Below are positions 1 through 61,182 of a stretch of DNA of 61,182 bases, in pieces (the stretch's first letter is position 1; each line of letters starts with the position of its first letter). The position numbers and the translations under genes were made by a program. Origin of the DNA: Chloroflexi bacterium OHK40 (GTDB lineage: Bacteria > Chloroflexota > Chloroflexia > Chloroflexales > Chloroflexaceae); the NCBI GenBank assembly GCA_004367505.1, contig SFCB01000245.1:1-61182 (forward strand), written 5' to 3'. The notes under the pieces were generated by a model. The model was given only the letters and a program-made list of their open reading frames with translations, did no database searches and had not been told where the DNA came from.

Positions 1-1
1 C

Positions 2-1264
2 CCCGTCCTGCGCCCCGAGGAGCCCGCTCGCCCCGCCGAGCCCGCTCGCCCCGCCGAGCCAGATGTCTACGATGTGCTCGTCGAGGCGATCCATCTCGTG
101 CGCAAGCGTGGCTACGTCTCAACCCTCGGCTCGATCAAGCTCGTGATGAAGGAGCTGATGGGCGGGGACTTCAAGGAGAGCCGCTACCGCGACCTGAACG
201 GCCGGGCCTTCGTGAAGTTCAAAGACTTCGTGATGGACGCCGAGAAGCGCGGGAAGGTGCAGATCTTCACCAATGGGACAGTTAACGAGGTCTTTCTCCC
301 CGGCGAAGATCCCTACAAGCTCTCGCAGTTCGCTGCGGCTCTCAGCGAAGAGGTTCCGACCGTTGAGCCGCTGCTGGATCCCACGCTGCTGACGAACGGG
401 CGCAAGGAGCCGGCCCGGGCAACCGCCACCACAAACGGCGAGGCCCCCGCGCCTACTGGCCGCCGTCGCCGCCGTCGCTCGCGCCGTGGGCAGGGAAGCG
501 GCCAGACCCCCGAGAGCCTGGAACTGCTGGGCGACGCCGAGCTCGAGGAGCCCGATTATACGCCCCCCCTGGATGAGCCTGCCTCCGCCACGATCATGGA
601 CGAGTTGCTCGCCCTCGACACGCTGGAGGAGCCTGCCGAGCTAGCGGCCTTCGCCGATGAGCAGCCCGCCGAGGATCTCGCAGCAGCAGCGTTGCTCACC
701 CCCGCCGAGGCCGAGGAGCATCCCGTCGGCGCTATGCCCGCCGAACTGCTCTTCGAGGCGCCTACCATTCCTGAGGTGCCGAACGTCGAGCCCCCCGCCC
801 CCGAGCCGCCGGTGAAGAAGCCCCGTACCACCCGGAGCCGCAGCGCCCGCTCACGCGCCGCCAAGGAGGCCGCCCCCGCGCCCACGCCTGCCGTCGAGGT
901 CGCCCCCGAGCCCGTGGTCGACGTCGCGCCGGTAGCCCCGGAGGAGGTGGCCGCCGAACTGGTCACCAGCAGCGAGTTGCCCAGCGCAGAGCCGGGCGAG
1001 AGCGACGACGAGCAACTGGGGGGCTTCGAGCCGATCGCCTTTAGCGAGGCCGATTGGGAGGTCTTCCGCACGCTGATGCGCGGCTTCAGCAAGCCCGCAT
1101 CCTTCCAGCAGATCTTCGACACGCTGCGAGGCCAGCGCAAGGAGCAGAACCTCGCCTACACCAATGAGCAACTCCGCACGATGGTGAAGCAGGCCATTAA
1201 CAGCGGCATGCTCGAGCGCAGTGGTCGGGGGAAGCGGGTGTACTACAGCCTGAAGGCCGAGTAG
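2..1264 (+). CDS. OST-HTH/LOTUS-like winged-helix protein, 5' end outside window
   Basis: The frame is open to the left edge, so this is the C-terminal 420 residues of a longer protein; a GTG at 74 is only an internal start candidate. Two putative winged-helix modules are visible. The first lies just after the left edge (DVYDVLVEAIHLVRKRGYVS onward) and resembles OST-HTH/LOTUS domains. The second occupies the last 80 residues (SEADWEVF to VYYSLKAE). They are joined by a long Ala/Pro/Glu-rich low-complexity linker with Arg-rich patches (GRRRRRRSRRG) that could bind nucleic acid. In related bacterial proteins such modules often follow an NYN (PIN-like) RNase domain, which would lie upstream of this window; that part is inference. 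The stop is TAG at 1262. Confidence 0.6.
   Translation, partial: PVLRPEEPARPAEPARPAEPDVYDVLVEAIHLVRKRGYVSTLGSIKLVMKELMGGDFKESRYRDLNGRAFVKFKDFVMDAEKRGKVQIFTNGTVNEVFLPGEDPYKLSQFAAALSEEVPTVEPLLDPTLLTNGRKEPARATATTNGEAPAPTGRRRRRRSRRGQGSGQTPESLELLGDAELEEPDYTPPLDEPASATIMDELLALDTLEEPAELAAFADEQPAEDLAAAALLTPAEAEEHPVGAMPAELLFEAPTIPEVPNVEPPAPEPPVKKPRTTRSRSARSRAAKEAAPAPTPAVEVAPEPVVDVAPVAPEEVAAELVTSSELPSAEPGESDDEQLGGFEPIAFSEADWEVFRTLMRGFSKPASFQQIFDTLRGQRKEQNLAYTNEQLRTMVKQAINSGMLERSGRGKRVYYSLKAE
20..55 (+). repeat. two tandem 18-bp repeats inside coding sequence
   Basis: The 18-bp unit gagcccgctcgccccgcc occurs twice in direct succession (20-37 and 38-55) and adds two EPARPA hexapeptides to the linker preceding the first winged-helix domain. 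Confidence 0.8.
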
Positions 1265-1370
1265 GCTACGAGATCCTGGAAGCCTGGACACCAGACGACA
1301 GTCGGCGTGAGCCGCCGGCACCAACCCAGATCGCTAGCTGCGCGTCTGGCATCCGGGCTCCGCAACCCTC

Positions 1371-1991
1371 ATGCTCGTCAAGATCTGCGGCCTGCGCACG
1401 GTGGAGCACGCCCTGGCAGCAGCCAGCGCCGACATGCTCGGCCTGGTCTTCGCCCCCAGCCGCCGCCAGGTGAGCGTCGAGCAGGCGGCCACGATCGCCG
1501 CCGCGCTCCGCGCCCGTGGTGCGCCGGCGCCACGGCTCGTCGGCCTGTTCGTCAATGCGTCACCGGCCTCCATCATAACGGTGGCCAGCGCCGTGGGGCT
1601 CGATCTGGTGCAACTGAGCGGCGATGAGCCACCCGAGGACGCCGACGCCCTGTCGCTCCCCGTCATCAAGGCGGTGCGGATGGACGGCTCGGCCCGCGAG
1701 ACGGCGTGGATCCGGCGTGCCGCCTCGGGTGAACTGACGCTGCTCGTCGACGCCCATGTGCCGGGAGCCTACGGCGGCACCGGCGTCCGAGCCGACTGGC
1801 AGCGGGCGGCGGAGCTCGCAGCCACCACGCCGCTGATCCTCGCCGGGGGGCTCACCCCGGCGAATGTTGCCACGGCCATCTCCGCCGTGCGACCCCTCGG
1901 CGTCGATGTGAGCAGCGGTGTTGAGACCGATGGGCACAAGGATCCCGCAAAGATCGAGGCCTTCCTTGAAGCGGCACGATCGGCGCGCTAG
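1371..1991 (+). CDS. trpF: phosphoribosylanthranilate isomerase
   Basis: Catalyses the Amadori rearrangement of N-(5-phosphoribosyl)anthranilate to CdRP in tryptophan biosynthesis, in the cytoplasm. The 206-residue protein has the usual length and signature: the catalytic Cys in KICGL (C6), the general-acid Asp in LLVDA (D127), the phosphate-binding GGLTPANV (159-166) and the terminal DVSSGVE (179-185). The next gene starts inside its 3' end in another frame (overlap about 60 bp), so the two are probably co-transcribed. trpB lies 2 kb downstream on the same strand, but no other trp genes are present. Confidence 0.95.
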   Translation: MLVKICGLRTVEHALAAASADMLGLVFAPSRRQVSVEQAATIAAALRARGAPAPRLVGLFVNASPASIITVASAVGLDLVQLSGDEPPEDADALSLPVIKAVRMDGSARETAWIRRAASGELTLLVDAHVPGAYGGTGVRADWQRAAELAATTPLILAGGLTPANVATAISAVRPLGVDVSSGVETDGHKDPAKIEAFLEAARSAR

Positions 1992-3453
1992 CGGCAGCCT
2001 GACCCCGGGCGTCTTGCGCGCCCTCGGCTTCGCCCTGGCCTGCGCTGCGGCGGCCTTCGCCGGGCGCTGGCTCTTCCTCCGCCTGCGCCGCGTTACCCTT
2101 CGCCCGACGGCCTTTACCACACCGGCGATCAGCCCCGATGAAGTTACGCCCCGCCTTCGCCGGCTGGTATTGAGCGACCTGCATCTGGGCGGTGGCGATC
2201 GCCTCGACGATTTTGACGACGATGAGGCCCTGGTGGCCTTCCTTGACCACTACGCCGCCGGGCAGCCCACCGAGCTCATCCTCGCCGGCGACACGGTGGA
2301 GTTCCTCCAGGTGCGGCTCCCCGGCCTGGATGACGACGAGTACAGCGACTCGGCGGCCGCCCGACGCCTCGACCATATCGTCGCCGCCCACTGTAGCGTC
2401 TTCGAGGCCCTGGCCCGCTTTGCAAGCGCGCCCGACAACCAGGTAACGGTGCTGATCGGCAACCACGACTTCGAGCTCCACTTCCCGGCTGCCAAGGAGC
2501 GCTTCCGCCAGGCCCTCGGCCTGCCGCCGGGCGATCGGCGGCTTCGTTTCGGGGTAAGTTACCGTGGCGGCGGTATGTACCTCGTCCACGGCAATCAGTT
2601 CGACGGCTGGAACCGTTTCCTTCACTTCGATGGGGTGAGCGAACCCTTCGAGGTGGTGCGCGGCACCCAACTCGTCAAAGAGGTGATCAACGACCTGGAG
2701 GACGACCCGCTGCCGATCGCCCCGCTGCTCGATAATGTCAAGCCGACCTCGGCCTTCTTCTGGTACCTGGTGGCGCTACCCCGCCTGCGCATGCCGGCGG
2801 CACGGCGCTTTCTCGCCCGCGGGGTGACGGGCTTCCTCCAGGTGGTCGCCTGGCCTGAGCCACATCAGATGCCGATCACTGGGCATGGGCCCGGCGGCCT
2901 GCTCAGCACCCCCGCCCTGCGCGGACTCTGGCGCTGGGTGGCCAGCATCCGGCGCCAGCGGGTGGCCCGCCACCGCGAGGTCGCGCGCCAGGTGGGCGCG
3001 GTTGCCGGAGCAGTCGAGCCACCCGGCGAGATGATCGACCAGGTGCAGAGCGAGGCCGCCCGCCAGATCGAGCGCGAGGTGCGCGCCTTCAACGACCGCT
3101 TCGCCCGCGAGATGCTGCGGATCGCCCGCCGGCCCGAACACCGCGACGACACCCTCTTCGTCTGCGGCCATACCCACCTCGCCCGGGTCGTGCCGCTCGG
3201 CATGGGCCAGTACTACATCAATACCGGCACCTGGATCGAGATCATCTACGATATCGCCACTATGCGTCGCCAGGAACAGCGATTCCCCTTCCTCGAGATC
3301 GGCTACCCCCACGGCGCCAAGCCCGCGTGGCAGCTACTCGTCTGGGTTGGCGTCGATGAGCCGCCACAGCCCTGGCGTGAGGGCCATCGCCTGGTATCGG
3401 CAGGCGCCGCACCGCTCGACCATCCGCCACGGAGCCCGGCCGATCGGGTATAA
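1930..3453 (+). CDS. membrane-anchored calcineurin-like metallophosphoesterase
   Basis: Predicted hydrolase of phosphate esters, substrate unknown. After a basic N-terminus there is one hydrophobic segment (about residues 33-52 from the ATG at 1930). The binuclear-metal motifs follow: D-x-H in LSDLHLGG, GD in LAGDTVEF, GNHD in LIGNHDFELHF, and the C-terminal CGHTHLA. A GTG at 1918 is an alternative start; both overlap the end of trpF, which suggests translational coupling. The Arg-rich middle section (LRGLWRWVASIRRQRV) is not part of the core fold. The topology suggests a cytoplasmic-membrane-bound enzyme. The general family assignment is firm, but the specific function is not. Confidence 0.88.
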   Translation: MGTRIPQRSRPSLKRHDRRASGSLTPGVLRALGFALACAAAAFAGRWLFLRLRRVTLRPTAFTTPAISPDEVTPRLRRLVLSDLHLGGGDRLDDFDDDEALVAFLDHYAAGQPTELILAGDTVEFLQVRLPGLDDDEYSDSAAARRLDHIVAAHCSVFEALARFASAPDNQVTVLIGNHDFELHFPAAKERFRQALGLPPGDRRLRFGVSYRGGGMYLVHGNQFDGWNRFLHFDGVSEPFEVVRGTQLVKEVINDLEDDPLPIAPLLDNVKPTSAFFWYLVALPRLRMPAARRFLARGVTGFLQVVAWPEPHQMPITGHGPGGLLSTPALRGLWRWVASIRRQRVARHREVARQVGAVAGAVEPPGEMIDQVQSEAARQIEREVRAFNDRFAREMLRIARRPEHRDDTLFVCGHTHLARVVPLGMGQYYINTGTWIEIIYDIATMRRQEQRFPFLEIGYPHGAKPAWQLLVWVGVDEPPQPWREGHRLVSAGAAPLDHPPRSPADRV

Positions 3454-3534
3454 TTGCAGCGCGTCGGCCCGCACCCGGTACCCGTAGCGGTTACCTCAGC
3501 GCGAGCCACCGCACCACGTATGCAGGAGGAGTGT

Positions 3535-3879
3535 ATGAAGGTCCTGGTTCGCATCCTCGGCCTCGCCGCCCTTGTCGGCCTGGCGATCGTGATCTTCCGC
3601 GCCGTTCGCCAGTACCGCGAGGACAGCGTTTTCGACCTCGCTCCAGCAACGACCGGCACCGGCGACAGTGGGCAGCGCCGCAGCATCAGCCCTGAGCTGC
3701 TCAGCATCCTCGCCGACCCGGGCGATAAGGGGCCTGTCGAGCTGATGACCGATGGGAGCGGCAAGGAGTGGCTCGTGAACCGCCGCAACGGCTTCCGCTA
3801 CCCCGTCGAGGACGGCATCCCGATCATGCTGCTTGAAGAGGGCGAGAAGCATAAGGACGAGAGCCTCATCCAGCGGTAG
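3535..3879 (+). CDS. Trm112-like protein with N-terminal membrane segment
   Basis: The ATG at 3535 is chosen because an AGGAGG ribosome site lies 5 bases upstream (3524-3529); an upstream in-frame extension has no such site. The 114-residue product starts with a hydrophobic helix (MKVLVRILGLAALVGLAIVI). It ends in a Trm112p-like fold (SPELLSILADPG, then WLVNRRNGFRYPVEDGIPIML). Proteins of this family normally have Cys pairs or act as small methyltransferase partners. No Cys is present here, so metal binding is unlikely. The membrane anchor is an unusual addition. It lies between the phosphoesterase gene and trpB. Confidence 0.8.
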   Translation: MKVLVRILGLAALVGLAIVIFRAVRQYREDSVFDLAPATTGTGDSGQRRSISPELLSILADPGDKGPVELMTDGSGKEWLVNRRNGFRYPVEDGIPIMLLEEGEKHKDESLIQR

Positions 3880-3926
3880 GAACGCAGCACGTCGGATGGG
3901 GCTACGCGCGGTGATCTTCCCGACGC

Positions 3927-3960
3927 GCCGGACGCAGCACCCTGCGTCCGGCCTTTGCCT
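3927..3960 (+). terminator. 11-bp perfect hairpin before trpB
   Basis: gccggacgcag (3927-3937) and ctgcgtccggc (3942-3952) form a perfect stem with a 4-base loop, followed by cctttgcct. It sits between the Trm112-like gene and trpB, 17 bases before the trpB ATG, so it could be a weak terminator or a structure that limits trpB translation. No long U-run follows. Confidence 0.55.
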
Positions 3961-3969
3961 GGATTCCGG

Positions 3970-5169
3970 ATGACCTCCATGCCGCATGAGACAAGCGTGC
4001 CCGGACGGTTCGGCCCCTACGGCGGGCGCTATGTGCCCGAGACGCTGATGCCCGCCGTGACGGCGCTCGAAGCGGCTTACGCCGAGGCCCGCGCCGACTC
4101 AGCCTTCTGGGACGAGTTGGGCCAGCTGCACCGTAGCTACACCGGGCGACCTACCCCGCTGAGCTTCGCCGCCCGGCTCACCGCCCACTGCGGCGGCGCC
4201 AGGATCTACCTCAAGCGGGAGGACCTGGCTCATACCGGCGCCCATAAGATCAACAACGCGCTCGGCCAGGGGTTGCTAGCTCGCCGCATGGGCAAACGCC
4301 GCATTATCGCCGAGACGGGCGCCGGCCAGCATGGCGTGGCCACCGCCACCGTCTGCGCGCTGCTCGGCCTTGAGTGCGTCGTCTACATGGGCACCGACGA
4401 CATGGCCCGCCAGCGGCCGAACGTCTTCCGCATGAAGCTTCTCGGCGCCGAGGTGCGGGGGGTAGACAGCGGCTCGCGCACTCTCAAAGATGCGATCAAC
4501 GAGGCTATGCGCGACTGGGTGACCAACCCCGACAGCTACTACCTGCTCGGCTCGGCCCTTGGCCCCCACCCCTACCCCACCATGGTCCGCGACTTCCAGA
4601 GCGTGATCGGCCGCGAGGCCCGCGCCCAGATCCTGGAGGCCGAAGGCCGCCTGCCCGACGTAATCGTGGCCTGTGTCGGCGGTGGCTCAAACGCTATCGG
4701 AATCTTCCATCCCTTCCTGGACGACCCCACCGTGGCGCTGCGGGGCGTCGAGGCCGGCGGCCGCAGCCAACTCCTCGGTGATCACGCAGCCCGCTTCCTG
4801 GCGGCTAGCCCCGGCGTGCTCCAGGGGACCTACTCCTACGTGCTCCAGGACGAGGGGGGCCAGATTGCGCTCACCCACTCGATCTCCGCTGGCCTTGACT
4901 ACGCCAGTGTTGGCCCTGAGCACGCCTGGCTCCACGACACCGGTCGCGCAACCTACACAGCCGCCGACGATGAAGAGGCCCTCGACGCCTTCGAGACGTG
5001 CGCGCGCCTGGAGGGGATCATTCCCGCCCTCGAAAGCGCTCACGCCGTGGCCGAGGCGCTCAAGCTTGCCCCGACCATGCGCCCTGACCAGATCCTGCTC
5101 GTCAACCTCTCTGGCCGTGGCGATAAGGACATCTTCACCGTGGCCGAGGCCCTGGGCGTGACGATGTGA
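3970..5169 (+). CDS. trpB: tryptophan synthase beta subunit
   Basis: PLP enzyme that condenses indole with L-serine to give tryptophan. The 399-residue protein has all family marks: the N-terminal [13 protein letters not shown], the PLP lysine in [10 protein letters not shown] (K93), the catalytic Glu in AETGAGQHG (E115), the phosphate-binding [10 protein letters not shown] loop, and a C-terminal [11 protein letters not shown] 3970 and ATG 3979 are both possible starts; a TTG at 3955 lies at the foot of the upstream hairpin and is less likely. No trpA is adjacent, so the alpha subunit must be encoded elsewhere. Confidence 0.96.
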
Positions 5170-5211
5170 GGCGCCACACCACCACGTGGGCGCTTGCATT
5201 GGGCCTTCCCC

Positions 5212-6132
5212 ATGAAGACATGCGTGATCCTGAACCCCATGGCCGGACGCGGCGTGGCCGGCCAGCGCCGTGGTGAGCTCGAGGCCGCCCTGCGCGCCGC
5301 CGGCCTCGACTTCACCCTGCTGACAACCCACGCTCGCGGTGGGGCCACCGAACTGGCCTACCAGGCCGTGGAACGCGGGTTCTCTACCCTGGTGGCCGCG
5401 GGCGGCGACGGCACAATCAACGAAGTCGTCAATGGGATCGTCGGCAGCGCCCGGTCCGGGGTCGGCACGGCCACCCTCGGGATCGTCCCCCTCGGCACCG
5501 GCAGCGACTTCGCCAAAATGATCGACGGCTCGGCTAGCAGCGATCTCTCCACCGCAATCAGGCGCATCGCCGCCGGCAACACCAGGCCCGTCGATGTCGG
5601 CCAGATCAGCGTCGAAACGGGCGGGCGCGAGCTACAGCGCGCCTTCATCAACGGGCTCGGCGCCGGCATCGACGCCCAGGTGGCCGTTGAGGTCGCCAGG
5701 GTTACCTGGGCCACCGGCCTCGCCGCCTACATCATCGCCTCACTGCGGGCCCTCGCCAGCTACAAGACCAGCCAGATGCTCGTGCGCTACGACGGTCGCG
5801 AGCTCCGCCGGCGGTTGTACTTCGCCACCGTCGCCAACGGCCGCTGGCAGGGCGGCGGCTTCCTGCTCACTCCTGGCGCCGAGATCGACGACGGCCAGCT
5901 CGATCTGTGCGCCGTCCAGTCGTTGCGGCTCGACCAGGTGATCCGCTACTATCCCCGCCTCCTCGATGGGAGCCATGTGGCCCTGCGCGAGGTCACTACC
6001 GCCCGCGCCCGCACCATCGAGATCAGCTCTGCCACCCCCTTCCCCGTCGCCACTGACGGCGAAGTCGTCGCCACCGACGCTACCCGCGTCACGATCGAGA
6101 CCCTCCCGGGCGCGGTGCAACTGCTAGCCTGA
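5212..6132 (+). CDS. YegS/DAGK-family lipid kinase
   Basis: Predicted to phosphorylate diacylglycerol or a related lipid at the membrane, recycling it to phospholipid synthesis. The 306-residue protein carries an N-terminal ILNPMAGRG, the nucleotide-binding GGDGTINEVVNG (64-75), and PLGTGSDFAK. Its C-terminal beta-sandwich half contains DGQLDLCAVQ and ATDGE. The ATG at 5212 fits the family N-terminus (MKTCVILNP); an upstream start at 5194 is unlikely. It follows trpB by 42 bases on the same strand and could share its transcript. Confidence 0.88.
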   Translation: MKTCVILNPMAGRGVAGQRRGELEAALRAAGLDFTLLTTHARGGATELAYQAVERGFSTLVAAGGDGTINEVVNGIVGSARSGVGTATLGIVPLGTGSDFAKMIDGSASSDLSTAIRRIAAGNTRPVDVGQISVETGGRELQRAFINGLGAGIDAQVAVEVARVTWATGLAAYIIASLRALASYKTSQMLVRYDGRELRRRLYFATVANGRWQGGGFLLTPGAEIDDGQLDLCAVQSLRLDQVIRYYPRLLDGSHVALREVTTARARTIEISSATPFPVATDGEVVATDATRVTIETLPGAVQLLA

Positions 6133-6217
6133 TCCCGGCCCACGGAGAACCCCGATCGTCGCGCTTCGCGACGTTCCGCCTTCGCGCCCGTCGTGCTCAT
6201 AAGGTTCGCAAGCTTCG

Positions 6218-6226
6218 TGCTATACT
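6218..6226 (+). promoter_or_regulatory. extended -10 promoter of parB-like gene
   Basis: TGC directly before TATACT (6221-6226) forms an extended -10 element without a good -35 box. It lies 11 bases upstream of an ATG at 6237 and 38 bases upstream of the preferred ATG at 6264. Confidence 0.6.
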
Positions 6227-6263
6227 AGCGGCACAAATGTTTCACATCGCTGGTGATCTGATT

Positions 6264-7328
6264 ATGCAGCTTCTGTATCTCGACCCACGGCAACTCGAGG
6301 TGGACCCGGATGGGGTACGTGAGGAGCCGGGCGACGTCTCAGGCCTCGCGGCGACGATTGCCGAGCGCGGCCTGCTCCAGCCGCTCGGCGTGGTGAATTT
6401 GGGCGGTGGACGATACCGAGTCGTCTATGGTGGGAGACGTCGGGCAGCGGCCGAGCAACTCGGCCTGGAGCGGGTGCCCTGCATCGTCCTCGACGAGGAC
6501 GACCCGGACCTGCTGCTGCGCCAGCTAATCGAGAATGTGCAGCGCCAGGATTTGAACGACCTGGAGCAGGCCCGCGCCTACGCCCGGCTCAGGGCGCGGC
6601 TGGCTGAGGAACGCGGCAAGCTCCCCGAGGGTGAACTGGATGAAGCGGTGGGCAGCGCGGTGGGCCTGAGCGGGCGCACGGTGCGGCGCTACCTCGGCCT
6701 GCTCGAGCTCCCCGATGAGGTGCAACTGCTCGTGCGACGCGGCGAGCTGAACGTGACGCAGGCCCAGCACCTCCGCCGCGTGGCCAGCCCGCGCACGCAG
6801 ATCGAGCTCGCGCGCTTCGCCGCCGAAGAAGGCATGTCGGCCGCCGACCTGAGTAAGCTCGTAGCCTACTTCGCCGCCAACCCGAACCTGACCCTGGAGA
6901 CGGCACTGCAGGCGCTGGAGGCCGGCGAGCAGCTACGTACCCGTCCATCCGGCCCCGAGGTGAGTGTGGTGGGCGGTCCCCTGGCGCGTACCAGCGTGAG
7001 TGTGGTAGACCGCGAAGAGAGCGATGCGGGCCTCTGGGACGATGCCGATGAGCCCGACAATCAGGATGGCTACCTGCGCATCGAGGACGAGACGATCGAG
7101 AATCAGCCGAAGAATAAGGCCCGCGTCTTCCGCATCCGCTCGCTCGACCAGATGGTCGATGAGACAGATCGGCTCGCGCGGGCCTACGCCGACGGCGATC
7201 TGATCAAGTGGGTCGAGAAAGACGAAGGGGCGCCCTTCAAGCTGCGGCTCCTCCTCAAGCAGCTGGAGAGCCTCGCTCGTGGCCTGCGCGAAGTGGCACG
7301 TCAGCAGGGCTGGGAGACCGACGAGTGA
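6264..7328 (+). CDS. ParB/Spo0J-family nuclease-like partition protein
   Basis: DNA-binding protein of the ParB family. The N-terminal ParB/sulfiredoxin-like domain contains GLLQPLGVV and YGGRRRAAA (the CTP-binding GERRxRA-type motif of the family) and LIENVQRQDLNDLEQA. It is followed by an HTH region (GSAVGLSGRTVRRYLGLLELP). The C-terminal third is acidic and then basic, unlike the short dimerisation domain of classical ParB. Length is 354 residues from ATG 6264. An ATG at 6237 lies only about 4 bases from the predicted transcript start and is less likely. No parA is adjacent, so a role as a stand-alone nucleoid or regulatory ParB-like protein is possible. Confidence 0.85.
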   Translation: MQLLYLDPRQLEVDPDGVREEPGDVSGLAATIAERGLLQPLGVVNLGGGRYRVVYGGRRRAAAEQLGLERVPCIVLDEDDPDLLLRQLIENVQRQDLNDLEQARAYARLRARLAEERGKLPEGELDEAVGSAVGLSGRTVRRYLGLLELPDEVQLLVRRGELNVTQAQHLRRVASPRTQIELARFAAEEGMSAADLSKLVAYFAANPNLTLETALQALEAGEQLRTRPSGPEVSVVGGPLARTSVSVVDREESDAGLWDDADEPDNQDGYLRIEDETIENQPKNKARVFRIRSLDQMVDETDRLARAYADGDLIKWVEKDEGAPFKLRLLLKQLESLARGLREVARQQGWETDE

Positions 7329-7334
7329 TCACAA

Positions 7335-7377
7335 AGCGCACGGACAGGACGTGGAAGCTCCCGTCTGCCCGTGCGCT
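7335..7377 (+). terminator. inverted repeat after parB-like gene
   Basis: agcgcacgg (7335-7343) and ccgtgcgct (7369-7377) are perfectly complementary, with partial pairing between them. The hairpin lies 6 bases after the stop codon at 7328 in a convergent region. It has no T-run, so its termination strength is uncertain. Confidence 0.45.
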
Positions 7378-7489
7378 CTATGTCACCAGCGGTGCGCGCG
7401 ACGCTCTACTCTGACGGTGGGGCGTCACGGCGCCGTATCGCGGCTGCCCCACCACCAGCTACGGCCCGCAGCATCACACGGTTGTGCCA

Positions 7490-7780
7490 CTACCGCGAGC
7501 CCTGGAAGAGTTCGATCAGCTCGGCGATCGTGCGGTCACGGGGCTGCTCCTCGTCGCCGAGGCAGTTGCTCGCATAGCACTGGAGCACCTGGCTGTTCAC
7601 ACTCGCCAGGGCCGACTTGATCGCCGCCACCTGGGTAACGATCTCGCGGCAGTCACGGCCCTCCTCGACCATACGTTGCACGCCACGCACCTGGCCCTCG
7701 ATCCGCCGGAGGCGCAGCAGCACGTCCTCGCGACGCTGCGGCGACAGCGAGCGAATGGGAGATTGTTCAGCATGGGCCAT
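7490..7780 (-). CDS. CsoR/CstR-family metal- or persulfide-sensing repressor
   Basis: All-helical repressor of the DUF156 family, 96 residues, with the helix LRRIEGQVRGVQRMVEEGRDC. Copper-sensing CsoR uses Cys-x24-His-x3-Cys. Here Cys44 and Cys73 keep the exact 29-residue spacing, but the His position is Tyr69. An extra Cys68 is present. The missing His is the pattern of CstR-type sensors, which use the two thiols to detect sulfide or persulfide. It lies directly downstream of trxA on the same strand (59-base gap), and the shared promoter carries a matching operator (8234-8248), so autoregulation is likely. The start is supported by a GGGAGG site. Confidence 0.88.
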   Translation of the reverse strand: MAHAEQSPIRSLSPQRREDVLLRLRRIEGQVRGVQRMVEEGRDCREIVTQVAAIKSALASVNSQVLQCYASNCLGDEEQPRDRTIAELIELFQGSR

Positions 7781-7839
7781 AGGGACCTCCCCCTGGCTGG
7801 CGGCAGGCGAGGCGGCGCCCCACCCGACCTCGGACTATG

Positions 7840-8175
7840 TTACGCCGGCTGGGCCAGTACCTTGTCGAAGGCCTCGCGGTACTGCCCCTCCGGGCGCGAG
7901 CCGATCAGGCGCGCAACCTCCTTGCCGCCCTTGAAGATAATCAGCGTCGGGATGCCCTGGATCCCCAACTGGCTGGCGTTCTGAATCTCCTCGTCGGTGT
8001 TGACTTTGGCGATCGTCAGACGGCCTTCGTACTCGACCGCGAGCTTGTCGAGGATCGGGGCGATCACCCGGCATGGACCACACCAGGGCGCCCAGAAGTC
8101 CACCACCACGGGAATATCGGACTGTAGCACCTTGCTCTGGAAGTCGGCGTCGGTGACGGCGATCGGTTTGGCCAT
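7840..8175 (-). CDS. trxA: thioredoxin
   Basis: Small protein-disulfide reductase of 111 residues with the canonical active site WAPWCGPC and the cis-Pro loop (GIQGIPTLIIFKGG). It reduces cytoplasmic disulfides using electrons from thioredoxin reductase, which is not encoded nearby. An AGGGAGG site precedes the ATG. It is the first gene of a two-gene operon with the CsoR/CstR-family repressor, so its expression probably answers to the signal sensed by that repressor (metal, or reactive sulfur by inference). Confidence 0.95.
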   Translation of the reverse strand: MAKPIAVTDADFQSKVLQSDIPVVVDFWAPWCGPCRVIAPILDKLAVEYEGRLTIAKVNTDEEIQNASQLGIQGIPTLIIFKGGKEVARLIGSRPEGQYREAFDKVLAQPA

Positions 8176-8233
8176 TACACACCTCCCTGGGGACCACCCG
8201 AGGCCCCGGTTGCATCACGGTGCGGGGGCCTGG

Positions 8234-8248
8234 TACCCCCCTGGGGTA
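8234..8248. promoter_or_regulatory. CsoR-type operator TACCCC-N3-GGGGTA
   Basis: A perfect inverted repeat, TACCCC (8234-8239) and GGGGTA (8243-8248), separated by 3 bases. It abuts the -10 box and covers the predicted transcription start. Operators of CsoR/CstR repressors are GC-centred dyads flanked by TA, of the same form (ATACC...GGTAT). The operon downstream encodes such a repressor. Confidence 0.75.
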
Positions 8249-8277
8249 TAGTACCACGTCCTTGCCTGCGCTGTCAA
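8248..8277 (-). promoter_or_regulatory. promoter of trxA-repressor operon
   Basis: On the minus strand TTGACA (8277-8272) is followed by an 18-base spacer and TACTAT (8253-8248), a strong sigma-70-type promoter. The transcript would start near 8241, leaving a leader of about 65 bases before trxA. Confidence 0.75.
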
Positions 8278-8417
8278 CCCTGCCAGGGAATGCGGCGTCC
8301 CATCCTGCACGCCAGCACGCCGTGGGTGTCGCGTCCCCGTTGCCGCGCGCGTCAGCGCCATAGCAGGCGGGGCCAGAACCATCCCGCACACCCCCTACCG
8401 GGCCGTCGATCAGCCTG

Positions 8418-8426
8418 TGCTATACT
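8418..8426 (+). promoter_or_regulatory. extended -10 promoter of UPF0173 gene
   Basis: TGC followed by TATACT (8421-8426), 52 bases upstream of the GTG start. No convincing -35 box is visible. The rest of the 8176-8477 interval holds the trxA promoter and operator on the other strand, and nothing else was recognised. Confidence 0.6.
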
Positions 8427-8477
8427 GATCGTACCGCAAGGACCCAACGGAGTGTTCAGTCTTCACAGGAGGCTGAT

Positions 8478-9209
8478 GTGACCACGATCGGCAAGCATGT
8501 GACGATCACCTGGGTTGGCCATGGCACCTTCCATCTTACCACGCCCGAGGGCAAGGGCATCCTGATCGATCCCTGGGTTGATGGCAACCCGGTCTGCCCG
8601 GAGCCGCTCAAGGCTCGCGTGCGCGAAGGCCTCGCCGCAATCTTCGTTACCCATGGCCACTTCGATCACCTAGCCGACCTGATGGCGATCGCCCGGGACA
8701 CCGGCGCAACCGTCCTCTGCCAGTACGACCTCGTGGCCTACCTGGAGGGGCAGGGCTGCTCCGGCGAGCAGCTGATCGGCTTCAACAAGGGCGGCTCGGT
8801 TGAGGTGGCTGGCGTGCGCGCCACCATGACGAATGCCCACCACTCCAGCTCGACCTACGAGAACGGCCAGCTGATTGGCCTCGGCAGCCCGGCCGGCTAT
8901 GTGCTGCGCTTCTCCAACGGTTTTACCGTCTACCACACCGGCGATACCGGCGTCACCATGGATATGCAGATCGTCGGTGACCTCTACCGGCCCGATCTGA
9001 CCATCCTCCCCATTGGCGACCACTTTACGATGGACCCACGCCAGGCCGCCTACGCGCTGAAGCTCATCCGCTCACCCTATGCCATCCCCGGCCATTTCGG
9101 GACCTTCCCCATCCTCACCGGCACCCCCACGGCGCTCGTCGAGGCCTGTCAGGAGTTCGGGGTCGATACCCAGGTGATCGCCCTGAAGCCCGGAGAGTCG
9201 GTGAGCTGA
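8478..9209 (+). CDS. UPF0173 metal-dependent hydrolase (metallo-beta-lactamase fold)
   Basis: The GTG start is set by an AGGAGG site at 8467-8472. The 243-residue protein has a metallo-beta-lactamase fold of the YtkL/UPF0173 type. It carries WVGHGTFHL, IDPW, the metal-binding HGHFDHLAD (H-x-H-x-DH), NAHHSSS, YHTGDTG and a late IPGHFGTFP. The physiological substrate of this family is not known. Upstream lies a separate extended -10 promoter. The downstream gene (D-2-hydroxyacid dehydrogenase) follows after 72 bases, so co-transcription is possible. Confidence 0.9.
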   Translation: MTTIGKHVTITWVGHGTFHLTTPEGKGILIDPWVDGNPVCPEPLKARVREGLAAIFVTHGHFDHLADLMAIARDTGATVLCQYDLVAYLEGQGCSGEQLIGFNKGGSVEVAGVRATMTNAHHSSSTYENGQLIGLGSPAGYVLRFSNGFTVYHTGDTGVTMDMQIVGDLYRPDLTILPIGDHFTMDPRQAAYALKLIRSPYAIPGHFGTFPILTGTPTALVEACQEFGVDTQVIALKPGESVS

Positions 9210-9281
9210 CATGGGGCCTGCGCACCCTGCACCCGCTGTGTGGCCTTCTCCCTGCGCCCGTTGGTGATCCAGTCCTCGCCT

Positions 9282-10226
9282 ATGAAGCTCATCCTCCCAG
9301 CCCAGATTCGCGATCTGCTCGAACCCGACCTCCCCACCGATGTCCAGGCCACCTGGGTTGACGTTGAGGGTCACTTCGAGGGCTCGCCCGACGATGCGGT
9401 GGCCTACTTCCGCTGGTGGACCGGGCGGCCCGTGCTCGAGGCCGTCCTCGCCGCCGCGCCAGGGCTGCGCTGGATCCATACCCCGAGCGCGGGAGTCGAG
9501 CACCTGCTCATCCCCCAGGTACTCGAGCGCGACATCATCATCACCAATAGCGCCGGCGTCCACGCGATCCCGATCGCCGAGTTTGTGCTGGCCCTGATGT
9601 TGAGCCACGCCAAGGGGCTCGCGCACTACCGCGCCGCCCAGGCAGCCGCCCACTGGGATCGCGCGTTCGTGCCCCGGGAGCTGTACGAGCAAACGGTGCT
9701 GGTGCTTGGAGCCGGCGGGATCGGCCAGGCGATCGCCGAGCGCGCCGCCGCCTTCGGCATGCGCGTCTGGGGCGCTCGGCGCACTCCACGCCCCACCCCC
9801 GGCTTCGCGCGCGTGGTGGGCATGGATGGGTGGCGTGCCCTGCTCCCCGCCGCCGACTATCTCGTCATCGCGGCGCCGCTCACTCCTGCAACCCGTGGCA
9901 TGATCGACGCCCCCGCCTTCGCCGCGATGAAACCCGACGCCTACCTGATCAATATCGCCCGGGGTGCAATCGTCGTCGAGGAGGCCCTCCTGCAGGCCCT
10001 GCGCACCGGCCAGATCGCCGGGGCCGCCCTCGATACGTTCGAGCAGGAACCGCTGCCCCCCGAGAGCCCGCTCTGGGCCTTGCCAAACGTCACTATCACC
10101 CCCCACACAACCGCCGGCTCCCCACGCATGCGCGAGCGGCAGCTGGCTCTCTTCTTCGAGAATCTGCGCCGCTTCCGCAGTGGCGAGCCGCTGCATAACC
10201 GGGTCGATCCGGCCGCAGGCTACTGA
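9282..10226 (+). CDS. D-2-hydroxyacid dehydrogenase, NAD-binding
   Basis: Oxidoreductase acting on 2-hydroxyacids or 2-ketoacids. The 314-residue protein has the NAD-binding VLGAGGIGQAI (141-151). The catalytic Arg is in NIARGAIV (R227), the Glu in DTFEQEPL (254/256) and the His in ITPHTTAGS (H275). The catalytic trio is therefore intact. ATG 9282 fits the start of the substrate domain; ATG-like starts upstream would only add a non-conserved tail. The substrate cannot be told from sequence; glyoxylate/hydroxypyruvate reductase-like enzymes are the nearest type. Confidence 0.9.
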   Translation: MKLILPAQIRDLLEPDLPTDVQATWVDVEGHFEGSPDDAVAYFRWWTGRPVLEAVLAAAPGLRWIHTPSAGVEHLLIPQVLERDIIITNSAGVHAIPIAEFVLALMLSHAKGLAHYRAAQAAAHWDRAFVPRELYEQTVLVLGAGGIGQAIAERAAAFGMRVWGARRTPRPTPGFARVVGMDGWRALLPAADYLVIAAPLTPATRGMIDAPAFAAMKPDAYLINIARGAIVVEEALLQALRTGQIAGAALDTFEQEPLPPESPLWALPNVTITPHTTAGSPRMRERQLALFFENLRRFRSGEPLHNRVDPAAGY

Positions 10227-10319
10227 GGAGCGCTAGGGCGCACCCCCTCCGCCACCGCACGCCCTTAGCTTCCTTAGCCGCGTGTGGCACCCGCGATTGT
10301 GCCAAGAAAGGACCCCTCG

Positions 10320-11600
10320 ATGCACCGGAGCATCGCGATCCTCCTCGCCGTCCTGGCTGCGCTGGTCGCCATCCCGGGGATGGAGCTGCGGGCCCAGAGC
10401 GACGTCCGCTGCTTCCCGGAGACCGGGAACTGCATCAGCGGGCCGATCCGCCGCTTCTGGGAGCAGAACGGCGGCCTCGCCGTCTTCGGCTACCCGATTA
10501 CGCCCCTGCAGACCGAGACGGTCGAAAGCTGGACTGGCCCCGTCCAGTGGTTCGAGCGCGACAGGCTCGAAGATCATAGTAACGAGGGCCGGGGCGTACT
10601 TGCCGGCCGCCTCGGCGTAGAGCGGCTGGCCCAGCAGGGGCGCCCCTGGCAGTTCCGCCAGCTGGGCGGCAGCGTGCCAGGCTGCCGGGGTTTCGTAGAG
10701 ACGGGTTACTACCTCTGCGGCGGCTTCCTCACCTTCTGGGAGCGGAACGGCGGCCTCGCCCGCTTTGGCTTCCCCGTGACCGACCAGATCGTCGAGCGGC
10801 TCAACGGCCGCGACTACACGGTCCAGTATTTTGAGCGGCGTCGCATGGAGTTCCACCCCGAGAACCAGCCCCCCTTCGACATTCTGCTCGGCCTGCTCGG
10901 GCGCGAGGTGCGCGAGGCCGCCGGGCCAGCCGCCCCGCCACCCACCCCGACCCCGGCGCCAGTCAGCCAGCAGATCCTGCTCGACGAGCCCGCAGCCGGT
11001 GCCATCGTGAGCAGCCCCGTGCGGGTGAGCGGGCGCACTACCCGCCGCACCGTCGGCGGAGGGCTGAGTTTCCGCATCGTCGAGCGGGGCGGCGCCGAGC
11101 TAGGCAGCGGGAGCATTCCTGTGGTCGACCAACCCGACGGCACAGGCCGCTTCTCCACCTACCTGGCCTACCGAGCCCCCGCCGGCAGCGAGATCGTGCT
11201 TGAGCTCACCGAGCGCGACCCATCCAGCGGCGCGCTGATCGCCCGCGCCGAGCGCACCCTGCGCTATGCCCCCACGACCGCCCAGCGGATCACCATCGAC
11301 CAGCCAGCCAGTGGCAGCCGTGTCGGCACGCGCATCCGCCTCACCGGGCGTACCGCCATCTACCCATCCGAGGGTGATCTCCAGCTGAGCGTGATCGACG
11401 GCCAGGGTGGCATCATCACGCGCTTTACCTTCCTGGCCCAGGGCACACCTGGCGAGGCCGCCAGCTTCTTCCTCGAGCTCGATATCCCCGATCAACGCGG
11501 GCGCCTCGTGACGATCGAGGTGATCGATGTGAACAACCGTGGCGATCTGCTCGCCCGCGCCCAGGTCAATGTCTTTGCCGGCAGCTCGCCCTATCCATAG
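10320..11600 (+). CDS. secreted protein with two FWExNGGLxxFGYP repeats and Gmad2-like domains
   Basis: A 426-residue exported protein. An N-terminal signal peptide ends near GMELRAQS. Two roughly 80-residue repeats follow (about 31-105 and 115-195), each with ETG, FWExNGGLAxFG(Y/F)P and VQ(Y/W)FER. These resemble LGFP-type cell-envelope repeats. After a Pro/Thr linker (PPTPTPAP) come two immunoglobulin-like domains of the Gmad2 type (DEPAAGAIVSSPVRVSGRT and DQPASGSRVGTRIRLTGRT). Each repeat of the first part carries a Cys pair. A paralogue lies at 31608-32567. The likely role is cell-surface or envelope binding; the ligand is unknown. Confidence 0.8.
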   Translation: MHRSIAILLAVLAALVAIPGMELRAQSDVRCFPETGNCISGPIRRFWEQNGGLAVFGYPITPLQTETVESWTGPVQWFERDRLEDHSNEGRGVLAGRLGVERLAQQGRPWQFRQLGGSVPGCRGFVETGYYLCGGFLTFWERNGGLARFGFPVTDQIVERLNGRDYTVQYFERRRMEFHPENQPPFDILLGLLGREVREAAGPAAPPPTPTPAPVSQQILLDEPAAGAIVSSPVRVSGRTTRRTVGGGLSFRIVERGGAELGSGSIPVVDQPDGTGRFSTYLAYRAPAGSEIVLELTERDPSSGALIARAERTLRYAPTTAQRITIDQPASGSRVGTRIRLTGRTAIYPSEGDLQLSVIDGQGGIITRFTFLAQGTPGEAASFFLELDIPDQRGRLVTIEVIDVNNRGDLLARAQVNVFAGSSPYP

Positions 11601-11828
11601 ACGGCCACGAACCATCAAGCGCAGCGCGATGAAGCGCTGGTGCTCCGCACACCGTCGCCGATCCGGATTACCCCACTCGGGCCACGACCCAGCCGCCGAT
11701 CAGGCGCTCACCTCACGGGCCGCCCCGCCATCGCCGTTACCCGGGACGGCTCGGATCTGTGTTACTCTGCGGGACGAACCGCAGCATCGGGATCTCAAGC
11801 GGACGACCAGCCCAGGGAAGGAGTTTGT

Positions 11829-13082
11829 ATGCTTGACCATCTGCGCACTGCTGATCCGGAGATCTACGCCGCCATCGAGAACGAGACACGCCGCCAGCGC
11901 GAGGGCCTGGAGCTGATCGCCAGCGAGAACTACACCAGCCTGGCCGTGATGGAGGCCCAGGGCTCCATCCTGACGAACAAATACGCCGAGGGCCTCCCGG
12001 GCAAGCGCTACTACGGCGGCTGCGAGTTTGTGGACGTGGTTGAGCAACTCGCGATCGACCGGGCCAGGCAGCTCTTTGGCGCCCAGGCGGTGAACGTGCA
12101 GCCCCACTCCGGGGCCCAGGCCAACATCGCCGTCTTCACGGCCCTGTTGCAGCCCGGCGACACCATCCTCGGCATGCGCCTCGACCACGGCGGCCACCTC
12201 ACCCACGGCAGCCCGGTGAACTTTTCGGGCAAATGGTACACCGTCCATTTCTACGGAGTGGACCCGAGCTCGGGCCAGATCGACTATGACGACCTGCTGG
12301 CCAAGGCGAAAGCGGTGCGCCCCAGGCTGATCACCTCTGGCGCCAGCGCCTACCCCCGGATCATCGACTTCGCCCGCATGCGCCAGATCGCCGACGAAGT
12401 GGGCGCCCTGCTGATGGCCGATATCGCCCATATCGCCGGCCTGGTGGCTGCCGGCGAGCACCCATCGCCTGTCGGCCACGCCCAGATCGTCACCACCACC
12501 ACCCACAAGACGCTACGGGGCCCCCGGGGCGGCCTGATTATGATGGACGAAGAGCACGCCCGAGCGATCAATAGCTCGGTGTTTCCCGGCACCCAGGGCG
12601 GCCCGCTTATGCACGTGATCGCCGGCAAGGCCGTGGCCTTCGGCGAGGCCCTGCGCCCCGAGTTCAAGAGCTATGCGGCTCAGATCCGCCGCAACGCCCG
12701 GGCCCTCGCCGAGGGGCTGACGAGCCGTGGCATCCGCCTGATCAGTGGCGGCACCGACAACCACCTCATGCTCGCCGACCTCAGCGGCCTCGGCATTACC
12801 GGGGCCCAGGCCCAGAAGGCTCTAGACCGCGCCCATATCACCGTGAACAAGAACGCCATCCCCGACGACCCCCAGCCTCCCGTGCGCACGTCGGGGATCC
12901 GCATCGGCACTCCCGCCGTGACCACTCGCGGGATGCGCGAACCTGAGATGGCACAGATTGCCGGCTGGATCGCCGATGTGCTTGAGCGGATCGACGATAC
13001 CGCCCACCTGGAGCGCATCGCCGCCGAGGTGCAGGAGCTCTGCCGGAGCTTCCCCGTCCCGGCCGACGCGGTGCGCGTGTAG
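11829..13082 (+). CDS. glyA: serine hydroxymethyltransferase
   Basis: PLP enzyme that converts serine and tetrahydrofolate to glycine and 5,10-methylene-THF, the main source of one-carbon units. The 417-residue protein shows [35 protein letters not shown] and the PLP lysine in [24 protein letters not shown] motif lies near the C-terminus. ATG 11829 is preceded by GAAGGAG. The 228-base gap upstream shows no clear promoter, although a TTACCC box at 11737 is a poor -35 candidate. Confidence 0.97.
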
Positions 13083-13095
13083 CGCCAGCGCCTGC

Positions 13096-13141
13096 CCCAG
13101 CGGCGCGTAGGATGGCGAGCGGCCATCACCGCGCCGCTGGG
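13096..13141. terminator. nested hairpin between convergent glyA and peptidase genes
   Basis: cccagcggcgcg (13096-13107) pairs perfectly with cgcgccgctggg (13130-13141), and gatggc/gccatc (13111-13116, 13122-13127) form an inner stem. It lies between two convergent stop codons and probably ends both transcripts, although neither side has a long T-run. Confidence 0.65.
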
Positions 13142-13151
13142 ATCATGGCTT

Positions 13152-14567
13152 CTACCAGACCTCGGCGGGCCGCGCGAAGACCCGCGCGAAGAGGCTCAGG
13201 CCCGCCCCGATCAGGCCGATCACCACCAGCGCCAGGCCCAACCAGCGCTGGCGCTGGTCCAGGGTGGTGCGCAGGCTGAGAGCGTTGCCAGCACGAATCT
13301 CATCGCCCAGGGCGGCGAACTCACCGGCGGCCTGGTCAGCGGCTGCGCGGGCTTCCGGGTAGCGCAGGCTCTGCGCGAGTGCATCGGCAGTGGCGAGTTG
13401 CTGCGTAGCCCGGAGCCCGCGCGCGGCCCGCTCGGCATAGATCGCCAGCACCGCGTCCTGGCGCGTATCGCCGAGGCGCCCGTAGACAGTGCGGGCGCCG
13501 TCGATCAGCTCCTGGGCCCGCTGGTAGTCGGCCTGCTCCAGGGCTTGCCGAGCGCCCTCAGCCAGGCTCTCGGCCCGCATACCCTCCTCGCTGCGCGCGA
13601 GCAGCGCCTCGGCCTCGGCCAGCACTTCGGCAGGCTGTGTATCGGTCTGGCGTTGTAGCCAGTCGATCGCCTGCTTCAGCTCCTCGGAAGCGGCCGCATA
13701 GTTCCCTTGTTCCACCAGCCCACGCGCAAAGCCCAGATCGTACACTTCGATCGCGCTGCGCCGGTACCCGCCAGCGAGATAGCTCGGCAACCACTCCAGC
13801 CACTCAGCCTCCAGCGTGGCGGGTGAGGCACCGTACACGCGCTCCAGCGCCGAACGATAGCCGCTACTGCGGGCCGTCACCGTCAGGAATTCACGCAGCT
13901 TAGCGAAGCCCGCCCGGTCAACTAGAAACGCGACGACCGAGAGCGTCTGGGGGTAGCTGATCTCCGGCGCGCCATAGATCTGGTTGCGGTCGTCGAAGGC
14001 GCTCCAGGGCAGCAAGAGGCCCTGCTCGCTGCTGGCGCGCAGCGACTGGATGCGCCGCTCCAGCTCGCCCGAGGGGCGCTCCATGTACTGGGCCACCCCC
14101 TCCTGGAAGCCCGTGTTGAGCCGGCCCTCGCTCAAGTCGGCCACGACGATGTGGGTCAACTCATGGCGCACATTGTTGCGCACCTCCTCCTCGGTCTGCT
14201 GGAGGGTGCGCTCAACGATCACCACCAACTCGCGGCGGCGGAAATCGGCGTGAGCCACCACGCCCGGCACATTCCGGGCCGCCGGATTCACCTGGTAGTA
14301 GTCTTCGGCGCTCGGATAGAGCCGTAGCGTGAGCGGCGTGGCGGTGCGAAAGCTGAAGGCGGTGGCGATCTCCTCGTAGATCGCGTCGGTGAAGGCGGCG
14401 TAACGCTCGGCCTCGGCCTCACCACCCGGGCCGTAGAGGATGGTAAACTGGCCGGTAGCCCGCTCCTGCCAATCTACGCCCGCCTGGGCCAGCGCCGCTG
14501 CCGGTGCTGTACACAGGGCGAGGAGCAGGGTCAGCGCGGCGAGCCCCATTCGGAGTGCGTATCCCAT
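13152..14567 (-). CDS. peptidase MA-like zinc protease with signal peptide and C-terminal TM
   Basis: A 471-residue exported protein. The signal peptide ends near ALAQAG. The gluzincin motif is HELTH (135-139) with the third ligand in GFQEGVAQY (E156), as in the peptidase MA-like family. The middle region contains TPR-like helical repeats (LVEQGNYAAASEELKQAIDW, ALEQADYQRAQELIDGA). One transmembrane helix near the C-terminus (WLGLALVVIGLIGAGLSLF) leaves the catalytic domain outside the cytoplasm. The function is probably envelope protein turnover; no substrate can be named. Confidence 0.82.
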   Translation of the reverse strand: MGYALRMGLAALTLLLALCTAPAAALAQAGVDWQERATGQFTILYGPGGEAEAERYAAFTDAIYEEIATAFSFRTATPLTLRLYPSAEDYYQVNPAARNVPGVVAHADFRRRELVVIVERTLQQTEEEVRNNVRHELTHIVVADLSEGRLNTGFQEGVAQYMERPSGELERRIQSLRASSEQGLLLPWSAFDDRNQIYGAPEISYPQTLSVVAFLVDRAGFAKLREFLTVTARSSGYRSALERVYGASPATLEAEWLEWLPSYLAGGYRRSAIEVYDLGFARGLVEQGNYAAASEELKQAIDWLQRQTDTQPAEVLAEAEALLARSEEGMRAESLAEGARQALEQADYQRAQELIDGARTVYGRLGDTRQDAVLAIYAERAARGLRATQQLATADALAQSLRYPEARAAADQAAGEFAALGDEIRAGNALSLRTTLDQRQRWLGLALVVIGLIGAGLSLFARVFARPAEVW

Positions 14568-14739
14568 CGGCCATCATCCCCGGAGATGCCTGCGCCGCAG
14601 CGGGCAGGCTTGCGTGTACCAACCGTGCTGCCCTGAGTCTACCAGATCACGCAGCGCACTGCCTGAGGGTTTGGTGAGTCCAGCAGGAGGCGTACCGCTC
14701 CTGTCACCCGTCCGCTGTCCCCGCTCCCCTGTCCCTTGC

Positions 14740-15282
14740 TTAAGGGCCAAGCACGGTGTAAACCGCCCCGGCGCGGGTGAGTGTACTCTCGTAGAGCGTC
14801 GGCCCGGCGGCCTCCCAGACGAGCGGGGCCGGCGGCGCGCAGGCCACCACGGCGGCGCCGAGCGCTCGCACCCGGGCGACCGGGGCGCTCTGCGGAACGC
14901 GGCCAAGGGTGAGGTGGGGCCGGTAGGGCCGCTCATCGGTGGGCAAGCCGAGCCGCGCGGTGGCGCCCACCACCCGCCGCTGGAGCTCCGCAAGGGTGGC
15001 TAGATCGCCACCCACCCCGGCCCAGACCACCCGGGGCTGCTCCAGGTTGGGGAACCCGCCGAGGCCCGCGAGGCGCAGTTGGATGCGCACCGGCGGCAGT
15101 GCCGAGAGGGCGTCGAGCAGCGGCGCCACCAACTCCGCGTGTACGTCGCCGAGGAACTGGAGCGTGAGGTGCAGCCCCTGCGGCTCCACCGGGCGCAGCG
15201 GATGGCCGCGCAGACGCACCTGTACGGCCGCCAGTTCCTGCCGGACGTGCTCAGGTAGACTGAGGGCAATAAACAGCCGCAT
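14740..15282 (-). CDS. thpR: RNA 2',3'-cyclic phosphodiesterase
   Basis: 2H phosphoesterase of 180 residues with the two catalytic HxTx motifs, HLTLQFLG (H38, T40) and HLTLGRV (H123, T125). The family opens RNA 2',3'-cyclic phosphates and can ligate tRNA halves in vitro. It sits 13 bases downstream of ppk1 on the same strand, so the two are probably co-transcribed. Confidence 0.92.
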   Translation of the reverse strand: MRLFIALSLPEHVRQELAAVQVRLRGHPLRPVEPQGLHLTLQFLGDVHAELVAPLLDALSALPPVRIQLRLAGLGGFPNLEQPRVVWAGVGGDLATLAELQRRVVGATARLGLPTDERPYRPHLTLGRVPQSAPVARVRALGAAVVACAPPAPLVWEAAGPTLYESTLTRAGAVYTVLGP

Positions 15283-15295
15283 CCCGCTCCACGTC

Positions 15296-17404
15296 TCAGC
15301 GGTCCGGAATCATCCGCGATGGCTGCTGGCTATCTACCACCTCGCCACTGGGCGCCAGGCGCATGTAGCGTCCGTCGGGCAGCAACACCCGAGCGCGGCG
15401 ATTGTCGGCCAGATAGCTCTCGAGCAACACCTCGCGGACGAAGCGCATCAACTCCGGGCTCTCGATCGGGAACAGCTCCTCGACACGCCGGTCCAGATTG
15501 CGCTCCATCAGGTCGGCGCTACCGGCGTAGATCACGGGCTGGCCACCATTGTGGAAGTAGAAGATCCGGCTATGCTCCAGAAAGGGGCCCACGATGCTAC
15601 GCACGCTGATCGTTTCGCTGAGACCCGGGACCCCCGGGCGCAGGCTACACATCCCCCGAACGATCAGATCGATCCGGACCCCGGCCTGCGAGGCCCGGTA
15701 GAGCGCATCGATCATGCCGATGTCGACCAGGGCGTTCATCTTGAAGATCAGCCGGCCATCGCCATTCGCCTTATGACAGGCGATCTCGCGCTCGATCAGC
15801 GCGAGCAATCGGGAGCGTAGCGTCACCGGGGCCACCAGCAGCTTCCGATAGACCTCCTGGCGGCTATAAGCGGTCAGGAAGTTGAAGAGGTCTACCACAT
15901 CGGCGGTGATCGCCGGGTCACAGGTGAGCAACCCGAGATCGGTATAGATCCGGGCCGTCGCGGCGTTGTAGTTGCCAGTGCCAAGGTGGGCGTAGCAGCG
16001 AATACCCTCCTGCTCCTGGCGCACCACGAGGGCCAGCTTGGCGTGGACCTTCAGGCCGAGCAGACCGTAGACCACATGCACCCCGGCGCGCTCCATCTGG
16101 CGGGCCCAGATGATATTGTTCTCTTCGTCGAAGCGGGCCTTCAGCTCCACCACCGCCGTCACCTGTTTGCCCTGCTCGCGAGCATGCATCAGGGCCTTCA
16201 CGATCGGCGAATTACTCCCAGCACGGTAGAGCGTCTGCTTGATCGCCAGCACCTGCGGATCTTCGGCGGCAGTCTGGATGAAGTCGACCACGGGCGAGAA
16301 GGAGTGGTAGGGATGATGGAGCAGCAGATCGCCCTGGCGGATCGTCTCGAAGATCTCCGAACCACCACGCAGCGCGGCGGGCACCACCGGCACGTGGGGC
16401 CGATCCTTGAGATCGGGCCGGTCAAGGCGCAGCAAGCTCATCAGATCCGCGAGGCCCAGCGGCCCACGCACGGTGTAGAGATCAGAGAGGCTGATCTTCA
16501 GGTTGGTGAGCAAGAGGCCCGCGATCCGATCTGGCATGGAGACATCGACCGTCAGGCGCACGACCTCGCCGAAACGGCGCTGGCGCACGCCCTGTTCGAT
16601 CGTCTCGAGTAGATCGTCGGCCTCGTCCTCCTCGATCTCCATATCGGCGTTGCGGGTGACGCGGAACGGGTAGCTCTCCACAACCTCAACCCCGGGGAAA
16701 AGCGCATTGAGGTTGGCGGCGATCACCTGTTCCAGCCAGACGAAGCAGGACTGGCGGCCAGGCAGGACATCCCGGGGCGCGTCGCAAAGATCGGGGGGGA
16801 TCGGCACCAGGCGGGGCAGTACCTCGGGCACCTTCACGCGGGCAAAGAGCTCACCCTTCTCGCGGTCCTGAATCACCACGGCGAGGTTCAGGCTCAGGTT
16901 GGAGATGAACGGAAAGGGCCGGCTACTATCGAAGGCGAGCGGCGTCAGCACCGGAAACACATGGTGGCGAAAGTACTCACCGACCCACTCCCGCTGGCGC
17001 TTGTTCAGCTCGCGATAGCTGTAGAGATGCACGCCCTGCTCGCGCAGGCTTGGCAGCAGATCGTTCAGCAGCAGGTCCCGCTCCTCTTCGAGCTGCGGAA
17101 TGAGCGCCCGGCGCACCGCCGCGAGTTGCTCGGTCGGTGTGAGGCCATCGGGCGACTGTTTCTGCACACCGGCGCTTATCTGCTGCTTGATCCCGCTCAC
17201 GCGGATCATAAAGAACTCGTCGAGGTTCGAGGCGAAGATTGCCAGGAACTTGATCCGCTCAAGCAACGGATTGGCACGGTCCCGCGCTTCCTCGAACACA
17301 CGGCGGTTAAACTCGATCCAGCTCAGCTCACGGTTGAGGTAGGAGGGCTCAGCGGGTGGCGCGAGCTCGGGTGCGTCGGCCAGGCTCTGGTCCTGCACTG
17401 TCAT
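15296..17404 (-). CDS. ppk1: polyphosphate kinase 1
   Basis: Reversible ATP:polyphosphate phosphotransferase of 702 residues, the usual length. Family motifs include SYLNRELSWIEFNRRV at the N-terminus, KQTLYRAGSNSPIVKALM and VELKARFDEENNIIWAR. The autophosphorylated His lies in GLKVHAKLALV, and the second in FHNGGQPVIYAGSADLMERNLDRRVE. GAGAGGTCCC precedes the ATG. Phosphate-storage metabolism is implied. An extended -10 (TGTTATGCT, 17456-17448 on this strand) lies 44 bases upstream. Confidence 0.97.
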   Translation of the reverse strand: MTVQDQSLADAPELAPPAEPSYLNRELSWIEFNRRVFEEARDRANPLLERIKFLAIFASNLDEFFMIRVSGIKQQISAGVQKQSPDGLTPTEQLAAVRRALIPQLEEERDLLLNDLLPSLREQGVHLYSYRELNKRQREWVGEYFRHHVFPVLTPLAFDSSRPFPFISNLSLNLAVVIQDREKGELFARVKVPEVLPRLVPIPPDLCDAPRDVLPGRQSCFVWLEQVIAANLNALFPGVEVVESYPFRVTRNADMEIEEDEADDLLETIEQGVRQRRFGEVVRLTVDVSMPDRIAGLLLTNLKISLSDLYTVRGPLGLADLMSLLRLDRPDLKDRPHVPVVPAALRGGSEIFETIRQGDLLLHHPYHSFSPVVDFIQTAAEDPQVLAIKQTLYRAGSNSPIVKALMHAREQGKQVTAVVELKARFDEENNIIWARQMERAGVHVVYGLLGLKVHAKLALVVRQEQEGIRCYAHLGTGNYNAATARIYTDLGLLTCDPAITADVVDLFNFLTAYSRQEVYRKLLVAPVTLRSRLLALIEREIACHKANGDGRLIFKMNALVDIGMIDALYRASQAGVRIDLIVRGMCSLRPGVPGLSETISVRSIVGPFLEHSRIFYFHNGGQPVIYAGSADLMERNLDRRVEELFPIESPELMRFVREVLLESYLADNRRARVLLPDGRYMRLAPSGEVVDSQQPSRMIPDR

Positions 17405-17447
17405 GGGACCTCTCAGGTGAGATTTTTGTCATTGCTATCGGCACCCT

Positions 17448-17456
17448 AGCATAACA
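17448..17456 (-). promoter_or_regulatory. extended -10 promoter of ppk1
   Basis: On the minus strand TGT precedes TATGCT (17453-17448), giving a leader of about 40 bases before the ppk1 start. No clear -35 box is seen. Confidence 0.5.
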
Positions 17457-17574
17457 CGTCCTGCCACCGACCGGCAAGCGGGTCCGAATCGGGGCGCTGC
17501 ACCCGTTCATATCGGTGAGCAACCGACCAGACACTCGTGGCGGGCCGTGCCCGCTTGCGCGCGAGGGTTCCCTG

Positions 17575-18507
17575 ATGAGCCGCGAGAGCGATACGATCCT
17601 GATTGTGGAGGACGACCCGGCGATTGCCCGCCTGCTCGATGTCTATCTCGCGCAGAAGGGCTACAAAGTGCGCCTGGCCAGCCGTGGCGAGGAGGCTCTG
17701 GCAATCTGTCGCACCACCCCCCCGGATCTCGTCGTCCTTGATGTGCGCCTCCCCGATATCAGTGGCTACGACGTCGGCATGGCCCTGCGCGCCTCTCCCG
17801 AGACCCAGAACATCCCGATTGTCGTGCTCACCGCTTTCAATGAGAAGTCCGAGCGGCTCACGGCCCACGATGTCGTCAAGGCCGACTACTTTCTCGGCAA
17901 ACCCTTCGACATCGAGGAGCTCTACTCCGTTATCCGCAACCAGCTGCGCGAAGGGCGCCGCCGGGGCCACTACCACCCCGTGACAAACCTGCCCACGGGT
18001 GAACTGGTCAACAACCAGCTGCGCGCCCTGCTCGGCACCACAAGCTGGACGCTCGCGCTCATCCGGATCAACGGCTTCGAGCGGTTCACGCAGCTCTACG
18101 GCGTGGTGGTGGGCGAAGACGCGCTCAAGTTCACCGCCCTGCTCCTCTGCGAGGTAGTCCGACGCCATGGTGTGGCAACCGACTTCGTAGGCCAGCTCGT
18201 CGTTGGGCCATACTTTTTGATTATCTCTGCCCCGGAGCGCATCGAGGCGATCGCCGCCGATCTGCTGGCCCGCTTCGACGCGGAGATCAAGCCGCACTAC
18301 GCCTTCCGCGATGTGCAACAGGGCCGCGCCCCGCAGATGGCGCTGTCGGTAGCGGTGATCAGCGACACAGACGGCCCATTCAGTGATATCCGCGAGCTCA
18401 CCGAGGCCGTCGAGGCACTGCTCCCCCACGCCCCACCACCGCCGGGCAGCGCCGATCGGCGCAGCACCGTCGCCCGCAGGAGCACTGCCGACGGTCACGC
18501 AGGCTGA
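17575..18507 (+). CDS. response regulator with degenerate GGDEF-like output domain
   Basis: ATG 17575 starts a 310-residue protein. The receiver domain (about 7-125) has the acidic pair E12/D13, phospho-acceptor D56 (VVLDVRLPD), T86 and K109 (FLGKPF), so it should accept a phosphoryl group. The second domain (about 140-290) has the layout of a diguanylate cyclase (HPVTNLPTGELVNNQL; LALIRINGFERFTQLYG). Its GGDEF signature is replaced (LVVGPYFLI), so cyclase activity is unlikely and a binding or dimer role is more plausible. No histidine kinase gene adjoins it. Confidence 0.85.
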   Translation: MSRESDTILIVEDDPAIARLLDVYLAQKGYKVRLASRGEEALAICRTTPPDLVVLDVRLPDISGYDVGMALRASPETQNIPIVVLTAFNEKSERLTAHDVVKADYFLGKPFDIEELYSVIRNQLREGRRRGHYHPVTNLPTGELVNNQLRALLGTTSWTLALIRINGFERFTQLYGVVVGEDALKFTALLLCEVVRRHGVATDFVGQLVVGPYFLIISAPERIEAIAADLLARFDAEIKPHYAFRDVQQGRAPQMALSVAVISDTDGPFSDIRELTEAVEALLPHAPPPPGSADRRSTVARRSTADGHAG

Positions 18508-18516
18508 CGCCGCGCC

Positions 18517-19281
18517 TTACCCCTCCAGGCCCCAGGCCTGAAGCTCTTCGAGCCAGCGATGGCTGGTCAGATCCATGTGGGCGGGGGTCAGACTCACGTA
18601 GCCATGGGCCACGGCGGCCACATCGGTGCCATCCTCGTGGTGATCCTCAGGCTCGGAGCCATCGATCCAGTAGTAGGGGCGACCCCGCGGATCGTGGCGC
18701 ACCACCAACTCGTCGCGGTAGGAGCGTCGCCCGAGGCGGCAGATACGGATGCCATGCACCTGCTCTGGGGGCCGGGCGGGCGCGTTCAGATTGAGCAGGA
18801 TGCCTGCTGGCAGACCCTGCTCGCTGGCCTTACGCACCACCCGCACAACCGCCTCCTGCGCCGCTCGGAAGTCCCAGGGACCCTCCTTCGGACGGAATTG
18901 GGAGACGGCGATGCCGGGGATGCCGAAGACGATCCCTTCCATTGCAGCCGCCACCGTACCGGAGTAGAGCAGATCGGTGCCGAGGTTGGCGCCAAGATTG
19001 ATCCCCGAGACGATCAGGTCCGGCTTTCGCGGCAGCAGACCCATTACGGCAAGCGCAACGCAGTCGGCGGGTGTGCCATCACAGATCAGAGCCGGGCTTC
19101 CGTCGGGCAGGGCACCCTCCCAGGCCCGTAGCGGATCAAAGAGCTTCCGGTAGTGCCCTGCCGCGCTCCAGTTGCGATCGGGGGCCACTACCACCGTTTC
19201 GCCCACCGCGCTGAGCGCGGCCCGCAGCGCCACCAGCCCCTCACTCTGGTAGCCGTCGTCGTTCGTGACGAGGATGTACAT
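18517..19281 (-). CDS. surE: 5'/3'-nucleotidase SurE
   Basis: Metal-dependent nucleotidase (nucleoside mono-phosphate phosphatase) of 254 residues. The N-terminal MYILVTNDDGYQSEGL contains the catalytic D8/D9. GHYRKLFDPLRAW, DGTPADCVALA and the SGINLGANLGTDLLYSGTVAAA motif follow. The start lies a single base after the stop of the VWA gene, so the two are translationally coupled. Confidence 0.95.
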   Translation of the reverse strand: MYILVTNDDGYQSEGLVALRAALSAVGETVVVAPDRNWSAAGHYRKLFDPLRAWEGALPDGSPALICDGTPADCVALAVMGLLPRKPDLIVSGINLGANLGTDLLYSGTVAAAMEGIVFGIPGIAVSQFRPKEGPWDFRAAQEAVVRVVRKASEQGLPAGILLNLNAPARPPEQVHGIRICRLGRRSYRDELVVRHDPRGRPYYWIDGSEPEDHHEDGTDVAAVAHGYVSLTPAHMDLTSHRWLEELQAWGLEG

Positions 19282-19282
19282 A

Positions 19283-20545
19283 TTACTCTTTCGGCAAATC
19301 CATATCGCTCAGGCGAACGGTCTTACGGCCCTGGAATTTGATCGTTTTCTGGCCCTCACTGGAGAGCTGGCCACTCTGCTCGAGATTCTTGATCTCGGCC
19401 TCCATCGTCTGGGCGAGCTCAAGCTCACCCTGGCTCAGCAGGCGCGTCACCGCGCTCTTGAGCTTCTGGGTGGCGCCAGCCACATCGCCGGCTGAGAGAT
19501 CCTGGAGCGCGCGGGTCTGTAGTTTGAAGGCGCTCACCTTCTCGACGATGTTCATCACGCCGGGGTTGACCTGCTGCAGCTGGGCCTGGTCGGCGGTGAA
19601 AGTGAGCAGGAGATCCACCCGGGCCTTCTCGCCGCTGCGGCCAAGGGCCGGCACATCGTAGACGACCTCAGCCTGACCCACCCGGTAGCTCCCCACCGGC
19701 CGTGGATCGACGAGCAACTCCACGAGGAGCGCGCGACCCTGGCCCGTCTCGATTTCGCCGAGCGGCACCGTCACGTCGCGGTCACCGAGAGGCCGGTAGC
19801 CCAGGTTGTTGATCAGCGGTGTCACCTGCCAGACGGCCCGGGGGGAAACGCCCTGCACGAGGCGCAGGTTGAGCGTCGCGCCCTGGACGGCGGCATTCTG
19901 GGCCTGCTGCACGGTCTGCTGGAAATACTCGGTGATCTCGTCCGGGCGAGCGATGTAGTCGGCGGTACCGCCGGAGCGGTTGGCCATCTCGATCAGCAGG
20001 TCCTCGTTCCAATCTTTGCCGACGCCGAGCGCCGTGATCGGCACCCCCATGCGGCCGGCCTCCTCGGCGCGGCGCAGGCATTCGTCCTCATTCTCGGTCT
20101 GCCCGTCGGTGAGGAGCACCAGGCGCCGAATAGCGCCAGCCTGCTCGCGCTCGATCTCGCGCAGCCCCTTCTCCAGCGCCGGAGCGATCTTGGTGCCACC
20201 TGCGTCCCGAATCCGGGCTACGCGCTCCTTCACAGCACGCTGGTCAGTCACAAGTCCGGCCGGAACGAGCACCTCGGTGCGATGGTCGAAGATCACCACC
20301 GCAGCCGTATCCTGCGGGCCGAGCAAGTCCACGGCCATACTCACAGCCTGACGCACGCGCTCGATCTTCTCGCCCTTCATCGAGCCGCTCCGGTCAAGCA
20401 CAAAGCAGACGTTGACCGGCATGCGCACCTGGGCAACGACCCGGGTAGGCTGCACCTCAAGCAGAGCGTAGACCACCTGCGGCGTAGTGGTCGCGGCGAG
20501 GAAAGGGCGAGCAAGGTTGGCTCGCAGGGTTACTTCACCGGCCAT
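19283..20545 (-). CDS. von Willebrand factor A domain protein
   Basis: A 420-residue protein without a signal peptide. The VWA domain (about 43-215) carries an intact metal-ion-dependent adhesion site: DRSGS (51-55), a Thr in GGTKIAPAL and the Asp in LLTDGQTENED. The C-terminal half is a beta-rich region followed by helices (LQDLSAGDVAGATQKLKSAV). Such cytoplasmic VWA proteins act in protein complexes; the partner is unknown. It precedes surE and has a TGCTATACT extended -10 about 107 bases upstream. Confidence 0.85.
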   Translation of the reverse strand: MAGEVTLRANLARPFLAATTTPQVVYALLEVQPTRVVAQVRMPVNVCFVLDRSGSMKGEKIERVRQAVSMAVDLLGPQDTAAVVIFDHRTEVLVPAGLVTDQRAVKERVARIRDAGGTKIAPALEKGLREIEREQAGAIRRLVLLTDGQTENEDECLRRAEEAGRMGVPITALGVGKDWNEDLLIEMANRSGGTADYIARPDEITEYFQQTVQQAQNAAVQGATLNLRLVQGVSPRAVWQVTPLINNLGYRPLGDRDVTVPLGEIETGQGRALLVELLVDPRPVGSYRVGQAEVVYDVPALGRSGEKARVDLLLTFTADQAQLQQVNPGVMNIVEKVSAFKLQTRALQDLSAGDVAGATQKLKSAVTRLLSQGELELAQTMEAEIKNLEQSGQLSSEGQKTIKFQGRKTVRLSDMDLPKE

Positions 20546-20651
20546 GAGCTACTCCCTCTGGCCAGGCGCGAGCGCCGGCCAGAATCAGAACCACAGCGCT
20601 TCTTATGCGACGGCGTGGACGCGCCTGCTGTTGCGCGGCGTAGCCGCCACC

Positions 20652-20660
20652 AGTATAGCA
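20652..20660 (-). promoter_or_regulatory. extended -10 promoter of VWA-surE unit
   Basis: TGCTATACT on the minus strand (20660-20652), 107 bases before the VWA start. The rest of the 20546-20832 interval shows no other recognisable element. Confidence 0.55.
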
Positions 20661-20832
20661 CCTGGCGGCCCATTTCTCGGTCCTCTACCAGCTTGAGGGG
20701 GTGCCCTATGGTTCTGCGCGGCCGCCGGCGTGGGCTGTCCGTAGCCCGCTTGAGCGGCCCGGCCTGCGCGGGGTTGCCCTCTATCGCCGAGCCTTTCAGA
20801 GCCAGGGCGTGAGCCGTCAGTATCATCGGCCA

Positions 20833-22149
20833 CTAGCTTTCGGCGGTTCTGCTGGCGCCCCGATCTTCCGAGATCAGCACCTTATCAATACGCAGGTTAT
20901 CCATATCAATCACCTCGAAGCGCCAGCCGCCCCAGCGTACAACATCGCCGGTCGTCGGGATCTGGCCGATCAGGCTGATCACGAAGCCGGCCAGGGTATC
21001 GAAGCGGTAGGTCTCCTCGTCGGGAAGCTCCTCGACATTCAGCAGGCGCTTGACTTCATCGATATTCAAGGCGCCCTCGGCGAGCAGCGAGCCATCCTCG
21101 CGGCGAATCACCGGCGGCGGCGAGGCGTCATCGAACTCGTCGTCAATCTCGCCGACGATCTCCTCCAGCACGTCCTCGAGCGTCACCACACCCTCAATCC
21201 CCCCAAGCTCGCTCACCACCAGTGCCATATGGCGCCGGCTCTTGCGGAAGGTTGCCAGCAGCGCCGAGGCGCGGCTATTCTCAGGCACATAGATGGGTGG
21301 GGCGATCGCCTCGCGCACCCGGGCACTCTCGCCCTGGCGCCGGTAGAGCATCAGCAGGTCGCGCACGTGCACCGTGCCAACAATCTGGTCAGGTGTCTTC
21401 TCATAGACCGGGAAGCGGGAGTAGCCGCTCTCGAGGAGCTCATCGAGCACCTCGCCGAGCGAGGCATCGGCCTCGACCATCTCCACATCGTGGCGTGGCG
21501 TCATAATATGGCGCACAGCCCGGTCGCTGAACTTAAAGATACTCTCGATGAACTGCTGTTCCTGGGGCTCAACCAGGCCGCCCTCGGCGCCCTCGCGCAC
21601 CAGCGCCTTGATATCCTCCTCGGTCACCCGCTCCTCGGGCACATTGCCGCGCCCGATCAGGCGCAGAATGAGATTGGTGGAGGCACTCAAGAGCCAGATC
21701 ACGGGGGTGCTAACATTGGCGAGCACCGTCATCGGGCGCGCCATGGTGGCGGCGATGGCCTCCGCACTCTGCAGGGCGATGCGCTTGGGTACCAACTCGC
21801 CGAGCACTAGGGAGATGTAGGTCACAAGGAGCACCACGAGAGCCTGGGCGACGGCGGAGGCATAGGGGCCGATATAGGGGAGCGTCGTGAGCCCGGGGGC
21901 CAGGCGCGCCGCGAGGGCCGAGCCGGCAAAGACGCCGCTCAGGGTGCCGATCAGGGTGATGCCAACCTGAACAGCCGAGAGAAAGCGGTCAGGGTCATCC
22001 TGGAGGTGCAGCGCGGCGGCGGCACCCTTGTCGCCGTTCTCAGCCCGCTGCTCAAGCCGCCCGCGGCGAGCCGAGACCATCGCCAGTTCCGTGCCGGCGA
22101 AGATGCCGTTGGCCACCGCCAGAGCCAGGATGATCAGAATCTCGACCAT
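20833..22149 (-). CDS. CNNM/CBS-domain membrane protein (HlyC/CorC family)
   Basis: A 438-residue integral membrane protein. The N-terminal DUF21 (CNNM) domain spans about residues 1-185, with hydrophobic segments MVEILIILALAVANGIFAGT, VGITLIGTLSGVFAGSALAA and VVLLVTYISLVLGELVPKR. Two CBS repeats follow (around IMTPRHDVEMV and VYEKTPDQIVGTVHVRDLL), and a CorC/HlyC C-terminal domain carries VSELGGIEGVVTLEDVLEEIVGEI. The family is linked to magnesium and cobalt efflux. ATG 22149 matches the family N-terminus, and the upstream extension is not conserved-looking. Confidence 0.93.
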   Translation of the reverse strand: MVEILIILALAVANGIFAGTELAMVSARRGRLEQRAENGDKGAAAALHLQDDPDRFLSAVQVGITLIGTLSGVFAGSALAARLAPGLTTLPYIGPYASAVAQALVVLLVTYISLVLGELVPKRIALQSAEAIAATMARPMTVLANVSTPVIWLLSASTNLILRLIGRGNVPEERVTEEDIKALVREGAEGGLVEPQEQQFIESIFKFSDRAVRHIMTPRHDVEMVEADASLGEVLDELLESGYSRFPVYEKTPDQIVGTVHVRDLLMLYRRQGESARVREAIAPPIYVPENSRASALLATFRKSRRHMALVVSELGGIEGVVTLEDVLEEIVGEIDDEFDDASPPPVIRREDGSLLAEGALNIDEVKRLLNVEELPDEETYRFDTLAGFVISLIGQIPTTGDVVRWGGWRFEVIDMDNLRIDKVLISEDRGASRTAES

Positions 22150-22172
22150 GGGTACTCCATCGAGACGGCAAG

Positions 22173-22244
22173 AGGCAGGCCGAAGCAGGCGCGCGGCTGG
22201 GGGCCGTGGGGCCATCCCGTCCTGCCGCGCGCCGGGGCCTGCCT
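22173..22244 (-). terminator. long intergenic hairpin between tpiA and CNNM genes
   Basis: aggcaggcc (22173-22181) and ggcgcgcggc (22188-22197) pair with gccgcgcgcc (22224-22233) and ggcctgcct (22236-22244). It lies between tpiA and the next gene on the same strand and probably ends or attenuates the tpiA transcript. No T-run follows. Confidence 0.5.
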
Positions 22245-22268
22245 CCTGGATGAAGGGCCGTCAACCAT

Positions 22269-23021
22269 CTACTGGAAGTGCACGATCCTCAGAAAGCTCT
22301 CGGCCTTGAGCGAGGCGCCGCCCACCAGCGCCCCGTCGATATCAGGCTGAGCCATCAGTTCGTCCACATTCTCGGGCTTGACGCTGCCGCCATACTGAAT
22401 GCGGACAGCCCGGGCCCGCTCCTCCCCGTAGAGCTCTGCCAGGGTCTGCCGGATGGCCAGATGCATGGCCTGGGCATCGGCGGCAGTGGCGGTATCACCC
22501 GTGCCGATCGCCCAGATCGGCTCATAGGCGATCACCACCTCGGCGATCTGCTCGGCGGGCACCCCGGCCAGGCCAGCACGCACCTGGGCCGTCACCACCG
22601 GCTCGGCCTCGCCAGAGTCGCGCTGGGGCTTGCTCTCACCCACGCACATGATCGGGCGTAGCCGGCTGCCAAGGGCGGCCAGCAGCTTGCGGTTCACACT
22701 GGCATCGGTGTCGCCGAAATACTGGCGGCGCTCGCTATGGCCGACGATCACGTAGCGACAACCAACGTCAACGAGCATGCCAGGCGCCACCGCCCCGGTG
22801 TAGGCGCCCTGAGCTTCGTAGAACACGTCCTGAGCGCCGAGTTGAATAGCCGTGCCCACGAGCAGCGGCCGCAGCGGGAAGAGGGCGGTATAGGGTGGGC
22901 AGATCACCACCTCGCGGTCGTGCACAGCGCCGAGACCGGCGAGCAACTCACGCACAAGCGTCACCGCCTCACCGACTGTCTTATGCATCTTCCAGTTCCC
23001 CGCGATGATCGGGGTGCGCAT
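22269..23021 (-). CDS. tpiA: triosephosphate isomerase
   Basis: Glycolytic enzyme that interconverts DHAP and glyceraldehyde 3-phosphate. The 250-residue protein has GNWKMHKT (N9, K11), the catalytic His in VIVGHSERRQYFGD, the catalytic Glu in VIAYEPIWAIGTG and the phosphate-gripping IQYGGSVKPEN and LVGGASLK. ATG 23021 is the family start; a longer frame from 23066 is not needed. gap lies far away at 41 kb, so the glycolytic genes are dispersed. Confidence 0.97.
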   Translation of the reverse strand: MRTPIIAGNWKMHKTVGEAVTLVRELLAGLGAVHDREVVICPPYTALFPLRPLLVGTAIQLGAQDVFYEAQGAYTGAVAPGMLVDVGCRYVIVGHSERRQYFGDTDASVNRKLLAALGSRLRPIMCVGESKPQRDSGEAEPVVTAQVRAGLAGVPAEQIAEVVIAYEPIWAIGTGDTATAADAQAMHLAIRQTLAELYGEERARAVRIQYGGSVKPENVDELMAQPDIDGALVGGASLKAESFLRIVHFQ

Positions 23022-23079
23022 AGCTGCTCCTTTTGATGGCGCGAAGGCTCGATCTGCGGAGGCCACACCGACGGGCCGC

Positions 23080-23727
23080 TCAGATCCGGATCGCGAAGGT
23101 TAGCAGGAGGGCCACCGCAACCGTGGCCCCGAAGACGCGCCAGTCCCAGGCGAGCACCTTGGCGCCATCAAACGGGCCAGCCGGGATCATGTTGAAGAGC
23201 CCGAGCCAGGCGTTGATGCTGTAGCCCATGGCCACCACACTGCGTAGTGGCACGCCGAGCAGTTCGGCACGCGGTGGGATGGCGAAGGAAGCACCCAGGA
23301 AGAACAGGGCGAGCACGAGATTGGCCACCGGGCCGGCCAGAGCGATCAGGCCACTCTGGCGCGGGGTGAGATACCCACGATGCCAGACGGCCCCCGGCGC
23401 GGCGATGAACACACGCAGAAATGCCAGGGCGATCGAGATCAGCAGCCAGGCGTTGTTGGCCACAAAATGAGCCTCGGCCCCGAATCGGCGCGCGACCACC
23501 CGGTGGGCCAACTCGTGGAGCAGGAAGCCGATCCCGCAGGTCACGGCGGCCGCCAGCAGTGCAACAGGAAAGAAGCCCGTCAGTACCTGGCCACCGACTA
23601 CGTAGATCGCGAAGGCCAGCGAGGTGCCGGCCCATGCCTTCAGCAGCTCCAGGTTATCGTTACGGCCCCGTAGGGCAACCTCATCGCTCGGCTGGGAAAA
23701 GATATCGCGCACAGCTGACTCCTCCAC
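23080..23727 (-). CDS. M50 site-2-protease-like membrane metallopeptidase
   Basis: A polytopic 215-residue protein with the zinc motif HELAH (71-75) inside a hydrophobic helix and the third ligand in NMIPAGPFDGAKV (D187). This matches the compact site-2 protease group without a PDZ domain. About five hydrophobic segments are visible. The role is probably intramembrane cleavage of an unknown substrate. It lies upstream of tpiA on the same strand (58-base gap). Confidence 0.88.
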   Translation of the reverse strand: MEESAVRDIFSQPSDEVALRGRNDNLELLKAWAGTSLAFAIYVVGGQVLTGFFPVALLAAAVTCGIGFLLHELAHRVVARRFGAEAHFVANNAWLLISIALAFLRVFIAAPGAVWHRGYLTPRQSGLIALAGPVANLVLALFFLGASFAIPPRAELLGVPLRSVVAMGYSINAWLGLFNMIPAGPFDGAKVLAWDWRVFGATVAVALLLTFAIRI

Positions 23728-23763
23728 GGCTGCACCCGCACGGGCACAATCCCGCTCCTGTGC

Positions 23764-23772
23764 ATTGTAGCA
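23764..23772 (-). promoter_or_regulatory. extended -10 promoter of M50 protease gene
   Basis: TGCTACAAT on the minus strand (23772-23764), about 37 bases before the start codon. No -35 consensus is seen. Confidence 0.55.
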
Positions 23773-23906
23773 TAAGGCGTTCGCCCCTCTGTCTGCCTGT
23801 TACCTACCGGATACCTAGCTGTCACCGAGCGGTTACCCACAGCCGCCCGTGCCCGCCCTATACTCCGGCCTACGTACTCGCATCGTCGTAGCAGGAGGAG
23901 GCTCCG

Positions 23907-24458
23907 GTGACCACGCCAGCAACGCAGCCCGACATTGTCCACCGTGCCCAGAGCGCCGACCCCCAGGCCCTTGCCGCCATTTACGAGCAGTACGCACCGG
24001 CCATTTTTCGCTACGCCTACTACCGCCTCGGCGATCCCGAGCTCGCGCGCGACGTCCAGTCAGACGTCTTTCTCCGCATGATTGAGAGCATCGACCGCTA
24101 CGAGGATCGGGGCTGGTCGATCAGCGCGTGGCTCTACCGGATCGCGCACGCCCGCACGATCGATGTGCTCCGCCGCATCGACCGCCAGCCCCAGGTGCCG
24201 CTGGAGGCGTGGAGCGCGCTGGCCGACGGGCCCGACGAGGCGCTCGATCTCACAGCCGACCGGGCGGCGCTGGGCAAGGCCATGGCCCGGCTCAATCCGT
24301 GCCAGCGCCGCGTGGTGCTCTTGCGCTTCGTCTACGGGCTGAGCATCGAGGAGACCGCCCGGCAGATGGGCCGTTCAGTCGGGTCGGTGAAGGCGCTGCA
24401 GCACCGGGCCACGGCGCGGCTGGGCAAGCTGGTCCGGGCCGAGCTCGGGGATGGCTAG
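23907..24458 (+). CDS. ECF-type RNA polymerase sigma factor
   Basis: A 183-residue sigma-70 family protein with GTG start and an AGGAGG site. Region 2 holds YEQYAPAIFRYAYYRLGD, LARDVQSDVFLRMIESI and SAWLYRIAHARTIDVLRR. Region 4 holds LNPCQRRVVLLRFVYGLSIEETARQMGRSVGSVKALQHRATARL. No anti-sigma gene adjoins. Its stop lies 5 bases from the stop of the convergent DHH gene. TATACT at 23859 is a candidate -10. Confidence 0.93.
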   Translation: MTTPATQPDIVHRAQSADPQALAAIYEQYAPAIFRYAYYRLGDPELARDVQSDVFLRMIESIDRYEDRGWSISAWLYRIAHARTIDVLRRIDRQPQVPLEAWSALADGPDEALDLTADRAALGKAMARLNPCQRRVVLLRFVYGLSIEETARQMGRSVGSVKALQHRATARLGKLVRAELGDG

Positions 24459-24463
24459 AGGCC

Positions 24464-25273
24464 TCAGCGCTTTTTGAGCACGCTCACGAGCTCGTTCAGA
24501 GAAAGCGCGGAGAGGTGGCGCGGGGGCGCCTTCGGCGTGCCGCAGAGAAGCAGGCGGTGGCTCGGATGCAAATACCAGTCAGCCTGACCGTCCACCTTCT
24601 GCAGGTCGCGGTAGATCGGCTCCAGATCGACGCTGGAGCGCTGCTGCGCCGCCACCCCCATGTAGCCGCGCCGATCGCGGTAGGCGTACAGCACCGCGCC
24701 GTGGCGATATGCCAGCCGGCTGGAGGCGCCATCGTCGCTCTGCATCGCGATGCCGAGGCCCCAGCGCGTCTGGAACTCCAGGCGACGGCCAAAGGCTCGC
24801 TCTAGCCGCAGCTGGCGCTGCTCGTGCTCGTACCAGGCATCCAGATTCGGGAGCATGGCCCGCGCTACGTGGTGGGGCCGGTTGGGGTACAGCGCGTTGT
24901 AGCCCGCGATCAGGTCGGTAATGTTGAAAAACACCGGCTGGCGACCGGGGCCGGCTTCCGCATGGTCGATGCGCGTTACCTGATCGACCAGACGGCGGAG
25001 CGCCTCATCGCCCGGGGCGAGCTCCCGGCGCACCAGTTCGGCGGCGCTCAGGCTACTATCAGCACTATGGTGGTGGTCGAAGCGGCCACCGCCGGTGTCA
25101 ACGTGGACCACCTGCGGATCGGCGTCGGCAGGGGCACCACCCAGGGTGCGCCCAGCCGGAACAAACTCAAGCTCAGCCTCTTCGGCGCCTCCAAAGCGCA
25201 CGAGAATCCAAATCGCAGCGAGACAATCCAGGTCCGGGGCCAGGTGGCCGACGATGACAGATGGGCTTACCAA
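24464..25273 (-). CDS. DHH-like phosphoesterase-type protein, 5' end uncertain
   Basis: From a TTG at 25273 the protein has 269 residues. HLAPDLDCLAA (H10, D14, D16) and VDTGGGRFDHHHS (D59, D66-H67-H68) resemble the metal-binding motifs of DHH-family or MYG1-like hydrolases. The substrate is unknown. The start is weak: TTG without a ribosome site, 130 bases from a strong promoter. In another frame, 25358 to about 25265 codes for a sequence ending SSELEERFAFGKP, which would join smoothly to SVIVGHLAPD if one C were removed from the CCC at 25263-25265. A frameshift (real or assembly error) is therefore possible. Confidence 0.7.
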   Translation of the reverse strand: MVSPSVIVGHLAPDLDCLAAIWILVRFGGAEEAELEFVPAGRTLGGAPADADPQVVHVDTGGGRFDHHHSADSSLSAAELVRRELAPGDEALRRLVDQVTRIDHAEAGPGRQPVFFNITDLIAGYNALYPNRPHHVARAMLPNLDAWYEHEQRQLRLERAFGRRLEFQTRWGLGIAMQSDDGASSRLAYRHGAVLYAYRDRRGYMGVAAQQRSSVDLEPIYRDLQKVDGQADWYLHPSHRLLLCGTPKAPPRHLSALSLNELVSVLKKR

Positions 25274-25409
25274 ACGCGAACCGCTCTTCTAGCTCACTGC
25301 TGCGCTGGGGGGCAAACAGCGCAAACGCTTCCTCGTGCCCGCCACCCACCACTACCAATGCTGGCCGGGTTGTTCAGGCAGGCTAGCCAGCGTAACCTTT
25401 GAGACTTCA

Positions 25410-25437
25410 AGTATAGCAGACGAGTAACACCTGTCAA
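25410..25437 (-). promoter_or_regulatory. consensus promoter of DHH-like gene
   Basis: TTGACA (25437-25432), a 16-base spacer and TATACT (25415-25410) preceded by TGC, all on the minus strand. Transcription would start near 25403. Confidence 0.8.
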
Positions 25438-25787
25438 TTGGCAGGCACGTTTGTCCGCTGCCACAGGCAGTCGCCCCCACCGCGCCCGTGTGTTCCCGAG
25501 CCCTCGCCTGCGCGAGGGCAGGCAACCAGGCGGATACGCACCTCAGACCCGAACGGCCCCAACGCCTCCGAAGACCTCTTGCGAGCGTGGTATACTAGGC
25601 GCGCTCCGGGGCCGGAACAGCGCCCGGCCCTGTTATACCATATCTCGCGGCGCTACCGGACAACGATAGCGTGTTCCGGGAAACGACGCGGTAGGTACGA
25701 CGCACCCACCCGGCACGTCGTGCACGGCGCATCCTCTGGCACCCCACCCGGCGCCCGGTTCTCATCAGCGGCAGGAGTGCTCACTCG
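25438..25787. other. intergenic region with hairpin and -10 box
   Basis: No gene is seen. gccctcgc (25500-25507) and gcgagggc (25512-25519) form a perfect 8-bp hairpin with a CTGC loop. TGG-TATACT (-10 at 25591-25596) is a candidate promoter for the downstream epimerase gene with a leader of about 185 bases; its -35 is weak. Confidence 0.5.
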
Positions 25788-26345
25788 ATGGTTATGATCA
25801 ATCGCCTGCACCCCACCCACGCTCGCGAGGTTACGGTCGAGTGGCTGCGCACCATCCCCTACGTCGTTCACTCACCATATCGCGGCCCGACGATTGCCGG
25901 CGTGGTGCTCAAAGATCTCACCGCACACGTGGACGGGCGCGGCGACGTAATCGAGCTCTGGAGCCGCTCCTGGATCGAGCGCGATGGCCTCGTTGTCCCT
26001 CAGCACGTCTACCAGAGTGCTACCGACTACGGCGTCGTGAAGTGCTGGCATCTGCACAACGAGCACACCGACCAGTTCACCGTGACCCGGGGGAAGCTCC
26101 AGGTCACACTGGTGGACATCCGCCCCGACTCACCGACTTTCGGCCACGTGAACCCGATCTTCCTCGGCACCCAGAAGCCCCGTCTGGTCAAGATCCCGCC
26201 GATGGTCATGCACGGCTGGAAGGCGCTCTCCTCGCCCGAGGTGATCGTCGTCAACCTGCAATCGCACATCTATGACGCCGCCGACGAGTTCAAGTTCCCC
26301 TGGGACTGCGTGCTGACCGAGGTGTGGGAGCCGCGCAATGGCTAG
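25788..26345 (+). CDS. dTDP-4-dehydrorhamnose 3,5-epimerase-like cupin
   Basis: An RmlC-type cupin of 185 residues. The family pattern is visible: GVVLKDLTAHVDGRGDVIELW, then VYQSATDYGVVKCWHLHNEHTDQF with the catalytic-type His pair, and LVKIPPMVMHGWKAL. It may act on a nucleotide sugar for cell-envelope glycan, in line with the two nucleotide-sugar genes at 38-40 kb. No rmlABD genes adjoin, so the exact substrate is open. It ends 3 bases from the convergent yraN. Confidence 0.82.
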   Translation: MVMINRLHPTHAREVTVEWLRTIPYVVHSPYRGPTIAGVVLKDLTAHVDGRGDVIELWSRSWIERDGLVVPQHVYQSATDYGVVKCWHLHNEHTDQFTVTRGKLQVTLVDIRPDSPTFGHVNPIFLGTQKPRLVKIPPMVMHGWKALSSPEVIVVNLQSHIYDAADEFKFPWDCVLTEVWEPRNG

Positions 26346-26348
26346 CGG

Positions 26349-26735
26349 CTACTCGCCGACGACCCCCTCCATGTGCTCCAGGCGCACCACCCGCCCCGTC
26401 CCGTCGACTTCCACGGCAACCAGATCGATCCGCCAGCCAGTTGTTGCCGGCAGGCCGGCCTCCTCCAGGTAGGTGTAGGCGAGTTGCGCAAGCCGGCGGG
26501 CTTTGGCCGGGCCAACCCCGCTCTCCGGCGCCAGCGCGCCGACCGTGCGCGTCTTGACCTCGACAAAAAGGATCTGGTCGCCCAGCCGGGCGACCAGATC
26601 GATCTCGCCGAGGCGACAGCGCCAGTTTTGTGCCAGGAGGGTGGCCCCACGGCGCCGCAGATGTGCCAGGGCCGCCAACTCGCCAAAGCTCCCGAGGGCC
26701 CGCCGCCTATCCAAAGGCATACTTGCGCCAGACAT
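26349..26735 (-). CDS. YraN family (UPF0102) nuclease-like protein
   Basis: 128 residues with the restriction-endonuclease-like core GEIDLVARLGDQILFVEVKTRT (Glu, Asp and E-x-K) and a preceding GSFGELAALAHLRRRG. The function of the family is poorly known; a DNA-processing role is suspected. The start overlaps the 3' end of the HNH gene by 29 bases, or 14 if the internal ATG at 26720 is used, so the two are co-expressed. Confidence 0.92.
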   Translation of the reverse strand: MSGASMPLDRRRALGSFGELAALAHLRRRGATLLAQNWRCRLGEIDLVARLGDQILFVEVKTRTVGALAPESGVGPAKARRLAQLAYTYLEEAGLPATTGWRIDLVAVEVDGTGRVVRLEHMEGVVGE

Positions 26736-27213
26736 CGTGGCGCTCCAATTCGCCCAGCAGGGCGAATGCGACGTACTGGGGCTGGCGCGGCGTTGTCATG
26801 AGCAGCATATTGGCCTGCTCGGGCGTGCGGCCACCCTTGCGGTGGTTGCAGTCGCGGCAGGCCGTGACCACATTTTCCCAGGTTGTGGTGCCCCCTTGCG
26901 AGCGGGGAATCACGTGGTCCATCGTCAACTGGGAGCGACCGGGCTGCACCCCGCAGTACTGACACGTCTCTCGATCGCGGGCGAAAACGCCCCGGCGCGA
27001 GCAGGGAAGCTTGAGCCGGCGGGGGATACGGATATAGCGAACTAGCCGGATGACCAGCGGCACATCAAAGCTGAGCATGCGGGCCCGCAGTTGCTGCGCG
27101 GCGGCCTCCACGAGCTCCGCCTTCTCCTGTAACAGCAGGACGACCGCGCGCCGTACCGAGATCAGCTGAAGTGGCTCGTAGCTGGCATTGAGAACGAGGA
27201 CACGCTGTCCCAA
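26707..27213 (-). CDS. HNH endonuclease
   Basis: 168 residues from a TTG at 27213 that has GAAGGGGGTG 6 bases upstream and gives the family start GQRVLVLNASYEPLQLI; a TTG at 27231 is the alternative. The HNH domain has two zinc-type Cys pairs (CQYC and CRDCNHRKGG) around MDHVIPRSQGGTTTWENVV. This family is common in Chloroflexota and Actinobacteria and is usually a stand-alone nuclease of unknown role. It is followed by the overlapping yraN. Confidence 0.92.
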   Translation of the reverse strand: MGQRVLVLNASYEPLQLISVRRAVVLLLQEKAELVEAAAQQLRARMLSFDVPLVIRLVRYIRIPRRLKLPCSRRGVFARDRETCQYCGVQPGRSQLTMDHVIPRSQGGTTTWENVVTACRDCNHRKGGRTPEQANMLLMTTPRQPQYVAFALLGELERHDVWRKYAFG

Positions 27214-27237
27214 GGCACCCACCCCCTTCAAGAACCG

Positions 27238-27251
27238 TTGTACGTGTACAA
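27238..27251. promoter_or_regulatory. TTGTAC-GT-GTACAA inverted repeat upstream of HNH gene
   Basis: Two 6-base arms (27238-27243 and 27246-27251) form an almost perfect palindrome 25 bases before the preferred TTG start. It has the form of an operator. No regulator can be named. Confidence 0.4.
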
Positions 27252-27564
27252 TGGCTCTTCGCTCGGGGGGAAGGTGTAAGCCCCCGGCTAGAGCGTTTGG
27301 CCCCTGGCCCGGCTAGCCGAGGAGACCGCACGGATCGCCCGGAGCACCGCGCCACTGCCTACGCCGCCTCTGCGGGCGTCGTTGCAGCTATGGCACGCCT
27401 GTATGTGTACGCCGCTTCGAGCGGTACAGCACAGGCGCGGATGCGAATTGGGCCATCCAGCAGTCATGGCGAACGAGCCTCTCGCTTGCGCCTCTGAGGG
27501 TTGTGAGGCGCGGAACATCTGCTGCTTCACTATAAAAGTAGCATGCCCGGGCGCGAGTTGTCAA
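27252..27564 (-). ncRNA. candidate structured RNA or long 5' leader
   Basis: A strong minus-strand promoter (TTGACA 27564-27559, 18-base spacer, TACTTT 27540-27535) is followed by some 300 bases without a convincing gene. The RNA could form several hairpins: CGCCTC/GAGGCG (27513-27492), a long one with GCCTGT/ACAGGC ends and a CCGCT-CGA-AGCGG core (about 27437-27398), GGCTAG/CTAGCC, and GGGGG/CCCCC (about 27285-27266). An 80-codon frame (27530-27288) has no family resemblance. It matches none of the RNase P, tmRNA or SRP signatures I know, so this may be a leader of the HNH gene, a new RNA or a dispersed repeat. Confidence 0.35.
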
Positions 27565-27795
27565 TTTTTGCCCCGGAGCGCGGCGGTTTCGGGAACACGT
27601 GATGGCATCGTTCGCCCGGCCCGACGGTTGTGGGGCATCCGGGGCCACTCAGCCGTGGTGGCCAGGGGCTTACGCCGGCCCCCGCGCACGTGGGCCTATG
27701 TCCCGCACAGGCAAGGCTGGCACCGCGCAGGGGCCGACCCACACAGGCGGGTGCGCCATTAGCGCCGGGCTCTGCAGCACCCGTGAAGGCACCGC
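27565..27795. other. intergenic region after spermidine-synthase-like gene
   Basis: No gene is seen. ggccac/gtggcc (27643-27648, 27658-27663) can pair around a 9-base loop and may be part of a terminator for the minus-strand gene ending at 27796. Confidence 0.35.
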
Positions 27796-29487
27796 TCAGG
27801 GCAAGGAATCCACGGTACGGCGCGCCGCCTCGCTCACGATCAGCCCGTCGATCAGCTGTTCCACCGGCGCCCAATCATCGGTAAATGGTCGATAGGCCGC
27901 CTGATCGGCGGTAAAGCGGCGAACCGGCCCGAAGCGGCCCTCATTCAGCGCCCAGTACATCACCAGCTGGAGGGCCCGGTAGCGCGGCTCATCCTCTGCG
28001 GCGACGGCCATCCGGGCGGCGTTGGCGGCGAAGTTGGCCGCGCCGTCGCCCACCGGCGTCGTAACGCCTACAAGGATCGCGTTCGAGAATCGCGTGTCGA
28101 TCACATACACCTCGGGGAAGACGGCGAGCATGGTCGAGGCCAGGGCGTTGACCAGCCGGTCGTCGCCGCTGGCCGGCCGCCCGGCGTTCACCACCGCCAC
28201 ACCCCGGGGGCTCAGCCGGGCGCGCACCTCTGCAAAGAACTCCACCGTCGTCAGGTGGAAGGGGATGTACGGCTGATGGTAGGCGTCCATGCCAATAACA
28301 TCGTAGCTCCGCTCGGTGGTGGCAAGCCAGGCGCGAGCATCCTGGGCGTAGGTCGTGTAGTTCGGGAAGGCCGGGTCCTCGTCTTCCATGGCAAAGTAGC
28401 GCCGGCCCACGTCGATGATCGCCGGGTCGATCTCCACGGCGTCGATCAGGGTGTCGGGGCCATAGATCGCCAGAAACTGCTTGGGGATGCTCCCCGCCGC
28501 CGAGCCGAGCAGCGCCAGGCTCCGCACGGCCTCGGGGCCGGCATCGGGGTAGAGGTAAGGCGCCACGGCAAAGTAATCCCACGGGCCGCCGTCGGTCAGC
28601 AGATCCAGGGGGTCGCCCGTCTGCTCGTACTTGAGCCGGTAGATCGAGTGGATGGCCTGGCCCTCATTCAGGATGAGCACACGCCGGGGATCGCTGACTC
28701 CGGAGCTGTAGCGTACCTCCTGGTCGGCCACCTGAATATAGTGATAGGCCGACTCACGCTCGGCGAGCAGGCGGCAGTTGAAGCAGTCGGCACTCTTGAG
28801 CTCCCCGCCGAGGCCCGCATGGGCGCTCGCAAGCGCCGCGACGATCGCGAGGAGCAGGAGCGCCCGCCAGTCGCGCAGGCCGATCGCGCCCAGAGCAACC
28901 AGAAAGGCGGCGAAGAGGAAGATAGTGGCGCTGGTGCCGACGAGCGGGATGAGCACGAGCACGGTGAGGAAGGTGCCAACGATCGAGCCGAGGGTTGAGA
29001 GGGCGGAGATGGTGCCGGCTGTGCGCCCCGCCGCCGCCACGCCCTGTTCGGCCTGTAGGAGCTTGAGCCGCACCGCGAACGGGCCGACCATGGCCATCAG
29101 GATCACCGGGGCGGCGAAGAGCAGTACGACCACCGCCAGCGAGCTCAGGAAGCCGCCCGCAGCCACCGTCTTCAGCGACACCTGAGCCAGGCGCAGGAGC
29201 GGGCGGGCCACGAGGGGGATGATCGCGCAGAGCAGCCCGGCCCATGCGATCAGCCAGTAGAGCAGCCGCCCATCGGGCCGCCGATCGGCCAGCCGGCCAC
29301 CCAGCCAGTAGCCGGCCGCCAGGTAGACGAGCGTCATGCCGATCACGACAGCCCAGATCGGCTGCGAGGTACCGAAGAAGGGCGCCAGCAACCGGGGCAT
29401 CACCATCTCGATCCCAAGCGTGCCGACGCCCGCAAGGAAGACGACGGGCAGGAGCAAGCGATCGCTCAACGGGCTCGGGGTTAGCAC
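27796..29487 (-). CDS. fused membrane / spermidine synthase-like protein
   Basis: A 563-residue protein with about eight hydrophobic segments in its first 230 residues (for example LLLPVVFLAGVGTLGIEMVM and GSIVGTFLTVLVLIPLVGTS). A Rossmann methyltransferase-fold domain of the polyamine synthase type follows: SLALLGSAAGSIPKQFL in place of the glycine-rich loop, DAVEIDPAIIDVGRRYF, and YDVIGMDAYHQPYIP. The motif DAYHQ in place of the catalytic D-x-x-D of SpeE means that true spermidine synthase activity is doubtful. The start codon is GTG. It is followed by no co-directional gene within 500 bases. Confidence 0.85.
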   Translation of the reverse strand: MLTPSPLSDRLLLPVVFLAGVGTLGIEMVMPRLLAPFFGTSQPIWAVVIGMTLVYLAAGYWLGGRLADRRPDGRLLYWLIAWAGLLCAIIPLVARPLLRLAQVSLKTVAAGGFLSSLAVVVLLFAAPVILMAMVGPFAVRLKLLQAEQGVAAAGRTAGTISALSTLGSIVGTFLTVLVLIPLVGTSATIFLFAAFLVALGAIGLRDWRALLLLAIVAALASAHAGLGGELKSADCFNCRLLAERESAYHYIQVADQEVRYSSGVSDPRRVLILNEGQAIHSIYRLKYEQTGDPLDLLTDGGPWDYFAVAPYLYPDAGPEAVRSLALLGSAAGSIPKQFLAIYGPDTLIDAVEIDPAIIDVGRRYFAMEDEDPAFPNYTTYAQDARAWLATTERSYDVIGMDAYHQPYIPFHLTTVEFFAEVRARLSPRGVAVVNAGRPASGDDRLVNALASTMLAVFPEVYVIDTRFSNAILVGVTTPVGDGAANFAANAARMAVAAEDEPRYRALQLVMYWALNEGRFGPVRRFTADQAAYRPFTDDWAPVEQLIDGLIVSEAARRTVDSLP

Positions 29488-29727
29488 AGCTGTCTATCAC
29501 TCATAGCGGTCGAGATGCGGAGCATCTGCGTCGGGCGCCGACCGAACTGGCCTGCCCATCACCATGACGATGGGCATGGGCCGACGAGCGCGTGTTTCGG
29601 AGTGGTTACGTGAGCTGCCGAGGGTTGCAGCGCTTCAGAGCGCCATCCGCGTGCGGTGCTCCGGTTCCTGATGTTCGGTTCCTGGGCGAGAGCACCCGGA
29701 ACCCCGCACGCGGTAGCGGCGAGCGTT

Positions 29728-29985
29728 TCAGCGGATCGCGCCGAGGATCAGATTGTGCAACAGCTGGATGAGCAGCATAGCCACGAGCGGCGAGAGGTCG
29801 ATCATGCCGATGCTCGGCAGGATGCTGCGGATAGGGGCGAGAATCGGCTCAGTGATCTCGCGCAAGATCTGGGTGATACGCATGTTGCCCATGGGATCGA
29901 TCCATGAGATCAGCACGCGGCCGAGGATGGCGAACAGCAGCACGTTGAAGAGCAAGTTGATGAACGTGACAATGTAGCCGGACAT
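29728..29985 (-). CDS. YggT family membrane protein
   Basis: 85 residues with two transmembrane helices (FINLLFNVLLFAILGRVLISW and LSPLVAMLLIQLLHNLILG) and the conserved RITEPILAPIR-type loop (REITEPILAPIRSILP). The family is linked to osmotic tolerance or cell-division-site organisation, without a proven biochemical role. It lies 70 bases downstream of hisD on the same strand. Confidence 0.92.
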   Translation of the reverse strand: MSGYIVTFINLLFNVLLFAILGRVLISWIDPMGNMRITQILREITEPILAPIRSILPSIGMIDLSPLVAMLLIQLLHNLILGAIR

Positions 29986-30055
29986 GCGAGGGCGCCTTTC
30001 TCACGAGCGATGACGGGTCGGCGGGCATTGCCGACTGCGTGCGACCAACAGCGTC

Positions 30056-31342
30056 CTACGGCTCCAGCCGCGCGCGCACTGCGGCCGCGTGGGCAAAGAG
30101 CCCCTCGGCCTCGGCAATCCGGCGAGCGGCGGGGCCGATGCGCGCCAGGGCTGCGCCGTTCAGCCCCACCAGCGAAATGACCTTGCGGAAATCGTCCACG
30201 TTCACCGGCGAGGCAAAGCGGGCCGTGCCTTCGGTGGGCATGATGTGCGAGGGGCCGGCAAGATAGTCGCCCAGCACCTCGAACGACTGCTCGCCGAGGA
30301 AGATCCCACCCGCGTTGCGCACCTTGCCCACGTAGGCCCACGGGTCGGTCAGAAGCAGGCACAGGTGCTCGGGACCGTAGTCGTTCGCGAGGGCGAAGGC
30401 GGTATCCAGGTCGGGCACGAGCACGATCGCGCCACGGCTCTTCACCGCCTCGGCCGCCGCCCGGGCGCTCGGCCCGGGGAGGGCCTCGAGTTGCTGGCCG
30501 ACCTCGGCCTGCACCGCCCTGGCGAGGGCCGGCGAGTCGGTCAGCAGGATGGCGCTGGCCTCCACATGCTCGGCCTGGGCCAGCAAGTCGGCCGCTACCA
30601 GCCGTGGCGCCGCGTGCCCATCGGCGATCACCAGCGTCTCCGTCGGTCCGGGCAGGCTCTCAACCCCAACCGCCCCGTAGACCAGCCGCTTGGCCTGGAT
30701 CACATAGCGGTTCCCCGGGCCGGCGATCTTGTCCACCCGGGGCACAGACTCCGTGCCATACGCCATGGCCGCAATCGCCTGGGCTCCACCGACGGCAAAG
30801 ACCTGATCGACCCCCACCAGGTGGGCCGCCGCGAGCACCAGCTGCGCGGGCACGCCCGTCTCTCGCTGGGGCGGCGAGCAGACGACAATCTGCTCGACAC
30901 CGGCAACCCGCGCGGGCACCGCCGCGTGGATCAACGACGATGGCAGCGGCGCCGCCCCGCCCGGAACGTAGACGCCGACCCGCTGGAGTGGCACCACCAG
31001 CTGGCCCCGTGCTCCTTCGACGCTAAAGTCGACCCAGGAGTTGCGGATCTGGCGCTCATGGAAGCGGCGGATCTCGGCGACGGCCAGCTCCAATGCCTCT
31101 CGCAAGGCCCGGTCAAGCCCATCGGCGGCGGCGGCCCACACCTGGCGCGGTACCTCCAGCACCTCCGGGGCCACGCCATCATAGCGCGCGCTGAATGCAC
31201 GCACAGCCGCGTCGCCCCGGGCACGCACCTCGGCGATAATCGCCGCTACCGCCTGGGCCGTGGCATGGTCTTCGTCTAATGGCCCACGCCGCAGGACACC
31301 TGCCCGTGCCTCGGCAAGGTTCTCCACAATGGGGATGGGCAT
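30056..31342 (-). CDS. hisD: histidinol dehydrogenase
   Basis: Last enzyme of histidine biosynthesis, oxidising L-histidinol to histidine with two NAD+. The 428-residue protein has the family landmarks: VYVPGGAAPLPSSLIH, GGAQAIAAMAYGTESVP with KIAGPGNRYV, the zinc-binding region LAQAEHVEA, NDYGPEHLCLL, and LPTEGTARFASPV-like MPTEGTARFASPVNVDDF. Other his genes are not in the window. A TATAAT (31381-31376) lies upstream on this strand. Confidence 0.97.
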   Translation of the reverse strand: MPIPIVENLAEARAGVLRRGPLDEDHATAQAVAAIIAEVRARGDAAVRAFSARYDGVAPEVLEVPRQVWAAAADGLDRALREALELAVAEIRRFHERQIRNSWVDFSVEGARGQLVVPLQRVGVYVPGGAAPLPSSLIHAAVPARVAGVEQIVVCSPPQRETGVPAQLVLAAAHLVGVDQVFAVGGAQAIAAMAYGTESVPRVDKIAGPGNRYVIQAKRLVYGAVGVESLPGPTETLVIADGHAAPRLVAADLLAQAEHVEASAILLTDSPALARAVQAEVGQQLEALPGPSARAAAEAVKSRGAIVLVPDLDTAFALANDYGPEHLCLLLTDPWAYVGKVRNAGGIFLGEQSFEVLGDYLAGPSHIMPTEGTARFASPVNVDDFRKVISLVGLNGAALARIGPAARRIAEAEGLFAHAAAVRARLEP

Positions 31343-31375
31343 CAGCCAGCCTTTCCTTCACCACTGTCTCAACAC

Positions 31376-31381
31376 ATTATA
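31376..31381 (-). promoter_or_regulatory. -10 box of hisD
   Basis: TATAAT on the minus strand, 34 bases before the hisD start. The -35 position (around 31404-31399) does not match the consensus. Confidence 0.5.
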
Positions 31382-31464
31382 CCGCCACCCCGCCCCGCTT
31401 CGCGTGTCGTCGCGATTAGCGCAGCCGAAACCGCGCCACAGCGCGGATCTTTGGCAGAGAACGC

Positions 31465-31493
31465 TTGACAGGTACGACTCTATCGCGTATGAT
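31465..31493 (+). promoter_or_regulatory. consensus promoter of repeat surface protein gene
   Basis: TTGACA (31465-31470), a 17-base spacer and TATGAT (31488-31493). The start of the next gene is 115 bases downstream. A second TATGAT at 31593-31598 lies close to the start codon. Confidence 0.8.
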
Positions 31494-31607
31494 GGCTTCA
31501 GCGCAGTGTAAACCATAAACACGCCCCACCTGGCCCCATGCTTGGTGTATGTCGTGCTGATCGGGCGTTGTTCGCCTGGATTCGTTTTACGCTATGATGA
31601 GGTCACC

Positions 31608-32567
31608 ATGAGCCAGCTGCGAGGACGTTGGGCAGGGTTGCTGGTCCTGCTGACGGTGGCCGTTCTGCTCGGGTCTGCGCCAGCCGCTCCCGCCCAGGCC
31701 CAGGGCAAGATCTACTTCCCGCAAACGGGGCACTTCCTGGGCGGCGCGTTTCGCTCCTACTGGGAGCGCAACGGCGGCGTTGAGCTCTTCGGCTACCCCG
31801 TCTCGCCCGAGTTCGTTCGTAACGCGGATGGGCGGGTAGCCCAGTACTTCGAGCGGGCCCGCTTTGAGCTGGACGTGGTGAACAACAATGCGGTGATCAG
31901 CCTCGGGCTGGTCGGTCGCGAGTATCTCGCGGCCACCGGGCAGGGCTTTCCGCCCGTCGCACCGGTGCGCGCCCCGGGGTTGCGCTTCTTCCCGGAGACG
32001 GGCCACACCCTGCGCGGCGAGTTTCGCAACTTCTGGGAGCGCCGGGGTGGCCTGGCCCGCTTCGGCTACCCGATCAGCGAGGAGCTCGTTCAGCAACTGG
32101 ACGATGGGCGCAACTACCTGGTGCAATACTTTGAACGAGCCCGCTTCGAGCTGGTGGGGAACCGCGTGCGGCTAGGGCTGCTCGGCAGCTTCCTGGTGCC
32201 ATGCCAGCTTCGCCCCGGCTTCCCCGTCACTGCTCCACCGAGCGGGCCGGTGCCGGAGGGCAACTCCGACCGCTGCGGTGCGATCCCCAACTTCGCCTCC
32301 CGCGTCTTCCCCGACCCGAGCACCCCGGGCACCACGCTCGGCTTTGAGGCCGGCGGCTACCAGCGCGGCGAGGAGGTTGCGCTCTGGCTGAACATCCCGG
32401 GTGGCAGCGTGCGCGCCCTGCCCTACCGCGCCATCGCCGACTTCGACGGCGTGGTGCTGATCGGCTTCCGCACCGAGAGCCGTGACCCGCTGGGTAACTG
32501 GTCGATCGTTGGCCAGGGCCTCAGGAGCGGCCGGGTCAACGTGGCGACCTTCCGGCTCACGCGCTAG
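31608..32567 (+). CDS. secreted protein with two FWERxGGLxxFGYP repeats
   Basis: 319 residues. A signal peptide (LLVLLTVAVLLGSAPAAPAQAQ) is followed by two repeats of about 75 residues (30-105 and 115-190). Each has FPxTGHxLxGxFRxxWERxGG, FGYP and VAQYFERARFEL or VQYFERARFEL. The last third (about 215-319) is a separate beta-rich domain beginning CGAIPNFASRVFPDP and containing GFEAGGYQRGEEVALWLN. It is a paralogue of the protein at 10320-11600 but has a different C-terminal domain. ATG 31608 starts the signal peptide; the longer frame from 31542 is not needed. Confidence 0.8.
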   Translation: MSQLRGRWAGLLVLLTVAVLLGSAPAAPAQAQGKIYFPQTGHFLGGAFRSYWERNGGVELFGYPVSPEFVRNADGRVAQYFERARFELDVVNNNAVISLGLVGREYLAATGQGFPPVAPVRAPGLRFFPETGHTLRGEFRNFWERRGGLARFGYPISEELVQQLDDGRNYLVQYFERARFELVGNRVRLGLLGSFLVPCQLRPGFPVTAPPSGPVPEGNSDRCGAIPNFASRVFPDPSTPGTTLGFEAGGYQRGEEVALWLNIPGGSVRALPYRAIADFDGVVLIGFRTESRDPLGNWSIVGQGLRSGRVNVATFRLTR

Positions 32568-32599
32568 TGCAGCCGTCCAGAAGCCGCCTGCCGGTTGCC

Positions 32600-32656
32600 G
32601 GGAGCGCGGGCGTCCTGCACGCATCCAGCCGGGGCGGGGGAGATGCCCGCGCTCCC
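32600..32656. repeat. 12-bp inverted repeat in intergenic region
   Basis: gggagcgcgggc (32600-32611) and gcccgcgctccc (32645-32656) are perfectly complementary around a 33-base loop. It may terminate the upstream gene, or be a REP-like dispersed element; I cannot test copy number from one window. The remaining 32657-32883 shows no gene. Confidence 0.5.
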
Positions 32657-32883
32657 AGGCCACACGGGGAAACAACCATCCGGCGTGGACGACTCGCGTG
32701 ACGGTGGTGCCATCAGCGCCGCGAGGGGTGGAAACTGGCCGTGGTGCGCGCAGCCCACGGCGGCATTGTGGGGGTGCTCGGACATCCCGCGCGCCTGGCC
32801 CCGCAAGCGGAAGTGTTCCGAGCAGTGCTCCAGGCGGCGTTTCGGCGGCTCGCCACATGCGCGCACAACGGGAACTGGCAACC

Positions 32884-34170
32884 TTACGGCCGGGCCTCGA
32901 GCAGTAGCTGCACGTCGGTTGGGGTTGTTTCACCCGCCCGCAGCACGCTGAGGGTAATCGTGTCGCCTGGCTCGTGGTTCAGGTCGAGCAGGCCGATCAG
33001 CTGGTCACCATCGGCCACCGGCGTCCCGTTGATCGCCACGATGATATCGCCGCCCACACGCAGAGGAAAGCCGTTCACCTGCTCCTCGCGGTTACCCGCG
33101 CGCAGTCCCGCATCGGCGGCGGGGCTCTCGGGCCGCACATCGGTCACCAGCACACCCCGCTGCACGGGTAGCCCCAGGCGCTCGGCAAGCAGCGCGTCCA
33201 CCGAGAACATGCTGATGCCCATCCAGGGGTGCCGGTAGCTTCCATCGCGGATGAGCGCCGGAACGACCTTGCGCACCGTGCTTGCCGGCACCGCGTAGCC
33301 TACGCCCTCGAAAGAGTCGCCACCCTGGCTCACGGCGATCGCCGTGTTCACCCCGATCACCTCGCCGCGCACGCTGAGTAGCGGGCCGCCGGAATTGCCG
33401 GGGTTGATCGCCGCATCAGTCTGGATGATGTTCGGGATGCTGAAGGTACCGAACTGGCGGGTGGGGCCACGCAGTGTGCGCCCGAGCCCGCTCACAACAC
33501 CGACGGTAAGGGTATTCTGCTCGCCGAATGGGCTCCCGATCGCTACGGCCGTCTGCCCAACCTCAACCTCGCGTGACTCACCGAGCGGCAAGGGCGCTAC
33601 ACCGCTCGGCAGCTGGCGCACTTTGATCACGGCAAGGTCGCTATCGGGATCGGTACCGATCAACTCGGCAAGGGCTGTTGTCCCGTCCGACCAGCGCACC
33701 TGGAGTTGGGTGGCGCCCTCAACCACATGATTGTTGGTAACGATATGGCCCTGGTCGTCGTAGAGGAAGCCCGAGCCCTGGCCGCGCAGGCTGTCGGGCA
33801 GGCCGGGCACCTGGGGGTGATCATCGGGCAGGTTGCCACCAATAACCTCGATGCTCACAACCGCCGGGCTTGCGCGCCGGTACAGCTCAACCAGCAGGCG
33901 CTCCTGGTCCACCAGGGCACTGCTGAGGGCCGGATCGATCGTGGGCTGGGGCGGGATCGTCGGCAACGGCGCATCGGTGGGCCGGGGCGGGCGCACTGTC
34001 GCGGTTGCTTCAGGACGGGCCTGGGCCTGGGCCATGGCCGCAACCTGGGTCTGGATAGCCTCGACCGTCGGGTCCTGGCGCTGCCCAAAGGGTGCGCCAC
34101 CGAGGCTGCATCCGGCCAGCGTGAGCGTGAGCAGGCCGCCGACCGCTGAGGTGGCTAGGCGTCGTCGCAT
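32884..34170 (-). CDS. HtrA/DegP-like serine protease, lipoprotein
   Basis: 428 residues from ATG 34170. A lipobox (TLTLAGCSLGG) predicts lipidation, so the enzyme is tethered outside the membrane. The trypsin-like domain has the catalytic triad in IVTNNHVVEGA (His), DSDLAVIKV (Asp) and NPGNSGGPLL (Ser). One PDZ domain follows (RGVLVTDVRPESPAADAGLRAGN; GDIIVAINGTPV). Extracytoplasmic protein quality control is the usual role. The gene ends facing the repeat surface protein gene and starts after DUF2085. Confidence 0.94.
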   Translation of the reverse strand: MRRRLATSAVGGLLTLTLAGCSLGGAPFGQRQDPTVEAIQTQVAAMAQAQARPEATATVRPPRPTDAPLPTIPPQPTIDPALSSALVDQERLLVELYRRASPAVVSIEVIGGNLPDDHPQVPGLPDSLRGQGSGFLYDDQGHIVTNNHVVEGATQLQVRWSDGTTALAELIGTDPDSDLAVIKVRQLPSGVAPLPLGESREVEVGQTAVAIGSPFGEQNTLTVGVVSGLGRTLRGPTRQFGTFSIPNIIQTDAAINPGNSGGPLLSVRGEVIGVNTAIAVSQGGDSFEGVGYAVPASTVRKVVPALIRDGSYRHPWMGISMFSVDALLAERLGLPVQRGVLVTDVRPESPAADAGLRAGNREEQVNGFPLRVGGDIIVAINGTPVADGDQLIGLLDLNHEPGDTITLSVLRAGETTPTDVQLLLEARP

Positions 34171-34276
34171 AGGTATCGTATCTCGGGTGAGTCCTTGAAC
34201 AGGCGCGTGTCGTCTCGCTGCATGATACCGCAGCCCTACGCGCCGATCGCCCGGCCTGAGTAAGAGTTGTATGAGA

Positions 34277-34858
34277 CTATTGGGTATGCCGTGGGGCCCA
34301 GAGTCCCGGCCAGGCGGCACAGAAGCAGAGGCCAGCCGCAAACCCCGCCAGGGCGCCATTGAGCAGGATCAGCCCCAGCGGCGCGAACCACCACCCTGCG
34401 TCATGGCCCACGATCTCCAGGGGCCAGAGCAGAAATGGCAGCGCGGCGAGGGCCAGGCGCGCGGCCCACGGCAAGCCCCGGTACCACCAGAGGGCGGCCC
34501 AAAGCGGTCCAGCAGCCCCTCGCACGCCCGGGGCCAATCCCTCATCAGTCCTGGTGAACTGGCCGACTACAATCCGGGCGACCCACAGGCCGATCGTTGC
34601 GCCCCAGCAGCGGGCGCATACCGCCATCGGCAGGCCCAGCAGCAGCAACGATCGCTCGGGGGTCGGGCAGACGTAGGTCGCCAGGAGCTCGCGAGCGAGT
34701 ACACCACTCTCCGCGAGCAAGGGCAACTCGCTCGCCCGCAACAGTGGCGAGAGGATTGGCCCGAGAAACAGCGTCCAGAGTAGCGCATCAAAGGGCCAGA
34801 CGGGCCAGCGCGGCGGATCGGCCCGCCGGCTGCGCAGGGTCATTGTCACCATCTTCAA
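34277..34858 (-). CDS. DUF2085 membrane protein
   Basis: 193 residues with about four hydrophobic segments. The family signature is a Cys-rich loop and helix, YVCPTPERSLLLLGLPMAVCARCWGATIGLW, comparable to the CHQxPERSF...CARCxG pattern of DUF2085. The three Cys residues suggest metal or redox binding, but the family function is unknown. It may share a transcript with the downstream htrA-like gene (106-base gap). Confidence 0.85.
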   Translation of the reverse strand: MKMVTMTLRSRRADPPRWPVWPFDALLWTLFLGPILSPLLRASELPLLAESGVLARELLATYVCPTPERSLLLLGLPMAVCARCWGATIGLWVARIVVGQFTRTDEGLAPGVRGAAGPLWAALWWYRGLPWAARLALAALPFLLWPLEIVGHDAGWWFAPLGLILLNGALAGFAAGLCFCAAWPGLWAPRHTQ

Positions 34859-35012
34859 CTCGCTCTACGCCCGCGTGAATCACGACGGTGATTCGGCAGG
34901 ATTGACCTTCCCTCTGCGAGAGCCGCCCCGCTGGAGCGGAACCGCCCCACTGGGCCAGAGCCGCCCCGCTGGGTCGTCCGGACTATGGAGGATCTGTGTG
35001 GTGGCCTATTGC

Positions 35013-36008
35013 TCAGCCCAGCTTCCGTACGTCCCACCAGATCCCCGGCAGGCGCGCGAGCTTCTCGCGCAGGCTCAGATGCGCGCGGCGGGTGTGGGCA
35101 TCGTAACCATTGGCGGCGAGCTTGTCAAGGATGCCACGGTACACCCGGGCAGCTGCTCCGATCGCCAGCCGGCTCTCGGGGGGCAGCAGGGCGATCCCCG
35201 GCCAGCTTTCGTCGTACAGGCGCTGGGCCCGCTGTACCTCGAAGCGCATCAGGCGACGGAAGCGCTCGTCGAGCACCCCCGCGAGGATCTCGTCGGCCGT
35301 GAGGCCAAAGCGCTCGAGATCTTCCTGGGGAAGGTACACGCGGCCACGTTGCGCATCCTCGCCGACGTCGCGGAGGATGTTGGTGAGCTGGAGCGCCACG
35401 CCGAGCTTGATCGCATAGGGCTCGGCACCCGGCGCGTGGCCGGTAATGCCCATCACCAGCAGGCCGACGACCGAGGCCACCCGGTAGCAGTAGAGCCACA
35501 GATCCGCGAATGTCGCGTAGCGCTGGATGGTCAGGTCCATCGCCACACCGGCCAGCAACTCATCAACCAGCGCAGCGGGCAGGCCGTAGCGGGCGCGTGT
35601 ATCGTGCCAGGCCACCAGCACCGGGTTGTGGTGGGCGGGGGCATTGCCCCGGGCCTGGTGAACCCAGGCCGCCAGGGCCCGCGCTGGATCGTCAGTCGCG
35701 AGGTCGACCGTATCGTCGGTCGTGCGGCAGAAGGCGTACAGCGCTCGCACAGCCCGGCGCTTCTCCACGTCCAGAAATTGGGAGCTAAAGTAGAAGCTCT
35801 TGGAATGGCGCCGGATGATCCGCTCGCACTCCGCGTAGGCCTCTGCGATGGCGTGAGGTGGATGAGGGTGCCACTCATCGGTGCCAGGATGGGGCGCCAG
35901 GTCGGTGAGGTGAAAGAGTAAGGCCAGCTGCTCCTCGGCGGGGAGCGGTTGAGCCAGGCGGGCGACCGTAGCGCCGAGCGCAAGCGAAGGGACAGTCTTC
36001 AACGTCAC
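35013..36008 (-). CDS. crtB: phytoene/squalene synthase family, likely phytoene synthase
   Basis: GTG 36008 is the start because AAGGAGAG lies 6 bases upstream. The 331-residue protein joins two prenyl diphosphates head to head. Both Asp-rich motifs are present: RTTDDTVD with the preceding HSKSFYFSSQFLD, and LTNILRDVGEDAQRGRVYLP. Phytoene synthase (first committed carotenoid step) is the best call because a CarH-type regulator gene lies just upstream and its operator repeats abut this promoter; squalene-type enzymes are the alternative. No desaturase or cyclase genes are adjacent. Confidence 0.9.
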   Translation of the reverse strand: MTLKTVPSLALGATVARLAQPLPAEEQLALLFHLTDLAPHPGTDEWHPHPPHAIAEAYAECERIIRRHSKSFYFSSQFLDVEKRRAVRALYAFCRTTDDTVDLATDDPARALAAWVHQARGNAPAHHNPVLVAWHDTRARYGLPAALVDELLAGVAMDLTIQRYATFADLWLYCYRVASVVGLLVMGITGHAPGAEPYAIKLGVALQLTNILRDVGEDAQRGRVYLPQEDLERFGLTADEILAGVLDERFRRLMRFEVQRAQRLYDESWPGIALLPPESRLAIGAAARVYRGILDKLAANGYDAHTRRAHLSLREKLARLPGIWWDVRKLG

Positions 36009-36268
36009 GCAACTCTCCTTGGTACGCGGTGCATCCATGGGCATGTGCCCGTGCGCACCGGGCGGTCGGCGGGCTGACCGGACGCAGGGGTGCATGGACG
36101 TGAGACACGTGGCCCGGTTGCTGCCGGCCCACGAGACCGACAGACGGTTAGCTACGGTGTACGGGCGGTTGCAGTCACCAGGTGCCTATCATCGAGCCGG
36201 TACTTCGCAGCGCCCCAGGCTACCACAACCGTCAAGCCAGGTGATCTGTGTCGAACAGTGCTACCTTC

Positions 36269-36297
36269 ATCATACGTGAATCGTAGCATAAAGGCAA
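36269..36297 (-). promoter_or_regulatory. crtB promoter
   Basis: TTGCCT (36297-36292), a 17-base spacer and TATGAT (36274-36269) on the minus strand. The transcript would start near 36262, giving a leader of about 250 bases before crtB. Confidence 0.75.
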
Positions 36298-36301
36298 CTG
36301 A

Positions 36302-36323
36302 CGGTGTGCAAAACAAGTGCATC
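36302..36323 (-). promoter_or_regulatory. predicted CarH operator at crtB promoter
   Basis: Two adjacent 11-bp units on the minus strand, gaTGCACTtgt (36323-36313) and ttTGCACAccg (36312-36302). They follow the nnTnnACAnnn pattern, the first with one mismatch. The next 11-bp position holds the -35 hexamer of crtB. Confidence 0.65.
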
Positions 36324-36536
36324 ACAGCCCCCCTGGCAGGACGCTGGCTCGCCCTAGCTCCCACCCATGGCCACCGCGTGGCCCCAGGTGGCCTTCCCCA
36401 TGGCTATTGCAAGCATCTTCTGCCCGCCCGACAGCCTCGGTGCTCCTCTTGGCAGCCGGCCCGGCACATGGATCTGCGCGTCCAGCAGAAAACGACGCGC
36501 ACAGCTTTTCTGTGCACGTGTCATAAGCCGTGTACT
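36324..36536. other. intergenic stretch between crtB operator and carH terminator
   Basis: No gene is supported. A 63-codon minus-strand frame and a 534-codon plus-strand frame (antisense to carH) cross it without resemblance to any family. A GTGCAC palindrome at 36512-36517 contains one TGTGCA. Confidence 0.4.
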
Positions 36537-36567
36537 CTTATACAAAACCCTCCCGCAAGCGGGAGGG
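36537..36567 (-). terminator. intrinsic terminator of carH
   Basis: ccctcccgc (36548-36556) and gcgggaggg (36559-36567) form a 9-bp stem. On the minus strand the stem is followed by TTTTGTAT. It lies 132 bases after the carH stop codon and separates carH from crtB. Confidence 0.8.
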
Positions 36568-36698
36568 TGTATGGCCTGAGCGCGGTTCGTTCAGCGGGAG
36601 GCAGCGTGGCGGATAACCACCAAAGACAAGCTCTGAGCCAGCTTGCCTATTTGGCAACGCGCCGCAGCGCGCAATTGCAGCAGCCCTGGCCCCTGGCG

Positions 36699-37646
36699 CT
36701 AACGACTATGGCCGAGCAAGTCGGCTACCGTATCAACGGCCTCAAGGGCATCTTTGCCAAGGAAGGTGCCGGGCATGCGCTGGGTCATCACCGGGTTGAG
36801 GTTGAAGGCCCGGCCGCCGTAGCCGAAGAGGGGTGTGGGGGGAGCGATGGCAAGGATGGCGCGGCCCGCCTCGAGCAACTGGGTTGCCGTCTCGGTGGTC
36901 GAGGCAGCCATCGCCACCAGGTCTGGCCGGAGCTGCCGCACCGTGTCGAGAAGATCCCGCAGGGGCACCTCGGGGCCGAGGTAGATCACCTGCCAGCCGT
37001 GGCGCACCAGGAAGACCGCGAGCATGAGCGCTCCCAGGTCATGCTGCTCACTGGGAGCGCAGGCCACGAGCACGAGGCCACGGCCATCGGTAATGTTATA
37101 AGTATTGAAGAGGGCCGAGAGCTTGCGGCGAATGAACTGGGTGGCAAAGTGCTCGGCTGTCACGGTGAGCTTGCCAGCGTGCCACTGCTCGCCGATCTCG
37201 ACCATCACTGGCTGGACCAGTTTGAGGAATACTTCCTCGAGCGGATAGAGCGCGAAGGCCTCACCGAGGATCTGCTCAGCTCGTGTCGCATCAAAATCTA
37301 CCAGGGCGGCGAGAAACCGGCTGTTGAGCCGCTCCCAGGTATGAGGCTCCGTATCGATGGCCGTGCTGAGCCAGGAGAGGTTCGACTCGTTGCCGTCGCT
37401 CATCAGCGCGATCGCCTGGCTGATGGTCAGGCCCTCGGCCGTGCGATCCCGCAGCCAGCGAATCGTCGCGATGTCCCGCTCGGAGTAAAGCCGGTGACCG
37501 CCCTCGGTCCGCTGGGGGCGCGGCACACCGTAGCGGCGCTCCCAGGCGCGGAACGTGTCTGCAGGTACGCCCGTCTCCTGAGCGACGGCCTTGGTGTTGT
37601 ACCGAGGCTTGTCCGAGAATTGCGTCAGAAAATGCTGCTGAGCCAT
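36699..37646 (-). CDS. carH: CarH-type B12-dependent photoreceptor repressor (MerR family)
   Basis: 315 residues from ATG 37646. The MerR winged helix spans about 15-83 (YNTKAVAQETGVPADTFRAW). A four-helix cap follows, and then a cobalamin-binding domain. Residues that hold adenosylcobalamin in Thermus CarH are all present at the right spacing: W155-H156, E165-H166 (WHAGKLTVTAEH) and the lower axial His202 in EQHDLG. In that family the dark tetramer binds operators and represses, and light breaks the Co-C bond and releases DNA. Its neighbour crtB fits a carotenoid role. Operator-like 11-bp repeats lie at its own promoter. A terminator follows the gene, so it is monocistronic. Confidence 0.92.
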   Translation of the reverse strand: MAQQHFLTQFSDKPRYNTKAVAQETGVPADTFRAWERRYGVPRPQRTEGGHRLYSERDIATIRWLRDRTAEGLTISQAIALMSDGNESNLSWLSTAIDTEPHTWERLNSRFLAALVDFDATRAEQILGEAFALYPLEEVFLKLVQPVMVEIGEQWHAGKLTVTAEHFATQFIRRKLSALFNTYNITDGRGLVLVACAPSEQHDLGALMLAVFLVRHGWQVIYLGPEVPLRDLLDTVRQLRPDLVAMAASTTETATQLLEAGRAILAIAPPTPLFGYGGRAFNLNPVMTQRMPGTFLGKDALEAVDTVADLLGHSR

Positions 37647-37745
37647 CACGGGCCGCCTTCCCAGCTGCGCACTACGTCGTGTGGGGCACCGTAGTGGCGC
37701 GCTACGCGGCAAATGGGGGCGCATAACCAACGGTTTCCTGGCGGC

Positions 37746-37774
37746 ATTGTATCACGTTGCACAAATAGCGTCAA
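37746..37774 (-). promoter_or_regulatory. carH promoter
   Basis: TTGACG (37774-37769), a 17-base spacer and TACAAT (37751-37746) on the minus strand. The leader to ATG 37646 is about 95 bases. Confidence 0.8.
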
Positions 37775-37788
37775 TGAAATGCACAAAG
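37756..37788 (+). promoter_or_regulatory. predicted CarH operator at carH promoter
   Basis: Three contiguous 11-bp units read on the plus strand. The first (gtTGCACAaat, 37756-37766) and third (aaTGCACAaag, 37778-37788) match nnTnnACAnnn exactly. The middle unit (37767-37777) is degenerate because it coincides with the -35 hexamer. Autoregulation is implied. Confidence 0.75.
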
Positions 37789-37812
37789 AAGTTGTGAGTC
37801 GGCACATGCCGT

Positions 37813-37840
37813 TTGCCAGCGGCTGAAGATCGGCTATAGT
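37813..37840 (+). promoter_or_regulatory. promoter of epimerase gene
   Basis: TTGCCA (37813-37818), a 16-base spacer and TATAGT (37835-37840). It is divergent from the carH promoter, with the predicted operator only 25 bases upstream of its -35. Confidence 0.65.
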
Positions 37841-37936
37841 GGAGCCAGGGCCGCGCGCCACACGTGGGCCGGGCACGCGTGGTGCGAAGGCGGCCCACCT
37901 CCTGGAAACGAGCACCTGGCAGCTTTTCTGAGATCC

Positions 37937-38917
37937 ATGCGCGCGCTGATCACAGGCATCAATGGCTTCGTCGGCGGCCATCTGGCCGATTACCTGCTGG
38001 CCCAGGATGGCTGCGAGGTCTGGGGCCTCACCCGGGCGCCCGGGCGACTGCCAACCCACCTCGCCGGGAAGGTGCGCGAGGTCTACGCCGACCTGAGTGA
38101 CGCCGAGGCCACGCTGCAGGCGATTGTCGCCGCGCAGCCCACGGTGATCTACCATCTCGCCGGGCAGCCCTTTGTGCCCGAGTCGTTCCGCGACCCGGCG
38201 GGCACGCTCAGCACCAACACGCTTGGCGCGCTGCATATCTTTCTGGCCCTGATCGAGTACCGCCTCAAAGCCCGGGTGGTGGTGGTCGGCACCAACGAGG
38301 AGTATGGCACGATCACCGCAGCCGACCTGCCAATCAACGAAGCTACGCCCCTGCGGCCCGCCAATCCCTACGGTGTCAGCAAGGCCGCCCAGAGTCTTCT
38401 GGCACAGCAGTACCATCGGAGCCATGGTCTCGACGTGGTCTGCGTGCGCCCGTTTACGCACATCGGCCCACGCCAGAATGAGCGCTTCGTCACCGCCGCC
38501 TTTGCGCGCCAGATCGCCCGCATCGAGCGCGGTCTCCAGCCACCCGTGGTGCAGGTTGGCAACCTGAGCGCCCGCCGCGATTTTACCGATGTGCGCGACA
38601 TGGTGCAAGCCTACGCGCTGCTCGCCGCCTACGGCGAGCCCGGCGCCGTGTACAATGCCGGGAGCGGCGAGGCGGTGATGGTCCGTGAGTTGCTCGATGT
38701 GCTGCTGGAGGCTAGCACAGCCCGGGTTGAGGTACGCCTGAACCCCGAACTGATGCGGCCCATCGACATCCCCCTGGTAGTCTGCGATGCCCGCCGCCTG
38801 CGCGAACGCACTGGCTGGACACCCCGCATCCCGCTTCGGCAAACGCTCAGCGACATTCTCGACTACTGGCGCGAGCAGGTAGCCCGCGAGGTGCGCGAGC
38901 AATCCGGCATGGACTGA
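37937..38917 (+). CDS. NAD-dependent epimerase/dehydratase, GDP-sugar type
   Basis: A 326-residue extended SDR. It has the cofactor motif GINGFVGGHL (G7, G10, G13) and the active-site Thr in VGTNEEYG (T119) followed by Y145-x3-K149 (NPYGVSKAA). The NPYGVSK and RPFTHIGPRQ motifs resemble GDP-mannose 4,6-dehydratase or GDP-4-keto-6-deoxymannose reductase. The next gene encodes a nucleotidyltransferase of the mannose-1-phosphate type, which supports a GDP-sugar pathway for surface glycan. The exact step cannot be decided. Confidence 0.87.
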   Translation: MRALITGINGFVGGHLADYLLAQDGCEVWGLTRAPGRLPTHLAGKVREVYADLSDAEATLQAIVAAQPTVIYHLAGQPFVPESFRDPAGTLSTNTLGALHIFLALIEYRLKARVVVVGTNEEYGTITAADLPINEATPLRPANPYGVSKAAQSLLAQQYHRSHGLDVVCVRPFTHIGPRQNERFVTAAFARQIARIERGLQPPVVQVGNLSARRDFTDVRDMVQAYALLAAYGEPGAVYNAGSGEAVMVRELLDVLLEASTARVEVRLNPELMRPIDIPLVVCDARRLRERTGWTPRIPLRQTLSDILDYWREQVAREVREQSGMD

Positions 38918-39040
38918 AGATACTGTCACGTTGGCATCATCGGCCGTTCAGCGACGCCTTGTGGCAATCCGCTAAGATGGGCGCTACCGGGCAGGCGTCT
39001 CGCGCTGCTCTGTGGTTGTCCGTGTAGTCAGGGGAGCTTC

Positions 39041-40153
39041 ATGAAAGCAGTGATCCTCGTCGGTGGCCTCGGCACTCGCCTGCGCCCCCTCACCTGCAAC
39101 ACGCCCAAACCCATGATCCCGCTCGTCAACCAGCCCTTCATCGAGTGGATGCTCCTCCGCCTGCGCGACCAGGGCATCAGTGAGGTGATCCTCGCCGTCC
39201 AGTACCTGGCCGATCGCTTCCGCGAGACGCTCGGCGATGGCTCGCGGCTCGAGATGACGCTGCATATCGTTGAGGAGCCCGAGCCCCGTGGGACCGCCGG
39301 CGCCGTGAAGAATGTGGAGCATCTGCTCGATGGCCCGACCTTCGTCTTTAACGGCGATGTGATGACCGATCTCGACCTGCGGGCGATGCTGGCCTTCCAC
39401 CGGGAAAAACAGAGCATGGTCACCATCTCGCTCACGCCGGTCGACGATCCAACCCAGTTCGGCCTGGTGGAGATGGATGGCCAGAACCGCGTCCAGCGCT
39501 TCCTGGAGAAACCCCGCGCCGAGGATATCACCACCAACCTGATCAATGCCGGCACGTACATTATCGAGCCCGAGATCTTTCGCTACGTGCCGCCGAACCA
39601 GTTCTACATGTTCGAGCGGGGCCTCTTCCCCGTGGTGCTCCAGACCGGCGATCCCATGTACGGCTTTCCGTCGCGGGCCTACTGGACGGACATCGGCAAG
39701 CCCCAGACCTACATCGACGTGCACCACGATATCCTCATCGGTAAGGTGCGCTACGGGTTTCGTGGCCAGCAGATCGCCGACCGAGTCTGGCTGGAGGGCG
39801 ACGCCGAGATCCACCCTACGGCACAGATTGTCGGGCCGGTGGTGATCGGCCCGGGCACCGTAATCGAGCGCGGCGCGCGGGTGATTGGCCCCAGTGTCCT
39901 CGGGGCCAACTGCTCGATCGGGCCCGAGTGCAGCCTCGAAGGGGCCGTCCTGTGGGATGCAAACCGCCTGGAGGAGGGGGTCGTGCTGCGCAACTGTGTG
40001 CTCGGGCGCGGTAATCAGATCGGCGCCCGCACCCAGATCGTCGACGGGGCGATCATCGGCGATGCCTGTAGCCTCGGCCCCGAGAACCGGCTCGAGCGTG
40101 GTATTCGCGTCTGGCCCAATACGAACCTCGGCGAGCGGGCGATCTCGTTTTAG
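39041..40153 (+). CDS. mannose-1-phosphate guanylyltransferase-like nucleotidyltransferase
   Basis: 370 residues. The N-terminal nucleotidyltransferase domain has GGLGTRLRPLT (8-18), NTPKPMIPLVNQPF and FVFNGDVMTDLDL. The C-terminal part from about 250 is a left-handed beta-helix with hexapeptide repeats (IHPTAQIVGPVVIGPGTVIERGARV...). It should activate a sugar 1-phosphate with GTP or another NTP. It follows the epimerase gene by 123 bases and is ended by a strong hairpin terminator. Confidence 0.88.
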   Translation: MKAVILVGGLGTRLRPLTCNTPKPMIPLVNQPFIEWMLLRLRDQGISEVILAVQYLADRFRETLGDGSRLEMTLHIVEEPEPRGTAGAVKNVEHLLDGPTFVFNGDVMTDLDLRAMLAFHREKQSMVTISLTPVDDPTQFGLVEMDGQNRVQRFLEKPRAEDITTNLINAGTYIIEPEIFRYVPPNQFYMFERGLFPVVLQTGDPMYGFPSRAYWTDIGKPQTYIDVHHDILIGKVRYGFRGQQIADRVWLEGDAEIHPTAQIVGPVVIGPGTVIERGARVIGPSVLGANCSIGPECSLEGAVLWDANRLEEGVVLRNCVLGRGNQIGARTQIVDGAIIGDACSLGPENRLERGIRVWPNTNLGERAISF

Positions 40154-40308
40154 GCCCAATACCTTGCACCCCAGCCGCGCTTGCGGGCCGTTACCCCTTC
40201 GCTCCCGCACGAGGCGCAGGGTAGCCCTCACCCCCGCCGCTGGCGCGGTGGCAGACCTGAGTTGAAGAGGATTGGTTTCAGGCCCGCACCCGGACCCACT
40301 GGCCCCAT

Positions 40309-40351
40309 GCGCCGGCCCCAGGAGGAACCTGGCGGGCCGGCGCTACTTTTT
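40309..40351 (+). terminator. intrinsic terminator between convergent genes
   Basis: gcgccggccc (40309-40318) pairs with gggccggcgc (40334-40343), with an inner ccagg/cctgg stem, and is followed by TACTTTTTG. It ends the plus-strand nucleotidyltransferase transcript and overlaps the stop codon of the cvpA-like gene on the other strand. Confidence 0.75.
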
Positions 40352-41011
40352 GCCCAGGGCCTGGTTGATCTTCTCGTTCACCCGCTTGTCCATCTCGGGA
40401 ACCGAAGCAGGGGGCGGAGGCGGTGGGGTGGGGCTCGCACCGGGGGCTGCGGTCGCGCGCGGCGGCGCGGTGGCAGCGCGGTTCCGTGCGACGATCACCG
40501 CCACCCGGATGACCACGAAGAGCGTCGTGGTACCCACCATCGCCAGCACGAACCAGGGCAGCCAGGTGATCAGCAGGCTCGCGACAGGCGCAGTCGCCAG
40601 CAGATTGCTCACCGTCTGGTCGGGCCAGGTAGCCACGGCGTAACGCAGCAGGTAACTCCCGAGCAACGCGCCATTGAGGGCACCCAGCAGCGCCCCTAGC
40701 AGCCGGTCGAGTGCTGGCGGCGGCTGCTTCGCCCTGGGATCGGGGCGCGGCAGCATCGCGCTCCCGCCATACCCGACGATGAACGCCACCAGCAGAAATA
40801 CCGTCGCAAGCAGGAGAAAGAGCGGCAAGGCCGGCTGCTCGGGGCGTACGGTGTCGCGGAGCCACGTGCTGATCCGATCATCCCACAGGTCCACCAGGAC
40901 CGCTGCAAGCAGGGTGCCGCCAAGCGCGAGCAGGCCCCGCCGTACGCCTCGAAAGAGGCCAACGATCGCCAGCACCGCGATGAGCGCTACCACCAGAATC
41001 GACAGCGCCAT
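40343..41011 (-). CDS. CvpA family membrane protein
   Basis: 222 residues with four hydrophobic segments (ILVVALIAVLAIVGLFRGVRRG, FLLLATVFLLVAFIVGYG, LLGALLGALNGALLGSYLL, WFVLAMVGTTTLFVVIRVAVI). The pattern GxxRGxxRG after the first helix and LDRLLGALLGALNG are typical for CvpA. The cytoplasmic tail is Pro/Ala-rich and ends in a basic amphipathic helix (MDKRVNEKINQALGKK). In other bacteria CvpA affects envelope integrity and toxin import. Confidence 0.82.
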   Translation of the reverse strand: MALSILVVALIAVLAIVGLFRGVRRGLLALGGTLLAAVLVDLWDDRISTWLRDTVRPEQPALPLFLLLATVFLLVAFIVGYGGSAMLPRPDPRAKQPPPALDRLLGALLGALNGALLGSYLLRYAVATWPDQTVSNLLATAPVASLLITWLPWFVLAMVGTTTLFVVIRVAVIVARNRAATAPPRATAAPGASPTPPPPPPASVPEMDKRVNEKINQALGKK

Positions 41012-41137
41012 GGACTCCTCCCCTGATCACGCTATACAGCCTGCTCCGTTCGGGCGTATGTGGAGGGACCCGGCGCGCCACGTTCCTCGATGATGCCGCA
41101 CAAGCCTTGCGGCGCCAGCGCGCGGCTCCTGCTGCGA

Positions 41138-41146
41138 ATTGTAGCA
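41138..41146 (-). promoter_or_regulatory. extended -10 promoter of cvpA-like gene
   Basis: TGCTACAAT on the minus strand, 127 bases before the start codon. It is divergent from the gap promoter 40 bases away. Confidence 0.55.
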
Positions 41147-41186
41147 CAGGGCGCCTGAGCACCAGCCGAGCCACCGTTGCAAAGCG

Positions 41187-41195
41187 TGCTATAAT
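41187..41195 (+). promoter_or_regulatory. extended -10 promoter of gap
   Basis: TGC followed by TATAAT (41190-41195). The leader before the gap ATG is about 120 bases. No strong -35 box is seen. The 41012-41323 interval holds these two divergent promoters and no gene. Confidence 0.65.
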
Positions 41196-41323
41196 GGCGC
41201 ACGCGCTTCCACCGCACCACTGTCCGTCCTGCGCCCATCCCGCGCTCCCGATACCCTCGCCGTGGTGATCCGCAGTGTAGTGGCCGCGCACCAGACATCG
41301 CGTATCGGAAGGAGGCTCGATCT

Positions 41324-42349
41324 ATGGTTCGTGTCGCAATCAACGGCTTCGGCCGGATCGGTCGGCAGAGCTTCAAGGCGATGCTCGAGTACCACCCGGA
41401 CGAGTTCGAGATCGTGGCCATCAACGACCTGACCGACAATGAGACTCTGGCCCACCTCTTGCGCTACGACTCGACCTACGGCCCATTCGATGGCGATGTG
41501 ACGGTCACGGAAGATAAGATCATCGTCGACTACGACGACAACCACTACGAGATCGCAGCCCTCGCCGAGCGCGACCCCACGAAGCTGCCCTGGAGCCAGA
41601 TGGGTGTCGATATCGTGATTGAGTCGACGGGCCGCTTTACCGAGGCCGAGAAGGCCCGTGCCCACCTGCAGGCTGGCGCCAGGAAGGTGTTGATCACGGC
41701 TCCCGCCAAGGGCGAGGACATTACCGTGTGCCTCGGCGTAAATGAGACCGCCTACGACCACGAGAAGCATCACATCATCTCCAACGCCTCGTGCACGACG
41801 AACTGCCTCGCCCCGGTGGCCAAGGTCCTCAACGACCGTTTCGGGATCGCGCGGGGCCTGATGACGACGATCCATTCCTACACGATGGATCAGAATTTGC
41901 AGGATAACGTCCACAAGGATCTGCGTCGCGCCCGCGCCGCCGCGATCAACATGGTGCCCACGACGACGGGCGCCGCCAAGGCGGTGGCGCTGGTCATCCC
42001 GGAGCTCAAGGGCAAGTTCCACGGCTACGCGGTGCGCGTGCCCACCCCCACGGTCTCGATGGTCGATTTCTCGGTCCTCCTGAATCGCGCCACGAGTGTG
42101 GAAGAGATCAACCAGGCCTTCATCGAGGCCAGCGAGAGCGAGGAACTCGAGGGCATCCTTGGTGTGAGCGAGGCCGAACTCGTCTCCAGCGATTTCATCG
42201 GCACGACCTACAGCAGCGTGGTGGACTTGCCGCTCACCATGAACATGGGCGACGACTTCTACAAGATCGTCGCCTGGTACGACAATGAGTGGGGCTACTC
42301 GGTGCGGGTCTCCGACCTGACGGCCTATCTGGCCGATCACTTCGAGTAG
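41324..42349 (+). CDS. gap: glyceraldehyde-3-phosphate dehydrogenase, type I
   Basis: 341 residues; GGAAGGAGG precedes the ATG. The NAD-binding GFGRIG (8-13) is followed by D35 after AIN, which favours NAD over NADP. The catalytic Cys157 is in [12 protein letters not shown], and the His in [26 protein letters not shown] lies at the C-terminus. It performs the oxidative phosphorylation step of glycolysis or its reverse. A hairpin terminator follows. Confidence 0.97.
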
Positions 42350-42374
42350 GCACTCCGGCACCAGCGAATCGAAC

Positions 42375-42410
42375 AGGGCGGGCCGCTCGATGCGGCTCGC
42401 CCTATTTGTG
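42375..42410 (+). terminator. intrinsic terminator of gap
   Basis: agggcgggccgc (42375-42386) pairs with gcggctcgccct (42392-42403), with one G-U pair and a 5-base loop, followed by atttgtg. Confidence 0.8.
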
Positions 42411-42429
42411 TGATCCGTGCTGCCTCGCT

Positions 42430-42819
42430 CTAAGGCAGCAGCGCGCTCATGCGGCCGCGAGGGCTGAAGCCAACTACATCCGCGATCGGGGCGGCACGCT
42501 CAAGCAGCGCCACCTCGGCGGCACAATGAGGGCAGAGATCGAGGTGGTGCGCTACCGCTGCTCGCTGGAATGGATCAAGGAGCCCCTGGCAGTAGTCAAC
42601 CAGGATATCGGAGCTTGGGCAACGGAGCCGGTAGAGCCGACGGAGTAGCCGCCCCTGCAGTGAGCGCAGGCGCCGCACCTGGGCCGCGCACTGTGGACAG
42701 GCTCGCAGGTGGGCAAGAGTTGCCTCGTCGGCCTCACCGTCGGCGGCGGCAACCAGGGCCGCCCCACTTAGCGCCGGCGGGCACGTGCACTGCTCCTCAC
42801 GGCTATCGTCCATGCTCAT
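42430..42819 (-). CDS. putative anti-sigma factor with two zinc-finger modules
   Basis: 129 residues from ATG 42819. Two H-x3-C-x2-C motifs of the ZAS/zf-HC2 type are present: H37/C41/C44 (AHLRACPQC) and H92/C96/C99 (HHLDLCPHC). Each is followed by a helix (AAQVRRLRSL; AAEVALLERA). There is no transmembrane helix, so it is a soluble anti-sigma or zinc-binding regulator. The sigma factor gene lies 203 bases upstream on the same strand, but a strong hairpin separates them. Confidence 0.75.
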   Translation of the reverse strand: MSMDDSREEQCTCPPALSGAALVAAADGEADEATLAHLRACPQCAAQVRRLRSLQGRLLRRLYRLRCPSSDILVDYCQGLLDPFQRAAVAHHLDLCPHCAAEVALLERAAPIADVVGFSPRGRMSALLP

Positions 42820-42962
42820 AGCGGGCGCTCCTGCCGTTCCAGCCGGTCCCATCAGCCGACTTGCATAGTAAGAAACGCAGCACCACCAGAATTTTACAGA
42901 CCGCCACCGCGCGAACCCGACGATCTCCTATTGACGGTAGTAATCATACCATATCGTGAAAC

Positions 42963-42997
42963 ATGAAGCGACGCCCCCCACCGGAGCGTCGCTTCAT
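42963..42997 (-). terminator. 12-bp perfect hairpin between sigma and anti-sigma genes
   Basis: atgaagcgacgc (42963-42974) and gcgtcgcttcat (42986-42997) form a perfect stem with an 11-base loop. On the minus strand it follows the sigma gene stop by 25 bases and is trailed by gtttcacg. It could reduce read-through into the anti-sigma gene. Confidence 0.7.
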
Positions 42998-43021
42998 ATG
43001 CAGGCCTCCGCCCGACTGGTG

Positions 43022-43810
43022 TCAGGACGCGATCATCTGGCGGAGTTGCTGGTTGCGGCTGAGGCGGCCAAGCACGTTCCGCTTGACGTTATAGACATCA
43101 TTCACGCTCGTGAAGAGCTCGCTGCGCCGCGCGTAGATGGCGCGGGGCGTCAGCCCCAGCACAAACGAACAGAAGACCACGACCCGCTCAACCTCGCTGT
43201 TCAGCTGCTCGTTGATAAAGCGCCAGAACTCCTCCCGGTCTACCCGGCTCATGGCCTCCTCGTCCGGCGATGTCTGGGGGCCATGGTTCGGCGAGATCGT
43301 CTCTTCGGGCAGCATCTCCGACCAGGACTGGGCGCGGACGCTATCGATCACCACGCTGGTAGCGCAGAGCTGGAGATACTGGAGCAGGGAGGCGAGGGTA
43401 GGGAAGGAGCTGAAGCGTTCCGGGTTGATCGCGCGCCAGAACTTGGTGAATGCGCCAACCACAAAGTACTCGCTGCTCTCACCGCTGCTGGTAAACGCGC
43501 CGCTACGACGGATCCAGCCCTCGACCAGGCCGCTGTAGTGCTGGTAGAGCTGTTCCCAGGCCGCTTCATCGCGCTCGACAAGGGCGCGGCGAAAGAGCTC
43601 GTAGCTGAACGCGGTATCGTGCTGCTGACCCCGGTAGAAGCGCTCGCTCTCGGCGGCGCAGCGTTTCACCAGCGTCATCAGATCCATCTTCGCCAGATCG
43701 CTCTGCTCGCCGGGAGCCTCACCCTCACGGGCTGGGCGTGGCCGTGTCACGGCGCTCGGCACTGAACCTGGAGTGTTGCGGGGAGATGTGTCGATCGGCT
43801 GGGTGATCAT
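43022..43810 (-). CDS. sigma-70 family (ECF-like) sigma factor
   Basis: 262 residues. After a disordered N-terminus of about 40 residues there is a region 2-like segment: YELFRRALVERDEAAWEQLYQHYSGLVEGWIRR, EYFVVGAFTKFWRAI and LLQYLQLCATSVVIDSVRAQ. A diverged region 4 follows (SEVERVVVFCSFVLGLTPRAIYARR...VYNVKRNVLGRL). The long N-terminus and weak region 4 set it apart from classical ECF factors. A zinc-finger protein gene follows. A promoter 400 bases upstream (44237-44209) suggests a long leader. Confidence 0.8.
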   Translation of the reverse strand: MITQPIDTSPRNTPGSVPSAVTRPRPAREGEAPGEQSDLAKMDLMTLVKRCAAESERFYRGQQHDTAFSYELFRRALVERDEAAWEQLYQHYSGLVEGWIRRSGAFTSSGESSEYFVVGAFTKFWRAINPERFSSFPTLASLLQYLQLCATSVVIDSVRAQSWSEMLPEETISPNHGPQTSPDEEAMSRVDREEFWRFINEQLNSEVERVVVFCSFVLGLTPRAIYARRSELFTSVNDVYNVKRNVLGRLSRNQQLRQMIAS

Positions 43811-44208
43811 GGCCTCCTCAACTCTCTCGCGGCGCGTGAGGCCAGTGGCGCAACGCGCACGGGCGGCTCAGGCTGCTGGCTGAACAGGTCGGGCGGCGCC
43901 ACGGCGGGCCACCGTCACTCCAGGCTGATTGTAGGTCGTAGGCCAGACAGTGAGAAGAGCGTGGGATGACCGAACGATGACAATGCACTACGGGGCTTCA
44001 TCGTAGGGGCGCGGGCAACACAAAGGAGGCGGGCGAGGGCCGGCGGGCGCCAGCATAACCCGAAGGGGGAGCGAACCAGACGGCCCGGGGAGCCGATACT
44101 GGAGCCCGGGCGCGAGCAGGCTCGCATGCTACCTAAACGGGGCCGTGCCCCGATTTCGGCTACTCTGAGCGGGCTGGCGCTGCTGGCATCAAAGGGATTC
44201 ATATGTCA
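43811..44208. other. long leader region of sigma gene
   Basis: No gene is firmly supported. A 95-codon minus-strand frame starts with ATG 44202, exactly where the promoter at 44237-44209 should start transcription. Its product (MNPFDASSASPLRVAEIG...) resembles no family I know. A regulatory leader is the alternative. Confidence 0.35.
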
Positions 44209-44237
44209 ATCATAGGACGGCAGCCACGCCAGGACAA
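44209..44237 (-). promoter_or_regulatory. promoter upstream of sigma gene leader
   Basis: TTGTCC (44237-44232), a 17-base spacer and TATGAT (44214-44209) on the minus strand. Confidence 0.6.
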
Positions 44238-44310
44238 TGGGCAAAGAGTACCGCTTCTTGCGGCGAACAACGCCAGAACTGCCACGCTCCACCTGTAGGG
44301 AAGCGCGGCG

Positions 44311-44324
44311 GTTCCAGGTGGAAC
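44311..44324. repeat. GTTCCA-GG-TGGAAC palindrome after anti-sigma gene
   Basis: Two 6-base arms around 2 bases, 15 bases past the stop of the minus-strand RskA-like gene. It may be part of a terminator or a protein-binding site; the function is unknown. Confidence 0.4.
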
Positions 44325-44338
44325 GCAGCAGAACGGGG

Positions 44339-45262
44339 CTAGAGCGATCCTTCGAGCACCACCTCGGCGCTCGGCGTCGTGCTCCCACCAGCCGGCTCGA
44401 TCGTCACCATCACCTCGCTGAAGGCGTTCACCTCGCGGGGCGCCTGGACGACAATATGACCGATCCCGGTGGCATCGACGACGAACGTGCCGCCCGCGAC
44501 CTGGGTCTGCCCATCAGCGAGCCAGAACTGGTAGACCTGGCCAGGCTGGAGTACCGGCAGGCCACTGAAGAGCACCACGGCGCTGGACTCGCCAGGGTAC
44601 ATGTACATCTCGCCCTGAGCGCTGATGTCGGTGCGCGAGGCGGTGAGCTGGCGCGTGGCCACCCCGGGTGCGCTCACGAAAGAGATCACGTATTCGTCCT
44701 GCGCGAGCTCGGCCCGTAGCTGGGTGATCCGCTCCTCGCTCGCGGCGAGTTGCTCGTTCACGCTGCTGAGCTGGCGCTGGCCCTCGGCAAGCTGGGCCGC
44801 CAGCGTCTCCTGGCGAGCCTGCGTATCGGCGAGCGCCTGCTGGAGTACGCCCAGGGTGCTCACGAGCTCGCGATTTGTCGCCTCGAGGCGAGCCACCGCC
44901 GAACTGAGCGAGAGCGTTAGCCCGCCGAACGCCAGGACCACGGTGGCCAGCACGGCAGTGAGCGCGGGCATGAGCCAGCGCAGCCGAGGGCGCACAGCCG
45001 CCTGGGGGCGCACCACCGGAGCCGTAGCGCGGCTGGCCTCGATCCGCGCGAACAGGCGCTCACGCACCCGCTCGGGGGGCGTCACGGGTTGGGCGGCGTA
45101 GGGCAACAAGGCAATCGCCTCACGGAGCTGGCGTAGCTCCTCCTGGTGTTCCGGAGAGGTAGCGAGCAGCGCCTCCACTGCGGCACGATCCTCAGGATCA
45201 AGCGCGCCGAGGGCATACGCACCGATCTGGCTTTCCGCGCTGTCGTGGGTGTGGTGGTTCAT
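44339..45262 (-). CDS. RskA-like anti-sigma factor
   Basis: 307 residues from ATG 45262. The N-terminal anti-sigma segment (AESQIGAYALGALDPEDRAAVEALL) is cytoplasmic and one transmembrane helix follows (about residues 96-118, LMPALTAVLATVVLAFGGLTL). A coiled coil of about 75 residues comes next (LEATNRELVSTLGVLQQALA...), and then the extracytoplasmic RskA domain (PGQVYQFWLADG, GTFVVDATGIGHIVV, TIEPAGGSTTPS). It should hold the sigma factor encoded just upstream at the membrane until it is cleaved. The coiled coil is longer than in typical RskA. Confidence 0.9.
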   Translation of the reverse strand: MNHHTHDSAESQIGAYALGALDPEDRAAVEALLATSPEHQEELRQLREAIALLPYAAQPVTPPERVRERLFARIEASRATAPVVRPQAAVRPRLRWLMPALTAVLATVVLAFGGLTLSLSSAVARLEATNRELVSTLGVLQQALADTQARQETLAAQLAEGQRQLSSVNEQLAASEERITQLRAELAQDEYVISFVSAPGVATRQLTASRTDISAQGEMYMYPGESSAVVLFSGLPVLQPGQVYQFWLADGQTQVAGGTFVVDATGIGHIVVQAPREVNAFSEVMVTIEPAGGSTTPSAEVVLEGSL

Positions 45263-45295
45263 GGGCGGCGGGCGTGACGGGCACACCCCTTCTTT

Positions 45296-45919
45296 CTAGC
45301 GGTCTTCGAGACCAATGCCCTGATGCTGCAAGACGCCCTTTAATTTCTGGAGCGCCAGCCGGACTCGCGTCTTCACGGTGCCCAGGGGATTGTTGAGCCG
45401 GTCGGCGATCTCGCGTTGCGACAGGCCACCGAAGTAGGCCAACTCGATCACCTGGCGCTGATCGGGCGGGAGCTCAGCAAGGGCCCCGGAGATCAAGCGC
45501 CGCCGTTCAGTCTCCCAGCTCTGCGCATCGAGATCGGGTTGGCCATCGGGGATGGTGAGCAGTTGTTCCTCTGCGTCGCCACTGAAGACCGAGGGCCGCG
45601 CCTGGCGGCGGCGCAACTCATCGATACAGAGGTTCCGCGCGATCCCGAAGAGCCAGGGCGCGAACTGGCCGCTACCAGCCTGAAACGTCGCGGCGCGATT
45701 CCAGACGCGCCAGAACGTCTCCTGCACGACGTCTTCGGCATGCTCGGCATTCGCGAGGATCCGCAGGGCGAGCCCGAAGACCACCCGCGAATAGCGGCGG
45801 TAGAGCAACTCAAGGGCCTGGCTATCACCCACAGCAACACGCTGCATGAGCAACTCATCGCCAGGTGTGCCGCTATGAGCGCTCTGGTCAGAGAAACCAG
45901 CCACAACCGCCCCTATCAT
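45296..45919 (-). CDS. ECF sigma factor, SigK-like
   Basis: 207 residues. Region 2: LELLYRRYSRVVFGLALRIL, AEDVVQETFWRVWNRAATF and FAPWLFGIARNLCIDELRRRQ. Region 4: LPPDQRQVIELAYFGGLSQREIADRLNNPLGTVKTRVRLALQKL. The RskA-like anti-sigma gene follows after 33 bases on the same strand, the standard SigK-RskA arrangement. The -10 box of its promoter lies inside a palindrome (45981-45995), which suggests tight control. Confidence 0.95.
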   Translation of the reverse strand: MIGAVVAGFSDQSAHSGTPGDELLMQRVAVGDSQALELLYRRYSRVVFGLALRILANAEHAEDVVQETFWRVWNRAATFQAGSGQFAPWLFGIARNLCIDELRRRQARPSVFSGDAEEQLLTIPDGQPDLDAQSWETERRRLISGALAELPPDQRQVIELAYFGGLSQREIADRLNNPLGTVKTRVRLALQKLKGVLQHQGIGLEDR

Positions 45920-45980
45920 TATCTACGCAGCTACACCGCGTTGTGGATGCATGACACTGCGCTGCGCCTGCGAAGCGGCG

Positions 45981-45995
45981 TGTATTATACACGAT
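45981..45995 (-). promoter_or_regulatory. TATAAT -10 inside CGTGTA-N3-TACACG palindrome
   Basis: CGTGTA (45981-45986) and TACACG (45990-45995) are inverted. The minus-strand TATAAT (45991-45986) lies at the centre, 67 bases before the sigma gene. GAAC 13 bases before CGT on the same strand could be an ECF -35 element, but the spacing is short. Confidence 0.6.
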
Positions 45996-46234
45996 AGCCA
46001 GCCGCAGTTCGTGGTATTGCCCGCCCATCGCGATGCCAGCCGGGGCCCGGTCAAGGCGCGGAACGCCCCACCCCTAGCGCGCGGGCAACGGTGCCACTCT
46101 ACGCCGGCAGCTCGCCCGTCTCGCACTCCGGCAGGAATTATCCGGCGGGCAGGTGTTGTGCATTACAGACAACCTGGCATTGCTTGTGCAAAGTGTGGGG
46201 AGGATGGGTTCGGCTTATTTCGGCAACCCGTAGC
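45996..46234. other. intergenic region with two TGTGCA boxes
   Basis: Divergent interval between the SigK-like gene and the polyprenyl synthase gene, without a gene. TGTGCA occurs at 46157-46162 and 46185-46190 in the same direction, 28 bases apart. This spacing is not a multiple of 11, so a CarH site is doubtful. Confidence 0.4.
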
Positions 46235-46262
46235 TTGACAGCCAGATAGATTGTGCTATAGT
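46235..46262 (+). promoter_or_regulatory. consensus promoter of polyprenyl synthase gene
   Basis: TTGACA (46235-46240), a 16-base spacer and TGC-TATAGT (-10 at 46257-46262). Confidence 0.82.
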
Positions 46263-46374
46263 GAAGATTGTGGCGAATATCACAAGCAGGCGACAGAGGT
46301 ACCGTGTAGCGGCTGCGAGCCCGGCCTGACCGCGACCGCTCCGGCCGAAGGTGGCCCTAGAGAGGAACAGCCCG

Positions 46375-47448
46375 ATGGCTGCCTACCAGACTTCTCCCGG
46401 AACCGATGTCGCCGTCGTGATCAATCCCCTGAGTAACGCCGATCCTCACCCCACGCCATCACGCCCGGTGGCCGCTATCAGCCTGGCCGAGCTCTTCGAG
46501 CGCGCCAATCTGACGGGCGACCTACAGGCCGTGGAACGTCTGTTGCTCGAGCGCGCCAGCTCCCGCTCGGAACTGATCGCCGCCGCAAGCACGCACACGG
46601 TACGCTCAGGCGGAAAGCGCCTGCGGGCAGCCCTGGCGCTGCTGTCGGCCCGGCTCGGCAACTACAGCCTGCCGCGCGTGATCCATGCGGCCGCCGCCGT
46701 CGAGCTGATCCAGGCGGCCTCGCTCGTCCACGACGACCTGGTGGACCAGGCGAGCCGCCGGCGTGGCCGGGTAACGGTCCACGCCCGCTGGGACAACGAC
46801 GTCGCGCTCATGGTGGGCGATTACTTCTTCGCCCTGGCCGCCGGCGAGATGGCCCTCAGCCCTGACCCACGGATTATCGGCTACTACGCGCAGGCCGTGC
46901 AGACGATCGTCGAGGGCGAACTCAGCCCGGTCACCGTCGTTGAGCCGTCAGAGACGGCGCTCGGCCAGTATTATTTCAAGACGAGCGCCAAGACGGCGTC
47001 GCTCTTCGAAGCGGCGTGCAAAGCCGGGATGGCTGCCGGCGGGGGAAGCGAGGCCCAGATCACGGCGCTGGGCCGCTACGGCCTCGACCTTGGCATGGCC
47101 TTCCAGATTATCGACGACGTGCTGGACTTCGTGGGCGACGAGCACGTGCTGGGCAAGCCGGCGGGCAACGACCTGCGCCAGGGCACGATTACGCTCCCCC
47201 TGATCTACGCCGTGGCCCGCACCGGGAACCCTCAACTCCGGACGATCGTCGAGCGCGGACATCCGAGCGATGGGGAGGTTGCGGCGGCGATCGCGGAAGT
47301 GGTCGCTGTAGGCGGCGTAGAGGCGGCGCTGGCCGAGGCGCGGCGCTACATCGGGCAGGCCATCGGCCATCTCGCCGAGTTTCCGCCCTCAGGTGCCCAG
47401 CGCGCCCTGATCGATGTCGCGCACTTCGTGATCAGCCGCAACGCCTAG
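46375..47448 (+). CDS. polyprenyl diphosphate synthase
   Basis: Trans-prenyltransferase of 357 residues from ATG 46375. It has SGGKRLRAALALL, the first Asp-rich motif in SLVHDDLVDQASRRRG, GDYFFALAA, and the second in MAFQIIDDVLDFVGD. KPAGNDLRQGTITLPLIYA follows. It elongates isoprenyl diphosphates with IPP. The two residues ahead of the first motif are small (L-V), so a long product such as octaprenyl or solanesyl (quinone tail) is as likely as geranylgeranyl for carotenoids. The N-terminus has a non-conserved tail of about 35 residues. Confidence 0.93.
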   Translation: MAAYQTSPGTDVAVVINPLSNADPHPTPSRPVAAISLAELFERANLTGDLQAVERLLLERASSRSELIAAASTHTVRSGGKRLRAALALLSARLGNYSLPRVIHAAAAVELIQAASLVHDDLVDQASRRRGRVTVHARWDNDVALMVGDYFFALAAGEMALSPDPRIIGYYAQAVQTIVEGELSPVTVVEPSETALGQYYFKTSAKTASLFEAACKAGMAAGGGSEAQITALGRYGLDLGMAFQIIDDVLDFVGDEHVLGKPAGNDLRQGTITLPLIYAVARTGNPQLRTIVERGHPSDGEVAAAIAEVVAVGGVEAALAEARRYIGQAIGHLAEFPPSGAQRALIDVAHFVISRNA

Positions 47449-47482
47449 GGGCGCAGCGGCCCCCGTCTCCACGGGCGGCGCC

Positions 47483-48673
47483 TCAGCGTTTCTTGAGCGC
47501 GTAGCGGATGCCTTCCTGCAGATCGGCCCGGGTGACGATATCCCCGAGGTCGATCCCGAGGGCGACGATCGTCTGCGCGACATCCGGGCGGATGCCGGTT
47601 AGCACGAGCTCGGCGCCGAGGAGGCGCACGGCCCGCGCGCACTGGATCAGGACATTGGCGACCTGGGTATCGACCACTGGTACCCCGGTGATATCGAGGA
47701 TCACCAGGTCGGCCCGCTGCCCGTCCACCGCCTGAAGCAGACTCTCCACAACACGCGCTGCCCGACCGCTATCCAGGGCGCCGATCAGCGGCAGCACCAG
47801 CGCCCCGGTGCTGATGCGCAACAGCGGGGTCGAGAGCTCGGCAAGCAACGCATCCTGGGCGCGGATCGTCTCTTCGGCCTCAGCTTGCTGGCGCCGAAGC
47901 GCGTCGGCCTCCTTCAGCTCGGTAATGTCGGTGCGAATGCCGACGATCCCCCCATCGGCGGTGGGCCGATCTACCGACCTGATCCAGCGACCGCTACTGA
48001 GGCGTATCTCGACCGTCTGGAGCCCCCGGTGTTGCGCGAGCCGTTCGGCCACCCACTCCTCGACGCGCCCGATGGCGGCGGGGTATTGCCCCCGCTGGGC
48101 GCCGATACGCACGATCTCCTCAAAGCTGCGGCCAGGGACCATCAGGTCGGCGCTATCGCTGTAGATCTCGCGATAGCGCCGGTTGCAGTACACCAGGCGA
48201 TCCTCTGCGTCGTAGAGCGCAAACCCGTCGGAGATACTCTCAACGGCGTCGCGGAACTGGGCGAAGAGCCGCGCCGACTCGGCCTCCAACAGTTGCCAGC
48301 GTGTCACATCGGTCAGCTGCCAGATCAGGCCGTCGCCGCCCGGAAGCGTCGCAATGACCCCGACAGCCCAGCGCTCGGGCGGCTCAGCGATCTGCGCCTC
48401 GAAGCTCACGCGCTCCTGGAGCCCGGCGAGCAGATCACGTAGTTCGGCAACCAGACCCTGCCAATCAGCATCGTTCCAGTGGAACAGGGCCGCACAGGCC
48501 GCCTCCAGCCCCAGGCCCATCCCCGTATTGACAAAGATATCCCGCCACGCAGCGTTCACGCTGCGCACAATCCCATCCCGAGAGGTTATAGCGCATGGCC
48601 CGGGCATGAGCTCAATGAGCTGGTCCAGGACGATGGAAGGGCTATTAGTGGCACGAGGAGTCGCATCGGACAT
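47483..48673 (-). CDS. PAS-PAS-STAS sensor regulator (RsbR-like)
   Basis: 396 residues, no membrane helix. A first PAS-like domain (about 10-125, [21 protein letters not shown]) is followed by a second PAS (about 145-255, [23 protein letters not shown] ending [16 protein letters not shown]). A short coiled coil leads into a STAS domain (about 285-395, [20 protein letters not shown] and [20 protein letters not shown]). RsbR-type proteins of this layout sit in stressosomes that control sigma-B-like responses; the STAS Thr at VVDTQVAN fits the phosphorylation site. It is divergent from the SDR gene across the predicted triple CarH operator. Confidence 0.9.
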
Positions 48674-48754
48674 AGGGGTGCTCCACCGTAGACGGCTGAG
48701 ATGAGAGCCTTCTCATTTTACCACGGGGGGCTAGGCAAACTGAAACCAGTGTGG

Positions 48755-48760
48755 TACAAC
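48755..48760 (+). promoter_or_regulatory. candidate -10 box of SDR gene
   Basis: TACAAC preceded by TGG, 53 bases before the GTG start and 2 bases before the first operator repeat. The -35 position (TAGGCA at 48732) is weak, so this promoter may be poor or need an activator. Confidence 0.4.
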
Positions 48761-48762
48761 TA

Positions 48763-48795
48763 TCTGCACAAACATTGCACAGGTATTGCACAGTT
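48763..48795 (+). promoter_or_regulatory. three perfect 11-bp direct repeats, predicted CarH operator
   Basis: Three contiguous units, tcTGCACAaac (48763-48773), atTGCACAggt (48774-48784) and atTGCACAgtt (48785-48795), all match nnTnnACAnnn. The phase is exact, so the cores start at 48765, 48776 and 48787. The site lies in the 139-base divergent region between the PAS-STAS gene (minus) and the SDR gene (plus), next to the likely SDR transcription start. The form is that described for the Thermus CarH operator, and carH is in this window. Confidence 0.85.
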
Positions 48796-48812
48796 TCGAG
48801 GGGGGGGCACGG

Positions 48813-49526
48813 GTGAAGCTTCAAGGGAAGGCAGCCCTGGTAACTGGCGGCGGGCGCGGCCTTGGACGAGCCATCGCGCTGGCCCTGGCGCAGGAAGGGG
48901 CCGTGGTGGCGGTTGCCGCGCGCAGCACTGACGACGTGGCAGAGACGGCGTGGCTGATCGGCGAGCAGGGGGGGCGGGCGGTCGCCTTCACCGCCGACGT
49001 ACGGGAGAGTTCCCAGGTTACCGCTCTGGTGAGCGATGCCCAGGCGGCCCTCGGCCCACTGCACATCCTGGTGAACAGCGCTGGCGTCGGCCTGCGAGCC
49101 CCCATCTACGAGACGAGCGAGGATCAATGGGACGCGGTGCTCGATACGCTGCTCAAGGGCACCTTCCTGTGTAGCCGGGCGGTGATCCCGCAGATGATCG
49201 AGCTCGGCGGCGGCAATATCATCAATCTCGGCGCGCCCCTGGAGCGAATCGCCACGCCGGGCTTCGCCGCCTACTATGCGGCAAAATGTGGGGTGGACGG
49301 CCTGACGCGCGTGATGGCCAAGGACCTGCGGCGCTTCGGGATCAATGTCAATGCCGTGCACCCGGGTGGCTTTGCCGACACCCAGCTGGTACGTACCACC
49401 GTCCCCGGCCTACGGGACGGGTTGCGCTCGCCCGCCGAGATCGGGCCGGCCGCCGTGGCGCTGGCTGCTCAGCCGCCCCGTGGCCAGACGGGCCAGCTCA
49501 TCAATGCGCACCTCTGGCAGCCGTGA
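48813..49526 (+). CDS. short-chain dehydrogenase/reductase with altered catalytic site
   Basis: 237 residues from GTG 48813, just after a run of G that can serve as ribosome site. It has the cofactor motif TGGGRGLG (11-18), NSAG (88-91) and Y154-x3-K158 (AYYAAKCG). At the usual Ser position 13 residues before the Tyr there is Ala141 (INLGAPLERI), so classical SDR catalysis may be impaired or re-arranged. The C-terminal PRGQTGQLINAHLW is typical. The substrate is unknown. The upstream triple operator makes light- and B12-dependent expression likely. Confidence 0.85.
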   Translation: MKLQGKAALVTGGGRGLGRAIALALAQEGAVVAVAARSTDDVAETAWLIGEQGGRAVAFTADVRESSQVTALVSDAQAALGPLHILVNSAGVGLRAPIYETSEDQWDAVLDTLLKGTFLCSRAVIPQMIELGGGNIINLGAPLERIATPGFAAYYAAKCGVDGLTRVMAKDLRRFGINVNAVHPGGFADTQLVRTTVPGLRDGLRSPAEIGPAAVALAAQPPRGQTGQLINAHLWQP

Positions 49527-49553
49527 GCACGCCAAACCCGTGAAGGAATCCTC

Positions 49554-49582
49554 TTGACAAAACGTGTGCAAAGCCTGAAAAT
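49554..49582 (+). promoter_or_regulatory. promoter of group 2 sigma factor gene
   Basis: TTGACA (49554-49559), a 17-base spacer and GAAAAT (49577-49582), a weak -10. The GTG start is 123 bases further. Confidence 0.55.
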
Positions 49583-49588
49583 GCACAC
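49564..49588. promoter_or_regulatory. GTGTGCA-N11-TGCACAC dyad over sigma factor promoter
   Basis: The 7-base arms (49564-49570 and 49582-49588) are inverted. Each holds the TGCACA core of the CarH-type repeats. The dyad covers the spacer and the -10 box, where MerR-family regulators often act. CarH itself is known to bind direct repeats, so the link is tentative. Confidence 0.5.
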
Positions 49589-49704
49589 ATCCAAAAATTT
49601 TGATGTTCCGTATATCGTCATAGCGAACCAAATCACCGGCCTTGTGCTCGCCGCGATACCCATCAGCCCTGACAGGTCTCCCGCGCGCCACCAGGAGAGA
49701 TGCC

Positions 49705-50769
49705 GTGAATAGCTTCCGCCAGGTAGAGGAAAGCGACGACGTCGTGACCCCGGACCTTCCCGAAGGGGAGCCTGACAGTGAGAACGACTGGGAGGTTGAG
49801 GAAGGTGAGACCGACGTCGAGGAGCTCGAACCGGAGGAGGTGGATCCCTCCGACAATGAGCCCGTCGAAGACTCGGTACAACTCTACCTGCACGAGATCG
49901 GCCAGGTGGCCTTGCTAACGGCTGAGGAAGAGCGGGACCTGGCAATCAAGATCACCCGTGGGAAAGAGGCCAGGCTGCGCCTGGACCGCGAGGAGTATAG
50001 CAGCGGCCGCGAACGTGTGCAGCTGGAGATGGAGGTGGCGCGTGGCGAGGAGGCGCGCCGCAAGCTGATCCAGGCCAACTTGCGGCTTGTGGTGAGCGTT
50101 GCCAAGAAGTATATCGGCAGCCCGATGGCCTTTATGGACCTGGTGCAAGAGGGTAATATCGGCTTGATGCGGGCCGTCGAGAAGTTCGATTACACCAAGG
50201 GCAATCGTTTCAGCACCTACGCTACCTGGTGGATCCGCCAGGCCGTCACCCGCTCGATCGCGGAGCAGAGCCGGCTGATCCGTCTGCCGGTCCACCTGAG
50301 CGAGTCGATTGTCCATCTGCGGCGGGCGATTTACCGGCTGGAGCAGCAACTCGAGCGTGAGCCCACTGCCGAGGAGCTTGCCCACGCACTCGGCATGAGC
50401 CTGCGCAAGGTGAAGCGCCTCCTTCAGGCTTCGACCCAGCCGGTCTCGCTGGAGCAGCCGCTCAACAGTGAGAGCGAGGGCCGGGTGAGCGAACTACTCG
50501 CCGACGAAAGCCTGGAGACGCCGATCGAGATCGCGGCCCAGAATATGCTCCATGCTGAGCTGAACGCCGCCCTGAACGATCTGCCCGAGCGCGAGCGCAA
50601 GATCTTGCAGCTGCGCTATGGCCTGCTTGACGGGCAGCGCCGCACCCTGGAGGAGGTTGGGGTGGCGTTTGGCATCACCCGTGAGCGCACCCGCCAGATC
50701 GAGGCCGAGGCCCTTCGCCGCCTGCGGCACCCGAGTGTTGGCCTGCGGCTGCATGGTTACCTTGACTGA
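49705..50769 (+). CDS. group 2 (RpoD-like) RNA polymerase sigma factor
   Basis: 354 residues from GTG 49705, with AGGAGA 7 bases upstream. An acidic N-terminal tail of about 65 residues precedes region 1.2 ([21 protein letters not shown]). Region 2 ([60 protein letters not shown]) is highly conserved. Region 3 and a full region 4 follow ([47 protein letters not shown]). The short N-terminus without full region 1.1 makes it a group 2 rather than the primary sigma. It lies 178 bases after the SDR gene and has its own promoter with a TGCACA dyad. Confidence 0.93.
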
Positions 50770-50820
50770 GGGGACAGGGGAAGAGCGGCGGGCCGCATCT
50801 GTACCTTTGTGCCCGAGACA

Positions 50821-53043
50821 TTAGCGCCCGAGAATGGGCAGGTAGAGCCGGGAGCGCAGATCGAGCTGGATGGTGCTCGTTAGGGTCGTGAGGTTGCCAG
50901 CGCGATCGACATAGCGTACGGCGAGCTCGTGAGTGCCGCTCTCGGCGGGCAGGCGCCAGCGGTACGAGTCGTAATAGGGCTGCGGGTCTTCGAAGACGCC
51001 ATTGAGGCCCAGTTGCACCGCTACGATCCCGCCCTGGTCGTCGATGGCGTTGGTGTCGATGCGCACCTCGCGGCTGACGAGCAGCGGCGGGAGTGCCACC
51101 CCGGGCGCGGCAGCCGCCAGCGTTGCGATCTCAGTTTCCCCCAGCGCGCGCGCGTAGATCCTGAGCTGATCGAGATGGGCGCCGATCGGGCCGCCGCCGT
51201 AGGTAAAGCGTCCGAGCTGTAGCACGGCGCCCAGATCGCTGGGGAGTGTTACGCCGCTCGTCTCCGCGACCAGCCGGCCATCGATAAAAAGCGCCTTGTG
51301 GCCGCCGTCGGCGTCCCAGGTGACGGCGAAATGGTGCCAGCCCGGGGCGAGTGTGTCGGCGGCGGCGAGCAGATCGCGTGACTCCTCGGAGTCCGCCGTC
51401 GTCCAGAAGGTCCAGCTGGGCACACCGTCAGGCCCGACGCTATCGCGGCGCAGCGCCAGGGTGCCACTGTAGACGGGTGCGCCGTCGGGGCTGGCGCTTG
51501 CCGCAACGAGATAGTGACGCGGGATGGGGCCGGCTGGGTAGGTAGCCGGCAGGTTCACCCAGAGGCTGATCGTGCCGGCGGACGGGTGCAGGTTGCCAGG
51601 CAGGGGGTAGGTGAGCCCGGCGGCGCCAAGCCGCAGCGCCTGACCATCACGCCCCTCGGCGTAGCGTGGCTCGCCATAGAACGTAGGGAAGCCACGGCCA
51701 ACCGACTGTACGGGGTGCCCATCGAAATCGGCGCTGAACAGCAGGTCTGCCGGGGGCTCGACGGAGAAGGTCCCGACGGGCGGGGTGGTATCGGCACTCG
51801 TTGCGGCCACCACGGCTCCGGCGTGCTCGCCGGCAGATGCGGTGGCGGTCCTTTCCACACCAGGCGGGGTAAAGTCGTAGGTGCCGACTAGCGCGGGGCT
51901 CCAGAGCCAGGCGCCAGGGAGGCAGCCGGCATAGGCGGCGCACGGATCGGGGCCAGAGCCATACCAGCCGTACGGATCGATCTGCTTTCCGTAGCGGCGC
52001 ACCTCGAAGTGGAGGTGGGGCGTGCCGCGCACAAAGCCGGTGCGGCCGCTTGTGCCGAGGTAATCGCCAGCAGCGACAGGCACACCCTGGCCACTATCGA
52101 TCCGGCCAGTGAAGATGGGCGCGAAGCCATCGAGATGCCAGTAGACCGTCTCATAGCCGCCGGGATGAACGATTACCACCCCGTAGCCGCGCCTGGTGCT
52201 TGCGTAGGCCACACCGGCGGCAGCGGCGAGGATGGGCGTACCCACCGGCTGATCGGGAAAGTAGTAGTCGTGACCATCGTGGCCGTCGTACTGCACGTTG
52301 CCGTAGCCGAGATAATTCACTACATAGCCATTGCCATCGTCACCGCTGTCCACGGTTGGGTAGACGTGGTCGAAATAGGCGAGGTGCACAACCGCAGTGC
52401 CGGGAGGCCATGGCTGCTGAAGGGTGAAGGAAGGGTTCGGCTCCGGCGCGGGGGCTGGGGCACCAACGGTGCTACCGACGCCAGCGACCTGCACGAGCTC
52501 GTTGGCGAAGTAGCGCTCGAAGGCGGCGAGGAAGGCCGCGAAGGCGGCGTGCCACTGGGCGGAGCTACGGCCACGAGCGAGGAAGCGCTGGACGGCCACG
52601 CCCTCGGGGGCCTGGTCGAGGGTGAGCGTGAGGGTCACACCATCGCTGAAGCGCAGGGTAGGCGGGCGGCTGTAGGGGCCAAGACCGGCCCGTAACTCGC
52701 GACTGGCCCACTCCACCTGGGCTGCGAAGCCCTCGGGACCGGCGGGGCCGAAGGGGCGGGACAGGGCAGTGGCGGAGGCGGAAGGGTTGCTCAGGAGCCC
52801 GGAGGTGGCCTCCATGAGCGCCAGGTGGAGGCGCGGGCTGAGGCCGTAGTAGCGCGCGGCGCTCTCGATGATCGTGGCGGCGGTTGACTCGCCGTCGCGG
52901 AAGGACTTGAGCGGGCCGGGCTGTTCATCGAGGAAAGCTTGCACACCCGCATCGCCAGAGGCCTGGGCAGCCGCCGGGGTGGCCGGAATCAGCGCCGTGC
53001 CGACAGCCACGGCGAGCGCGAGCAGGGCCTGGATCAGCTTCAC
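50821..53043 (-). CDS. M23 metallopeptidase with C-terminal LamG-like domain
   Basis: 740 residues from GTG 53043; a TTG at 53052 is the alternative. A signal peptide (IQALLALAVAVGTALIPATP) leads to a helical N-terminal region. The LytM/M23 domain carries H and D in GHDGHDYYFPDQPVG, YWHLDG, and the second zinc pair in HLHFEVRRYG. A LamG/concanavalin-like domain follows (SADFDGHPVQSVGR to LDQLRIYARALGETEI) with the typical WHHFAVTWD. The last 80 residues are Ig-like. It may bind and cut peptidoglycan or another surface polymer. Confidence 0.9.
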   Translation of the reverse strand: MKLIQALLALAVAVGTALIPATPAAAQASGDAGVQAFLDEQPGPLKSFRDGESTAATIIESAARYYGLSPRLHLALMEATSGLLSNPSASATALSRPFGPAGPEGFAAQVEWASRELRAGLGPYSRPPTLRFSDGVTLTLTLDQAPEGVAVQRFLARGRSSAQWHAAFAAFLAAFERYFANELVQVAGVGSTVGAPAPAPEPNPSFTLQQPWPPGTAVVHLAYFDHVYPTVDSGDDGNGYVVNYLGYGNVQYDGHDGHDYYFPDQPVGTPILAAAAGVAYASTRRGYGVVIVHPGGYETVYWHLDGFAPIFTGRIDSGQGVPVAAGDYLGTSGRTGFVRGTPHLHFEVRRYGKQIDPYGWYGSGPDPCAAYAGCLPGAWLWSPALVGTYDFTPPGVERTATASAGEHAGAVVAATSADTTPPVGTFSVEPPADLLFSADFDGHPVQSVGRGFPTFYGEPRYAEGRDGQALRLGAAGLTYPLPGNLHPSAGTISLWVNLPATYPAGPIPRHYLVAASASPDGAPVYSGTLALRRDSVGPDGVPSWTFWTTADSEESRDLLAAADTLAPGWHHFAVTWDADGGHKALFIDGRLVAETSGVTLPSDLGAVLQLGRFTYGGGPIGAHLDQLRIYARALGETEIATLAAAAPGVALPPLLVSREVRIDTNAIDDQGGIVAVQLGLNGVFEDPQPYYDSYRWRLPAESGTHELAVRYVDRAGNLTTLTSTIQLDLRSRLYLPILGR

Positions 53044-53126
53044 GGGGGACAACTCCGGGGCAGAGGTTGCTCGGCGCTGATGCTAGCACACTGGCGCGGG
53101 CGAGTCAACGCCGGTAGAATAACAAT

Positions 53127-54335
53127 ATGTACAAGTCACTCGGCGTCCTCGTACTTCTCTGCCTGGTCCTGGTGGCCTGTGGGCGGGCGACACCCGAGCC
53201 AACCCCACCGCCGCCGGCCCCGGCAACAGCGGCCCCCCTACCCACCGCCCAACCATCGCCCACTGCACCAGGAAGCAGCCGGGCGGGGAGGCCAGAGCGA
53301 GTGGGCACCTTCTTCTTTTACTGGTACAACTGCCCGGAGCACGAGTGCGACGCCAGCCAGCTAAGCGTCGTGCCGCCAGGCTGGGAGACACCGCTGCCCC
53401 GCGACGGCGACACGCGGGACGGCACGGCCTACTCGTCGTACAACTACGACTGGTTCGAGGGTGAGCTCCGCGACATGGCGCTGGTGGGGATAGACACCGT
53501 CTTCCCGGTGAGCTGGGGAGATCACCCACACCACTGGTTCCGGCAGGACCGGCTGGAGTTGCTGGTGCAGGCGAACGGCGTGCTTGAGCAGCCGTTGCAG
53601 ATCGGCATGTTCCTCGACACTACGGCCCAGCAGGCCATGTACCACGAATTTGTGGCCGAGGGGTACCGCTTCGGGCCGGATGTCCCGCAGCTGCCGCTGA
53701 GCGATCCGCGGAGCGGTTATTTCTTTTACGACCGGCACATCAAAGGCTTCTTCCAGCGCGTCCCACGGGAGATGTGGGCCACCGAGCAGGGCCGGCCGAT
53801 CATCATTGCCTACACCGCGCTCTGCTGCCGCGACCTGCGGCTGGCCGGCGAGCTCTGGGCAGCGGTGAAGAAGGCCTTCGCGGCCGACTTTGGCGTAGAG
53901 CCCTGGCTGATCCTGGAGGACACCTGGTTCGGGGCGGAGGCGAGCAATCCGGGGAGCGAGCTACTACCGGTGGGTCAGGCCGCCGACGGGCGTTACGGCT
54001 GGGGCGCCGCGCTGAACGGGCCGGCAACCCGAAGCCTTGCCGGCTACACTGTGAGCAGCGTTGGCCCGGGCTTCGACAACCGGCGCATCGCCGGGATGGT
54101 CGAACCGCGCCTGCAACCGCGCGAACTGCCGCCAGGCGGTGGGCCAGCCCGCGATGGCGCCTTTCTGCGGGCCAGCCTCGCGGCGGTGCCGCCGGGGGCG
54201 GACCTGCTCCTGATCGAGACCTGGAACGAATGGCCGGAGAGCACCGGCGTGGCGCGAGCCGCCTACACCGGCCTGGACGGGCGCCGGCTGCCAGACGACT
54301 ACTACATGCAGATCATCCGGCGCTGGTTGGAGTAG
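53127..54335 (+). CDS. lipoprotein with glycoside hydrolase-like (GH99/DUF5010-type) domain
   Basis: 402 residues. The lipobox VLVACG predicts lipidation at Cys20, and a Pro/Thr/Ala-rich linker follows to about residue 55. The rest looks like a TIM-barrel domain of the GH99/DUF5010 or WbsX kind: GTFFFYWYNCPEHEC, LVGIDTVFPVSWGD, RPIIIAYTALCC, EPWLILEDTWFG, and at the end LLIETWNEWPESTGV, where Glu and Asn fit an active site. The glycan substrate is unknown. TAGAAT at 53115 lies only 6 bases before the ATG, so the mRNA may be leaderless. Its stop is 4 bases from the convergent GHMP gene. Confidence 0.72.
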   Translation: MYKSLGVLVLLCLVLVACGRATPEPTPPPPAPATAAPLPTAQPSPTAPGSSRAGRPERVGTFFFYWYNCPEHECDASQLSVVPPGWETPLPRDGDTRDGTAYSSYNYDWFEGELRDMALVGIDTVFPVSWGDHPHHWFRQDRLELLVQANGVLEQPLQIGMFLDTTAQQAMYHEFVAEGYRFGPDVPQLPLSDPRSGYFFYDRHIKGFFQRVPREMWATEQGRPIIIAYTALCCRDLRLAGELWAAVKKAFAADFGVEPWLILEDTWFGAEASNPGSELLPVGQAADGRYGWGAALNGPATRSLAGYTVSSVGPGFDNRRIAGMVEPRLQPRELPPGGGPARDGAFLRASLAAVPPGADLLLIETWNEWPESTGVARAAYTGLDGRRLPDDYYMQIIRRWLE

Positions 54336-54339
54336 GGCG

Positions 54340-55395
54340 CTACCGCAGGGCAGCCTGCTCGTGGTCGCGCTCGTCTACTACCCAGGACTGCACACCGTGG
54401 GTGACAAACGAGAAGGGGCGAACGAGCATACCGGCTCGCGTGAGGGCGCGCTCCAGCTCGAGGCGCCGGTCGAAGGGGCAGGCAAAGACCATAAAGCCCC
54501 CACCGCCCGCGCCGGTGATCTTGCCGCCCCAGGCTCCGTGTTGCCGAGCCATGGCGTAGACCTCCTCGACGATCGGGGGGGCAATATGGGGCGAGAAGGC
54601 CTTCTTCACCTCCCAGGCGTCGTGGAGCAACCGGCCGAAGTCGGCAATGCGGAGCTCGCGCAGCAGACGGGTGGCCTGGTCAACGTAGGCCTTGGTCTCA
54701 TCGTGGTAGCGAAGCGTATCGCCCTTCACCAGGCGCTGCACCTGGTCGGCCATCAGGTGGCGGCGGAGCAACTGGCGGTCGCCGATATAGCCGATGATCA
54801 GGCAGCTCTCGAGCTCGAGCAGGGCGGCGGGATCGGTGATCACGGGCTCAACGATCACGCGGCCAGCGCCAAAATGGTAGACGCACATCCCGCCGAAGAC
54901 CGCAGCGTACTGGTCCTGGCGCCCGCCAGGGATCCCGAGATCGACCCGCTCGATGCGGTAGGCGAGCTCGGCGAGATCGTGGGGGTCGTAGCTTTCGCCG
55001 GCGACGTTGTAGAGGAGCTTGAGCATACTCACGACGAGCGCCGAGGAGGAGCCGAGGCCACTACCGGGCGGGGCATCGCTGAACATCGTCAGGCGGTAGC
55101 CGGGGCGCTCGGGGGAAGCAGCGGGGCGCAGGTGGGGCATCGCATCGAGGACGGCCTGCGGGAGCGGAAGGCGGCCGTCCCACTCGCGGCCACGAACCTG
55201 ACGGCTCACCTCCTGGAGATCGAGGGAGCGGATCGTGAGGCCGGGTTCGGGGCTGGGGGTAAGCATACAGCGGACGTAGAGGTTGATCGTGCAGTTGAGC
55301 ACCTTGCCGCCGTGCTCTTCGGCGTAGGGGCTCACATCGGTGCCACCGCCGAAGAAGCCGATCCGCATCGGGGCTCTGGCCTTGTAGATCTTCAT
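54340..55395 (-). CDS. GHMP kinase, sugar kinase type
   Basis: 351 residues from ATG 55395. GHMP motifs: RAPMRIGFFGGGTDVSPY near the N-terminus, the ATP-binding SDAPPGSGLGSSSALVVSML, and GKITGAGGGGFMVFACP at the C-terminus. The sequence is of the HddA/FGGY-like group that phosphorylates D-glycero-D-manno-heptose 7-phosphate or related sugars, here probably for a surface glycan; mevalonate kinase is less likely. The extended -10 at 55532-55524 is its promoter. Confidence 0.87.
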   Translation of the reverse strand: MKIYKARAPMRIGFFGGGTDVSPYAEEHGGKVLNCTINLYVRCMLTPSPEPGLTIRSLDLQEVSRQVRGREWDGRLPLPQAVLDAMPHLRPAASPERPGYRLTMFSDAPPGSGLGSSSALVVSMLKLLYNVAGESYDPHDLAELAYRIERVDLGIPGGRQDQYAAVFGGMCVYHFGAGRVIVEPVITDPAALLELESCLIIGYIGDRQLLRRHLMADQVQRLVKGDTLRYHDETKAYVDQATRLLRELRIADFGRLLHDAWEVKKAFSPHIAPPIVEEVYAMARQHGAWGGKITGAGGGGFMVFACPFDRRLELERALTRAGMLVRPFSFVTHGVQSWVVDERDHEQAALR

Positions 55396-55523
55396 CGCAC
55401 GCTCCCCTCGTGCCGGGCCAGGGCTGGCTGGTAGCGCCGAGCGCAGGCGGCGCACACACCACCCCACGAGCCCGACCACCCGTCACAGCAAGTGACCGGG
55501 CAGCCCCGGCCAGAACGGGGGCT

Positions 55524-55532
55524 AGTATAGCA
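55524..55532 (-). promoter_or_regulatory. extended -10 promoter of GHMP kinase gene
   Basis: TGCTATACT on the minus strand, 129 bases before the ATG and divergent from the promoter of the deacetylase-like gene. Confidence 0.6.
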
Positions 55533-55550
55533 CAGGGGGCCGTGCACGCA

Positions 55551-55579
55551 TTGCAGCAAGCACCTGTGACCGGTACAAT
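55551..55579 (+). promoter_or_regulatory. promoter of deacetylase-like gene, leaderless
   Basis: TTGCAG (55551-55556), a 17-base spacer and TACAAT (55574-55579). The ATG at 55587 is 8 bases after the -10, where transcription should begin. Confidence 0.72.
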
Positions 55580-55586
55580 GCGGGGT

Positions 55587-56645
55587 ATGCGCATCATCAC
55601 GAACCCGGAGCAGGGGCGGCACGACCCGCCCTTCGAGATACTGGACGGTCAGGTGACGCCCTACTTCGAGGCGCCGCGCCGCGCGGCGATCATCGCGGCG
55701 GCCCTCGCCGAAGCGGGCTTCCCCGCGCCGGAGACCCCGCGCCCACCCAACCTGGATGCGATCCTTGCCGTCCACGCCGATCATTATGTCGCATATCTTA
55801 GGCACGCCTACGAGCGCTGGGTAGGGGCAGGGCGACCGCCGGAGGCCGTCCTACCGTGCACCTTCCCCCTGCGGGGGATGCGGGCGGGCACGGCAAGCCC
55901 GCAAGCCCAGGCGGCGAGCTACTGCTTCGACCTGAGCGCGCCGATCGTCGCGGGCACCTACGCCGCCGCACTGGGCAGCGCGGCGGCGGCGCTTACCGGC
56001 GCGGCACTGCTACTGGAGGGCGAGCGGGCCGCCTATGCGCTCTGCCGTCCGCCGGGCCATCACGCCGCCCGAGCCATGGCGGGCGGCTATTGCTACCTGA
56101 ACAACGCCGCGATCGCGGCCCACCACCTGGCCACCCATAGCCAGGCCAGCGGCAGCTTCTGGGGCATGAGCCCGGCGGTTGTGGCCGTGCTCGACATCGA
56201 CATCCACCACGGCAATGGCACACAGGCGATCTTCTACGAGCGCAGCGATGTCTTCTTCGTCTCACTCCACGCCGACCCGGCCCGTGAGTACCCTTACTAC
56301 CTCGGCTTCGCCGATGAGCGCGGCGCCGGTGCCGGCGAGGGTTACAACCTGAATCTCCCTTTGCCAGCCGGGCTCGATGACGAGGCCTATCTGGCGGCCC
56401 TGGAGACGGCCCTGGAGGCCGTGGCAGCCTACAGCCCGGGCTACCTGGTGGTGTCGGCCGGGTTCGACACTTTTGGCGGGGACCCACTCGGCGACATGGC
56501 CCTCACGACGCCCTGTTACGCCCGGATCGGCCGGCGGATCGCCCAACTCGGCCTGCCAACCCTCTTCGTGCAAGAGGGCGGCTACGCGATCACCGAGCTC
56601 GGGCGCAACGTGGTAGCGCTGCTCGCGGGCTTTGAGGGCAACTGA
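55587..56645 (+). CDS. histone deacetylase family hydrolase
   Basis: 352 residues, zinc-dependent deacetylase or acetylpolyamine amidohydrolase-like. The arginase-fold motifs are intact: CRPPGHHAARAMAGGYCYLNN (the catalytic His pair), VLDIDIHHGNGTQAIFYERSDVFFVSLH with zinc ligands Asp and His, SAGFDTFGGDPLG (Asp ligand) and VQEGGYAITELG. The start is placed at ATG 55587; the first ATG at 55578 overlaps the -10 box. Acetylpolyamine or an acylated small molecule is a more likely substrate than a histone. Confidence 0.93.
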   Translation: MRIITNPEQGRHDPPFEILDGQVTPYFEAPRRAAIIAAALAEAGFPAPETPRPPNLDAILAVHADHYVAYLRHAYERWVGAGRPPEAVLPCTFPLRGMRAGTASPQAQAASYCFDLSAPIVAGTYAAALGSAAAALTGAALLLEGERAAYALCRPPGHHAARAMAGGYCYLNNAAIAAHHLATHSQASGSFWGMSPAVVAVLDIDIHHGNGTQAIFYERSDVFFVSLHADPAREYPYYLGFADERGAGAGEGYNLNLPLPAGLDDEAYLAALETALEAVAAYSPGYLVVSAGFDTFGGDPLGDMALTTPCYARIGRRIAQLGLPTLFVQEGGYAITELGRNVVALLAGFEGN

Positions 56646-56659
56646 CCAGCACCCCGGGA

Positions 56660-57409
56660 TCAGAGCGCCCCGGCGCCCAGTGTGGCGTTGATCAGCAGCA
56701 GGGCAAGGGCGTTCTGTATGGCGTGGTAGCAGACGCTCGGCCAGATCGAGCCGCTGCGCTCGCGGAGGTAAGCCAGGCAAAGCCCGACGACAAAGAGGCC
56801 CGGCAGGAGTTGCGGGATAACGTGGGCCAGGCTGAAGAGGGCCGCGTTGAGTACCACGGCGGCCACGGCGCCCGTGCGCGCGCGAATGAGCGGGTAGAGC
56901 ATCCCCCGGAAGAAGAGCTCCTCGGCGAAGGGCACCACCCCGGCCACCAGTAGGAGCAAGGCGATCAACTCGCCCGGGCTCAGGGCCCGCCCGCCCGTCA
57001 GAGCGCCCACCTGCGGGTTCTCGAAGCCGCCCGCCAGCAGGCCGACCACGCTGTTCACGAGCGCCAGGCCGATCAGGCCGACGATGAAGAGGGGCGGGAC
57101 GAGCGCGAAAGCGAGCCAACCCGCCGGGCGCAGCCCCAGCGCAGCCCAGCCCGCTCGTCGCGCCGCGAAGTGGTAGACCCCAGCGATGGCGACGAGGTAG
57201 ATCCCCAGGCCCACCAGGTAGAAGACGGGCGAGACCAGTCGCCGTTCGACGTCGAGCCCGAATCCGGCCACCACCGCCCGGGCGGCAAGCAGGAGCATCG
57301 CGCCACCTACGATCATGAGCACGAGCACCGCAAGCACGTCACGCCAGCCCCACCCGGGTTCGTCCACTCCGGCCTGGCGCTCGGCCAGCACCCCTTGTTC
57401 ACCAGCCAT
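56660..57409 (-). CDS. CPBP family intramembrane metalloprotease
   Basis: 249 residues from ATG 57409 with about seven hydrophobic segments. The three ABI/CPBP motifs are present: PFAEELFFRGMLYPLI (EExxxR), LFSLAHVIPQLLPGLFVVGL (FxxxH) and CYHAIQNALALLL (HxxxN). Members cleave or modify membrane proteins. An extended -10 (TGCTATGCT) lies upstream. It converges with the deacetylase-like gene. Confidence 0.9.
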   Translation of the reverse strand: MAGEQGVLAERQAGVDEPGWGWRDVLAVLVLMIVGGAMLLLAARAVVAGFGLDVERRLVSPVFYLVGLGIYLVAIAGVYHFAARRAGWAALGLRPAGWLAFALVPPLFIVGLIGLALVNSVVGLLAGGFENPQVGALTGGRALSPGELIALLLLVAGVVPFAEELFFRGMLYPLIRARTGAVAAVVLNAALFSLAHVIPQLLPGLFVVGLCLAYLRERSGSIWPSVCYHAIQNALALLLINATLGAGAL

Positions 57410-57475
57410 CGGGTTGCCACTTTCCACGGGCCACCCGCAGCCCTGACAGGGCTCGACACGGGCGGACGCCGGTGC

Positions 57476-57484
57476 AGCATAGCA
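57476..57484 (-). promoter_or_regulatory. extended -10 of CPBP protease gene
   Basis: TGCTATGCT on the minus strand, 67 bases before the start codon. No -35 consensus is visible. Confidence 0.45.
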
Positions 57485-57574
57485 CATCGCGGCTGGTTCC
57501 TGGCACAGGTTTTGCTTCCTTCGGGCTGCCGGGCGGCGCGGAGCCGCCCCCCAGCACGCGATGGAGGCATCCCT

Positions 57575-57913
57575 ATGAGCAGTACGTCCCTCGGCACCGA
57601 GCAGAACCTGAGCGCGATCGAGCGCCGCCTCTCTCTTGGCGCCGGCGCCCTGCTGGCCTTTCTGGCATTGCGCCGCGCCCCACTGGCCCTGATCCTCGCC
57701 GGAGCCGCTCTCTTCCTGGGCACCCGGGGATCAAAGGGCTTCTGCCCGATCTACGACGCCCTCGGGATCTCGAGCGTGCGTGAGCACCCTCCCTTCGACC
57801 GCTTCAACCCTGCTACCGACCGCCGCGTGGATCTGGCGGTTGAGGACTCGTTCCCCGCCAGTGATCCACCCGCAGGCGTCGCCGACAGCTCGTTTACACA
57901 GGTAGACCGGTAG
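57575..57913 (+). CDS. small DUF2892-like membrane protein with FPASDPP tail
   Basis: 112 residues; the ATG follows a GGAGG site. LGTEQNLSAIERRLSLGAGALLAFLALRR and LALILAGAALFLGTRGSKGFCPIY match the YgaP-type DUF2892 pattern (an N-x-x-E-R-x-x-R start, two helices, Gly-Cys-Pro). The C-terminus holds DLAVEDSFPASDPPAGV, a short motif found as a tail in many small bacterial proteins of unknown role. It is followed by a hairpin and the convergent leuD. Confidence 0.8.
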   Translation: MSSTSLGTEQNLSAIERRLSLGAGALLAFLALRRAPLALILAGAALFLGTRGSKGFCPIYDALGISSVREHPPFDRFNPATDRRVDLAVEDSFPASDPPAGVADSSFTQVDR

Positions 57914-57944
57914 GCTCGGGGCACACAACTGGCGCGCCGAGCCT
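57912..57944. terminator. hairpin between DUF2892 gene and leuD
   Basis: aggctcgg (57912-57919) pairs with ccgagcct (57937-57944) around a 17-base loop. It begins inside the stop codon of the plus-strand gene and faces the convergent leuD. It has no T-run. Confidence 0.5.
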
Positions 57945-58007
57945 GGAAGGGGGCGGGGCGAGCCGACACCCTGGTGTGGTCGCGCTGAAAAGCCAGCGCT
58001 CAGCGCG

Positions 58008-58622
58008 CTACTGTCCAGCCAGGGTATTGAGTTTCACCGGCGTACTGGCCTCGTAGGCGGCCACAGCGTCGGACTGCTGCTGCAAAAAGCCAAGCTGATC
58101 GACCCCATTGACGAGGCAGTACTTGGCGAACCCTTCGATGGGGAAGGGGACAGCCCGACCGCCGGGGAGTAGCACCCGCTGACCGGGAAGGTCGATCGTC
58201 ACGCTGGTGGCGGGGTCCTCCTCGATATGGCTGAGGAGCTCATAGTAGGTCTCCTCGTCCACGGGAATGGGCAGGAGCCCATTCTTGAGCGCATTGTTGT
58301 AAAAGATATCGGCGAAGGAAGGGGCGATCACGGCCTTAAAACCGTAGCCCTGGAGCGCCCAGGGCGCATGCTCGCGGGAGCTGCCGCAGCCGAAATTCTT
58401 GCCGACCACGAGGATGGTGGCACCGGCAGCCTCGGGGCGATTCAGCGCAAAATCGGGGTTGGGCGTCCCATCGGGAAGGTAGCGCCAGGGCTCGAAGAGA
58501 CCCTCGGCGAGACCGGCCTTGTCGGTCACTTTCAGAAAACGGGCCGGAATCACCTGGTCGGTGTCGACGTTATCGAGCGGCAGGGCGACGGCCTTGCCGC
58601 TCAAGGTTGTGATCGGATCCAT
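58008..58622 (-). CDS. leuD: 3-isopropylmalate dehydratase small subunit
   Basis: 204 residues from ATG 58622. It forms the swivel domain of isopropylmalate isomerase with leuC. Motifs: NVDTDQVIPARFL, GKNFGCGSSREHAPWAL and VIAPSFADIFYNNALKNGLLPI. It performs the second step of leucine synthesis. The gene follows leuC by 166 bases on the same strand. Confidence 0.97.
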   Translation of the reverse strand: MDPITTLSGKAVALPLDNVDTDQVIPARFLKVTDKAGLAEGLFEPWRYLPDGTPNPDFALNRPEAAGATILVVGKNFGCGSSREHAPWALQGYGFKAVIAPSFADIFYNNALKNGLLPIPVDEETYYELLSHIEEDPATSVTIDLPGQRVLLPGGRAVPFPIEGFAKYCLVNGVDQLGFLQQQSDAVAAYEASTPVKLNTLAGQ

Positions 58623-58788
58623 CGATATCCTCTCTGTAACGGCGCAGCGCGCTGCGTCCATCCGGGCGCTCCTATCACAAGGCCCGTGGGGTGCCGCATT
58701 GAACGCACAATTCGTTGTCGTTGGCGACACCTCGTAGACGCCGCACACTGCGTCCCCGCACGCGACCGAACGAAGCTCGCAGTTCCGT

Positions 58789-60219
58789 TCACGTTCCCTG
58801 GATCATCGTGCGCGGGTCGGTCACCACCCCGGTGACGGCCGAGGCGGCGACCGTGAGGGGGCTGGCCAGAATGGTGCGCGCACCGGGCCCCTGGCGCCCG
58901 ATGAAGTTGCGATTGGAACTGCTGATCGCGTACTTCCCGGGCGGCACCTTATCGTCGTTCATTCCCAGGCACGAACTGCATCCCGCCTCGCGCCACTCGG
59001 CGCCGGCGGCTCTGAACACCTGGTCGAGGCCCTCGTCCTCGGCCTGCTTCTTGACGCGCTGACTGCCGGGCACCACAAGCATGCGCACGCCCTCGGCCAC
59101 CTTCCGGCCCCGGAGGATGGCGGCGGCGGCGCGCAGATCGCTCAGGCGCGAGTTGGTGCAGGAACCAAGGAAGACGACATCGACTGGATGGCCCAGCAGA
59201 GGCTTGCCAGGCTCCAGAGCCATGTAGGTGAGCGCCTGCTCGAGGGCCTGGCGGCTGCTCGAGTCGGGCATCTGCTCGGGAGTGGGCACCGTGCCATCGA
59301 TCGGGATGCCCATACCGGGGTTGGTGCCATAGGTGACCATCGGCGCGAGTTCCGAGGCGTCGAGGTACATCTCCTTATCGAAGCGAGCGCCTTCGTCGGT
59401 GGGCAGCGTACGCCAGCGAGCCACGGCGGCCTCGAAATCGGCGCCCCTGGGGGCGTAGGGCCGCCCGGCGACATACTCGAAGGTCGTCTCATCGGGGGCG
59501 ACCATACCGGCCCTGGCGCCGCCCTCGATGCTCATGTTACAGATCGTCATGCGCTCTTCCATGGAGAGCGCGCGGATGGCCTCGCCGGTATACTCGAAGA
59601 CATAACCGGTGCCGCCGCCGACACCATATCGGGCGATGATCGCCAGAATGATATCCTTGGCCGTGACCCCGGGGCGCAGGCGCCCATCCACGCGCACCGC
59701 GCACGTCTTCGGGCGGCGCTGCAGCAGGCACTGGGTAGCGAGCACGTGACCCACCTCGCTGGTACCAATGCCGAAGGCGAGCGCGCCGAAGGCCCCGTGG
59801 GTCGAGGTGTGGCTATCCCCGCAGACGATCGTCATGCCGGGCTGGGTGAGGCCCTGCTCGGGGCCGATCACATGGACGATACCCTGATTGGCGCTCCCGA
59901 GCTCGAAGAGCGGAATGCCGAACTCGGCGCAGTTGCGGCGCAACTGCTCAAGCTGAGCGACGGCCTGAGGGTCGAGCACGGGGATGATCCCGAACTGGTT
60001 GCGCGGGGTGGTAGGCGTCGAGTGATCCATGGTCGCGAGCGTCCGGTCGGGGCGGCGCACACGCAGACCACGCTCACGGAGCTCGGTGAAGGCCTGAGGC
60101 GACGTCACCTCGTGGATCAGGTGCAGATCGATGTAGAGCACCGCCGGGGTTTCGGGCGTCTCGGGGCGCACCAGGTGGGCGTCCCATACTTTTTCGAAGA
60201 GTGTCTTTGGGGTGGTCAT
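58789..60219 (-). CDS. leuC: 3-isopropylmalate dehydratase large subunit
   Basis: 476 residues from ATG 60219; a longer frame upstream overlaps pheA and is not supported. The three [4Fe-4S] Cys ligands are seen in [13 protein letters not shown] and [35 protein letters not shown] and [20 protein letters not shown] are family signatures. It lies 28 bases downstream of pheA, so the order pheA-leuC-leuD looks like an operon that joins phenylalanine and leucine synthesis. Confidence 0.97.
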
Positions 60220-60247
60220 CCGGGTTGTACTTTCTGACCGCCAGGGC

Positions 60248-61081
60248 TCAGCCCTTCCAGCGGGGGTAGCTGCCGAACACCTTGAACATGCCCGTACGGG
60301 CCATGATCCGGGCCAGGGCGCGGGCCACGTGGGGCTCCTCACGGTGGCCATTGATATCGACGAGAAAGATATACTGGCCAAGCATGGCCCGGGCGGGGCG
60401 CGACTCGAGCTTGGTCATGTTGATCCGCTCATCGGCGAGCTCGTGGAGCGCGCCGACGAGCGTACCGGCACGGTCCTCGTCGAAGGCGAAGCAGAAGCTC
60501 GTCTTATCGTCGCCGCTAGGCGGAGCATCGTGCTGGGCGAGGACGACAAAGCGCGTGACGTTGGTGGTCGTATCGGCGATCTCGCGGGCGAGCACACTGG
60601 CACCGGTGAGCTCGGCGGCCCGCAGCGTGCTGATGGCGGCGGCGGGGCGCTCATCGGCAAGAGCCTCGGCAGGCGCCGCGCTGTTACTGAGCGAGGCCAC
60701 GGTGGCCACCCCGGGCAGGCAGCGCTCAACGAACTTCCGGCACTGGCCGAGGCTCTGCGGGTGGGCATAGAGCACCTTCACATCGGAGAGACGCACACCA
60801 GGGCGCGCCACGAGGTACTGGCGGATGGGAATGACGATCTCGCCCGCGATCTTGAGGCTGGTCTCGTGGATCAGCAGATCGAGGGTATAGTTGACACTCC
60901 CCTCCAGCAAGTTCTCGATCGGCAACACCCCCACCGTCGCCGCGTCGGTCTCGATTGCCGTCACCACGGCAGGAATGCTGGCAAGAGGGAGAAAGCCGGC
61001 GTCGGGCCGGCCAGCGGCGAAGGCGATGGCGGCCTCCTCGGAGAAGGTGCCGGGCGGGCCAAGGTAGGCGATCGTGTTCAT
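60248..61081 (-). CDS. pheA: prephenate dehydratase
   Basis: 277 residues from ATG 61081. It converts prephenate to phenylpyruvate. The catalytic domain has [47 protein letters not shown] and [10 protein letters not shown] (the TRF motif). A C-terminal ACT domain ([43 protein letters not shown]) provides feedback inhibition by phenylalanine. No chorismate mutase domain is fused. It appears to be the first gene of the pheA-leuC-leuD unit. No promoter is evident between its start and the right edge. Confidence 0.96.
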
Positions 61082-61182
61082 GCGTGTCCAGCGAGGTGAG
61101 GAAAGGAGCACGGCAACAGGTAGAGTAGCGCTTGCCTCAGTGCGCGCCGGGGTGGAAGCAACGCGCCTCCCACCCCCTGTCC

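Follow-up and report, generated by a model that had tools for sequence, protein, structure and literature searches.

Comparison across related genomes lends good support to a CarH-type operator at 48763-48795 of the window (the whole stretch of 61,182 nucleotides that was analyzed), with CarH binding and a light response as its predicted properties. This putative operator, its candidate targets, and its phototrophic host are what is new here. We consider it likely that the site serves the CarH protein encoded 11 kb away, which would block the SDR gene downstream and, in part, the following sigma factor gene in the dark and derepress them in the light, with carH and probably crtB under the same repression.

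A perfectly phased triple repeat upstream of an SDR gene

48763..48795, plus strand: candidate CarH operator, three 11-bp direct repeats nnTGCACAnnn (pattern search, carH-promoter matrix, ortholog alignment)
48813..49526, plus strand: SDR-family protein, 237 aa, PF00106 (Pfam, alignments)
47483..48673, minus strand: divergent PAS-STAS protein, kept in the nearest ortholog (locus L133) and in Chloroflexus, missing in the loci of group g5 and Chloroploca

The three TGCACA cores are located at 48765-48770, 48776-48781, and 48787-48792, all on the plus strand and with a period of exactly 11 bp; the original prediction had their number, phasing, and coordinates right to the base. They lie within the 139 bp that separate the PAS-STAS start (48673, minus strand) from the GTG start of the SDR gene (48813), where positions 48760-48799 read CTATCTGCACAAACATTGCACAGGTATTGCACAGTTTCGA. 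The array consists of tandem 11-bp direct repeats with TnnACA, by which CarH operators are defined (PMC9304148). A search for three TnnACA units at period 11 gave a single match in the window and none in any of 100 dinucleotide shuffles. Two matches were obtained for the 6.9-Mb genome, i.e., the array and a match on contig C148, which was set aside as it is of an unlike type (TTTACA/TTAACA/TTAACA) and shares no TGCACA. Within this genome, three exact TGCACA units occur only at 48763-48795, and TGCACA-N16-TGCACA (22 bp apart) is found in two places, the SDR array and the carH promoter (one match for the reversed-pattern control). Approximate patterns were dropped as evidence: allowing up to two mismatches in 61 genomes, about 78 matches at 11 bp compared to about 54 in the 12-bp control, which is so close that raw counts alone prove little. 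The strength of the case is exactness, position, and conservation. A fourth repeat upstream (GGTACA) was rejected in the window because its phasing is off by one base; the g5 counterpart is in phase.

The resident CarH protein and the motif of its own promoter

36702..37646, minus strand: CarH, 315 aa, MerR domain and B12-binding domain, the genome's only one
37746..37785, minus strand: carH promoter, containing a putative autoregulatory operator with TGCACA cores at 37758-37763 and 37780-37785 (plus strand), same layout in 28 relatives
35013..36095, minus strand: phytoene synthase CrtB (PF00494), true start probably ~36008
36269..36321, minus strand: crtB upstream region with TGCACT (36321-36316) and TGCACA (36310-36305), 11 bp apart

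The carH gene lies about 11 kb from the array and adjoins the phytoene synthase gene. CarH alone represents the MerR-B12 proteins in this genome, all other B12-binding matches being corrinoid enzymes and radical-SAM proteins. Its HTH residues are intact, and so are the B12 ligands, as had been proposed: W155, H156, E165, H166, and H202 align with W131, H132, E141, H142, and H177 of Thermus CarH (numbered by hand on the alignment). Roles in holding AdoCbl and in the light switch are described for W131, H132, E141, and H177 (PMC10442372), and a MerR HTH combined with a B12 domain carrying their equivalents agrees with class I of LitR/CarH. The matched PDB entries, 3whp and 5c8d, are Thermus CarH structures. 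The best CarH-family match was NCBIfam TransRegCarH with 187 bits (E 4e-55), below the equivalog cut-off of 400 bits, and the protein is therefore best called a divergent CarH homolog, not a named equivalog.

The carH promoter reads TTGACG (37774-37769)-17-TACAAT (37751-37746), and its −35 element is flanked by TGTGCA on both sides. Such a layout agrees with the picture expected for autoregulation by a binder of 11-bp repeats, with the −35 element occupying the middle repeat. TGCACA-N16-TGCACA with the exact 22-bp spacing was present in the carH promoters of 28/28 relatives with a readable promoter. The 56 half-sites of these promoters were used to build a matrix, from which this genome was left out. 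Applied to the window, the matrix ranked the SDR array first (38.1) and the resident carH promoter second (28.5), followed by the next place with 10.5. The array shares its motif with the resident carH promoter and with those of relatives; taken with conservation and promoter alignment, this comparison gives good support to the earlier proposal of a CarH-type operator and of light control over the SDR gene. At crtB, the TGCACT/TGCACA pair is situated immediately 5' of TTGCCT-17-TATGAT, and a comparable pair precedes crtB in loci L017-L020.

A different regulator with a TTGCACA half-site, be it another MerR-type protein or a redox/photosystem regulator, might bind the array, with CarH controlling carotenoid genes only. 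Such a half-site could be common to other MerR-family proteins of the genome, TGCACA-like pairs are found near unrelated genes, and the SDR motif of Chloroflexus (TGCAAA) is unlike the carH motif of that genus (TGCACA). However, the matrix that finds the site was built from carH promoters alone, and CarH has no second MerR-B12 protein beside it. Furthermore, half-site, period, and three-copy layout match described CarH operators (PMC9304148), and TGT-N12-ACA, the site of the CrtJ/PpsR type (PMC9144470), was not seen in the array when inspected by eye. We regard control by a different regulator as improbable and CarH as the preferred binder.

Further CarH-like sequences were observed among relatives. 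Genomes of family f4 encode a second CarH-like paralog with 34-41% identity (L109 ~2006, L110 ~2263-2290), which has its own TGCACA/TGCATA array ~200-280 bp upstream. In many relatives, a CarH-like B12 domain (37-44% identity) is part of open frames of ~700-900 residues (e.g., G022:C896, G011:C424, and G002:C866), possibly B12-based sensor proteins.

Promoter architecture and predicted mode of action

48732..48760, plus strand: predicted SDR promoter, −35 TAGGCA (48732-48737), 17-bp spacer, extended −10 TGGTACAAC (48752-48760) (window letters, ortholog conservation)
48701..48719, unstranded: conserved inverted repeat ATGAGAGCCTTCTCAT (ATGAGAG..CTTCTCAT) followed by a T-run, 5' of the SDR −35 element (ortholog alignment)

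The extended −10 element upstream of the SDR array is TGTGGTACAAC, with the array just downstream. Among 11 aligned orthologous SDR upstream regions, this element is kept as TGTGGTACAA or, in Chloroflexus, as TGTGGTATAA, and TTGCA units follow directly 3' of it, two or three in number and spaced by 11 bp. The automatic scan missed this promoter, whose prediction is based on conservation and the extended −10 element. The array begins 3 bp after the predicted −10 (48755-48760) and spans the predicted start, so it abuts or overlaps promoter elements as a CarH operator does. As the predicted transcription start (~48767) falls within the first repeat, a CarH tetramer on the array would prevent initiation. 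In the dark, CarH tetramers carrying AdoCbl would occupy the three direct repeats at ~−4 to +29 of the SDR promoter. Light would break the Co-C bond of AdoCbl and CarH would fall apart, and its release would permit transcription of the SDR gene, at least in part jointly with the downstream SigA-like sigma gene. The same CarH would repress its own gene and probably crtB as well. Apart from these elements, the inverted repeat at 48701-48719 is kept in the window, g5, and Chloroploca, weaker in L133, and absent in Chloroflexus; it keeps its position 5' of the SDR promoter regardless of which gene lies further upstream.

Alternatively, the array might control the divergent PAS-STAS gene, by itself or jointly with SDR; the original prediction named this gene as a possible second target. 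In the divergent region, 90 bp separate the PAS-STAS start from the array upstream of it, the TGTGCA copies at carH are on the sense strand just as they would be for PAS-STAS, and the gene is present in L133 and Chloroflexus, too, which rules out a private insertion of this genome. However, the promoter scan found no −35/−10 on that strand, the aligned and conserved promoter elements face SDR, and conservation of the array is best in g5 and Chloroploca, whose loci lack the gene. Since loci that retain a strong array can do without PAS-STAS, this gene is unlikely to be the target; this part of the original prediction is not supported, and we consider such control very unlikely. The SDR gene remains the preferred target.

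Conservation and probable displacement of the proposed operator among relatives

46351..47448, plus strand: polyprenyl/GGPP-type diphosphate synthase, in several genera located directly before SDR and sigma

The host is a green filamentous bacterium, and its genome is that of a phototrophic member of the Chloroflexaceae with two reaction-centre subunits (PF00124), and its named relatives are Chloroploca, Chloroflexus, and Oscillochloris. In three genera, triple or double TTGCACA arrays are positioned 15-19 bp before the SDR start, with no more than 1 in 300 shuffles scoring as well; arrays rarely matched by shuffles were those of g1 (which includes the window), g5, and Chloroploca. By group, the array before SDR is strong in g1, g4, and g5 and weak in L133 and g7. 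L133 has one perfect and two imperfect copies. CarH operators of other phyla consist of tandem TnnACA repeats, among which imperfect copies are common (PMC9304148). The Chloroflexus SDR gene is preceded by TGCAAA instead of TGCACA copies, in which TnnACA is broken; we take these copies to be only relics. Several genera are without an array at SDR, and in g3 and g17 no array was found before SDR or GGPP synthase. The condition under which the prediction was to fall, orthologous loci without the repeats, gave a mixed outcome: the nearest genera keep the array, whereas Chloroflexus has TGCAAA and other loci have it absent or upstream of GGPP synthase.

The latter position is found in L141, L143, L144, and L148, where GGPP synthase, SDR, and sigma are packed (21-100 bp before SDR) and GGPP synthase is the gene preceded by the best array within each locus. 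Some of these arrays read TTGTGCA-(−35)-TGTGCA, the middle repeat being taken up by a −35-like element in the manner of the carH promoter. Overall, the top array preceded SDR or GGPP synthase by no more than 250 bp in 13 of 22 loci, compared to about 1.3 expected (hand count), although these loci are related, not independent, and a binomial value is not a true probability. On the simplest reading, CarH control of the GGPP synthase-SDR-sigma unit would be old and the operator would have changed place, and its placement, before SDR or before GGPP synthase depending on the genus, would make a readable case of operator turnover. A ATTACAGACA element is also conserved beside the TTGTGCA site upstream of GGPP synthase in L141, L143, L144, L147, L148, L133, and the window (~46150-46180).

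Site quality varies widely, with three perfect copies at one extreme and TGCAAA or no copies at the other, and this could also reflect a relic, i.e., decaying ancestral control of GGPP synthase, SDR, and sigma, in which the site is occupied with little effect on expression. The single TTGTGCA left in the upstream region of the window's GGPP synthase would fit such decay. We nevertheless regard a relic as highly unlikely for the window, in which the three copies are perfect and the best among the SDR sites seen; decay would not predict this.

The SDR gene and the adjoining sigma factor gene

49705..50769, plus strand: SigA/RpoD-like sigma70 factor, regions 1.2 to 4, predicted GTG start at 49705
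49554..49582, plus strand: predicted own promoter of the sigma gene, TTGACA-17-GAAAAT

Given that compact GGPP synthase-SDR-sigma loci usually carry the array before GGPP synthase, the unit under CarH control in the preferred reading probably comprises SDR and the next gene, encoding the SigA-like sigma factor. This sigma gene, one of nine in the genome whose products have sigma region 3, adjoins SDR in nearly all orthologous loci. The gap between the two genes is short and without an evident promoter in g11, g15, and g16; elsewhere, it contains a conserved TTGACAAAACCTGTGCA promoter that holds a CarH-like half-site. In the window, TGTGCA (49565-49570) lies 11 bp from the −35 element of the sigma gene, possibly as a weak CarH half-site. 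As the sigma gene has a predicted promoter of its own in most genomes, read-through from SDR may be minor. Compared to these findings, the original prediction was incomplete: it did not include the SigA-like sigma factor next to SDR, the link with GGPP synthase, further CarH-type sites at carH and crtB, or the phototrophic host.

In the SDR protein, the catalytic Asn and Ser are replaced (DTLLKG and NLGAPLERI), so that two of the four residues of the classical Asn-Ser-Tyr-Lys set are lost, while Tyr154 and Lys158 are invariant in 14 orthologs. The loss of Ser and Asn extends to all orthologs and makes ordinary reductase activity doubtful; the family is possibly one of pseudoenzymes. CarH likely controls a gene pair including a sigma factor in a genome with reaction-centre genes, and the genes switched on by light in this bacterium probably extend beyond those for carotenoids. 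For these phototrophs, CarH control of a sigma-containing pair would mean a direct light input into global transcription. A tentative extension, which we consider rather unlikely, is a CarH light cascade beyond pigments in phototrophic Chloroflexaceae, in which the derepressed altered SDR would act as NAD(P)-sensing partner of the SigA-like sigma factor and light and redox would jointly reprogramme RNA polymerase.

Relation to known light-dependent regulators

In Streptomyces coelicolor, the LitR-LitS link couples a LitR/CarH light switch to a sigma factor gene. The sigma factor is of the ECF type there, whereas here it is SigA-like, has regions 1.2 to 4, and is paired with the SDR protein. 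Light-induced carotenogenesis in S. coelicolor proceeds through a sigma factor and the LitR family according to Takano 2005, as cited in PMC9758184. For non-phototrophic bacteria, CarH/LitR is described as controlling carotenoid genes (PMC9758184), and our literature search found no study of CarH in Chloroflexus. The operators of Thermus thermophilus (three 11-bp repeats) and Bacillus megaterium (four) resemble the array in that 11-bp TnnACA units are arranged in tandem over promoter elements, with a ligand-intact MerR-B12 gene nearby (PMC9304148). Their known targets are mainly carotenoid genes, whereas the array described here lies just 3' of the −10 element of a sigma-linked SDR gene in a phototroph. 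Myxobacterial CarH/CarA operators mix perfect (DR) and imperfect (dr) repeats and have the −35 element inside one repeat (PMC9304148), as at the carH promoter here; however, in the latter the −35 element coincides with the middle repeat as read from the other strand, and the targets differ. CrtJ-AerR of purple bacteria likewise provides B12-based light control in a phototroph (PMC9144470), but its B12 protein and repressor are separate and its site is TGT-N12-ACA instead of 11-bp direct repeats.

Further CarH-like sites

Other TGCACA pairs in the host genome are mostly far from gene starts or in unclear places and were rejected; a convincing promoter was seen only at an MFS-type transporter gene (L104 2457-2530, contig C130). 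Upstream of this gene, TGTGCA-N5-TGTGCA-N5-TTGACA is combined with a good −10 element (TTATAC), and the gene is a possible further CarH target. Two further TTGAC-N6-TGTGCA promoters were noted in the same genome (L186 1501 and L187 1501), one of them before a Na/Ca-exchanger-like gene. In three genomes of the Chloroploca group, a four-copy CarH-like array (TGTATA, TGCACA, TGCACA, and TTCACA; L115 2206-2250 on G003 C169, also L080 and L081) precedes a gene that, judging by eye from its sequence, is glutathione-peroxidase-like.
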